Below are positions 1-42,374 of a stretch of DNA of 42,374 bases, one piece after another. The stretch is taken from positions 1 to 42,374 of the forward strand of contig CANHFG010000012.1 in NCBI GenBank assembly GCA_947459875.1, given 5' to 3'. Origin of the DNA: Ignavibacteria bacterium. Lineage in GTDB: Bacteria; Bacteroidota; Ignavibacteria; Kapaibacteriales; Kapaibacteriaceae. How positions within the stretch are numbered: the stretch's first letter is position 1; each line of letters opens with the position of its first letter. Below the pieces are notes generated by a model, which worked only from the letters and a program-made list of their open reading frames with translations, was not told the origin of the DNA and made no database searches. The position numbers were made by a program, and so were the translations under genes.

Positions 1-2
1 GA

Positions 3-1790
3 GCCGCATCGCTGCTGCTGGATCATCCACGGCACCTGGGTCAGCACTCCGGCGGTATGGTTCTATCGAGCAAGCCCCTTGACATGTTCACACCCGTGCA
101 GCGCTCGGCCAACGGTGTAGCCGTAGTACAGTTCGACAAGGACGACGTCGAGGCGATGGGGCTGGTGAAGTTCGACGTACTGGGTCTGAGGATGCTGGCC
201 TGCATCAGCGAGTGTCTGGAACTGATCCAGCGTCATACCGGGACCGCTCCAGACGTCGATGATCTGCCGCTGGATGACGCGCAGACCTTTGAGACGATCC
301 GCAGCGGGCGCACGCTGGGGGTGTTCCAGATCGAGTCGCAGGGGCAGATCCACCTGCTGGCCAAGCACCAGCCGGAGCGGTTCTCGGACCTTGTCACCGA
401 GGTCGCACTCTTCCGGCCAGGGCCGCTGCAAGGCGGCATGGTCCACCCCTACATCGCCCGACGTCGGGGTCAGCAGCCGGTAACGTATCCGCATCCCGAC
501 CTTGAGCCGATCCTTGCCGACACGCTGGGCATTGTACTGTTTCAGGAACAGGTGCTCGAGATCGCCCATCATTTTGCCGGCATGACGCTGGAAGATGCCG
601 ACGACTTTCGCTCGCTGGTGTCGAAGAACCGCAACCGCGATCTGATGGCATCCATGCGCGATCGCTTTGTGCAGGGGGCCTGCCGGCGCGGTGTTGACCT
701 TGCGTCGGCTGAAAAGGTCTATGAAATGGTCTCTCACTTTGTCGGCTACGGATTCTGCCGCTCCCATGCGGCGGCCTTTGCCAAGATCGTCTACCAGAGT
801 GCCTGGCTCAAGACGCACCACACGGCCGCCTACATGGCAGCGTTCATGCAGCATCGGCCGGGGATGTACAACCTCATGACGCTGGAAGAAGAGTGCAGGC
901 GCTGGAATGTGCCGGTGCTGCTGTGCGATGTGATGTGCTCGGGTCTGCGCTACGACATCGAGTATGATGCTGCCGGACGCGCCGCCATCCGCAAGCCCCT
1001 TACCGCCATCCGTAGCGTTAGCGAAAGCGTTGCCCGTCAGATCGTCTGGGAGCGCGCACGAGCGCCGTTTACCAGCGTGGAGGACCTTGTGCAGCGCTTG
1101 CCCGATGTGCCGCGCGATACGCTGGAATGCATCGCCATTGCCGGAGCCATGCAGGCACTTGAGCCCGATGCACGCCGCGCGGCCTGGATTGTTGGCGTTG
1201 TGCGCCAGCGCATGTCGGCTACGGCATCGGCCGAGGAGACGCTCTTTGCGCTGCCGGCACTGCATGCCGATGACATTCCGCCGTTGCCGCCACTGCGTGC
1301 CCAGGAGCGTCTGGCCTACGATTATATCATGCAGGGGGCTGCCCGCGTGCACCCCATGACGCTGTACCGACGCTCGATGATGTCGCTTGAGATCCGGACG
1401 ATCGAAACCATCAGCCGGCTCAGTCCCGATGCCCGCCTGCAGGTCACGGTAGCCGGTATCGTCATCCTGCGTCAGGCTCCTCCAACGGCGCGCGGCATGT
1501 TGTTCATTACCCTTGAAGACGAAAGCGGTTTTCTGCAGTGCGCCGTCCCCCCGGCCGTGCGCGAAAGCTTCCGTCAGGAACTTCGCTCGTCGGCCCTCAT
1601 CCTGCGCGGCACGCTGCACGGCATCGGCTCCTGGCGCAGTATCATGGTGTCGGACGTGCGCATATTAACGCGCGTCATCGGCGGATATCACGGACATCTG
1701 TCCTATGCCGGTGGCATGGACACGCTGGAGGTGGGGCAGGATCAGGGCGCAAAACTCCTGCCTTTAGAAGAGATCAACAACAGCCTCTAA
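3..1790 (+). CDS. DnaE2/ImuC-like DNA polymerase III alpha-type subunit, C-terminal part (cut by window edge)
   Basis: The frame is open from the left edge, so the N-terminal PHP domain and the first two catalytic aspartates lie outside. The segment LVKFDVLGL carries the third catalytic aspartate (codon 174-176), matching D555 of E. coli PolC. Downstream are the fingers (FQIES; ALFRPGPLQGGMVHPY), the tail YGFCRSHAAAFAKIVYQSAWLKTHH, a helix-hairpin-helix region and a C-terminal OB fold containing FITLEDESG. The wording GMVHPY, QSAWLK and the OB segment after RQAPPTARG resemble the DnaE2/ImuC (error-prone, damage tolerance) branch rather than the main replicative DnaE1. That subtype is inferred; the usual partners imuA/imuB would lie upstream, out of view. 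It converges on the next gene with a 35-base gap. Confidence 0.85.
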   Translation, partial: AASLLLDHPRHLGQHSGGMVLSSKPLDMFTPVQRSANGVAVVQFDKDDVEAMGLVKFDVLGLRMLACISECLELIQRHTGTAPDVDDLPLDDAQTFETIRSGRTLGVFQIESQGQIHLLAKHQPERFSDLVTEVALFRPGPLQGGMVHPYIARRRGQQPVTYPHPDLEPILADTLGIVLFQEQVLEIAHHFAGMTLEDADDFRSLVSKNRNRDLMASMRDRFVQGACRRGVDLASAEKVYEMVSHFVGYGFCRSHAAAFAKIVYQSAWLKTHHTAAYMAAFMQHRPGMYNLMTLEEECRRWNVPVLLCDVMCSGLRYDIEYDAAGRAAIRKPLTAIRSVSESVARQIVWERARAPFTSVEDLVQRLPDVPRDTLECIAIAGAMQALEPDARRAAWIVGVVRQRMSATASAEETLFALPALHADDIPPLPPLRAQERLAYDYIMQGAARVHPMTLYRRSMMSLEIRTIETISRLSPDARLQVTVAGIVILRQAPPTARGMLFITLEDESGFLQCAVPPAVRESFRQELRSSALILRGTLHGIGSWRSIMVSDVRILTRVIGGYHGHLSYAGGMDTLEVGQDQGAKLLPLEEINNSL

Positions 1791-1825
1791 GTATGTCGAC
1801 TAGTCCGAGAGTCTGAGGTCACTTT

Positions 1826-3205
1826 TTAGAGCACATAGCTTGCAAACAGGTGGGCCCCAACAGATATCACCGACATCCCATCGACATTGAATGAGAACCT
1901 ATGCGGTGAATCGAAAGGCACGTTATGGGTTATTGAATCAATTGCACTGTAGATACCATACTGACCCCAGGCAAAACATCGAACACCAACTGCAAATGAC
2001 CTCGTTAGAGCCACGGTCAAACTCGCGTTCAAGGCTGCATCTAAAGTAATGCCGAAGCCGGTGCTTGTAAAGTTTCTGTTTCTGAAAAACGTTCGGGCTC
2101 GGTAGTCCACAAACGAGGAGCCGACAGCAAAAGTAGTAGACAGTCCAACCCTATTGAAGCCAACGCTGTCAATTGGCACAGCATTCCAAGTTCCAGTGAG
2201 ATGCAGTGAATACGAATCAGCGCCAAGAGAGTTCTGCTGACTCGAGTCACCGATCGTCGAAGGCTGGGCGTGTATAACGGCCCGTACACCCAGATCATAG
2301 AACTGACTGACGAAAACTGAGTACTCCACGCCGGAAGAAAACACCTTGGGCTGATAACTAAGTTCACTTTCTGAGCTCGTGCCTCCGGCAGATCGGACGA
2401 CCAGCGCAGTCGGCCGCAACACCGATTCAACGAAACCACCAAATGCTGCAAGCGTCCGGACATTCGATCTCGGAAGGACCATATGTAACGGCGCACCATC
2501 TACCTCATCATTGAGAAGATTCGATGCACAGGTTTCAACTTCAGGCGGTACAGATGTCATGTACACTCTGTCGGGACTGATAACCCGGATGGCCGTACGG
2601 AATCTACGGACATCTCCCTGCACCACTAACCACCGGGGTGACAACTCGTCAACGTCACTCGTTATGCCGGTGATCAGCGCGACGGGAATGCAGTGGTACC
2701 CATCGGATCGCAGATCCGTAAGGGGATCGAAACTGGAACCCTTCGACAAGATGAGCCTTTCATCCGTTGCTGCGAGCGGGACTCCTGTTGTGATCGTTCC
2801 GTTGGACAGTTGTACAGATACTCTCGGTACGATCCGGTAATAGTGTTGCTCAGGAGCGACACGGATAAGAATCTTCCGTATCCCAGTATCACCGATAAAG
2901 AGGTCTACCTCACTCAAAAGCATTCGCTCATAGTCACGGAGATAGCGTTCCAGTATGGGAACTTCATCAGCGGTGAACTTGACGGAATAGACCAGTGAAT
3001 CATCGCGCATGCCTACCAGTGTTACCCCAACATCATTGATCACCAGAATGGAGTCGACGTCGATGCCATTGCGCGCCAGGCCAAAGTACTTGCTCTCGTT
3101 GACAGATATACGGCTTCCGACGCGAACTAGTTGAGACCGTGCCGCGAGCGCAGACATGGTCAACAGCAAGGTCAACACTAGGACACGTCGCGAGAGCTTG
3201 CTCAC
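1826..3205 (-). CDS. Predicted secreted/outer-membrane barrel protein, copy B of tandem cassette
   Basis: I do not recognise a named family. The 459-residue product begins with a signal peptide (hydrophobic run at about 8-22, cleavage after ARS or nearby). The C-terminal third has alternating hydrophobic strands and ends in an aromatic/hydrophobic tail (LFASYVL), as in outer-membrane barrels. It is a clear paralogue of the gene at 3999-5366: shared stretches include ADEVPxLERYLRDYE, DTGxRxILxRVAP, GVEYSVFVSQFYDLGVRA (against GVEASMYVSELHDIGFRA) and QNSLGxDxYSxHLxGTW. It starts with GTG overlapping the TGA stop of the upstream lipoprotein gene (GTGA), so the two are probably translationally coupled. 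The block is visibly richer in A+T than its neighbours. Function unknown. Confidence 0.8.
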   Translation of the reverse strand: MSKLSRRVLVLTLLLTMSALAARSQLVRVGSRISVNESKYFGLARNGIDVDSILVINDVGVTLVGMRDDSLVYSVKFTADEVPILERYLRDYERMLLSEVDLFIGDTGIRKILIRVAPEQHYYRIVPRVSVQLSNGTITTGVPLAATDERLILSKGSSFDPLTDLRSDGYHCIPVALITGITSDVDELSPRWLVVQGDVRRFRTAIRVISPDRVYMTSVPPEVETCASNLLNDEVDGAPLHMVLPRSNVRTLAAFGGFVESVLRPTALVVRSAGGTSSESELSYQPKVFSSGVEYSVFVSQFYDLGVRAVIHAQPSTIGDSSQQNSLGADSYSLHLTGTWNAVPIDSVGFNRVGLSTTFAVGSSFVDYRARTFFRNRNFTSTGFGITLDAALNASLTVALTRSFAVGVRCFAWGQYGIYSAIDSITHNVPFDSPHRFSFNVDGMSVISVGAHLFASYVL

Positions 3206-3978
3206 GGCGCCACTTTAACATATTGATGAACTGGTCCATACACCTGGGTTAGCTCGATTCCATCACTGAACAGGAAGGAGCCATGAGTGACTTTCTGTCT
3301 CTGAACCTCAACAACGATTTCCGGATCATCGGCGATCTTACTCTCAAAATCCGATGGACTCATCACCTTCAGTGACGACGTGCCCCCACCTTTGAACACC
3401 CGTGTTGCAACAAGACCAAACAAACCAAACAACTTATAGACGTGCACTTCGATCGTCTCTGAATCTCTTATCGGAGGATCCACATGTATTGAAAGTCCGT
3501 CTTCTTTTGAAGCACGGCATGACAGCTTAAAGCTTTTAGGCGGATCAAGATAAATATCTACACCGGTGTCTAGCTGTTCGGGGCTGATATACCGAATCGA
3601 TAGCACCGGCATGGCGCTCCCTAGCCGAAGTTCATCCCGATTGAACGGGAACCCTTTGTTTAGGTCGTAACTCTTCCCATTAACAATGAATGTGGCACCT
3701 GTGATGGAGTCGAGCTTGGGGCCATTTCTCCACTTGCGAGCCTGCATGGTTACGTTGTAAGCGGAACTCGGATTATTGGATTCGGCACGGATTGCCAGGA
3801 ATGCCCTTCTCAAGGTGTCAGCTCTTCGATCTGGCGTCACAACCGGATCTGACAAACCGACGTAGTGACCACAGGAAATGCTGGACATCATAAGTACTAC
3901 CAAGCTGAATCGAAACACGAGAGCCTGCGTCCTTTCGCCTGCCTTGCGCATTGAGACATCGTTTCGTAGGGTTCTCAT
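3202..3978 (-). CDS. Predicted lipoprotein, copy B of tandem cassette
   Basis: The 258-residue product has a hydrophobic segment (about 23-34) ending in SSISC-GHYV, a relaxed lipobox with Cys36 as the likely lipidated residue. The paralogue at 5363-6091 has the same arrangement (LSQSC-SHYV). Both share FLAIRAE, a motif close to DxETIEVxVYK, ASRVFxGxGxSxL and the ending LFSDGIELxQxxGxVxQYVxVxP, so they are homologous over full length. The ATG at 3978 has AGGTG seven bases upstream, which favours it over the internal ATG at 3951. It lies 20 bases after copy A of the barrel gene and overlaps copy B by four bases. The family is not recognised; attachment to a membrane is inferred, the partner role with the barrel is inferred from the repeated pairing. 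Confidence 0.75.
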   Translation of the reverse strand: MRTLRNDVSMRKAGERTQALVFRFSLVVLMMSSISCGHYVGLSDPVVTPDRRADTLRRAFLAIRAESNNPSSAYNVTMQARKWRNGPKLDSITGATFIVNGKSYDLNKGFPFNRDELRLGSAMPVLSIRYISPEQLDTGVDIYLDPPKSFKLSCRASKEDGLSIHVDPPIRDSETIEVHVYKLFGLFGLVATRVFKGGGTSSLKVMSPSDFESKIADDPEIVVEVQRQKVTHGSFLFSDGIELTQVYGPVHQYVKVAP

Positions 3979-3998
3979 CTCATTTCACCTGTACTACG

Positions 3999-5366
3999 TT
4001 ATAGTGAATAGCTAACGAAAAGTTGAGCTCCGAAGAACGCCGCAGACTGTTGAGAGACAATAAACAGTACTTCCCACGGCATCTGATTTGGTCTTTCATC
4101 TACAATGCTCTCGATGGAATTGCTCAGACCGTGCTGATACATCGAATACCCTCGCAAGCCAACAGTGAAGGACTTAGATATCCACACCTGCATATTCACA
4201 CTCAAAGCAAAGTCAAGAGCAAGACCACTGCCAGACGTGGTCAGGTTAACTGCATCGCGATAGGTGCGAGCTCTGTATGAGAGAATTGACGGCCCTACAC
4301 CAAGAGTTGCCGATACCCCGACCGTATTAAATCCGATAGCGTCCAGTGGAGTAATATGCCACGTACCCAACAGGTGAAACGAATACGCATCCATCCCGAG
4401 GGAGTTTTGCACCGTAGAATCTTGAACAGTGGGAGGCTGTGCCACCAGCATGGCGCGGAATCCAATGTCATGCAGTTCGCTGACGTACATGGACGCTTCG
4501 ACGCCAGACGTGAATGACACTGGCTGATAATCCAGGGAGGGACGTCGAAACCTACTCCCGAAAGGCAACTCAGCAAAGGCATCCGGTCGCATAACCGAAG
4601 CAACGACCCCACTAAACGCGGTCACATACGCATCAGCAGATCGCGGGCAAACCTTAGAAACATCAGCATATTTAAGTTCATTATCTGTGACAGGATTAAT
4701 GCATGCCTCGAACTCGGGGGGGAAGCTCTGCATGTATGCGAAGGTTATACCGGAAAGTCGCACTGCCGTGTTAAAGTATGTATGATCACCCCGCACTTTG
4801 AACCATCTCGGAGATATAGCGCCAACGTCAGGAGTAAGGTCCTCAATGAGTGTTACCGGAATACAGGTAAACTTCTGTTGCGGTAGATCCACAGCAGGAT
4901 CATATGCCTCACCTTCCGCAATAAGCAAGTTGTCTTGTGTTGCAACCATAGGAACGCCTGTCTTGACTGAACCACTTGATAGTCGGACAGAGACCCGTAG
5001 GACATTTATGTCGGCGAACTGGCGTGGAGCAACACGACCAAGAATCCTGCGCATACCGGTATCACTGACGAAAAGGTCGGTCTTACTGGCCAAGAGCTTT
5101 TCGTAGTCACGCAGGTATCGTTCAAGAGTGGGTACCTCATCGGCTGAGAAAACGACGGAATCAACGATGGAGTCCCGACGCATTCCCAGGAACGTCACTC
5201 CAGACCCTTTGACGACCTTCATCGAATCGTGGTTTCCACTGCGTCGCCCAATGCCGAAATACATCTTCGTATTGTTTGAAATCGTTGCACCTAAGCGTGG
5301 CAGCTGGGCTACGGCGGTCACAGCCGATACTAGCGTCACAGTAAGAAGCACGAGTATTTTATTCAT
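3999..5366 (-). CDS. Predicted secreted/outer-membrane barrel protein, copy A of tandem cassette
   Basis: 455 residues with a signal peptide (hydrophobic run at 4-20, likely cut after AVA-Q). The N-terminal domain (about 25-230) contains SADEVPTLERYLRDYEKLL and a run of short beta-like segments; the C-terminal part ends FVSYSL, with alternating hydrophobic residues typical of a barrel. It is homologous along its length to the gene at 1826-3205. The ATG overlaps the TGA stop of the preceding lipoprotein gene as ATGA. No catalytic motif or known domain is recognisable. The conserved gene pairing suggests a lipoprotein/barrel complex in the envelope, but that is inference. Confidence 0.8.
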   Translation of the reverse strand: MNKILVLLTVTLVSAVTAVAQLPRLGATISNNTKMYFGIGRRSGNHDSMKVVKGSGVTFLGMRRDSIVDSVVFSADEVPTLERYLRDYEKLLASKTDLFVSDTGMRRILGRVAPRQFADINVLRVSVRLSSGSVKTGVPMVATQDNLLIAEGEAYDPAVDLPQQKFTCIPVTLIEDLTPDVGAISPRWFKVRGDHTYFNTAVRLSGITFAYMQSFPPEFEACINPVTDNELKYADVSKVCPRSADAYVTAFSGVVASVMRPDAFAELPFGSRFRRPSLDYQPVSFTSGVEASMYVSELHDIGFRAMLVAQPPTVQDSTVQNSLGMDAYSFHLLGTWHITPLDAIGFNTVGVSATLGVGPSILSYRARTYRDAVNLTTSGSGLALDFALSVNMQVWISKSFTVGLRGYSMYQHGLSNSIESIVDERPNQMPWEVLFIVSQQSAAFFGAQLFVSYSL

Positions 5367-6091
5367 GGCTTGACAGTCACATATTGAAAGACACTCCCTT
5401 GGCTCTGTGATAACTCGATGCCATCGCTGAAGAGAACGTTACGAAATGTCACCCTCTTTCGGTCCAACTCAACAGTCATTTCCCCGTCAGATTGAATCTG
5501 GGCGGCAAAATCGGTCGCGGCGACATTCAGAGTGGATAGTCCAAGACCCTGAAACACGCGTGACGCTATACGCTTAAAAGTGCCGACCGATCGATACACA
5601 GTTAGTTCGACAATCTCATCTTGGCCCAGCGCAGGCGAAATCGTGACCACAAGTCCGGATGTCCTCGAAGCAGAAAAGGTGCGCTTATACGAAAGACGGG
5701 GTGCAAGGGCGAACCGCGCTCTCTCTACCGGCCTACCGGGGCCTTGGAATCCAATCTCTAACTCTGAAGTGCCAATCGGTAAGACTATGGGTGTAGATGA
5801 TAGCTGATATGGAAATCCATATTGTAATCCACGCTTGACGCCGTTGATATAGAGATAGGATCTCCGAAGAGATTCAACCACTGGTCCATCACGGCCATGA
5901 CGCGCATCCATCGTCACGGCATACTCATCCAAAGGATACATGACTTCCGCGCGGATCGCCAGAAAGACAGACCTATCTGCACCCATATCGTCATCAGCCG
6001 CAACCGACGGATCCGCCTCACTTACATAATGGCTACACGACTGGCTCAGGAATATCAGGACGAGTATGCCACATAGAAATGCGTGTTTCAT
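5363..6091 (-). CDS. Predicted lipoprotein, copy A of tandem cassette (first gene of the block)
   Basis: 242 residues; the signal segment (residues 1-18) ends LSQSC with Cys19 as the probable lipidation site, followed by SHYV as in copy B. The remainder is predicted beta-rich (many alternating V/L/I residues) and ends in LFSDGIELSQSQGSVFQYVTVKP, nearly matching the copy B terminus. It is the promoter-proximal gene of the four-gene minus-strand block; a divergent intergenic space of 122 bases separates it from truA. I see no strong ribosome-binding site. Function unknown; not similar to any lipoprotein family I can name. Confidence 0.75.
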   Translation of the reverse strand: MKHAFLCGILVLIFLSQSCSHYVSEADPSVAADDDMGADRSVFLAIRAEVMYPLDEYAVTMDARHGRDGPVVESLRRSYLYINGVKRGLQYGFPYQLSSTPIVLPIGTSELEIGFQGPGRPVERARFALAPRLSYKRTFSASRTSGLVVTISPALGQDEIVELTVYRSVGTFKRIASRVFQGLGLSTLNVAATDFAAQIQSDGEMTVELDRKRVTFRNVLFSDGIELSQSQGSVFQYVTVKP

Positions 6092-6201
6092 AAGAACCCC
6101 ATACGAGTAGACATCTAACTTCGGAAAACAAATCTACCACAGGCAGAAGGAATGAACCGTCACACGGTGGGCTTACATCTCGAACAATTGCCCATCGATG
6201 A

Positions 6202-6209
6202 TACTTTTG
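6202..6209 (+). promoter_or_regulatory. TAnnTTTG -7 element just upstream of truA
   Basis: TACTTTTG matches the Bacteroidota sigma-factor -7 consensus TAnnTTTG and ends four bases before the truA ATG, so the transcript would be leaderless or nearly so. No convincing TTTG -33 element is seen at the expected spacing of about 20 bases, which lowers confidence. Confidence 0.35.
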
Positions 6210-6213
6210 CCTG

Positions 6214-6978
6214 ATGCCGCGACTTCGACTGCTGATTGCGTACGATGGAACCAACTATGTTGGCTGGCAGCGCCAGACCAACGGCGTGTCTGTGCAGCAG
6301 CGAATCGAAGAAGCGCTGACGGTGGCCTACGGCGTGCCATGCATCATCCATGGAGCCGGCAGAACCGATGCCGGCGTGCATGCCAGCGGGCAGTGCGCGC
6401 ACGTGGAGCTGCCGGAGGGGGCTCATCAGATCCCGATCAACAAGGTGGCGGTGGCCATCAATACACGTCTGCCGAAAGACATCCGCATACTGAGCGCCGA
6501 GCGTGTGCACGATTCGTTCCATGCACGCTTCGATGCGGTCTGGAGAGAGTACGTCTATAGCATCGCGCTCAAACCAAGTGTGTTTACAAGACTGACGTCG
6601 TGGGATCCGGAAGCCCCCTTCGACCGGGACCTTTTCGAACAAGCCCTGCAGGTCATGCGCGGGCGGCACGACTTTACGGCGTTCTCGAAGTCCAACCCCG
6701 ATACGTCCAGCTATGTGTGCAATCTGCAGACCTGCCAGGCAACGATAAACGGTGATGTGCTCGAGGTCAGATTACGCGCAGACCGGTTCGTGTACGGAAT
6801 GTGCCGGGCCATCATTGGTGCATGCATGTCCGTTGCACGACAACGATTTACGCTCGATCAGCTAACCTCCATGCGCGACTCCGCATCGCGTTCCGTAGCT
6901 CCTCTTCTTGCTCCGGCACATGGCCTGTGCCTGACGGCAATTGGCTACCCGGAGGTGTCGACGGCCGACCCTAGCTAA
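6214..6978 (+). CDS. truA: tRNA pseudouridine(38-40) synthase TruA
   Basis: 254 residues, the usual TruA length. It isomerises uridines 38-40 of the tRNA anticodon stem to pseudouridine in the cytoplasm. The N-terminus LLIAYDGTNYVGWQRQ and the catalytic motif GRTDAGVHA (Asp52 is the nucleophile) are diagnostic; RHDFTAFSK and the C-terminal FVYGMCRAIIG are also standard TruA elements. The ATG is preceded by no Shine-Dalgarno sequence but by a -7-like element. Its TAA stop at 6976-6978 overlaps the end of the convergent peptidase gene by eight bases. Confidence 0.96.
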   Translation: MPRLRLLIAYDGTNYVGWQRQTNGVSVQQRIEEALTVAYGVPCIIHGAGRTDAGVHASGQCAHVELPEGAHQIPINKVAVAINTRLPKDIRILSAERVHDSFHARFDAVWREYVYSIALKPSVFTRLTSWDPEAPFDRDLFEQALQVMRGRHDFTAFSKSNPDTSSYVCNLQTCQATINGDVLEVRLRADRFVYGMCRAIIGACMSVARQRFTLDQLTSMRDSASRSVAPLLAPAHGLCLTAIGYPEVSTADPS

Positions 6979-7819
6979 GCCACGGTGGTGTTTCTTCGAG
7001 GGCCATCGTGCAGGCCCTCCAAAGGATGCGAAACGCCTCGGCCGCATTCTCATGCTCGCATGCAAAGGTCATCTCCCCTACCTGTTCAACGCCGTCATAG
7101 GCAAAGGCCTTCTGAGCCTGCTCCCTGCGATACGTATCGACCTCGAAGCGGGTACGCCCCGTGACCGAACGATGCCAGCACGAGCGATCGGCAATGGCCT
7201 GGCTAGCCCCTTTGCGCAGGAGCTCTCCGGTAGCCGTTGGCGTTAGACAGATCGCCGCGGTCGGTCCAAGGGTCTGCTTTGTGCAGACGAACACCGACGA
7301 AGTGTTCCACGCACGGATCTCTGCCTGAAGCTCACTGTTACCGCTGACCATGGCCAGCGGGATGCCTAAGCTTGCCAGCACGGCAGCATTGACTTCGACC
7401 TCGCCGGCGGCGCGTCCGTTAAGTCGTAGCTCACGAATGAGCGAGCCGATGTAGGTATGCGCCAGCAGACCACCGGGCGTTCCGGCCATGCTATGGTAGC
7501 CGACGCAAAAGGCCACGTCGGCACCGAACTGTACGCCCTCTAGCTGACAAAGGGGCTTATTGGAAGGCTTAGCCGAACCAACGACGAGTCGGGCCGACGG
7601 ATGAAGCTGGTCGAGCAGGACGTTGCGCATGATTCCGTGGCCGTCACCGACAACGACCTCGGCCTGCGGCTCCACCAACAGCACCCCCTCGATAACGGCA
7701 TTGACGTCGGCCGTGAGCAGTTTCTGCGCTGCGGCATATCCTCTGCCGTCAGGCATGAGCTGATCGTGATGGACCACGCCCGTGGCCCCCTCCATGTCGA
7801 CGGCGATGAAGACTCTCAT
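6971..7819 (-). CDS. M55 family zinc peptidase (DppA-like D-aminopeptidase)
   Basis: 282 residues. The start MRVFIAVDMEGATGV gives the zinc ligands Asp8 and Glu10 of the DppA fold; further ligands fit His61 (GDGHG), His109 (VGYHSMAG) and Glu140 (AAGEVEVNAA), in the order known for the B. subtilis enzyme (D8, E10, H60, H104, E133). Family members hydrolyse short D-amino-acid peptides, for instance from peptidoglycan turnover; the substrate here is unknown. The ATG overlaps the TGA of mtaB (ATGA), so the two genes are likely co-translated although functionally unrelated. Confidence 0.88.
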   Translation of the reverse strand: MRVFIAVDMEGATGVVHHDQLMPDGRGYAAAQKLLTADVNAVIEGVLLVEPQAEVVVGDGHGIMRNVLLDQLHPSARLVVGSAKPSNKPLCQLEGVQFGADVAFCVGYHSMAGTPGGLLAHTYIGSLIRELRLNGRAAGEVEVNAAVLASLGIPLAMVSGNSELQAEIRAWNTSSVFVCTKQTLGPTAAICLTPTATGELLRKGASQAIADRSCWHRSVTGRTRFEVDTYRREQAQKAFAYDGVEQVGEMTFACEHENAAEAFRILWRACTMALEETPPWLS

Positions 7820-9156
7820 GTCTTGACCTGTTCGGCTAGTGACGGTTGTTCAATGCTCGTTTCATCCAACACCTCGGCTCTTAGAGCGGCACCATCCTCG
7901 CAGACAAGCCGCACGCTGATGGGACGCTTCTGCATCTCCGGCTCACCCGGCAGACGAACGGCAACATGATTCTCCGTCCACCCGGTCCAGCATCCATACT
8001 CGGCCTCGTATCCCTCGGGAAGAAATGTCCGCACATGACCGATGTTCGCCCGATGGAACTCGATCGTACGCTGCTGACTCATCTGCCGCAGACGTCGCGT
8101 ACGCTCGCGTCGCGTGGCAACATCCACGCTGCCGCCCATTAGCGTTGCATCGGTATCGGCGCGCTCGGAGTACGTAAACACGTGTAGGTATGCCCATGGA
8201 AGATCGGCTAGGAACTGTTCTGTCTGGCGCGCGTGATGGTCTGTCTCGCCCGGGAAACCCGTGATCACGTCGATACCGACAGCTGCATCAGGTATCCGAC
8301 CGATGATCTTCTCCACCACCGACCGGTACATCGTCGAGTTGTACCTCCGGCGCATGCGTCGCAGTATTTCATCCGAACCGCTTTGCAGCGGTATGTGAAA
8401 GTGAGGCACGATCGTGCGAGACGATGCAAGGAACTCGATGATACCGTCGCTAATGGTATTCGGTTCGATCGAACCCAATCTTACCCGGTACGGCAGATCC
8501 ATGGCCTCGATCATATGCAGTAGATCGATCATGCGCGATCCGCCTGCATCGGCGTACTCACCGAGATTGATCCCCGAGACAACGCACTCATGAAACCCCT
8601 CACGGGCAATGGCCGTAAGCTCCTGACGCACGTCTGAGAGCGTCATCACGCGTGATGGGCCGCGCGCCTTGGGTATTGTGCAGAATGAGCAGGAGTAATC
8701 ACATCCGTCCTGCACCTTCAGAAATGCACGCGTACGAGTGTTCACCCGCGATGAGCGTGCCGGTGCGAACAGCGTCTGGCCGTTAAGGGGCGGAACCATC
8801 CGCAGGGGCACCGGTGACTGCATGATCGTGTCGGCCATCTCCGGGATGCTGATCTTCGAGGCCGTGCCGACCACGGCGCTGACACCGTCGATCGACAGAA
8901 CCGCATCGGGTTTGAGCTGAGCATAACATCCGGTAACGACCACGCGGGCTTCTGGCGCTGCACGAAGCCCCTTACGTACGACCTTCCGGCACTCCACATC
9001 GGCGGCTTCGGTAACGGTGCAGGTGTTGACAACCAGCAGGTCCGCCGGCTGACCATATTCCACGATCTCGTGCCCCATCGCGGCAAAGCGCCGCTCGATG
9101 GCCGACGTCTCCGTGGCATTTAACTTGCAGCCCAACGTGGTCAGTGCAACGCGCAT
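7816..9156 (-). CDS. mtaB: tRNA (N6-threonylcarbamoyladenosine(37)-C2)-methylthiotransferase MtaB
   Basis: About 446 residues. Radical-SAM methylthiotransferase that converts t6A37 to ms2t6A in tRNAs reading ANN codons. The N-terminal UPF0004 domain has its three cluster cysteines in LGCKLN, VNTCTVT and TGCYAQ; the radical-SAM CxxxCxxC is C152-C156-C159 in GCDYSCSFC. LGCKLN and VNTCTVTEAAD mark MtaB rather than MiaB or RimO. The reading frame also offers a TTG ten codons upstream (9186); I prefer the ATG at 9156 because the protein then begins directly at the conserved MRVALTTLGCKLN. A divergent gene starts 45 bases away. Confidence 0.93.
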   Translation of the reverse strand: MRVALTTLGCKLNATETSAIERRFAAMGHEIVEYGQPADLLVVNTCTVTEAADVECRKVVRKGLRAAPEARVVVTGCYAQLKPDAVLSIDGVSAVVGTASKISIPEMADTIMQSPVPLRMVPPLNGQTLFAPARSSRVNTRTRAFLKVQDGCDYSCSFCTIPKARGPSRVMTLSDVRQELTAIAREGFHECVVSGINLGEYADAGGSRMIDLLHMIEAMDLPYRVRLGSIEPNTISDGIIEFLASSRTIVPHFHIPLQSGSDEILRRMRRRYNSTMYRSVVEKIIGRIPDAAVGIDVITGFPGETDHHARQTEQFLADLPWAYLHVFTYSERADTDATLMGGSVDVATRRERTRRLRQMSQQRTIEFHRANIGHVRTFLPEGYEAEYGCWTGWTENHVAVRLPGEPEMQKRPISVRLVCEDGAALRAEVLDETSIEQPSLAEQVKT

Positions 9157-9201
9157 GGCTGCAAAGTTATGTCCTTCTACGGCCAAGAGTAAGGAACACC
9201 C

Positions 9202-9600
9202 ATGAGACCGGAAGTTGCATCGTCAATTGCGCACATCGACATCGTGGTCACACCGGAGATGGTTGCCCGTCTCGGCGATGAGGTCCTGCATCCGGTGTAC
9301 TCAACGTTCTGGCTCTGCTACCACGCCGAGGTGGCCGCCCGCCGCGCCATTGAACCCTACTTCGAGGGTGATGATAACGCCTGCGGTACCGCGCTGAGTA
9401 TGTCCCACAAGGCCATGGCGGCCGTCGGCGCCAGCGTGCGCATCACGGCACGGGTTGTAAGCGTCATCGGCAATCGCATCACGTGCGACATCCAGGCATG
9501 CATCAGCGGAACGGACATTGTCCTTGCTACAGGAGAGCAGCAGCAGGCCGTGCTCCCAACAACAAGGCTCGCCGACCTAGCCGCCTCGGCGCACCGCTGA
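9202..9600 (+). CDS. Hotdog-fold thioesterase, FlK-like
   Basis: 132 residues, a single hotdog domain. The layout VTPEMVARLGDEVLHPVYSTFWLCYHAE, then GTALSMSHKAMAAVGASVRITARV, then GNRITCDIQA resembles the fluoroacetyl-CoA thioesterase family. Thr35, Glu43 and His69 have spacings of 8 and 26, the same as the FlK triad T42, E50 and H76, so acyl-CoA hydrolysis is likely. Fluoroacetyl-CoA itself is improbable as the natural substrate; many family members are housekeeping thioesterases of unknown specificity. The ATG follows AAGGA with six bases between, a good ribosome-binding site. It is divergent from mtaB and converges on the ogg gene with a 14-base gap. Confidence 0.85.
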   Translation: MRPEVASSIAHIDIVVTPEMVARLGDEVLHPVYSTFWLCYHAEVAARRAIEPYFEGDDNACGTALSMSHKAMAAVGASVRITARVVSVIGNRITCDIQACISGTDIVLATGEQQQAVLPTTRLADLAASAHR

Positions 9601-9614
9601 CGTCATCGGTCATC

Positions 9615-10244
9615 CTATTTCAGAATGTGTCCGGTCTGGGCACACCAGAAGAGCAGATCGATCTCGTCCATGTCAATTCCGATGCCCTTGCAATAGCTCT
9701 CAAATGCTGCTTCAACCTCGCGGTATCGATCATCAGAGTTCACCGCAGGGGGCTCATCGTACACGCCGCAGGCAATGAGATTTGTCAGTAGATGCCGGTC
9801 AATGATCGCAAGTCCGCGATGTCCGATGTTGCGCAGGTAGTGACTTGCCTCTTTCATTCCGAAGCCGTTGACCTCGTGACGCAAACGATCACGACGCTCT
9901 CGTGCGCCGAGCCCCCTATCGAGCAGAATGGCTTCGATGCTCGGCCATTGCTCGCGTGCCAGATGCAGGCGCTTATGCTTGGTGTTGTGGAATCGGATGT
10001 ACGTGGCTGGATCGCGAAGAAGATGCACCACATCCTGCCCATGCTGAAAGAACTTGATTCGCTCGAGCTCCAGCTGCACTGCATGCGCGTGTACAGCGCT
10101 CGACTGTGGCGTCATAAGGCAGAAGCAGAGTTCGTAGAACCACTTCTGCGGAGCAACGCGTGAAAATTCTTGCAGCCTCTGTCCGATCTCCTTGCGGCGC
10201 TCCTTATACAGGTCGGCAAGATGCGACGGCAGCCGACGTGACAT
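9615..10244 (-). CDS. Ogg2-type 8-oxoguanine DNA glycosylase / AP lyase
   Basis: 209 residues. The segment GFGMKEASHYLRNIGHRGLAIIDRHLL is the helix-hairpin-helix-GPD signature of Ogg2, known mainly from archaea and some bacteria; Lys131 and Asp149 are the catalytic pair with the same spacing of 18 as K129/D147 of the Methanocaldococcus enzyme. It removes 8-oxoguanine and nicks the abasic site. The upstream GTG at 10277 is rejected because the ATG at 10244 shares one base with the TAA stop of the preceding VWA gene (TAATG), a coupled arrangement. Last gene of the long minus-strand run. Confidence 0.88.
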   Translation of the reverse strand: MSRRLPSHLADLYKERRKEIGQRLQEFSRVAPQKWFYELCFCLMTPQSSAVHAHAVQLELERIKFFQHGQDVVHLLRDPATYIRFHNTKHKRLHLAREQWPSIEAILLDRGLGARERRDRLRHEVNGFGMKEASHYLRNIGHRGLAIIDRHLLTNLIACGVYDEPPAVNSDDRYREVEAAFESYCKGIGIDMDEIDLLFWCAQTGHILK

Positions 10245-12415
10245 TACACAAGACCCCGTCTCTTGCGCAGGAACCACTCAAGGGCAAAGGCCGTCAGGGC
10301 TACAGCTACGATCCACGGCAGGTGCTGTAGCGCGAGTTCCCTCTCGCTGGTGCGAACCACGGGGCGAAGCCGCGGATCGCGCAGCAGCGCATCCAGAACA
10401 CTGTCAAGCGAATCCACAGCTCCAAAGCGGCCGCCGGCACGTTGTGTCAGCACGCGGAGCAGCGAAGCATTCATGGTCGTTGTCTGCTCCTCCAGACCGA
10501 TCTCACTTACGCTGAAGGTGCCCTGGTCACGTCCAACGGTCACGCCACGCGAAGTCGCCACACCGGTGAACGTGTAGCGTCCGGGTGGCAGACTGCCGAC
10601 CACGGCCGCGTATTGTCCGCCGCCCTTGGGCGCCAGCTCTATGGTGCGGCTCGCCCCCTGAGCATCGATGACCACACGCACCTCGGCGTCATCAACGGCA
10701 GAGTAGGTCTGATCAAAGACCGAGCCGACAAAGGCGACGCTCTCACCCACCATGTAGGCTTCGTGCGTGCTACGGATCTGCACGCGCCGCTCATCATCGC
10801 GCACGCTTAGCCACTTCATCGTGTTCATAGTAAAGCTCTGCAGCACATCCGTCGTCGTAGCGCCGCGGGCCTGCGCCGGCCCCTGCCCCAGTAGCCGCCA
10901 GCGGTAGAGTCCGTGGCCAAGAATTGCCAGCGAGCGCATCTGACCGATATCGCGCTTGATGATAAGGGGCTCATCGATCGGTGTCGAGCCGACCTTGAAC
11001 CGTGCCAGCACGACCGACCCCGGCGTTGGTTCGGCAAACAGCTCCGTGCGATAGATCGGTGGTAGACTGTTCCACACTCCGGCGTCGGCGTCGCTGCCCG
11101 AGATCCGCATGAGCGGATCTGCCGTGGCTACAGCCGCCACATCGGCCGTGATGCTGACCTCGACCGGACGATTGGAGGCAACACGGAAAGGAAGGAACTC
11201 CGAGAGCGCTCCAAGCTTGCCATAGTCGGTAGTTGCCGAGGCAACAAAGAGCAACGACGCGCCGCGCCGACACCTGGCGGCAATGTCGTCAATGACGGAC
11301 TTCGGCGTGTAGGCCGTCGGAAAGCCGATCAGGACGATCGACGTTGCATCATTCAGTGCACCGGCTCCGGGACTGCCTTCGTAGAACGCTGCGCCTTCGC
11401 GATGGATGTACGTCGCAAGTTGGAGCGTCGGATCCTGTTCAACGGATGAGCGTACAAAGGAAACGTCCGGACTTGGCCCGCCGGCAAAAAGCACGACGCG
11501 CTTCTTGTTCTTGCGCACACGCACCGAGGTTTGTGCAGCGTTATTCTTCTGGGTAAACTCCGAGCCGGCATCGACGATGCGTGCCGTCAGCAGATGCACT
11601 CCTTCACTCGATGGTGTCCACTGATGCGTGATCTGGTAACGAGGCGTATTCTGCCTCAGCGGCAGCGCCAGACGGGCCACGTCCGTGCCGTTATCGTTCA
11701 GAATGACCGTGGCCGTTCGGTCCGTGATATAGGCCTGCTCGACATCGATCGTGACCGGCATCACCTCGTTGACCACGCCAACACCTGCCGAGGTCACCGA
11801 TACAAGCCGCACGTCGGACGGTGGCACGCTATCGCCAATACCGATGGCATACACCGCCATGCCACTGCGCTCGGCCGAATAGATAGGCTGCTCACCGCTG
11901 TTGTGATTACCATCGCTCACGATCAGCATCGCGCCGTAATCCACCTCCGCAGAAACGTTGGCGAGCTTGCGAATTGCAGCCCCGATGTCCGACCGAAAGC
12001 CCTTGAGCGGCAACGTGTCGATATCGCCGGTGAGAGTACGAACACTCTCGTCGAACACGTAGACATCGGCCGCATCTGACAGGCGGTCGGTGACTCGTTC
12101 AACGACACTGCGCAGATCCGACGCCCGATCACGGGAGCGGTCTCGCATGCCCATCGAGCGCGACACATCAACGGCGACTGCAATGCGCGGCTCGACGGTC
12201 TCACTGCGACGGAAGCGCAAAAGGGGCTCATAGAGCATGAGGATCAGGGCCATAAGGCCGATCGACCGTAGGCCGATGAGCACCAGACGCATACGCCGAT
12301 CGATCGGCGGAATGGTCACGCGATAGAGATAGGCCGAAGCAGCGATGGCAACGATCGCAAAGACCGCGTAGACGTACCATGGCCCGCCGGCAAGATCGAA
12401 ACGAAGACTTTCCAT
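10244..12415 (-). CDS. Membrane-anchored VWA-domain protein with a glutamine-amidotransferase-like middle domain
   Basis: About 723 residues from the ATG at 12415. Two N-terminal membrane segments (about 14-31 and 44-61) precede a von Willebrand A domain whose MIDAS motif is intact (Asp83-x-Ser85-x-Ser87 in VDVSRSMG), so a metal-dependent ligand site is likely. Residues about 303-400 (KKRVVLFAGGPSPDVSF onward) resemble the class I glutamine-amidotransferase-like fold common in such proteins, without an obvious catalytic Cys. Beta-sandwich-like sequence follows, then a final membrane helix (LPWIVAVALTAFALEWFL) and a basic tail. Related proteins stand in Bacteroidota aerotolerance or moxR-type loci, but no moxR is here. 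An upstream ATG at 12523 would overlap the preceding gene by 85 bases and is rejected. Role unknown. Confidence 0.8.
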   Translation of the reverse strand: MESLRFDLAGGPWYVYAVFAIVAIAASAYLYRVTIPPIDRRMRLVLIGLRSIGLMALILMLYEPLLRFRRSETVEPRIAVAVDVSRSMGMRDRSRDRASDLRSVVERVTDRLSDAADVYVFDESVRTLTGDIDTLPLKGFRSDIGAAIRKLANVSAEVDYGAMLIVSDGNHNSGEQPIYSAERSGMAVYAIGIGDSVPPSDVRLVSVTSAGVGVVNEVMPVTIDVEQAYITDRTATVILNDNGTDVARLALPLRQNTPRYQITHQWTPSSEGVHLLTARIVDAGSEFTQKNNAAQTSVRVRKNKKRVVLFAGGPSPDVSFVRSSVEQDPTLQLATYIHREGAAFYEGSPGAGALNDATSIVLIGFPTAYTPKSVIDDIAARCRRGASLLFVASATTDYGKLGALSEFLPFRVASNRPVEVSITADVAAVATADPLMRISGSDADAGVWNSLPPIYRTELFAEPTPGSVVLARFKVGSTPIDEPLIIKRDIGQMRSLAILGHGLYRWRLLGQGPAQARGATTTDVLQSFTMNTMKWLSVRDDERRVQIRSTHEAYMVGESVAFVGSVFDQTYSAVDDAEVRVVIDAQGASRTIELAPKGGGQYAAVVGSLPPGRYTFTGVATSRGVTVGRDQGTFSVSEIGLEEQTTTMNASLLRVLTQRAGGRFGAVDSLDSVLDALLRDPRLRPVVRTSERELALQHLPWIVAVALTAFALEWFLRKRRGLV

Positions 12416-12438
12416 GTCCGGTGTTGTCTTGCTCTTCT

Positions 12439-13164
12439 CTAACGAAGTGATGAAGGAACGAACAGCAAAATGCTCTGAGCAACAAGCAGACTTGTCAGGT
12501 AAAAGAATGCGGCTTCCTCCCACGGAAGGATGCCGGCAAACTTGAATCCTGTGATCTGATGCTCGTCAAAAAACCAGATGCCACGCCGAACGGCCCATAC
12601 GTCGGCCGCAGTCAGCAGACTTCCGATGGTTAGCGTCGCCACCACGATAACATCAAGCCGCGGCAAGAGGATCGTCCAGCCAAAAGCCCACTGCGCCGCA
12701 ATCAGCGGAACGAACCACACGCCCAGATGCCAGGCATAGGTTAGGTGCGGCCGCCGTGACCGGAAGCTTCGGGTGAACACGTGTGTCAGCAGAGCAACCA
12801 GGATCACACTGCCGGCAACAGCAGCCTCGGCCATGGTTGGCACGGCATCACGAGCAGGCGCTGCGGGGAACCATCGCACGAGTGCGAGTGTGAGGAACGA
12901 CACCTGCAGGGTCTGAAGAATGAAGAAGGCGACCTCTTCATATGGCAGCACACCCAGCCTGCCGAGCAGCCGGTCTTCCGGAAAGTCCCATACGCCGCGC
13001 CGCACAGCCCAGGAGTCCCATGGAAACGTGAACACCACAACGATCACACACAATGCACCAATGGCCACGATCGCCTCCATTGAACTGGCAGCAACGAGCC
13101 AGCACAGAAGGCACGCTGCAAGCAGCGGTAGCGTCATCCGAGCATGGAATCCGCGGTACGTCAT
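12439..13164 (-). CDS. Lycopene cyclase domain (CrtYc/CrtYd-like) integral membrane protein
   Basis: 241 residues, almost wholly hydrophobic, about six to seven membrane segments. Two internally repeated halves each carry the family signature: PWDSWAVRRGVWDFPED...LPYEEVAFF (about 48-82) and DVWAVRRGIWFFDEHQ...LPWEEAAFF (about 187-222). These correspond to the CrtYc and CrtYd halves of the heterodimeric lycopene cyclase of actinobacteria and the CarR/CrtYB proteins of others, here fused in one chain. The acidic PxEE residues thought to be catalytic are present in both. Cyclisation of lycopene is therefore plausible, but no other carotenoid gene is in view, so the substrate is inferred. It sits 11 bases after the PorQ-like gene and 23 before the VWA gene. 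Confidence 0.82.
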   Translation of the reverse strand: MTYRGFHARMTLPLLAACLLCWLVAASSMEAIVAIGALCVIVVVFTFPWDSWAVRRGVWDFPEDRLLGRLGVLPYEEVAFFILQTLQVSFLTLALVRWFPAAPARDAVPTMAEAAVAGSVILVALLTHVFTRSFRSRRPHLTYAWHLGVWFVPLIAAQWAFGWTILLPRLDVIVVATLTIGSLLTAADVWAVRRGIWFFDEHQITGFKFAGILPWEEAAFFYLTSLLVAQSILLFVPSSLR

Positions 13165-13175
13165 TGGGGGTTCTG

Positions 13176-14141
13176 TTATTGAATTGGGATTACAAGACTC
13201 AGTCGGTGCATAACAGCTGCCGCGCCGAGAGCACTGTAGGCATAATCGAATGAAAAACTCGTCAGCCGCAGTCCGACGCCGGCACTCAACCCAGAGAGCT
13301 GCGATGCGATGTTCACGCCGGAGGTATTGCGCAGTCGGTTGTCGTACGACAAACGCGCCTGAAGAACCTTTCCGAGGTAGAGCTCGCCCCCTACCGAAAA
13401 GTTCTGCAGACGATCCAGGAGGTTATCGGTCTGATCCGTCAGGTGATTCAGCGAAAAGTTCACCATGAGCGGAAGTCCGCGCAGGCGGTGGCTGAGGCCA
13501 AGACGCATGTCCAATGGCAAACGGTCTGTCACGCCATCGTACGTGCTGAGCTGCGTACCCACGTTCAGAATGCTCAGGCCGATATTCAGGCGACGTGCCG
13601 GCATGCGGTAGAGAATGCCGGCATCGAGCGCAATGGCCGTCGACGACATATCCGGTATGGTTGAGTGCAGCAGCTTGGCCGTCACACCATAGCTGATGAG
13701 CGAATCGAACTCGTTGGCGAGCGAGACCGATACGGCCAGATCATTGGCAGCGAACGATCCCGTCCGGTCGCCATTGACGGACGTTCTGGAAAAGCTGCCG
13801 TAGTTGAGGTAACCGACTGTGAATCCCATATCACCAACGCCCTCGACACTGCGGTTGTAGGTAGCATACCCGGCGTTGATGTCCAACACGTGCTTGATGA
13901 ACGTCGCAGTCACGGTAGACGAATCGACCGTCGCCAGCACGGCAGGGTTGATGACCACATTGGCCGGATCATCCGTTACGGCAACCGTTGCGCCGCCCAG
14001 CCCGGCCATGCGGGCGCTGATGGTACTGCGCAGAAAGTTGAAGATGAACGTCTGCTGGGCCGGTAGACTCGGAGCCATGCAGGCGCATCCCACCAAAATG
14101 ACAGCCAAATGCACACGGATGCTGTGACGCGATCGATTCAC
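13176..14141 (-). CDS. porQ: PorQ-like type IX secretion system outer-membrane protein
   Basis: About 321 residues. After a signal peptide (hydrophobic run ending about ...MAPSLPAQQ), the text SARMAGLGGATVAVTDDPANVVINPAVL is the hallmark of the PorV/PorQ/UPF0164 barrel group; overall size and the region after it favour PorQ, a T9SS component of the attachment complex. The rest is a beta-barrel-like alternation ending LSLVIPIQ. The frame extends 29 codons further upstream, but the GTG at 14141 is chosen because it overlaps the TGA of the ybgC-like gene as GTGA and directly precedes the signal peptide. T9SS involvement is supported by sprA in the same window; the exact paralogue identity (PorQ rather than PorV) is less certain. 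Confidence 0.75.
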   Translation of the reverse strand: MNRSRHSIRVHLAVILVGCACMAPSLPAQQTFIFNFLRSTISARMAGLGGATVAVTDDPANVVINPAVLATVDSSTVTATFIKHVLDINAGYATYNRSVEGVGDMGFTVGYLNYGSFSRTSVNGDRTGSFAANDLAVSVSLANEFDSLISYGVTAKLLHSTIPDMSSTAIALDAGILYRMPARRLNIGLSILNVGTQLSTYDGVTDRLPLDMRLGLSHRLRGLPLMVNFSLNHLTDQTDNLLDRLQNFSVGGELYLGKVLQARLSYDNRLRNTSGVNIASQLSGLSAGVGLRLTSFSFDYAYSALGAAAVMHRLSLVIPIQ

Positions 14142-14551
14142 GACTGTTCTCCGACCACATTGAGGAAAAACTCCGGGGGACGCGTCGGCCTGAAGGTCTC
14201 CGAACGCACGAACGTGTGACGAGTCCATCCACGCACGAGTGTAGCATCATCGCGCACGATCTCATAGCTGATCGTCAGCCGCATACCGTCAAGGGGCTCA
14301 ACCACCGTGCGGATCTCGAGCAAATCGTCGTATCGCGCCGGAAGAAGGAAGTCGCACTTTGCCTCAAGCACCGGCAGCATGTACCCTAACTGTTCCATCT
14401 GGCTGTAGGGCAGCCCCCGGTGACGTAGATACTCGGTTCGACCTATCTCGAACAACCGCAGGTAGTTGCCGTGGTAGACCACACCCATCTTGTCGGTGTC
14501 GCTATAGCGCACCCTGTAGTGCGTTGCATGATGCGCCGCAGGCTGACTCAT
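14138..14551 (-). CDS. YbgC/FadM family acyl-CoA thioesterase
   Basis: 137 residues, one hotdog domain. YSDTDKMGVVYHGNYLRLFEIGRTEYLR is the 4-hydroxybenzoyl-CoA thioesterase/YbgC signature: Asp18 or Asp20 is catalytic and His27 follows in VVYHGNY. Members hydrolyse short-chain or aryl acyl-CoAs in the cytoplasm. The ATG overlaps the parB TGA (ATGA) and its own stop overlaps the GTG of the next gene, so three genes are chained by 4-base overlaps. Substrate unknown. Confidence 0.9.
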   Translation of the reverse strand: MSQPAAHHATHYRVRYSDTDKMGVVYHGNYLRLFEIGRTEYLRHRGLPYSQMEQLGYMLPVLEAKCDFLLPARYDDLLEIRTVVEPLDGMRLTISYEIVRDDATLVRGWTRHTFVRSETFRPTRPPEFFLNVVGEQS

Positions 14552-15510
14552 CGCGAGCCGCCCTGCTGCGTAGGAGCCGACATCATCATGTCCAGCAACC
14601 GCTCAAGTTCTTCGAGTGAAAAGAATTCAATCTCAATTGCGCCGGCCTCGTCATTCTTCATGCGCACGCGCACCTGCGTGGCAAAGACGTGTCGCAGCGA
14701 GTCCTCGATGGCCTGGAGGGACTTGTCGGGCTGGCTGGATTCTGCGCGCTGCGTCGCCTTTGACGAACGCGCACGGATCTCCCCTGTGCGGGTAACTTCC
14801 TTACGGCCGAGCTCAAGATCCTTGACCAGGGCCTCGGTCTTGCGGACCGACATTTCGCGGTTGACGATCTCACGCAACACCGAGAGCATGCGGCCCTCAG
14901 AGGAAAGTGCAAGCAATGCCCGCGCATGCCCCATGGATATTCGACGGTTTCGAAGAGCTGCCTGGATATCAGGCGGAAGCTTGAGAAGCCGCAGCGAATT
15001 GGCAACCGTGCTGCGGTCCTTGCCGACCTTCACCGCCACATCGTCCTGCTTAAGATTACAGTCGTCGATCAGACGCTGATAACCCTGCGCCACTTCCAGT
15101 GGATCAAGGTCTTCGCGCTGCAGATTCTCCACGAGTGCGATCTCAAGCATCTGTGCGTCTGAGCCCACCTCGATGACATGCGCCGGTATCACCGTCAGTC
15201 CGGCCATCTGCGCTGCTCGGAACCGACGCTCTCCGCTGATGAGCTCGTAGCCATCAAAATGCCTGCGCACCGTGATCGGCGTGATCACGCCGTGCACGGC
15301 GATCGACTGCGCCAGCTCCTCGAGCGCCTTCTGGTCGAAGTGATGACGGGGCTGAACGGGATTGGTCGATATCCTCGATATCTCAATGGCCGTCACTCCC
15401 AAAGGCTGCGCATCGGCCACAATGGGCTGCTGTGCGGTCGTTTCGGGTCGCAAAAGTTCCTTCGGGATGAGAGCTCCGATGCCCTTTCCGAGTCCGAGTC
15501 CTTGCTTCAC
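14548..15510 (-). CDS. parB: Chromosome-partitioning protein ParB
   Basis: 320 residues. The N-terminus GLGKGIGALIP is the usual short ParA-stimulating peptide; GERRFRAAQMAGL is the CTP-binding ParB box and ENLQREDLDPLEVAQGY the following motif, then a helix-turn-helix (KQDDVAVKVGKDRSTVANSLRLLKLP) that reads parS. A C-terminal dimerisation region contains a run of acidic and hydrophobic residues. The start is GTG at 15510, with GGAG nine bases upstream. It follows parA by 17 bases. I found no full parS site in the window. Confidence 0.95.
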   Translation of the reverse strand: MKQGLGLGKGIGALIPKELLRPETTAQQPIVADAQPLGVTAIEISRISTNPVQPRHHFDQKALEELAQSIAVHGVITPITVRRHFDGYELISGERRFRAAQMAGLTVIPAHVIEVGSDAQMLEIALVENLQREDLDPLEVAQGYQRLIDDCNLKQDDVAVKVGKDRSTVANSLRLLKLPPDIQAALRNRRISMGHARALLALSSEGRMLSVLREIVNREMSVRKTEALVKDLELGRKEVTRTGEIRARSSKATQRAESSQPDKSLQAIEDSLRHVFATQVRVRMKNDEAGAIEIEFFSLEELERLLDMMMSAPTQQGGSR

Positions 15511-15527
15511 GTGGTTTTTCTCCGTCC

Positions 15528-16316
15528 TTAGCCGACCAGCGCGCCGGCGGTTGTGGCGTTCTTTTCGAGTATTTCCGTGGCCAGTGCCAGGTAGTTCTGT
15601 GCGCCGATGCTGGAGGCGTCATAGAGCAGAACCGGTTTGCCGTGACTTGGCGCTTCAGACAGACGGACATTGCGGGCGATCACCGTGCGGCAGGCCTTGT
15701 CTTCGAAGTGCCGACGCACTTCGTCGACAACCTGGTTGCTCAGGCGCAGACGTGAATCATACATCGTGAGCAGCACACCCTCGATCTCGAGCGCCGGATT
15801 GGACGTACGGCGTACGATCGAGATCGTGTTAAGAAGCTGCCCCAGACCCTCAAGAGCGTAGAACTCACATTGCACCGGTATCAGCACCGAGTCGGCAGCC
15901 GTCAATGAGTTAAGCGTCAGCAGACCGAGCGACGGTGGACAGTCGATGACGATGTAGTCGTACTTATCCTTGATCGACGAGAGGATGCTCTTGAGCAGCT
16001 GCTCGCGCTGCGGGACATCGATGAGTTCGATCTCGGCGCCGACGAGATTGATGTGCGACGGAACAAGGTCCAGAAACGGCATCGCCGTTGTGACGACAAC
16101 GGTTTCGATCGGCAGTCTGTTAACAAGGACTTCGTAAACTGTCTTATCAAGCGCTGTTGTGTCGACCCCGTACCCGTGCGAGGCATTTGCCTGAGGGTCG
16201 ATGTCAACAAGCAGCGTGCGTTGCTCGGTTGCGGCCAGCGATGCAGCAAGGTTTACGGCGGTGGTAGTCTTGCCTACCCCACCCTTCTGGTTCGCAACGG
16301 CAATGATCTTTCCCAT
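15528..16316 (-). CDS. parA: Chromosome-partitioning ATPase ParA (Soj)
   Basis: 262 residues. Deviant Walker A motif KGGVGKTTT at 11-19, Walker B in [11 protein letters not shown], and the ParA/Soj box [14 protein letters not shown]. Works with ParB in origin segregation. It is the first gene of a seven-gene minus-strand run (parA, parB, ybgC-like, porQ-like, lycopene cyclase-like, VWA, ogg2) with gaps of at most 23 bases. A -7 element and a hairpin lie in the 145-base upstream region. The run of conserved genes suggests the partition promoter also drives the others. Confidence 0.96.
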
Positions 16317-16336
16317 TGATTCAACGACTCCATGGC

Positions 16337-16352
16337 CGTGACAAGCGTCACG
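16337..16352. promoter_or_regulatory. Inverted repeat in the parA leader (possible operator or leader hairpin)
   Basis: CGTGAC, a four-base loop AAGC and GTCACG form a perfect six-base-arm inverted repeat 21 bases upstream of the parA start. It lies between the likely transcription start and the ATG. It could be a binding site for autoregulation or a leader hairpin; nothing in the sequence decides. Confidence 0.35.
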
Positions 16353-16405
16353 ATGATGTAAGAATGCGAATGCCGCCTACGGTCTACTTTCAGCGGAGAC
16401 AGCGA

Positions 16406-16413
16406 CAAAGGTA
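16406..16413 (-). promoter_or_regulatory. TAnnTTTG -7 element for the parAB run
   Basis: On the minus strand TACCTTTG matches the Bacteroidota -7 consensus. About 20 bases further upstream lies only a T-rich segment rather than TTTG, so the -33 part is weak. It would give a leader of roughly 80 to 90 bases for parA. Confidence 0.45.
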
Positions 16414-16461
16414 CGAAGCAGTGCGTACTCCGTAAAAACCTTGTTTCATGCACGTTTCACG

Positions 16462-19400
16462 CTATCGGCCGCCTGAGATCGACAGTCGGATATCAACCCC
16501 GACCTGGGTTGTGCTGAAACCCGGATTGGCCGCCCCCTCGCTGAAATTTCCCTCGTACTTGAAGAAGGCAGAGGCGGTAACGCGCTCGCTGAGCGTGTAG
16601 CGGGCACGGGGCTCGATGACGATCTGTGTGGTACCGTCCACCACGGCGCCTCCGGGCTTGTAGTTCAGCACATCGTACTGACCGCGACGGTTGCGGCGGA
16701 CCTGCGTATTGAAGGTTAACTCGAGATCGTTGTTAAGATCCATCCCGAGCAGTTTCAACGGCACATTGCGGCGCAGATACGATGCCTGGATCTGAAACTC
16801 ATGTGACGTCTCCTGAGAAATCGTCGCCCGGGCAGAAGCATTGAATCCATGGGTTGTGGTGACGTTGTACCGTGCCGTGGCCGTGAGCAGACCGTTGAGT
16901 TTTCTCTCGTCAAAACTCAGATTAAGGCCCACCAGCGGGGTGAAGCCTGACTTGATCTGCTGGATCTCGATGAAACGACCGTTATCGTTCGTGCGGGCAT
17001 TCTCGGTGTAGTTCGACTGATAGGCGTGCTCGAGAAACACGCGCTGAGCAAGCCCCTTGAACAGAGGCAGCTTTTCGATACCGTCCCAGCGCAGGGTCCA
17101 GTTCAGTGCCGGAATAGCGCGGGCGATCTCGCCGCTGAAGAACTGCCACGATTCGAAACCTTCGCGGAATGACTCTGCCAGCGCATTCAGCAGCTGTGAA
17201 TTACGATTCGTTGTGTCAGGATTTGCCAGAATGACGGCCTTGCGCTCGTTGTAGAGACGTACGACGTTTTCGACGTTATCATCCGACAGACCAAAGGGCA
17301 TGTCGGGGAAGCTGATAAACGTCCGGTCGAGCGTCTGACGCTTGACCACATTGGTGAATGTCGGTATCCCGGCAGCATCGGTTTCGACGCGCTGATTGCG
17401 CGTGTAACCAATATCGGTTCGCATCGTCAGATCGAGCGTTGCACCGGGCCAGAGCGGACGGCTGGTCTGCACCTGGAGGGTATTCTTCTGCGAATAGTCG
17501 TCCTGCATTACGGCATCCGGCGGACGCACGCCCGGGGCACTCGCAAGGCGGAAGAATGGGAAGGTCGACGATGGCTCGATCGAGACCTCTCCGTGCGGAT
17601 TGGAAACCAAGCCCATCTGATAGGCCGTACTGGGTCCAAGCGACGGATCATTGTCGCGGAACAGCACCGTACGAGTCCAGAAATTGCCAAATCCCGACTG
17701 GCCAAGGACGCCCTTATTGATGGCATTCGTTCCCTGATTAAATGTCGTCGTGATATTCTCGAAACCGAAAAAGAGTTCCTGAATGAAGCGGCCCACGCCG
17801 CCCCCTTCCTTTGGCACGGGACCAAAGATCTCGGCACCCAGCTGGCGCCAGCGCAGCACCGGGCTTAGCCGGAACGTAGCCGCATAGCGGGCCTCACGAA
17901 CAACGTCACGCAGCGTGGTGTCGGCCTGAAGAGGATCGAAAAGTGTGAAGTTGGACGTGTACGAACTCGTCGTCTCAAGGAAGCGATTCAGCCCCCCGAT
18001 GTCCGGCAGGCGAGGCCTGAGAGAGATCGTGACGTTCTGATTGTAGTTACTGATGCTACCAAGATTGAGTACACTACCCTGCCCGCCGAAGATCTGCGAG
18101 GTCAGCTGCGAAGCCGTGCGCTGGCGGCCGTTTTCATCGAGCTCAAAGGGCACGAGCGTCGACATGGACATGACCTTGTAGTCGAGCGTCGGGCTCAGGA
18201 AGCCATTCTCGACAAATCGCCAGTTAAAGCCAAGAGACTTCTCGGCGATGAATTCGCGGATAATGGGGCTTGCCTGCACCAGAAAGCGCGACTGTTCGGT
18301 CACACGTGCGCGCGTCATGTTCATACTGGCATTGAGCGACTGCGGCAGGAAGTTGATCTTCGCATCCTTGTAGGCCTTAAGCGCCCAGATATCCGTGAGG
18401 AACTTCAACGGAGAGACCGACAGCTTAGGGGCAATATTCACGGCATAGTCGACCTTGAAACGCCATCGCCAGTCGAACCGCTGCTGCACCACCTGGGACC
18501 GCTCAAACTCCTGACTGTAGGAGAAGTTGAACGTAAGCTTATTGAAGATGTCATCAACGTACCAGGCCTTGACGGGAATGCCCAGCCGAAGTCCGTTGAG
18601 TGCCCACTGATCCTGCACGCGAACTCGTTGCGAGCGGCGTCGGACCTCTTCGGCAACCTGCTGGGCGACCTCTTCGCTGGCCCCCTTGCGGGCCGTGTCA
18701 CGCGCGGCAGCCTGTGCAGCTGTCTCAAGGACGACGTCGTTCTGCGCCTGGAACTGCGGTGTCTCGGTGATCTCGGCATGAGTGTAGCTGATGGGGATCT
18801 TTGTCTCGCGCAGACTCTTTGGTAGCAGGCGTTCAAGGCCCAGCTGCACTGTTGTTGTCCACGTTGTAGAGTTCAAACGATTACCGAACCGTTCCTCAAG
18901 CCGGTGGAAGTTCGGCGTAGAGGTGTTGACCGCCGTGGTGATGTCACCGATATCGGCCAGTTTCAGCGTGGCATTCCCGATCGCCGCCCAATCGTTGTCG
19001 GCCGTAGGATCAACGGCTCGAAGTTCGTTCACCCACATGGCGGTGGAGAGCTCGTTGGGATAGCGTTCGGCCGGGTTGGCTACGCCGAACCCGAAGAACG
19101 CAATACGCGTCATGATGGGATTACCCTTGATGGCATAGATGCCCTGCGGATCACCCGGCACCGGAAACTCCTGCCGGTGATCGACACGAGACTTATCGCG
19201 GATCTCCTTGATCGCCGTCAGGTCCTCGATACGAATGCGAAGGTCCTGCCAGCCCCGTATCATCGGACGTCGGTATTCGTAATAGTTCGCCGAATCGATA
19301 CCAAAACGAATGAAGCAGTACGCCGTTGGCGTCGAACCCTGCGCCACAGCCGACGGCATCGTGTTATCGCCGTGGATGAAGAAAGCAAGCTCTTTGTAGA

Positions 19401-22400
19401 AGAACAGATCCCACGGACGGAAGATGCGCGCCGTAAATCGCTCTTCGCCGGCGCGAAGATTCCGTGTGCGCACCACGAGAGACTGTTCGTTGAGGTACAA
19501 CAGCTGATACGGGTCGGGGTTCTGAAGCTGCTGCGGCGCTCTCACACCCGGCGGCATGGTATAAAAGTCCGGCGCATCCTGATTTTCTTCGCGGTTGACG
19601 TAGGCAACCTGCACCACCGTGTCGGTCTGATCAATGCCGGACTGAAACTGATGGTTGCGCAGCCAGAAGGATCCCACTACGCCCCAGTCGGCAATTGAGA
19701 CCTTCACGCTACCGCCCTGAAAGTGAATGCGGGCATACTGGATGTTGGTGAACAGAGGATTGCCGACGATCGAGTCCGGACGGCGCACGGGAATACGGAA
19801 CTGATACCATCCGCTCGACGGGTTACCACCGACGATCTGCGGATTCAGCGACGGGTTCGGTATGAGTTTGACCTCGTAGCGGAAATAGCTGTTGTCGAGC
19901 GAGATGGTCTGACCGTTATTGCGGTTGAGTACCTCCGTGTCGGGGAACTGACCGAACTCCGACTGCGTGGCATTGCCCTCGTAGTTGTTGTAGCGGCGGA
20001 ACTGATCCTCGGCCTGGTTATCTCGATTGCTTTGGAAATCGAAGAAGTAGTTATCCCGCGCCGGATCAGATTCCTGACTCAACGGGGCTGGATAGGCCAA
20101 CTTCTCCTGCTCGTCGGTCAGCCCGTCGATGCCGGTGTCTTCACCGAGGTCCACAAGGTTGTTCGCCGGCGGACGGTCTTCGGTATTGAGTCCCTGGTTA
20201 GGAATGATGTCTTCACTGATCTGCCCCAGATCGATGAACATCCGTGAGCCGGGCTCATAGCCTTCAATGCGCATCATGACTTCAATGAAGTCGATGTTCT
20301 CGTTGTCGAAGTTTGTGTTGAACGGAGAAAGCAGACGCGTTAGTCCGCCCCATACTCGCGGGCGGTTGTCGCTTTGAAACTGTGCGGCTCTCTGACGCAC
20401 GGCCAGACTGTCCGGACCGTTCCATTCGGGGTTTTGCGCGTCTATGAACTCCGGATTGGCATTATGAATGCCCCGTTCATCGGGCACAAACACGATGCGC
20501 AGAGGATTGATGTTGTTGCGGCCCTGCACCTGAGCGCGATTCGGATAAACGTCCACCTGCGGCACGTCGGGCACAAACTTCTGGAACCAGAAGACCTTCC
20601 CACGGTACTTCTGCGCTGTTGTGTCACTGTCCCACAGTGTTGAATCCTTCGATGCACTGGAGTGCTGCCAGGTCGTTGGCGTGAGGCCAAAACCCAGGTA
20701 TCGCCGGGCCGACTCGAAGTCATCGACGTAGGCAACGGCCTTGCCGTTGTCGCTTGAGACCGTCGAGAACCGCTTGTTCGGCGTCGGATCAACCATGGCC
20801 CACTCACCGTTGAAGGCAAAGGTGGACTTCTCCTTGGTGTCGACGCCCGGAATGAAGTTCAATGCGTCCGTCAGCCACGGAAGTTCGGCATTGAACTTCG
20901 CGTCAAGTCCGAACATGAAATTGGCATTCGGCTCCTGCCCCGGCAGCACGCGGTCTACAATGGCCGCCTGATCGTAGTTCATCATCGTCATGCCGATCGA
21001 TCCGTTCATCCGGCGCTTGGTGAACAGTCGCATATCGGCACGCATGCCAAGAAGTGTCCGCGTTGTCAGATTGAACAGATCGTTCTTTTCAAATTCGATA
21101 TTGAGATTGGCATTCGGCAGCTGAGCACGCGGATTCAGGAGCGACAACGAGCCGCTGTTATAGTCAACCATGAAGTCCACGCCCTCGCGCAGGGCCACAC
21201 CGTCAAGTGTCACACGCACGCTACCAGGGGCCAGCTGATAGGCAAGCGGTATGCGGCTGCCCATCTGGGTGCCCGTGGCTTCGCCAACGATCAGAAAGCG
21301 GTCCTTGGCCGAAACAAGACGGGCAGCGATATCGGTGGTATCGTACACTTCGTTAAAGACATACTGCTCGGCCAGCTGAGCGTTGCCCTTTGCTGCGAAG
21401 TACTCGCGCAGGCCTTCACGGAACGGCTCCAGACTCGGGAAGGTGATCTCTCCTCGCTGTGAGTTAAAGATCGGGGGGCGTGGGTCGAATACGCCGTCAG
21501 GGGGCTCAACACCGGTACCATTATTCACCTGGTCGACACGGAAGATCGTCACGATCTTGTCCTGAGCGCCATCGATCACATCGGCCGAGTCATTCGTCGA
21601 CCGGTAGTACCACATGCCCAGACGTGCATCCTGCGGATTGATATTCGGCACTCCGATCGTGTAGCGGTTACGCATCATCCTCTTCCAGATCGAGCGGAAG
21701 CCCGGTTGCATCTGCGGGCGGGCGATCAGTTTCAGCAGGATGGTGTCTCGCTCGTTGGCATTGCGAGACAGCGTACCGACGTACTGATCGTCGGCGTCGG
21801 AAGTTGTCGGCCCCTCCACGCGATACGACACCGCGTAGTAGCGGTCATTACGCAAGTTCAGCACCGAGACCGTGCCTAGGTTAAGATCAACATCATAACG
21901 GCGCTTATCCAGAAGCACAAAGCGCCCCCTCTCAACAATACCGGCTTTGATCTCGGCCTGTGTAAGATTTGCCGGATACACTTCGCCGGAAGCAAACCGT
22001 ATCGACGGCAGTTCGGCGTAGGCAACAGCCTCGTTGGCCTGAACCTCACGCAGGTCGGTCGTGGATTCCCACACTTCGATTTCTTTGACGACAACATCAG
22101 CACCGACCTTGGACAGGGCCGGTGTAGCCGTGCGGAAGTAGTCCTTCCAGACGGCGAAATATGCCGTATCGATGAAAAAGTGATTCTTGGCGTAGTCGTA
22201 GGCGCGTATCGTAAACTGCTGCCGCGACGAGCCACCTCTGGCATTGATGAACTGTCGCTCTCCGCGACGCTGCGAGGCAATGGTCTTGATAAACAAAGGG
22301 CCAAACTGGAAATCGGCTCTCACACCAAAGAGTGTCTGTCCGCCGCCGATGAGCGCACTCTGTGATTCCAGATTTACGTTGCCGAACTCGACACGCTTGA

Positions 22401-23274
22401 TGATATCGTCGTCGTTACCTTCAAAACCGATTCGAAACCGGTTGTTGAACTCAAACTGGTTCAGCGTATTCCAGTCAACGTTCATACGGAGCTTATCACC
22501 GATGCGCCCGCTAACGTTAACCTGGATGTTCTGGTTGAAGATCGGGGCCGACTGATTCTGTCCGGCAATCGATGCCGTGCCCAGCGACTGAGCGTCCCAG
22601 CGCCAACCGGCCTGGATGTTGACCTCTCCGTTGACGTTGATCGAGATCTCGGGCTTGCCGAAGATGCCAAAGAGAGGATTTTGCGGCAGCGGGATCGTGA
22701 TGTTCGTTGCCTGATCAATGAGCTTGGTAAGCTCGGCCGCAGAAAGTGGCTTCTTCATCTCGTACTTCAGCAGCGCAGAATCACGGGCCCTGCGCAGAAG
22801 CTGCTCACGCCGCTGAAGAAGGTATGCGTCAAGCGAAAGGGGCGTCATGGTTCCCACATCTGCCCCCTCGGCCATCTCATAGAGCTTGACAACCTCGGCA
22901 GTTGTGTCCAGTCCACCACGCTGAGTATATCCCTTTGGAGCGCGGATATACCGGTACGACCTCTGAGGAGGTGTCAGCCCAAACCGATTGATGAACACGT
23001 CCGGGAAGTATCCGGGAATTTCTTTATTGGTCGGGTCGCCAATTCCTTCAGGACCCTTGGCCAGAGAGTCTCGCCGGGTTGTATCCTGCGGCATCATGCC
23101 TAGCATCGAACCGAGCAGCGTTGTCGTCAGCTGCACCGCACCGATATGCAGTGGCTCGCTTTCGGCAAGCCACGGCAGTAAGGACGTTTCGGCCAGAGCA
23201 CACTCCGGCACTGTTGCCATGGCGCTCAGCGCACAAAGCAACGCAGTCCACGTTCGTCGGGATATCGCGAACAC
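16462..23274 (-). CDS. sprA: SprA/Sov, T9SS outer-membrane translocon
   Basis: 2270 residues, close to the very large Flavobacterium SprA. SprA is a 36-strand barrel that exports proteins with T9SS signals across the outer membrane. A signal peptide (about 7-28, ending ECALA) is followed by the SprA N-terminal motif region (GNVNLESQSALIGGGQTLFGVRADFQFGPLFIKTIASQRRGE), a second such module, long beta-rich repeats and many aromatic strands to the end. The start is GTG at 23274, preceded by AAAGGTGAG eight to nine bases upstream. A -7 element lies 117 bases upstream. The stop is followed by the parA leader; the two are co-directional but separate. Confidence 0.93.
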   Translation of the reverse strand: MFAISRRTWTALLCALSAMATVPECALAETSLLPWLAESEPLHIGAVQLTTTLLGSMLGMMPQDTTRRDSLAKGPEGIGDPTNKEIPGYFPDVFINRFGLTPPQRSYRYIRAPKGYTQRGGLDTTAEVVKLYEMAEGADVGTMTPLSLDAYLLQRREQLLRRARDSALLKYEMKKPLSAAELTKLIDQATNITIPLPQNPLFGIFGKPEISINVNGEVNIQAGWRWDAQSLGTASIAGQNQSAPIFNQNIQVNVSGRIGDKLRMNVDWNTLNQFEFNNRFRIGFEGNDDDIIKRVEFGNVNLESQSALIGGGQTLFGVRADFQFGPLFIKTIASQRRGERQFINARGGSSRQQFTIRAYDYAKNHFFIDTAYFAVWKDYFRTATPALSKVGADVVVKEIEVWESTTDLREVQANEAVAYAELPSIRFASGEVYPANLTQAEIKAGIVERGRFVLLDKRRYDVDLNLGTVSVLNLRNDRYYAVSYRVEGPTTSDADDQYVGTLSRNANERDTILLKLIARPQMQPGFRSIWKRMMRNRYTIGVPNINPQDARLGMWYYRSTNDSADVIDGAQDKIVTIFRVDQVNNGTGVEPPDGVFDPRPPIFNSQRGEITFPSLEPFREGLREYFAAKGNAQLAEQYVFNEVYDTTDIAARLVSAKDRFLIVGEATGTQMGSRIPLAYQLAPGSVRVTLDGVALREGVDFMVDYNSGSLSLLNPRAQLPNANLNIEFEKNDLFNLTTRTLLGMRADMRLFTKRRMNGSIGMTMMNYDQAAIVDRVLPGQEPNANFMFGLDAKFNAELPWLTDALNFIPGVDTKEKSTFAFNGEWAMVDPTPNKRFSTVSSDNGKAVAYVDDFESARRYLGFGLTPTTWQHSSASKDSTLWDSDTTAQKYRGKVFWFQKFVPDVPQVDVYPNRAQVQGRNNINPLRIVFVPDERGIHNANPEFIDAQNPEWNGPDSLAVRQRAAQFQSDNRPRVWGGLTRLLSPFNTNFDNENIDFIEVMMRIEGYEPGSRMFIDLGQISEDIIPNQGLNTEDRPPANNLVDLGEDTGIDGLTDEQEKLAYPAPLSQESDPARDNYFFDFQSNRDNQAEDQFRRYNNYEGNATQSEFGQFPDTEVLNRNNGQTISLDNSYFRYEVKLIPNPSLNPQIVGGNPSSGWYQFRIPVRRPDSIVGNPLFTNIQYARIHFQGGSVKVSIADWGVVGSFWLRNHQFQSGIDQTDTVVQVAYVNREENQDAPDFYTMPPGVRAPQQLQNPDPYQLLYLNEQSLVVRTRNLRAGEERFTARIFRPWDLFFYKELAFFIHGDNTMPSAVAQGSTPTAYCFIRFGIDSANYYEYRRPMIRGWQDLRIRIEDLTAIKEIRDKSRVDHRQEFPVPGDPQGIYAIKGNPIMTRIAFFGFGVANPAERYPNELSTAMWVNELRAVDPTADNDWAAIGNATLKLADIGDITTAVNTSTPNFHRLEERFGNRLNSTTWTTTVQLGLERLLPKSLRETKIPISYTHAEITETPQFQAQNDVVLETAAQAAARDTARKGASEEVAQQVAEEVRRRSQRVRVQDQWALNGLRLGIPVKAWYVDDIFNKLTFNFSYSQEFERSQVVQQRFDWRWRFKVDYAVNIAPKLSVSPLKFLTDIWALKAYKDAKINFLPQSLNASMNMTRARVTEQSRFLVQASPIIREFIAEKSLGFNWRFVENGFLSPTLDYKVMSMSTLVPFELDENGRQRTASQLTSQIFGGQGSVLNLGSISNYNQNVTISLRPRLPDIGGLNRFLETTSSYTSNFTLFDPLQADTTLRDVVREARYAATFRLSPVLRWRQLGAEIFGPVPKEGGGVGRFIQELFFGFENITTTFNQGTNAINKGVLGQSGFGNFWTRTVLFRDNDPSLGPSTAYQMGLVSNPHGEVSIEPSSTFPFFRLASAPGVRPPDAVMQDDYSQKNTLQVQTSRPLWPGATLDLTMRTDIGYTRNQRVETDAAGIPTFTNVVKRQTLDRTFISFPDMPFGLSDDNVENVVRLYNERKAVILANPDTTNRNSQLLNALAESFREGFESWQFFSGEIARAIPALNWTLRWDGIEKLPLFKGLAQRVFLEHAYQSNYTENARTNDNGRFIEIQQIKSGFTPLVGLNLSFDERKLNGLLTATARYNVTTTHGFNASARATISQETSHEFQIQASYLRRNVPLKLLGMDLNNDLELTFNTQVRRNRRGQYDVLNYKPGGAVVDGTTQIVIEPRARYTLSERVTASAFFKYEGNFSEGAANPGFSTTQVGVDIRLSISGGR

Positions 23275-23390
23275 GGTCGGCAGCTCACCTTTGGTTGTTC
23301 AACAAAACTGACGACCAACCCCCCTGGAGGTCGGCAACATGACGTAACAAATGGCGAGGATATCCCGACTCCGTGTTTCTGCGTGATGGA

Positions 23391-23398
23391 CAAAGATA
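23391..23398 (-). promoter_or_regulatory. TAnnTTTG -7 element for sprA
   Basis: On the minus strand TATCTTTG fits the Bacteroidota -7 box and lies 117 bases upstream of the sprA GTG. No clear -33 TTTG is visible at the right distance. It lies 11 bases from an opposite-facing -7 element. Confidence 0.4.
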
Positions 23399-23408
23399 AC
23401 CGACACGT

Positions 23409-23417
23409 TACTTTTGC
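23409..23417 (+). promoter_or_regulatory. TAnnTTTG -7 element for the GH2-like gene
   Basis: TACTTTTGC on the plus strand matches TAnnTTTG and lies about 92 bases upstream of the ATG at 23509. It falls downstream of the earlier in-frame ATG at 23383, which supports the later start. No -33 TTTG at standard spacing is seen. Confidence 0.4.
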
Positions 23418-23508
23418 ACGGCAGTCGCGGGGGGTATTCTTTTTGTCCTTTGCGACTCGGCAACCGGCTTGGTTGCACGATTCATGCCGCATCCTATTGC
23501 ATCACGCC

Positions 23509-26103
23509 ATGACCTATCTACAGCGCACTTCTGAGACCGTGCACCGAACTGTTGTCCTCCTGCTGGCGACCCTGCTCGCGGCCGGCACGCTCCAGGCGTC
23601 TATCACGGTGCGGCAATCAGCCCCCTTTCTTGACAGCGAAACCCGCAAAGTCTTCGATCTGGCCGGTCAATGGCAACGTATTGAAGATGGAGCAGTTGTC
23701 AGTTCCGTTACGGTTCCCGGTGATCTCGGAGGCAATGAATCGGCAAAGCTTCGCAAGACACTAAGGATCGACAGTTCAACGCTACTGCGAAACACCTGGC
23801 ATCTGCAGTTTTTCGGCATGGTCGACGCTGTCGAGCTCTCTGTGAATGGACGGTTCATCATGCGCTATCCGGGTGGAATGTCGCCGTTCTCGATCCGCAT
23901 CCGGGAAGGTATTCTGCGTGTAGGCTCGAACACCATCGAGCTGAACGTTATCCCGATGAGCACCCTGGCTCTGAACGTGCAGCGCAATGGTCGTGCAGCA
24001 CCGAAGCAATATCTCGGGATCCTGCGCGAGGTCTTTCTTGTCGGCACACCGCATGTATGGACTGAGAGCGTTCAGATGCGCACGTCGATCGACGCTGGAA
24101 TGGGGCGCGTGGAGGTGTCGGCGCGGATCATGAGCGGCATGATCGAACGTGTGCGCTCGCTCAGCAGCACCTCGGACGTTCTCTCGAACTCTAACCTCAA
24201 CTTCGGAGTCGAGGCACGCATTATTGATCCGGGAACCGGGGTTGTGATCAGCAGCACGGGCGTTCAGCCTTCGACCATCGGACGTGCGCGCGAGATCACG
24301 CCGAAGATGAACCTCAGCGTTGTCGGCGCCAGGCTCTGGAGTCCTGCCGATCCTCATCTTTACGAGGTCGAAATTCGTCTCACTGCCGATGGTGGTGTTG
24401 TCGACACCTATCGGCAGCCCTTCGGTTTCCGCACGGCTAAGGTCGCCAGCATCGATGGTGCACGCAAGCTTCTTTTGAACGACACCGTGCTCGATCTGCA
24501 TGCTATCGATTACATCGAGGACGCTCCGGGCCGCGGGCCGGCACTGAGTGTAAGCCAGATGCAGTATGACGTGTCGCTGATGAAGACGCTTGGCGTCAAC
24601 GCCGTACGGATCGTTCACGGCAGCCCCCATCCGGTGTTTCTGACGCTTTGTGATCGCTATGGAATTCTCGTGCTGGCAGACCTGCCGTGCGCCGATATTC
24701 CGTCGAGCGTTCTGGGCGAACCCGAGCTTGCAACACGGATCCGAAACATGGCCGAGCGCTCACTGATTTACCTCGATCCGCACCCGTCGGTTCTGGGCAT
24801 TGGCCTCAGCGACGGACTCGACGAAACGGCGTCGGAGGTGACCAAGTACCATGAACAGATGGGCAGGTACACCCGGCGCATGTCCTCCAAGCTGATCTAC
24901 AAGATCGTCGCCTCCCGCCAGCTGAGTCAGACAAGTGAAGGGGGCTTCGATTTTATCGTGGTCGACCTGACCTCACTGGCCGACAGTACGGCGATGATGC
25001 AGCTGCGACGGCGCGAGCAGCCCCTTTTCACATCAGCCGCCATTGTTGCGCATTTCGGTGGACGTGTTTCGCCGTCGAACACCAACGGCTTCAGTGACCC
25101 ACTCTCGAATGAAGCACAGGCGCTGCTGATCAGCAAGTTTTTCAGCTGGGCCATCTCATCACAGATCGCCGGCGTCATGGTCTGGTCCTTTAACGACTAC
25201 CGCCTCGAGCGTCCGACCATGCTTGCCGATCATTACGATCCGTACACATGCACTTCGGGCCTTGTCGATGCCTACCGTCAGCGGCGTGTGTCGTTTGAGA
25301 TGTACAAGGCATTGATCAATGACGAAAAGCTTCCGCTGCTGCAGGCCCGTGAGAGCGGATTCTCTACGCCGATCGTCTTTATCATCGCCGGTATTCTTCT
25401 GGCGATCCTGCTGGCGCTGATTGCAAATCAATCGCGGCGCTTTCGGGAGTACATGGTTCGTGCGCTCATTCGTCCGTATAATTTCTACGCCGACATTCGT
25501 GACCAGCGCATCCTGTCGACCGCGCAGACAGGTATGCTGGCAATGGTCATTTCCGGAGGCGTCGGACTGGTGGTTGCATCGTTTCTCTACTTCGTCCGTG
25601 TGAACTCGGACGTTGAGAACACTCTGCATATTCTGATCCCGAATGATACGCTCTACGAAACGCTGCGTTTTGTTGCCTGGCATCCGGAACTCGCCACCCT
25701 TGCCTGGTCGGCGGGTGTTCTGCTTGTTCTTGGACTTCTGAGTCTGATGCTCAGGCTCGGAGCGGCCTTCGTGCGCAGCCGTATCAGCCTGCGCGATACG
25801 TTCACCATCGTCACGTGGTCAAGTCTTCCCTTTCTGATCATGCTGCCCATTGGAATTGTCCTCTACCAGGCACTGTCGGACAATGAGCTTTCACTCGTTG
25901 TGCCACTGGCCGTTCTGGGGGTCTCGATCTGGGTTCTGCTTCGCATTCTGCGGGCCACGAGCGTGGTCTTCGACGTGCGGCCTGCGATCGTGTATGCGAT
26001 CGGCTTCGGTCTTCTGTTCGGAGCAATTGTAGGCCTCGTCGTATCGCTCGACTTTACGCATCACGGGTTTGCCTTCCTGTCACACTACGTGCACATAGGC
26101 TGA
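23509..26103 (+). CDS. GH2-like pseudoglycosidase fused to a Yip1-like membrane domain
   Basis: About 864 residues. After a signal or anchor segment (about 14-27), residues about 40-175 look like the GH2 sugar-binding jelly roll (DLAGQWQ; VELSVNGRF; LGILREVFLVGTP), then an Ig-like part (LWSPADPHLYEVEI) and a degenerate TIM barrel (DVSLMKTLGVNAVRIVHGSPHPVFLTLCDRYGILVLAD; GVMVWSFNDY). The catalytic acid motif, normally LGNE after HPSV, reads LSDG (433-436), and the nucleophile segment reads PLFTSAAIVAHFG (505-517) with Ala where Glu is expected, so hydrolysis is unlikely. A membrane helix (about 621-642) leads into five further membrane segments resembling Yip1. The start at 23383 is rejected because a -7 element lies after it and the signal peptide starts here. 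The stop is seven bases before hrcA. Role unknown; carbohydrate sensing or scaffold is a guess. Confidence 0.72.
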   Translation: MTYLQRTSETVHRTVVLLLATLLAAGTLQASITVRQSAPFLDSETRKVFDLAGQWQRIEDGAVVSSVTVPGDLGGNESAKLRKTLRIDSSTLLRNTWHLQFFGMVDAVELSVNGRFIMRYPGGMSPFSIRIREGILRVGSNTIELNVIPMSTLALNVQRNGRAAPKQYLGILREVFLVGTPHVWTESVQMRTSIDAGMGRVEVSARIMSGMIERVRSLSSTSDVLSNSNLNFGVEARIIDPGTGVVISSTGVQPSTIGRAREITPKMNLSVVGARLWSPADPHLYEVEIRLTADGGVVDTYRQPFGFRTAKVASIDGARKLLLNDTVLDLHAIDYIEDAPGRGPALSVSQMQYDVSLMKTLGVNAVRIVHGSPHPVFLTLCDRYGILVLADLPCADIPSSVLGEPELATRIRNMAERSLIYLDPHPSVLGIGLSDGLDETASEVTKYHEQMGRYTRRMSSKLIYKIVASRQLSQTSEGGFDFIVVDLTSLADSTAMMQLRRREQPLFTSAAIVAHFGGRVSPSNTNGFSDPLSNEAQALLISKFFSWAISSQIAGVMVWSFNDYRLERPTMLADHYDPYTCTSGLVDAYRQRRVSFEMYKALINDEKLPLLQARESGFSTPIVFIIAGILLAILLALIANQSRRFREYMVRALIRPYNFYADIRDQRILSTAQTGMLAMVISGGVGLVVASFLYFVRVNSDVENTLHILIPNDTLYETLRFVAWHPELATLAWSAGVLLVLGLLSLMLRLGAAFVRSRISLRDTFTIVTWSSLPFLIMLPIGIVLYQALSDNELSLVVPLAVLGVSIWVLLRILRATSVVFDVRPAIVYAIGFGLLFGAIVGLVVSLDFTHHGFAFLSHYVHIG

Positions 26104-26110
26104 CGCAGGA

Positions 26111-27187
26111 ATGATCACGCCTGGACATTTCATCACGCCCGCTCACCGTGAGCTGAACGAGCGCGAGCGCACTATCCTTCAGGCCGTTGTCCACCTTTAC
26201 ATACTCGGTGGCACGCCCGTAGGCTCGCGGATGCTATCAACGTTTCTGGCTCGAACCATGCCGCTGAGTCCGGCGACCATCCGGAACACCATGGCCGACC
26301 TCGAACTGATGGGCTACATCACTCACCCGCACACGTCGGCCGGCAGAATGCCCACCGATCTTGGGTATCGGTTCTATGTCGATTCGCTGATCACTGCTCA
26401 GCCCCCTGACCTGAACCGTGGCCTGCAGGGTGCCGATGCTGCCGTGGCCGATTTGCTGAATGTCCCCCGCGAGAGCGTCGTGCGCGACGCCTCGCGCATT
26501 CTCGGCTCGTTAAGCAAGCATCTGGCCGTCGTGCAGATACCCACCGTGCGCGAGGCCCGCGTTCGAAGGGTCGAGATCGTTGCGTTGAGCAGCGAACGTT
26601 TCGTGGTGATCATCGACCTCGACAGTGAGCGCGTGCGCACCGTTAGCTTGGAAACCCGCTCGGCGGTCGCTGCGGATTCGGTACAGGAGATCGCCCGCTA
26701 TCTCAACGAACGCCTCTATGGTCGGCCGCTGTCGGACATCTTTGACCTGCCGGCCGAGACATCTGCGGTGCACCTTGTCGAACCGTCGCTGCTGAGACTA
26801 TTCGTCGATCAGATCGGCGGAATCGGCAATGCCGATGAGGGGGCTACTGTTCACGTGTCCGGCGCTACGAACCTCATAGCCCAGCCCGATGCCGATTCTC
26901 CGGAGAGACTGCGCAGCATCATCGAACTGATCGAGAACGAGGACGTCATCGTTCACCTTCTCGGCTCGTCGAGCACTGCCGACGGGGTGAGCATCCGCAT
27001 CGGCAATGAGATCCCAAATGTTGAGCTGCATGACTACTCGCTGGTCACCTCCACGTACCGTGCCGGCACGGCACGCGGAACGCTCGGCGTGATCGGGCCG
27101 CGTCGAATGGACTACGGCCGAATGATCAACATCGTTCAGCTGATGGCCGGCGTCCTTAGCAGAACCTTCGGGCATCACACACCATAG
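26111..27187 (+). CDS. hrcA: Heat-inducible transcription repressor HrcA
   Basis: 358 residues. The N-terminal winged helix NERERTILQAVVHLYILGGTPVGS, then LSPATIRNTMADLELMGYITHPHTSAGRMPTDLGYRFYVD, is diagnostic. The GAF-like middle and C-terminal dimerisation parts follow (GVIGPRRMDYGRMINIVQ). HrcA represses chaperone genes through CIRCE operators; I found no CIRCE near this operon. It starts seven bases after the GH2-like gene with AGGA immediately beside the ATG, too close to be an ideal ribosome-binding site. grpE follows after 58 bases. Confidence 0.95.
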   Translation: MITPGHFITPAHRELNERERTILQAVVHLYILGGTPVGSRMLSTFLARTMPLSPATIRNTMADLELMGYITHPHTSAGRMPTDLGYRFYVDSLITAQPPDLNRGLQGADAAVADLLNVPRESVVRDASRILGSLSKHLAVVQIPTVREARVRRVEIVALSSERFVVIIDLDSERVRTVSLETRSAVAADSVQEIARYLNERLYGRPLSDIFDLPAETSAVHLVEPSLLRLFVDQIGGIGNADEGATVHVSGATNLIAQPDADSPERLRSIIELIENEDVIVHLLGSSSTADGVSIRIGNEIPNVELHDYSLVTSTYRAGTARGTLGVIGPRRMDYGRMINIVQLMAGVLSRTFGHHTP

Positions 27188-27245
27188 CATTGAACTATTC
27201 GTCATCTGGCCGGTTCAATCGACTTTTAACAAGGAAACATCGATC

Positions 27246-27779
27246 ATGACGATGCAGGAACAGGACGCAAATCAACCTGATCAACAACCGGAACTTCCAA
27301 CCGAAGTAGAACAGCTTCAACGAGAACTCGATCAGTGGAAGGATCTGGCAGCGCGGCGGCTTGCCGACCTGGAGAACATGCGACGCCGCACGGCCCTGGA
27401 AAAGCAGGAGCTGCACCTGCGCGCAGCAGAGCATGTCATCACCAAGATGCTGCCTGTGCTGGATGACCTGCACGCTGCCGCAGAAGCAGCGGCAACAACG
27501 CAGGACGCAGCTGCACTCAAGACTGGCATCGATATGATCTTCGCCAAGGCGCGTCAGATCTTCGAGGAAGCCGGCGTGCGGATTGTCGAAGCCGAGCCGG
27601 GTCAGCCGTTCAACGTCGACATGCACGAGTCACTCATGCACGCCCCTTCGGAAGAACATCCCGAGGGACACATCATTCAACCGGTCATGCGCGGCTACCA
27701 GCTGAACGAACGCGTTCTACGCCACGCCAAGGTCATCACCTCGGCAGGTCTGCCGCCACATAGCCAGACGGAAGCATAA
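27246..27779 (+). CDS. grpE: Nucleotide exchange factor GrpE
   Basis: 177 residues. A glutamine- and glutamate-rich N-terminus and a long coiled coil ([37 protein letters not shown]... region, about 19-60) precede the compact C-terminal domain ([40 protein letters not shown]). Stimulates ADP release from DnaK. AAGGA lies ten bases before the ATG at 27246; a second ATG two codons on is also possible. The TAA stop shares a base with the dnaJ ATG (TAATG). Confidence 0.95.
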
Positions 27780-28921
27780 TGGCACAGCGCGACTACTACG
27801 ACATTCTCGGCGTCAACCGCGGCGCATCGGCCGACGAGATCAAATCGGCCTATCGCAAGCTGGCAATGAAGTATCATCCGGATCGCAATCCGGATGATGC
27901 CGATGCTGAAACACGATTCAAAGAGGCCGCACAGGCGTATGATGTCCTGAGCGATCCGGACAAGCGGGCACGCTACGACCAGTTCGGCGAGGCCGGCCTG
28001 GGCGGACAGGGCGGTGGCGCATACAGCAACGTCAATGACATCTTCAGTGCTTTCGGCGACATCTTTGGTCAGTCCATGTTCGGCGATTTGTTCGGAGGCG
28101 GACGCTCGCGCGGACGTCGCTCCCGCAAGGAGCCGGGCGCTGATCTGCGGGTACGCCTGGAGCTTACGCTGGAAGAGATCGCCAGCGGAGTAGACAAGAC
28201 CATCAAGATCCGACACTACAAGTCGTGCACGAGCTGCAGTGGATCCGGTGCCGGCTCGGATGCCGGATATACCACCTGTTCGGCCTGCCAGGGCTCGGGC
28301 GAGGTGCGTCAGGTCTCGCGCAGCGTCTTTGGACAGTTCATCAATATCGCCCCCTGCGCCCAGTGCTCCGGTAGCGGCGAGATCCTTCGAGACCGATGCA
28401 CAAGCTGCGACGGCGAGGGACGCGTCGAGGGCGAAACCTCTGTCAAGGTCACGATTCCTGCCGGAGTTCGCACAGGGAATTACCTGTCGGTCACTGGCAA
28501 GGGGCATGCAGGACGTCGAGGCGGAGAAGCCGGCGATGCGATCGTGGTCATCGAGGAAGCCGAACACGAACATTTTGTGCGCTACGAGGATGATGTAACC
28601 TATCCGCTGCTGATCGACGTGCTGACGGCAACGCTAGGAGGGTCGGTACATGTGCCGACGCTCACCGGCAGTGCCGAGATCGACATCGATCCGGGCACGC
28701 AGCCGGGTTCGACGCTACGCATGAAAGGCAAGGGTATCCCTCATCTTAACAGCCGCGGTAGCGGCGATCAGCTCGTAGAAATCAACGTATCGATTCCGAC
28801 CAAGCTCACCGGCGAAGAACGCAGAACTCTCGAAGCTCTGCGCTCTTCCAAGAACTTCCGCAGTCCGGATGAGCGCCGCGGATCGAGTCTCTTCTCCAAG
28901 TTCAAAGAGGCGCTCTCGTAG
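27779..28921 (+). CDS. dnaJ: Molecular chaperone DnaJ
   Basis: 380 residues, typical type I DnaJ. J domain with the HPD triad at 33-35, a Gly/Phe region ([15 protein letters not shown]), four CxxCxGxG repeats forming the zinc centre ([24 protein letters not shown] and the variant CTSCDGEG) and the C-terminal substrate-binding domains. Delivers unfolded substrate to DnaK and stimulates its ATPase. dnaK is not adjacent. Confidence 0.97.
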
Positions 28922-28951
28922 TATCGACCGTCGCCTCTGGAAAGGTCTTCC

Positions 28952-29452
28952 ATGCGACGGTTTATCCATCTCATCCAGACGCACCTTCACGTCACGCGCA
29001 ATGAAGCACTCTTCGTTTCGGTGCTTGCCGGCATCGTCGTAACAGGTTCCCTTGGATCTCGTCTGATCCCTCTTCGGGCATCTGACGCCCTGCATGACCA
29101 TACGTCTGTGGATCATCTGCTGGGCTTGCTGGACTCGCTTGCTGCAGACGAAGGCGCGATCGCTTCGTCCGCTGGCTTCGCTCCCGCGAGCTCGTCGGAC
29201 GACTCCTTGGCCGTGAGCTCCGGCAAACGCCCTGCGACCCCTAAATCATCCGCACCGCTTCGTCCGGTTGCTATCAACAGTGCCACGGCCGCCGAGCTTG
29301 AGCAGCTGCCCGGCATCGGCCCGGCAATGGCGCAGCGCATCCTTGAGCGTCGACGCACCAGACGGTTCACTTCGGCCGAGGACCTGCTGGACGTCAAGGG
29401 AATCGGACCAAAGACCCTCGAGAAGCTACGCCCGTTCATCAGCGTGCCGTAA
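28952..29452 (+). CDS. ComEA-like helix-hairpin-helix protein with N-terminal membrane anchor
   Basis: 166 residues. Residues about 18-38 are hydrophobic (a membrane or signal anchor), then a low-complexity Ser/Ala/Pro linker, then two helix-hairpin-helix motifs: INSATAAELEQLPGIGPAMAQRILERR and FTSAEDLLDVKGIGPKTLEKLRPF. This is the ComEA DNA-binding domain arrangement; ComEA binds DNA on the periplasmic side during uptake. Short anchored ComEA-like proteins are common in Bacteroidota and need not mean competence. Thirty bases after dnaJ. Confidence 0.88.
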   Translation: MRRFIHLIQTHLHVTRNEALFVSVLAGIVVTGSLGSRLIPLRASDALHDHTSVDHLLGLLDSLAADEGAIASSAGFAPASSSDDSLAVSSGKRPATPKSSAPLRPVAINSATAAELEQLPGIGPAMAQRILERRRTRRFTSAEDLLDVKGIGPKTLEKLRPFISVP

Positions 29453-29462
29453 ATTGTGCGCG

Positions 29463-30287
29463 ATGTTGTCTTCCACGGTCTACCTTCATCCACGGCGCAC
29501 CCTCACGGCAACGTGGGACCTTGAGCCTGACGTTCCCCGTCTAGTGGACTACCGCGAGCATGACCCAGCCACGGAGCTCGATCTGCTGCTTCCGGAGGAT
29601 CATCCAGCTTCGGTGGTTGTGGGCTGCGACCATTGGTTCGTGCATGCATACCCGTCGTCGTCGGCCTCGAACGCCATGCGCCGCACATTCGAACTCGAGG
29701 AAGTCTGCGGTTTGGATGCGTCCATCGGCGCCGAGCTCGAGTGCCATCATGAATCGCCATCGGGCCTGACGTGGAACTCTCTGGTTGTTGTTGCGCCTGA
29801 TCGTCTTGACCTGCGAGGCCAAGACCTTCCATCGGCAAGCGGCCCCATGTCGGACCTTTCGGTCGATATACGACTGGCCCTGCTAAGCACACCACCGCAG
29901 AGTCATGCATGGGTTCTGTGTGGCAGGCGCGGTTCAAGATTCATTGCCGTGGTGATCAGCCCTGATCACGCGCCTTTGGTGATTCTGGCCCAAGAGCGCG
30001 GCCAGGACGCCCCCTTCGAGCGCAGTATCGTGTCGGCACTCGAATCCATCCGGGCACGCTTCGACCTGGACGTCCGACATGTAATGCTCTTCGGCGATTA
30101 CCTGACGGTGCCGATGATCGACGATCTTAAAGTCGCCCTGCGTGGATCGGGCATCAAGTCCACCCGGCTTCAGCCTTTCCGCGCTGTTGATTCAGCGCTC
30201 GACTCTACCACGGCAGGCAAGATCCTCTCGAGAGCACACGTGATCGCTCCGATCATGTCTGCCGCTATTCCCCGATTGATGTTCTAG
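29463..30287 (+). CDS. DUF3822-like protein
   Basis: 274 residues from the ATG at 29463, ten bases after the comEA-like stop; the frame is open further upstream but overlaps that gene. The text VVVGCDHWFVHAYPS, SHAWVLCGRRGSRFIAVVISPDHAPLVI and DVRHVMLFGDYL shows alternating beta strands like the actin-like fold assigned to DUF3822. In Bacteroidota DUF3822 lies directly before rsmD and coaD, as here, which is the main reason for the assignment. Function unknown. Confidence 0.65.
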   Translation: MLSSTVYLHPRRTLTATWDLEPDVPRLVDYREHDPATELDLLLPEDHPASVVVGCDHWFVHAYPSSSASNAMRRTFELEEVCGLDASIGAELECHHESPSGLTWNSLVVVAPDRLDLRGQDLPSASGPMSDLSVDIRLALLSTPPQSHAWVLCGRRGSRFIAVVISPDHAPLVILAQERGQDAPFERSIVSALESIRARFDLDVRHVMLFGDYLTVPMIDDLKVALRGSGIKSTRLQPFRAVDSALDSTTAGKILSRAHVIAPIMSAAIPRLMF

Positions 30288-30290
30288 ACC

Positions 30291-30851
30291 ATGCGCATCA
30301 TCGGCGGCACCCTGCGGCGCACGGTCATTCCCTCCCCACCCGGCAATCAGACACGGCCCACCATGGACAGTCTGAGGGAGTCGGTCTTTGACGTTCTGGA
30401 GCGCCATCGCGGTTTCGGCGGTGCACGCGTTCTAGACCTTTATGCCGGCAGCGGGATCCTGACCTGGGAGGCCCTGAGCCGCGGAGCCGAGCGGGCCGTG
30501 ATGGTCGACATGTCCACCGAGATCTGCCGTCACCTGCGCGCGGTGGCCACAACACTCGGCGTCGGCCACCGCGTAGAGATCATCCGCACCGACGCGCTCG
30601 CTGCGATCGAAACGATGCAGCTGCCGGTATTCGACTGCGTGTTTGCCGACCCACCATATGCGCGGCGCGACGGTAACCGTGCGCTTCGGGCGCTTGCAGC
30701 CACGTCTCTTGTGTCAGACGGAGGCATGGTGGTGATCGAACACGGCGATCAGGAATACCTGCTACCTACATCCGGTTTCGAGCCACTCTGGCAGGGGGCT
30801 CGCAGCTCCTGTGTTGTGGACGTACTGCGGTGTGTCCGAGCGAACCCGTAG
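30291..30851 (+). CDS. rsmD: 16S rRNA (guanine(966)-N2)-methyltransferase RsmD
   Basis: 186 residues. MRIIGGTLRR, TRPTMDSLRESVFDVL, the SAM motif VLDLYAGSGILTWEALSRGA and the catalytic DPPY (120-123) are all standard. Methylates G966 of 16S rRNA in the assembling 30S subunit. It starts three bases after the DUF3822-like stop and ends 11 bases before coaD. The pair rsmD-coaD is conserved in many bacteria. Confidence 0.95.
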   Translation: MRIIGGTLRRTVIPSPPGNQTRPTMDSLRESVFDVLERHRGFGGARVLDLYAGSGILTWEALSRGAERAVMVDMSTEICRHLRAVATTLGVGHRVEIIRTDALAAIETMQLPVFDCVFADPPYARRDGNRALRALAATSLVSDGGMVVIEHGDQEYLLPTSGFEPLWQGARSSCVVDVLRCVRANP

Positions 30852-30856
30852 TTTTG
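30849..30856 (+). promoter_or_regulatory. TAnnTTTG -7 element just upstream of coaD
   Basis: TAGTTTTG overlaps the rsmD stop codon (TAG at 30849-30851) and ends six bases before the coaD ATG, so any transcript would be nearly leaderless. No -33 element is evident. It may be chance. Confidence 0.3.
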
Positions 30857-30862
30857 CATCCT

Positions 30863-31342
30863 ATGGGCAAGCACGCCATCTATCCCGGGTCGTTCGATCC
30901 GATCACCCTTGGTCACGTCGACGTGATCGAGCGTGCCTCGCAGATGTTTGACCGCGTGACGGTGGTCATTGCCCGCAACAGCAAGAAGACGCCCCTTTTC
31001 GACGAGCAGGAACGTCTCGAAATGGCCACCGAATCACTGCGTCTGCTGAACAACGTCAGCGTCGTGGTTCACTCGGGTCTGATCGTGGACTTCGCCCGTG
31101 ACCACGGGGCCAGCGTTATCGTGCGCGGCATACGCGCCGTTACGGACTTCGAGTATGAGTTTCAGATCGCCCTCATGAACCGCAAACTGCAGCCGCAGGT
31201 CAGCACGATCTTTCTCATGCCGCACGAGAAGTACACCTATCTCAACTCCAGCATCATCCGGGAACTGAGCCGGTATCACCAGAATCTGAGCGAGTTCGTT
31301 CCGCCGATCGTTGCCGAACGCATCGCCAAGAAGTTTGCATGA
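30863..31342 (+). CDS. coaD: Phosphopantetheine adenylyltransferase CoaD
   Basis: 159 residues from the ATG at 30863; a longer frame from 30830 adds non-conserved residues overlapping rsmD and is rejected. GSFDPITLGH (9-18, the T/HxGH nucleotidyltransferase motif) and YLNSSIIRELS near the end are diagnostic. It forms dephospho-CoA from phosphopantetheine and ATP. The stop overlaps the rimO ATG (ATGA), indicating coupling. Confidence 0.96.
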   Translation: MGKHAIYPGSFDPITLGHVDVIERASQMFDRVTVVIARNSKKTPLFDEQERLEMATESLRLLNNVSVVVHSGLIVDFARDHGASVIVRGIRAVTDFEYEFQIALMNRKLQPQVSTIFLMPHEKYTYLNSSIIRELSRYHQNLSEFVPPIVAERIAKKFA

Positions 31343-32619
31343 AGGTCCATATCCTCACCCTCGGGTGCAGTAAGAACACCGTCGACAGCGAAACCCTCGC
31401 CGGACATCTCAAAGCCAATGCCATGGAGCTGGCGGCAGATCTCGATGATGCCGACACGCTGGTGATCAACACCTGCGGGTTCATCGATCAGGCCAAGGAA
31501 GAAAGCGTCAACGCCATCCTGGAGGCAGCCCGTCTGCGCAGCGAAGGCAAGCTCAAGCAGCTGGTCGTGGCCGGTTGCCTCAGCGAACGCTACGGCGATG
31601 ACCTGCGACGCGAGATCCCCGAAGTCGACCACTACTTTGGTACCGAGGCGTACGAACAGATCATCAAGGCCATCTCTCCTGACCTCAAGTATGCGCTGCT
31701 GGGCGAGCGCATCCTGACAAGCCCGGTTCCCTATGCCTATCTGAAGATCTCCGAAGGTTGCGACCACCCGTGTTCGTTCTGCGCCATCCCCGTCATGCGC
31801 GGCAATCACCGAAGCATCGATGCCGACAGACTCGTGCAAACGTCACGGTCACTTGTTGCTCAGGGGGCGAAGGAGATCGTTCTTGTGGCACAGGACCTGA
31901 CCTATTACGGCATGGACACGGTCGGCTCGCGCACGTTGGCAACGCTGCTCGAGCGCATTGCCGGCGAAAGCGGTGCCGAATGGATACGGTGCATGTATGC
32001 CTATCCGTCGCACTTCCCCAAGGACGTGCTGCGCGTGATCCGCGATACGCCAAACATCTGCACCTATCTGGACATGCCCCTTCAGCATGCCTCGAGCAAT
32101 GTCCTCAAGAACATGCGCCGCGGCATCACGCGTCGTGCCACGGAAGAACTGCTGGATGAGATCCGCCAGAGCGTTCCGGAGATCGTTCTGCGTAGCACGT
32201 TTATCGTGGGCTATCCTTCGGAGACCGAGGCCGACGTTGACGAGCTGGAAGAGTTCATCACGGCTCAGCGCTTCCATCGACTGGGCGTGTTTACCTACTC
32301 CCAGGAAGACGACACCTATGCGTACATTCTCGGCGACCCTATCTCTGCCGAGGTCAAGGAACAACGTCGTGCCCGCATCATGGACGCGCAGCGCGTGATC
32401 TCGCAGGAGATGAATCAGCAACGGATCGGCCAAACCCTTCGTGTGCTGATCGAAGAGGAGATCTCGGGTGAGTACAGGGGGCGAACCGAGGCCGATGCAC
32501 CGGAGGTTGACAACGATGTTTACGTACGGTCAGCCAGGCCCCTTGCCGTGGGCTCGTTCGTAAACGTGGAGATCGAGGATTCTGCCGAATTTGATCTGTT
32601 CGGCAGCGTGCAATCGTAA
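31339..32619 (+). CDS. rimO: Ribosomal protein S12 methylthiotransferase RimO
   Basis: 426 residues. LGCSKNTVDSE, INTCGFI and AGCLSERY supply the N-terminal cluster cysteines; the radical-SAM CxxxCxxC is C141, C145, C148 (GCDHPCSFC). A C-terminal TRAM domain follows (LIEEEISGEYRGRTEADAPEVDN). LGCSKN with NTCGFI marks RimO, which thiomethylates an aspartate of S12. Its end is seven bases from the convergent TMEM14-like gene. Confidence 0.95.
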   Translation: MKVHILTLGCSKNTVDSETLAGHLKANAMELAADLDDADTLVINTCGFIDQAKEESVNAILEAARLRSEGKLKQLVVAGCLSERYGDDLRREIPEVDHYFGTEAYEQIIKAISPDLKYALLGERILTSPVPYAYLKISEGCDHPCSFCAIPVMRGNHRSIDADRLVQTSRSLVAQGAKEIVLVAQDLTYYGMDTVGSRTLATLLERIAGESGAEWIRCMYAYPSHFPKDVLRVIRDTPNICTYLDMPLQHASSNVLKNMRRGITRRATEELLDEIRQSVPEIVLRSTFIVGYPSETEADVDELEEFITAQRFHRLGVFTYSQEDDTYAYILGDPISAEVKEQRRARIMDAQRVISQEMNQQRIGQTLRVLIEEEISGEYRGRTEADAPEVDNDVYVRSARPLAVGSFVNVEIEDSAEFDLFGSVQS

Positions 32620-32626
32620 TGCAGGC

Positions 32627-32992
32627 TCAGTGCCTGTAGGTGCGTGCCAGTAAGACCGAGACAACTACACTTACACCAGCCATCACCGAGAGCAGCACAG
32701 CGATTCCGAGTCGGTCGGGCTCACCGTCGGCAACGTGCATCCACTGCAACGCCGAGCGCCAGAGGAACGTCAGACTGAAGATCACAGCCGCAGAAACGCT
32801 CGCCGGAAGCGTCCACATGCGTCCCAGACGGTGAAGCACCCCAAGCATGACAAGCAGAGAACCGAAGAAGCTACCGTTAAAAAGAGCAGATGTGCTGTGT
32901 TCCTGCGTGATGCGGTAGCCGATAAAGCCGGTCAGCAGAAGGAAAAGTCCATAGCCGATCAGGACGCGGCTGACGTGACGTGTGCTTAGCAT
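32627..32992 (-). CDS. Small four-helix membrane protein, TMEM14-like
   Basis: 121 residues with about four hydrophobic segments (11-26, 40-53, 63-79, 94-116). The spacing of glycines in GFIGYRITQEHSTSALFNGSFFGSLLVMLG recalls the TMEM14 family (GxxGYxxxxSxxSLxxGxxxGxLL), known in eukaryotic mitochondria and in some bacteria with no clear role. The assignment is tentative. The ATG overlaps the lolD stop by seven bases. Confidence 0.5.
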   Translation of the reverse strand: MLSTRHVSRVLIGYGLFLLLTGFIGYRITQEHSTSALFNGSFFGSLLVMLGVLHRLGRMWTLPASVSAAVIFSLTFLWRSALQWMHVADGEPDRLGIAVLLSVMAGVSVVVSVLLARTYRH

Positions 32993-33672
32993 TCGGAGAG
33001 CGTTCCGTCGATCATGGACATGTGTACATCGGCCAACGCCGCGAGCTCGGCACTGTGCGTGGCAATGATGCAGGCAGAGCCTTCTTCTCGCACAAGCTGG
33101 ATGAGCAGATGACTGACCTGATCGGCATTGGCAGAATCAAGATTTCCTGTCGGCTCGTCCGCCAGAACGATCCTGGGTCGGTTCATCAGCGAGCGCGCAA
33201 CCGCCACACGCTGCTGTTCTCCTCCGGAGAGCTCGGCAGGAAGATGTTCGGCCCGGGCCGAGAGTCCGACGCGATCCAGAAGCTCCATGGCACGCGTCCG
33301 GGCAGCCCCCTTTGCAACTCCAATGATGCGCGCCGGCATCATGACGTTCTCAACGGCTGTAAACTCCGGTAGCAGATGATGAAACTGATAGACGATGCCG
33401 ATCGACTTGGCCCGGAGCTCGGCCAGAACGGCCTGCGAGGCATTCGAAAGACTCACCCACCGGTCGTTGACGTACAGCTCAACAGTGCCCTCGTCGGCTG
33501 TGTCGAGTGAGCCAAGGACATGCAGAAGCGTGCTCTTTCCAGCTCCGCTCGGACCCATGATCGACATGATCTGTCCGGCGTTGATCGATAGATCGACTCG
33601 GCGCAGCACATGCGTCGGCACCGATCCGACGCCGTGATAGGACTTGCTAAGGCCGCGTACCCGCAGGATCAT
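32986..33672 (-). CDS. lolD: LolD-like ABC transporter ATP-binding protein
   Basis: 228 residues. Walker A GPSGAGKST (40-48), Q-loop region YQFHHLLPEFTAVENV, signature ELSGGEQQR, Walker B IVLADEPTGNLD and the switch His (ATHS). The text FHHLLPEFTA and GNLDS is typical of LolD, which powers lipoprotein release from the inner membrane as LolCDE; related MacB-type ATPases cannot be excluded. No permease gene is next to it. Its ATG overlaps the pheS stop (ATGA). Confidence 0.85.
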   Translation of the reverse strand: MILRVRGLSKSYHGVGSVPTHVLRRVDLSINAGQIMSIMGPSGAGKSTLLHVLGSLDTADEGTVELYVNDRWVSLSNASQAVLAELRAKSIGIVYQFHHLLPEFTAVENVMMPARIIGVAKGAARTRAMELLDRVGLSARAEHLPAELSGGEQQRVAVARSLMNRPRIVLADEPTGNLDSANADQVSHLLIQLVREEGSACIIATHSAELAALADVHMSMIDGTLSEC

Positions 33673-34697
33673 GGGGCGAACTGTCCGATCACGCGGACGT
33701 CGTTTTCATACAGCAGGCGGATGTCATCGATACCGGTGAGCATCAGCACGACACGTTCGACGCCAAAGCCAAAAGCAAAGCCCGAGTATTCATCCGGGTC
33801 GATACCGCAGGCGCGCAGCACGTTCGGGTGCACCATGCCGGCACCACAGATCTCCAGCCATCCGGAGTGCTTGCAGATACGACAGCCGTTGCCTTTACAA
33901 AGGAAGCACGACATGTCGATCTCACAACTGGGCTCTGTGAACGGGAAGTACGACGTCCGGAAGCGGAACTCGGCATTAGCGTCATAGAACCGCCGCGCAA
34001 AGGCCATGATCGTCCCTTTAAGGTCGGCCATGCTCACACCGCGGTCGATATACAATCCTTCGATCTGATGAAACTCTGCCAGCGAGCGCGCACTGACGGC
34101 TTCGTTTCGGTAGACGCGTCCGGGCATGATGCAGCGGATCGGGGGCTTCATATTCTGCATCACGCGCACCTGAACGGATGACGTATGCGTACGAAGCAGC
34201 ACATCGTCACGTCCGGGCGCATCAACAAAGAACGTATCCTGCATATCACGAGCCGGATGATCCGGTGCGAAGTTCAGGTGCTCGAAATTGTGGGCGTCGT
34301 CTTCCACGTCCGGACCTTCGGCAACGTCGAATCCCATCGACGTGAAGATCTCGACCAGCCGGTCCACGGTCTGCGTGATCGGATGGATCGCACCGGCGGA
34401 TGCTCCCCTACCCGGGAGCGTCACATCCAACCGCTCGACACTCGCCGAGCGCGAGAAACGGTCGCGGGAGCGCTCCAGCGCCTGTTCGGCCAGATCGCGG
34501 ACCTGGTTGAGCAGTTTGCCTACAACGGGCTTGTCTTCCTTCGGAACCGAGCGCATCTGTTCGACGCATGCCTGGATCGTGCCCTTCTTGACAAGGTGTC
34601 GGAGGCGGAATGCTTCGGCCTCGTCGGCAGAAGTGATCTGCTCGGCTTCGCGGGCGATCACCTGGTGCAGTTGCTGGAGTTGTTCGATCAGCGTCAT
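33669..34697 (-). CDS. pheS: Phenylalanyl-tRNA synthetase alpha subunit
   Basis: 342 residues. An N-terminal coiled coil, then the class II motifs: LPGRGASAGAIHPIT, FNFAPDHPARDMQDTFF-like text, motif 2 RCIMPGRVYRNEAVSARSLAEFHQIEG, a Cys cluster (CFLCKGNGCRICKHSGWLE) and motif 3 GFGVERVVLML. Charges tRNA-Phe together with PheT. It follows infC-rpmI-rplT as in many genomes, but pheT does not follow; lolD does. The ATG is 106 bases from rplT. Confidence 0.96.
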   Translation of the reverse strand: MTLIEQLQQLHQVIAREAEQITSADEAEAFRLRHLVKKGTIQACVEQMRSVPKEDKPVVGKLLNQVRDLAEQALERSRDRFSRSASVERLDVTLPGRGASAGAIHPITQTVDRLVEIFTSMGFDVAEGPDVEDDAHNFEHLNFAPDHPARDMQDTFFVDAPGRDDVLLRTHTSSVQVRVMQNMKPPIRCIMPGRVYRNEAVSARSLAEFHQIEGLYIDRGVSMADLKGTIMAFARRFYDANAEFRFRTSYFPFTEPSCEIDMSCFLCKGNGCRICKHSGWLEICGAGMVHPNVLRACGIDPDEYSGFAFGFGVERVVLMLTGIDDIRLLYENDVRVIGQFAP

Positions 34698-34779
34698 GGT
34701 ACAAATTAGTCACATACGACAACGGCGATGGCGGAAATTCTTCGCGCCGTCGCCGTCATCAGGTCGTTCGTTGTCGGTA

Positions 34780-34798
34780 GCTGACCCGCAGGGTCAGC
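34780..34798 (-). terminator. Stem-loop between rplT and pheS
   Basis: GCTGACCC, loop GCA and GGGTCAGC form a perfect eight-base-pair hairpin just after the rplT stop. It lacks a clear T run on either strand, so it may be a transcript-end or pausing/processing structure rather than a strong terminator. Confidence 0.45.
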
Positions 34799-34803
34799 GG
34801 TGC

Positions 34804-35145
34804 TTACAGTGACTGAACAAGAGTCGTAAACACACTCGGATGATTCATCGCGATATCGGCCAGTACCTTGCGGTTGATGCCAATGTTCTTCTGCTTCAGA
34901 CCGTGCATCAGGCGCGAATACGTTGTGCCATTGGCACGGGCGGCCGCATTGATACGAACGATCCACAGTGAACGGAATGTACGCTTCTTGTTGCGGCGAT
35001 CACGGTAGGCATACTGAAGCCCCTTTTCAACGTGATGCTTTGCGATGGTCCATACCTTGGACCGGGCGCCCCAGTAGCCCTTGGCGAGCTTGAAGTATTT
35101 CTTCTTCCGCTGGTGCGCCGCTACTTTATTGACACTGCGTGGCAT
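34804..35145 (-). CDS. rplT: 50S ribosomal protein L20
   Basis: 113 residues, standard length. [52 protein letters not shown] and [11 protein letters not shown] are diagnostic. Binds 23S rRNA early in assembly. AAGGAG is seven bases before the ATG, a strong ribosome-binding site. Gap to rpmI is 74 bases, in which I see no known L20 leader. Confidence 0.97.
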
Positions 35146-35219
35146 GTCAAAACTCCTTGAAGGTTGTCGTCAGGAGAACGGCATGTCCCTGAACGACGGT
35201 GAAAGAAAACGTCGACTGA

Positions 35220-35417
35220 TCAGCGAAGCGCCAGGCAGTGCAGCACATTGTTCATGTTGCTGGGGTCAACCAGCGTGTCCTGCCGCAGGTTGCGCTTGCG
35301 CTTACGCGTCTTGCTTGTCAAAATGTGGCTACGGTTGGCCTTCTGACGCTTGATGGCACCTGAACCGGTGATCTTGAAGCGCTTCTTGGCACCCGAATTG
35401 GTCTTCATCTTTGGCAT
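35220..35417 (-). CDS. rpmI: 50S ribosomal protein L35
   Basis: 65 residues, usual length. [37 protein letters not shown] is the L35 signature. It follows infC by six bases, the conserved order infC-rpmI-rplT. Confidence 0.96.
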
Positions 35418-35423
35418 TGCGTT

Positions 35424-36080
35424 TTACTCCTTTACACTCGATTGTTCTGCTGCTGTTGCTGCCGGCTCTGTCGCTGGTGCCTGGGCCCCATCGCCTGCCG
35501 GCGTGTCAATCTTCTTCTTTGCCGTCTTCTTCGACTCCGGTGCAAGGAGCACTCCAAGGAAGCGCCCTTCCATCTTCATCGGCTGGTCGATCTTCGAGAC
35601 ATCGGCAAGCGCGTCGATGAAGCGCTGCAGAAGGACTTCGCCCAGTTCCTTGTGAAGGATCTCGCGACCCTTGAACATGACAGTGGCTTTGACCTTGTGT
35701 CCCTCAACCAGGAACTGGTGCGCATGACGTGTCTTGAAGTCAAAATCATGCGTGTCGGTTCCGGCCTTGAATCGAACCTCCTTGAGCGTTGTCTGTGTCT
35801 GGGTCTTCTTCTGCTGCTTCTCACGCTTCTGCTGTTCGTAAACGAACTTGCCGTAATCGATGATCTTGCAGACTGGAGGGTTAGCCTGAGGGGCGATCTC
35901 CACGAGGTCCAACTCGCGCTCGGCAGCAATGCGCAGCGCTTCACGCCGCGGCAAAATGCCGAGAGGAGCGCCTGTTGAATCGACGACACGAAGCTCGGGA
36001 GCTCCGATCTCGTCGTTGATTTTGTGCTTACGCTGTGATTCGACACGCGGACCCTGGAGGGGTAAACTCGGACGCCTCAA
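35424..36080 (-). CDS. infC: Translation initiation factor IF-3 with a TTG start
   Basis: 218 residues. KINDEIGAPELRVVDSTGAPLGILPRREAL and IDYGKFVYEQQKREK are the N-terminal and linker signatures; FKGREILHKELGEVLLQRFI is the C-terminal domain. A Lys/Ala/Pro/Glu-rich tail extends past the usual end, as in other FCB members. There is no ATG or GTG near the conserved N-terminus; the TTG at 36080 has AGAAGG about five bases upstream. In E. coli infC uses the rare AUU so that IF-3 represses its own translation; the TTG may do the same here. A complete Bacteroidota promoter lies 43 bases upstream. Confidence 0.93.
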   Translation of the reverse strand: MRRPSLPLQGPRVESQRKHKINDEIGAPELRVVDSTGAPLGILPRREALRIAAERELDLVEIAPQANPPVCKIIDYGKFVYEQQKREKQQKKTQTQTTLKEVRFKAGTDTHDFDFKTRHAHQFLVEGHKVKATVMFKGREILHKELGEVLLQRFIDALADVSKIDQPMKMEGRFLGVLLAPESKKTAKKKIDTPAGDGAQAPATEPAATAAEQSSVKE

Positions 36081-36123
36081 ACAAACCTTCTGGTAAAGTG
36101 GACATAGACTTCAGTCAAGAAAG

Positions 36124-36156
36124 CAAAGATAGGTCTTTCTTGGGGTTACGACCAAA
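36124..36156 (-). promoter_or_regulatory. Bacteroidota-type promoter of infC-rpmI-rplT
   Basis: On the minus strand TTTG (36156-36153), a 21-base spacer and TATCTTTG (36131-36124) match the -33 TTTG and -7 TAnnTTTG consensus. It points to infC with a short leader of about 35 to 40 bases. Confidence 0.65.
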
Positions 36157-36219
36157 CCCGGTGAACTATGAAGTGCGTGGAGTTGTAATTTTCGCCCCCT
36201 TTCCACGTCAATCCCGCCC

Positions 36220-38715
36220 ATGAACGACCAATCCGACGTCCTCGATTCGATCGAACAGGCCGACCGCCGCAGCAACCCCTCACTTGAGAAGCTGCCGGTG
36301 TTGCCCCTTCGTGACATAGTGATCTACCCCCACATGATCTTCCCCGTCCTGATCGGACGGGCATCCTCGCTCAAGGCCGTGGCCGAGGCGATGGAGCGCG
36401 AGAAGTTCATTCTTGTGGTCTCCCAGCGCAATCCGGCAACGGAAGATGCAACGATCGATGATGTGCATTCGGTGGGCACGGTGGCCAAGATCCTGCAGGT
36501 TATGCGGCTGCCGAATAATCTCCTCAAGGTGCTCGTCGAGGGCACGGTTCCGGCTCGAATCACGCGCTCGGTGCGCACCGAGCCGTACATGGAGGTAGAG
36601 ATCGAAACGCTTCCGGCTCATGCGGACGTCAACGATCGCAATCTGTCGGCCCTGGTGCGTCATGCTACCGAGCTCTTCGAGGAATTCGTCAAGAGCAACC
36701 GCAACCTTCCTCCGGAGGTACTGGGTGCGTTTCAGAACCTGGAGGACCCTGTGCGCAAGCTGTACTATGCGGCAGCAAACATTCCTCAGAAGGTCGACGT
36801 CAAGCAACGCATCCTTGATGCGCCGGACGTGCGCGCCCAGTATTACGAGCTCGTTCAACTGCTGAGTGCCGAGATCGAGATGCTGCGCCTGGAAGTGGAG
36901 ATCGACAGCAAGGTTCAGGACCAGATCCAGAAATCACAACGCAAGTACTTCATTCAGGAACAAATCCGAGCCCTTCAGTCCGAGCTTGGCGAAGAAGACG
37001 ACGGAGGCCCGGAACTGTCCAAGCTCTCAGAGCAGCTTTCATCGGTGGTTCTGCCCGAGACCGTTCGCACAAAGGTCAGCGAAGAGTTTGACCGCCTCAA
37101 GCGCACTCCGTCAATGTCGCCCGAATACGGCGTCAACCGCACCTGGCTTGAGTGGATCGCCTCGGTACCGTGGGATGGTCGCACGGTCGACAATCTGCGC
37201 CTGGAACACGTGCGAACGATCCTTGATGAAGACCACTACGACCTGAAGAAGCCCAAGGAGCGCATTCTCGAATACATCTCGGTGCTTAATCTCGTTGGTG
37301 CCGTGCGCGGACAGATCCTGTGCCTGGTTGGCCCTCCGGGTGTGGGCAAAACATCGCTGGCCAAGTCCATTGCCCGTGCGCTTGGGCGCAACTTTGTGCG
37401 CCTTTCATTAGGGGGCGTGCGCGACGAAGCCGAGATCCGCGGACACCGTCGCACCTACATTGGCGCCATGCCGGGCAAGATCATTCAGTCAATGAAGCGT
37501 GCCGGAAGCAACAACCCGGTGATCCTGCTTGATGAGATCGACAAGATGTCCATGGACTTCCGTGGCGACCCGAGCGCCGCGCTGTTGGAGGTGCTGGACC
37601 CTGAGCAGAATGCGACGTTCAGTGATCATTATCTGGAGGTCGACTACGACCTGTCGAACGTTCTTTTCATTGCCACTGCCAATGTCAAATACGACATTCC
37701 GGGTCCGCTGCTCGACAGGCTTGAGGTGATTGAGCTCAACAGCTATCTCGAGCCCGACAAGATCCAGATCGCCCAACGGTACATCGTTCCGAAGCTTCTG
37801 GAAAAGCACGGCCTGCAGGGGCTGGATATCTCCTTCACCGACGGCGCCCTGAGCCGGTTGGTACGCGAGTACACTCGCGAGGCCGGCGTGCGAAACCTTG
37901 AGCGCGAGGTCGCAAGCATCCTTCGCAAGCTCGCCGTCGAGATCGTCGACACCGTAGGTAAGCGCTCGAAGACGGCCTTTGAGGGCGACGTCCGCGCATC
38001 GCGAACCTTCCAGTCGATTGCGCGCAACAAGCGCTGGGTCATCGACGAGCGCGCGGTCGAGACATTCCTCCGTGCACCAAAGTTCAAGGTCAAACCCGAA
38101 GAACTCAGCAACAAGGTCGGCGTGGCCATGGGGCTTGCCTGGACGTCCATGGGCGGCGACACGCTGCCGGTAGAGGTCACGATCATGCCCGGCTCCGAGC
38201 GGCTGACGCTTACCGGCAAGCTTGGCGAGGTCATGAAAGAGTCGGCCATGGCTGCCCTGTCCTACCTGCGCAGTAACTATGCCCGGTTCGGGCTCGACGA
38301 GATGTTCGCCAAGGATCGCCAGATACACGTCCACGTTCCTGAAGGGGCGATCCCGAAGGACGGACCTTCGGCGGGCATCACCATGACGATGGCTCTTCTC
38401 TCAGCGGCCACCGGGCGCCCCCTTCGCGGAGACGTTGCAATGACCGGTGAGGTGACCCTCCGCGGAAACGTGCTTGCCATCGGAGGTCTGAACGAGAAGC
38501 TTCTGGCGGCCAAACGCGCCGGCATGACAACCGTGCTTGTGCCGTCAGAAAACCGTAAGGACATCGACGAGCTCCAGCCGGAGGTGACCAAGGGGCTGAA
38601 GATCATCTTCGTTTCCCACGCCGATGAGGCCGTCAAGATCGCGTTTGTGGACCCTCCCAAGCCACCCAAGGCTGGTCGGCCATCCTTGGGTGCTGCTCAC
38701 ACGGCTGCCAATTGA
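36220..38715 (+). CDS. lon: ATP-dependent protease Lon
   Basis: 831 residues, typical LonA. N-terminal substrate domain (LPVLPLRDIVIYPHMIFPVLIGR), coiled coil, AAA+ module with Walker A GPPGVGKT (371-378) and Walker B VILLDEIDK, and the protease domain with the Ser717-Lys760 dyad (KDGPSAG and NEKLLAAKRAG; spacing 43 as in E. coli S679/K722). Degrades damaged and regulatory proteins. It is divergent from infC with 139 bases between; TAATTTTC at about 36186 is a weak -7 candidate. Confidence 0.97.
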   Translation: MNDQSDVLDSIEQADRRSNPSLEKLPVLPLRDIVIYPHMIFPVLIGRASSLKAVAEAMEREKFILVVSQRNPATEDATIDDVHSVGTVAKILQVMRLPNNLLKVLVEGTVPARITRSVRTEPYMEVEIETLPAHADVNDRNLSALVRHATELFEEFVKSNRNLPPEVLGAFQNLEDPVRKLYYAAANIPQKVDVKQRILDAPDVRAQYYELVQLLSAEIEMLRLEVEIDSKVQDQIQKSQRKYFIQEQIRALQSELGEEDDGGPELSKLSEQLSSVVLPETVRTKVSEEFDRLKRTPSMSPEYGVNRTWLEWIASVPWDGRTVDNLRLEHVRTILDEDHYDLKKPKERILEYISVLNLVGAVRGQILCLVGPPGVGKTSLAKSIARALGRNFVRLSLGGVRDEAEIRGHRRTYIGAMPGKIIQSMKRAGSNNPVILLDEIDKMSMDFRGDPSAALLEVLDPEQNATFSDHYLEVDYDLSNVLFIATANVKYDIPGPLLDRLEVIELNSYLEPDKIQIAQRYIVPKLLEKHGLQGLDISFTDGALSRLVREYTREAGVRNLEREVASILRKLAVEIVDTVGKRSKTAFEGDVRASRTFQSIARNKRWVIDERAVETFLRAPKFKVKPEELSNKVGVAMGLAWTSMGGDTLPVEVTIMPGSERLTLTGKLGEVMKESAMAALSYLRSNYARFGLDEMFAKDRQIHVHVPEGAIPKDGPSAGITMTMALLSAATGRPLRGDVAMTGEVTLRGNVLAIGGLNEKLLAAKRAGMTTVLVPSENRKDIDELQPEVTKGLKIIFVSHADEAVKIAFVDPPKPPKAGRPSLGAAHTAAN

Positions 38716-38731
38716 GCTCGTGGTCAGGACG

Positions 38732-38763
38732 TTTGGAATTACCTCGGCAAGACCGTAACTTTG
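38732..38763 (+). promoter_or_regulatory. Bacteroidota-type promoter of rpmG
   Basis: TTTG at 38732-38735, a 20-base spacer and TAACTTTG at 38756-38763 fit the consensus precisely. Directly after the lon stop, it gives rpmG its own promoter with a leader of about 65 bases. Confidence 0.7.
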
Positions 38764-38835
38764 TAGCTATCCCAATCACAATGAACGACATACCACCGTC
38801 CGAAACATCGGCGGTGGCACACCAGGAGATCGACA

Positions 38836-39015
38836 ATGGCAAAGAAGGGCGCACGCGTGATCATCACGCTCGAATGCACGGAAGCGAAGAAGGAAGGCAA
38901 GCCAGCCTCACGCTACACGACGATGAAGAACAAGCAGACCACCACCGAACGTCTCGAACTCAAGAAGTATAACCCCTTCTTGCGTCGCCACACGGTGCAC
39001 CGCGAGATCCGCTAA
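38836..39015 (+). CDS. rpmG: 50S ribosomal protein L33
   Basis: 59 residues: begins [14 protein letters not shown] and ends [13 protein letters not shown], the L33 pattern. Only one cysteine (Cys14) remains, so the zinc ribbon of the Cys-plus form is lost, as in E. coli-type L33. AGGAG lies seven bases before the ATG at 38836. It is preceded by its own promoter and followed by a strong terminator, so it is probably a single-gene unit. Confidence 0.94.
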
Positions 39016-39053
39016 GAGCGTCCCGCCCCCTCTTCACACTGCACGTTATTCCT

Positions 39054-39086
39054 AACGGCACTGGTCTTCGATCAGTGCCGTTTTTT
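39054..39086 (+). terminator. Rho-independent terminator after rpmG
   Basis: AACGGCACTG and CAGTGCCGTT form the arms; the stem extends inward with one G-U pair to about 13 base pairs around a small TTC loop, followed by six T residues. It lies 38 bases after the rpmG stop. Confidence 0.88.
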
Positions 39087-39098
39087 CGTTGTGGTTGG

Positions 39099-39149
39099 GG
39101 GCGACCACGGGCGACCACGTCGTTCAGATGGGCGACCACGTAGGGTCGC
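39099..39149. repeat. REP-type repeat cluster, left end of RAYT element
   Basis: The 11-mer GGGCGACCACG occurs three times, at 39099, 39109 and 39130. The last copy is part of a hairpin: GCGACC, loop ACGTAG, GGTCGC (39132-39149). The segment 39128-39149 recurs exactly in inverted orientation at 39667-39688, so it is one arm of a 22-base perfect inverted repeat flanking the transposase gene. Confidence 0.85.
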
Positions 39150-39438
39150 TACGCGCAGCCGGGCGCGAATTTCGTCACAATCGTAACTCAGGACCGTGCT
39201 TCGCTCTTCGGCACCATAGAGAACAGTCGAATGCTACTGAATGATGCAGGCAAGATGGTGTTGAAATGGTACTTCGAGCTGGAACGGAAGTTTCCATGCG
39301 TAAAGTGTGATGTCGTAGTGTGCATGCCGGATCACATTCACCTCCTGATCTTCATCGTGGATGATAGCAGCGAATGCTGGCCTACGGAATCCTTGGCTCA
39401 TGTGACAAACGACGACATTGACCACCGCGATCTGCATC

Positions 39439-39462
39439 TGGGCGACCATGCAGCGTCGCCCA
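39439..39462. repeat. REP-like hairpin inside the RAYT coding sequence
   Basis: TGGGCGAC and GTCGCCCA form a perfect eight-base-pair hairpin around CATGCAGC. A 20-base stretch differs from the terminal REP at three positions. It lies in frame and encodes LGDHAASPI in the variable insert of the RAYT. Confidence 0.75.
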
Positions 39463-39666
39463 TACGACCATCCCGGCCAAACCTTGGCGACATCATTGGC
39501 TGGTTCAAAACGATGACGACGAACGAATACATTCGCGGGGTTAGACAATCCAAATGGCCTGCCTTCAACCGTCGTCTGTGGCAACGTAATTATCACGACC
39601 GTAAAGTTCGGACCGCAGAAGCATTGGCAAACATCCGTCAATACATTGAGGACAACCCCCGTAGGG

Positions 39667-39688
39667 GCGACCCTACGTGGTCGCCCAT
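39667..39688. repeat. REP hairpin, right end of RAYT element
   Basis: GCGACC, loop CTACGT and GGTCGC, extended to 22 bases, are the exact reverse complement of 39128-39149. It overlaps the last codons of the RAYT and, on the other strand, supplies the stop codon of the Rhs remnant. Confidence 0.85.
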
Positions 39689-39921
39689 TGCGACCCATGC
39701 GGCCCATCGCTGATCGTCACGCGTACGTTGCCCAGGTGGTCGGTGAGTTCGTAGCGCTTGGTGCCGGCATGACGGTGTTGCTCGGATTCGAGCCATGCAA
39801 AGGAGCTGGTGGAATACGTGATGTTGCGCTGCTCAATGCCGATGCGTGAACTTCCGTAGATGTGCACCTCGGTCTGCTTGACTGCGACTTCCATCTTGGT
39901 CGAAGACAATAGCAATCTCAC
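39673..39921 (-). pseudogene. Orphan Rhs/YD-repeat core end (remnant)
   Basis: The minus-strand text VHIYGSSRIGIEQRN and RYELTDHLGNVRVTISD is the conserved C-terminal core of Rhs/teneurin-like proteins, just before their variable tip. Here it is followed not by a tip but by REP sequence, where TAG ends the frame. Upstream it runs into lipoprotein sequence in another frame (about 39895-39905). Nothing suggests it is translated as a working protein; it is the leftover of a larger Rhs gene. Confidence 0.75.
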
Positions 39922-40045
39922 CGATGTAACCCTTGGGAATGAGCACTGTCTCAGGTTCCGACCGACGCAGGCAGCCAGCTGAAACGAAGAACAACAACGT
40001 ACATAGGACTGCTAAAATCACGATTGAATTGCGTAAGCCGACCAT
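39833..40045 (-). pseudogene. Truncated lipoprotein (DUF6843-like N-terminus)
   Basis: The first about 50 residues are a plausible lipoprotein: signal segment, VSAGC with Cys25, then ETVLIPKGYIGEIAIVFDQDG, which resembles small DUF6843-type lipoproteins (LIPEGYxGxxxIxF). GGAG stands six bases before the ATG at 40045. After DQDG the sequence becomes Rhs DNA read in the wrong frame, so the usual second half is missing. In Rhs loci such small lipoproteins often follow the toxin gene; an immunity role is speculation. Confidence 0.6.
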
Positions 40046-41432
40046 TCACTTCTCCGGTTGTGTGATCAGATCTGCCCCCTCTGGCTGAGCTGTTGGTTTC
40101 TTCGATGGAGAGGTTGGGAACGTACTGCAAGACCGCCGATGCGGCAGAATTACGTGTTTTCGGAACGGCCAGCGTAGTTACAAGCGGTCTTCCTTCGTAA
40201 TCGAGTACTGTCTGCTGCACCAGCACGTCAGCCGTGGTGGTGACAGGCGTCTGCACCTGCAGAGGTTGCAGCAGCCGCGAAGCATATGTGATTCCTTCGG
40301 CTATCCCTACCCGCCCGCCTCCATCTTCTACAAAGGTTCGCTTGAATGTCCAGTTCTTGTCGCGATCGAACTGACGATAGAAGAAGAATGGCTTGTTCGT
40401 ACCATACTGGTTTGTCTGTTGAATGTCCATATCCGACAGCCCCACGAAGCGGATCTCTGCCTCTTGCGCCGGCGCCATAGACCAGCAGCCCCAGTTACGT
40501 TCATTGGCTATACCTCCGGGATGGTAGTTTCCAATGGGGCGAACCCGCCAGACATAGTATCCGGTACCCTCGGCCAGGGTGAACTCTATGGATGTAGCCG
40601 GACCGTAGGTTAGGAACCGCTGAGCTTGCCGCCAGTCGACCACGGACCGCGTCTTGGTCTCCGAATCTCGCATATTCGGGTCGACGTTATACAACCTCAA
40701 CACCTCCACCTCAAACGTCGGATACAGATCCGGACAGGGCGTCTGTCCATCGGCAACACGCCAGCTGAGCTTCACAGGATGCACGGTGTCGGCAATCACG
40801 GGTGCCTTCACATACACGTCCGTCGCACAGTTAAGGGTAGCCCCCTCATAGGGCAGGATGCGGTATTCCTGAACGAGCTCTGCAGTCAGCACAAGCGAAT
40901 CAACCATTTCGGCTGTGAGGCCCTCGGTGTCGATGGCATTAATCGTGACGACGATGTCGTTCGATGTGGCTGCGCCGGCGGTGCACGCCAAGTCGGAGTA
41001 TTCCGTGACGTCGAGACTCCAGACGCTCATTGGCCGCACTGACTCAGTAGTGCCATCCAGACGCAGCATAGGTTGCGCAACATGTGTCCACAATGGAACA
41101 CCATCTGTTTGTCCGGATACTGCAAGTTCGATTTCAGTATCGAATGCAATTCTGCCATGAACATATCGACCAGATCCACCTACAACTCCGTACGACAGTA
41201 CCAGTATTGCGCGATTCATGCAGCGACGACCGCACATGGACGGGGACGGCATTGAGGTGTAGGACACCGTAATTGCCTGCCCAACCGCAAGTGCACCACC
41301 GCGCAGTGTATCAGAGTGGCGGCGTTCAAGTCGTGGGTTGAATTGCACGACCTCCTCGGTACCTATCTTTTGGGACCAGGACTCCGAAATCGACACGATA
41401 CAGATGGCGACTAGCAGAAACGCGATTTTCAT
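39951..41432 (-). pseudogene. Rhs-family N-terminal part (truncated)
   Basis: 493-residue frame. Signal peptide (1-20), a beta-rich middle (WRVADGQTPCPDLYPTFEVEVLRLYN; YYVWRVRPIGNYHPGGIANERNWGCWS) and the N-terminal Rhs module FFFYRQFDRDKNWTFKRTF, GRVGIAEGITYASRLLQPLQVQTP and VLVQQTVLDYEGRPLVTTLAVPKTRN, as in large Rhs proteins of this group. After VLQYVPNLSIEE (about 40090) homology stops and the frame only passes through the lipoprotein gene. The thousand or more residues of YD repeats are gone. Expressed as a secreted fragment is possible but unproven. It follows the SUMF1-like gene by 36 bases. Confidence 0.72.
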
Positions 41433-41468
41433 AGGTGTTCCATCCAGTTACGCAGGCGTTCAACAACA

Positions 41469-42374
41469 TCAGCGATACCTTACCAGCCTCATTCCTGCAC
41501 CATTCGATACTAGACCGGCCGTGCGAACCATTGGGGCGTCTGATATGCTAACTTCTCCAATGAGGGATGCATAATTTCTACCGCGAACGATGATCGAGTC
41601 CCCGCGAAAGCCGCCCCAAGGATTGGACACTGGATCCGACGTGTACGGAACGTGAGATTCAAAGCAGGCCTCGTGGGCATTCCCCAGCACATCGTAGAAT
41701 CCCCACGGATTTGGCAGTTTCCCACCAATGGGCTGAACGCTACGAGTGCCATTCGGAATAATACTGGTAGCCCAGTACCAAGCGATCGGATCGACGACAG
41801 AGTTGGGCGCCTTTCCATCGTTGACCCCGGCATATGTATTGTCCTTCACACCAGCGCGGGCGAAGTATTCCCACTCCGCACTCGTTGGAAGACGGTAGCC
41901 ATTGGCTTCTCGGTCCCAGGTGATATCAGTACCGTCAATGGCATACGCCAAGGTAAGACCTTCCAACTCAGAGAGTTTGTTGCAATAGTTTACCATCTCT
42001 GTAAGTGTAAGATTGGTGACAGGTTTGTTGTCACCTTTTGATTGCGATGGGTTCACACCCATAAGCCCTTCATACTGTCTTTGTGTGACTTCGTACTTGC
42101 CTACCCACATGCCACGTGTTATCGACACGGAGTGCTGTGGGCGGTACGTCGGATTCGCGCGCTGTCCCTCGATCGCCCCCATCATAAACGTCCCCGGGTT
42201 TATCGCCACCATCTCCGGGAGTTCGTACGCGCGTGCCTTCGTGGCTACAAAGTCCGCAGCAACGGCATTTGCACCGTTTACTGTTACCGAGTGTGTGAGC
42301 GGCTCAAACGTCAGGCCTGTCATTGCAGGTGAAACCACATACGTACCATTGGCAAGTCCGGTAAACGCATACGC
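41469..42374 (-). CDS. SUMF1/FGE-like domain protein, C-terminal part (cut by window edge)
   Basis: The frame is open to the right edge, so the N-terminus is outside. The first visible text AYAFTGLANGTYVVSPAMTG...FEPLTHSVTVNGANAVAADF is a carboxypeptidase-regulatory/Ig-like repeat of extracellular proteins. The rest is the formylglycine-generating-enzyme fold: PGTFMMGA, KYEVTQRQYEGLMG, VNYCNKLSELEGL, YRLPTSAEWEYFARAG, NPWGFYDVLGNAHEACFE and GMRLVRYR. The paired cysteines of true FGE in the RGGSW region are absent (VRGRNYAS), so this is a non-FGE family member, perhaps a binding domain. It may be cotranscribed with the broken Rhs gene. Confidence 0.82.
   Translation of the reverse strand, partial: AYAFTGLANGTYVVSPAMTGLTFEPLTHSVTVNGANAVAADFVATKARAYELPEMVAINPGTFMMGAIEGQRANPTYRPQHSVSITRGMWVGKYEVTQRQYEGLMGVNPSQSKGDNKPVTNLTLTEMVNYCNKLSELEGLTLAYAIDGTDITWDREANGYRLPTSAEWEYFARAGVKDNTYAGVNDGKAPNSVVDPIAWYWATSIIPNGTRSVQPIGGKLPNPWGFYDVLGNAHEACFESHVPYTSDPVSNPWGGFRGDSIIVRGRNYASLIGEVSISDAPMVRTAGLVSNGAGMRLVRYR

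Follow-up and report, generated by a model that had tools for sequence, protein, structure and literature searches.

A widely conserved fusion of a GH2-like barrel without its catalytic glutamates to a predicted Yip1 membrane module in Ignavibacteria

GH2 enzymes bear their catalytic glutamates where barrel strands 4 and 7 end. Most work on pseudoenzymes treats them as paralogues of an enzyme that is still active. The GH2 beta-glucuronidases and beta-galacturonidases with solved structures (8dhe, 6ncw) show the domain order jelly roll, Ig-like domain, barrel, which is also that of the exported part of the protein described here. For its membrane part the closest known proteins are bacterial members of the Yip1 family such as YknW, which modulates the assembly of the YknXYZ complex (PMC4887032). 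Two further sources describe the glycan-sensing RsgI anti-sigma factors, in which extracellular substrate-sensing parts sit on a transmembrane regulator (PMC12203970, PMC4711584). We found no paper on a GH2-Yip1 fusion in the open-licence literature searched.

The window, by which we mean the whole analysed stretch of 42,374 nucleotides, carries on its + strand a gene (23509..26103) for an 864-residue fusion of this kind, defined by its open reading frame, Pfam matches, an AlphaFold model and full-length homologues; the open frame spans 23383–26103 and the product is read from the ATG at 23509. All parts of the gene given below lie on the same strand. The full-length AlphaFold2 model, built from 65 sequences (pLDDT 89.7, pTM 0.86), predicts in order a probable signal peptide, a jelly roll, an Ig-like domain, an eight-stranded barrel, a transmembrane helix, two short helices and the helices of a Yip1 module. 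The signal peptide (residues 1–30, 23509..23598, probably cleaved after LQA) is suggested by a hydrophobic helix at residues 3–25 followed by a disordered stretch, as seen in the hydropathy and the model, and the N-termini of relatives are similar. The jelly-roll (GH2 N) domain comprises residues 41–205 (23629..24123), where Glyco_hydro_2_N matches residues 55–181 at 1.6e-4, under the cut-off, and the Ig-like domain residues 206–312 (24124..24444), where Glyco_hydro_2 matches residues 222–308 at 3e-12. The degenerate (beta/alpha)8 barrel, residues 313–612 (24445..25344), has eight strands in the model and matches only the first quarter of the Glyco_hydro_2_C profile (6–83 of 302, 3.6e-12). GH2 enzymes were also the top Foldseek matches of the model in the PDB (8dhe, E 4.8e-37; 6ncw; 5z1a), with a TM score of 0.83 over the target for 6ncw and of up to 0.84 among the GH2 matches, so that Pfam, AlphaFold and Foldseek all place the GH2 domains in their usual order.

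The chain then enters the membrane by a first transmembrane helix at residues 622–641 (25372..25431; hydropathy and model), which is followed by a basic, probably cytosolic loop at residues 642–670 (RRFREY..RPYNFYADIRDQR; 25432..25518), recognised by its conservation in 112 aligned rows, and by the Yip1 module, residues 671–864 (25519..26100), for which the models predict five transmembrane helices after a cytosolic N-terminus. The cytosolic side is assigned because a signal peptide, a single transmembrane helix and basic residues precede the module. The Yip1 profile (PF04893) matched residues 652–842 with 26.1 bits in an hmmscan of the whole protein and with 33.6 bits in the genome search, the curated cut-off being 28.6. 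Compared with 8dhe and 6ncw, the protein is without both catalytic glutamates, has diverged in the later barrel and is fused to a membrane module. It has in common with YknW-type proteins the five-helix Yip1 module, with PF04893 above the cut-off in the genome search and in a stand-alone relative, but adds a 600-residue exported pseudoenzyme and an extra transmembrane helix; moreover, YknW works with an ABC transporter, which we did not see for the window protein.

To locate the catalytic places, a family profile of 129 members was aligned with 16 canonical GH2 proteins of the same phylum, profile to profile (hhalign). The acid/base glutamate of the canonical proteins aligns with Gly436 of the motif LSDG (codon 24814..24816) and the nucleophile glutamate with His515 of the motif IVAHFG (codon 25051..25053); the asparagine of the canonical Asn-Glu pair is gone as well, Asp435 standing in its place. 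Gly436 lies just past the strand 428–435 and His515 in the strand 511–516, so that each place coincides with the end of a barrel strand (4 and 7) or comes directly after it, as read from the secondary structure of the model. Thus, the protein has glycine instead of the acid/base glutamate and histidine instead of the nucleophile. An earlier, sequence-only reading of this DNA had reported a GH2 fold with both glutamates replaced, followed by membrane entry and a five-helix Yip1-like end, all of which agrees with our data; it was also right to take LSDG as the acid/base place, but its nucleophile place, Ala510, lies five residues too early.

The same fusion proved to be nearly universal in the class of the window. 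Of 60 relatives 59 have it, nearly always as a single full-length copy, and the class search recovered it from 239 of 245 genomes (227 of the 233 good ones); most of the named relatives are Candidatus Kapaibacterium or Ignavibacteria genomes. Full-length copies also occur in four other families of the phylum (f30, f33, f48 and f60). Since the class search counts other GH2 proteins, which add extra matches in many genomes, we claim a single copy for the order and the window's genome only; in the latter, the genome search gave no second GH2 barrel and no second Yip1 match. The matches of family f19 in the class search correspond to the Yip1 part alone. Beyond the phylum, the analysis covered one motif-based scan of genome contigs. 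Three loci titled Bradyrhizobiaceae (L152), Desulfobulbaceae (L216) and Armatimonadetes (L199) carry a gene of the fusion family and are probably mislabelled bins; L152 and L216 have its usual neighbours. Two broken copies were also seen. At L058 (G024:C1:1992482-1994901), in a genome of the order that consists of one contig, the gene is spread over three frames and one of the matches contains an in-frame stop, which points to either a decaying copy or sequencing errors, and in an Ignavibacteria genome (L191:3709-6412) it lies in two frames (796 + 88 aa) owing to a frameshift or an assembly error.

The two residues of the dyad are unevenly distributed across the family. Glu436 is found in 17 of 149 members and Glu515 in 28 of 149, some of them in an altered context, and at the nucleophile place the residue varies by lineage (S, E, N, R, C, A and more). 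Both glutamates occur together in five of the 149, all from family f23 (5/5 f23 genomes sampled), and in none of the 54 members from the window's order. The f23 members keep the GH2 motifs RHEDHP, GHYPxHP, GIGNEF, [ST]EYG and FxDW around the dyad, and the best solved relative of the one f23 protein scanned is a beta-galacturonidase (6e-53). Because both residues and these motifs persist in the f23 version of the fusion, the family probably goes back to a membrane-anchored enzyme, and the description of the protein as a dead GH2, although supported for the window protein, does not extend to the origin of the family. In canonical sequence context, f25 and f28 members retain Glu436 without Glu515, and f33 and f48 members Glu515 without Glu436. 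If the ancestor had both glutamates, as f23 and the outgroup suggest, these opposite halves of the dyad imply that it was broken at least twice or that a residue was regained.

In a tree of the GH2 part with a canonical outgroup, the fusion family forms one clade (SH-aLRT 100) with f23 inside. The alternative topology, in which f23 is sister to the rest of the family and a single loss of the whole dyad would be allowed, was not rejected (AU p 0.25), and we therefore claim no count of whole-dyad losses. The tree of the Yip1 part leaves the exact place of f23 uncertain. A domain swap as the source of the intact f23 dyad is not favoured, since the f23 GH2 part falls inside the family relative to the canonical outgroup and f23 carries the same membrane module.

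Although it has lost its catalytic residues, the barrel is not in decay at the gene level. In a comparison with a relative of 95% identity (G008), dN/dS is 0.035 for the jelly roll, 0.12 for the Ig-like domain and, for the two barrel pieces that were covered, 0.027 and 0.058; the barrel is thus under strong purifying selection (0.03–0.06). The most conserved 39-residue stretch of the protein is 640–678, with 2.43 bits per residue in 112 members, and the stretch 642–680 averages 2.37 bits per residue in the same 112 rows, against 1.1–1.6 for the domains, the value for the jelly roll, the barrel and the Yip1 helices being 1.5. None of these members was chosen by the loop motif, and including the loci found by the motif gives the same outcome. 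Loop 640–678 is a candidate interaction surface. In family f19, the gene encodes only the transmembrane helix, the loop and the Yip1 module (258 aa) and occupies the same place adjoining smc; PF04893 matches this stand-alone relative with 32.8 bits, over the cut-off of 28.6. Because the Yip1 part outlives the GH2 part in this family, the membrane module is probably the core of the protein. Some f19 genomes are without even the Yip1-only gene, and no Yip1 remnant was seen in the 1.5 kb read upstream of smc in these genomes or in those of family f35.

Taken together, we lean, with moderate confidence, towards a vertically inherited inner-membrane protein with an exported pseudoenzyme domain that would serve as an inner-membrane scaffold or receptor. 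The residues at positions 436 and 515, the breadth of the family, the low dN/dS, the conserved loop, family f19 and the YknW precedent all support this interpretation, and the loss of the cutting residues in almost every lineage suggests a binding or organising role in the envelope. The exported domain would descend from an active GH2 glycosidase that lost its dyad in nearly all lineages; the decayed periplasmic barrel may now bind a protein partner or a glycan of the envelope. Such binding could be relayed by the transmembrane part and its highly conserved cytosolic loop, which would hold a membrane complex or modulate it, in the way that YknW modulates the assembly of the YknXYZ transporter. 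Several points count against this reading: the Yip1 module had no significant match among solved structures, the complete dyad of f23 means that hydrolysis can coexist with the fusion architecture, and seven members of the window's genus have glutamates at 439 and at the nucleophile place, so that some relatives may have a rearranged activity. The proposal of the sequence-only reading, an envelope sensor or organiser rather than a hydrolase, is thus supported for the window protein as far as a non-hydrolytic role is concerned, the choice of sensor or organiser being less firmly placed. Here a single-copy, near-universal gene appears to have lost catalysis piecemeal, and with the full active site in one lineage and the enzyme part dropped in another, the family offers a natural series for studying a non-catalytic job. 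The inner-membrane protein itself is widely conserved in the Ignavibacteria/Kapabacteria group and other classes.

Of the alternatives, a membrane-tethered sugar sensor survives best, though we consider it unlikely. The decayed GH2 pocket would bind a specific glycan and the signal would cross to a cytosolic partner at the loop, as in RsgI, whose extracellular substrate-sensing parts on a transmembrane regulator provide a precedent (PMC12203970, PMC4711584). The likeness is one of function, an exported carbohydrate-related domain on a transmembrane regulator, with no homology claimed, and we saw no sigma factor or anti-sigma domain with the window protein. The maintenance of the GH2 fold under purifying selection and the conserved loop fit such a sensor, but the classical pocket residues differ between lineages, which is unlike what a pocket maintained for a single sugar would show; a regulator is neither fused to the protein nor a steady neighbour of it, and in f19 the Yip1 module has outlasted the sensor part.

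The gene neighbourhood points to another candidate partner. Neighbours are called sprA, smc, lpxB, lpxK, mreC/mreD and groES by what we take to be their families, judged from their sequences, and the gene calls in these comparisons are longest-ORF choices. Outside the order, smc lies directly downstream on the same strand in 39 of 40 coded loci, other classes included, often with gaps of 0–25 bases, and in 24 of the 40 lpxB is no more than six genes away; the f23 and f19 loci hold the same place beside smc. A membrane protein that ties chromosome segregation or lipid A assembly to the envelope would account for this arrangement. We nevertheless regard it as improbable: gene order may persist without functional coupling, the linkage to smc is gone in every coded locus of the order, where the fusion gene was kept, and f35 genomes have smc without the fusion gene. 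Smc remains a conserved genomic partner. The wider proposal, that GH2-Yip1 is an envelope component coupled to SMC, and to the lipid A genes, in several classes of one phylum, is very doubtful; if true, chromosome segregation or envelope growth would be tied, through the conserved cytosolic loop, to an exported, ex-catalytic glycan-binding domain. The smc gene of the window's genome is on a different contig, where it comes immediately after mreC/mreD-like genes (L263, G000:C27, around 4661–8185).

There is little likelihood that the protein has kept a glycosidase activity, unchanged or altered, by means of other acidic residues. In favour of this are the undamaged dyad of f23 in the same fusion and Glu439, three residues past the lost acid/base place and kept in 42 of 54 members of the order. 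Seven members of the window's genus combine this residue with a glutamate at the nucleophile place, and from their sequences some of these relatives may have a rearranged activity. However, the window protein has His515 and has lost the asparagine of the Asn-Glu pair, and its GH2_C match covers the first quarter of the barrel, compared with the whole barrel in the scanned f23 protein (1–298 of 302, 9e-52). Glu439 (within residues 433–440, 24805..24828) may mark a new function of the pocket.

The ATG of hrcA (26111..27187, +; Pfam HrcA 4.5e-51) follows the stop at 26103 after 7 bases, as the sequence-only reading had noted, and gaps of 2–15 bases recur in many loci of the window's family; even so, a heat-shock or proteostasis component tied to HrcA by co-transcription is highly improbable, and a heat-shock meaning unsupported, because hrcA is next downstream at 10 of the order's 18 coded loci and at 0 of 40 outside it, and because no CIRCE-like site with up to 3 mismatches occurs in the window, the one exact CIRCE core of the genome lying at a locus with a groES-like gene. 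Upstream, a sprA-like gene (16462..23274, −) is divergent from the fusion gene, an arrangement shared by 5 of the order's 18 coded loci and by 0 of 40 outside it, and one that, together with hrcA, is common in the window's own family. As hrcA is local to the order and smc follows the gene outside it, the simplest view is that hrcA joined the fusion gene later, as a local neighbour and not as its original partner.
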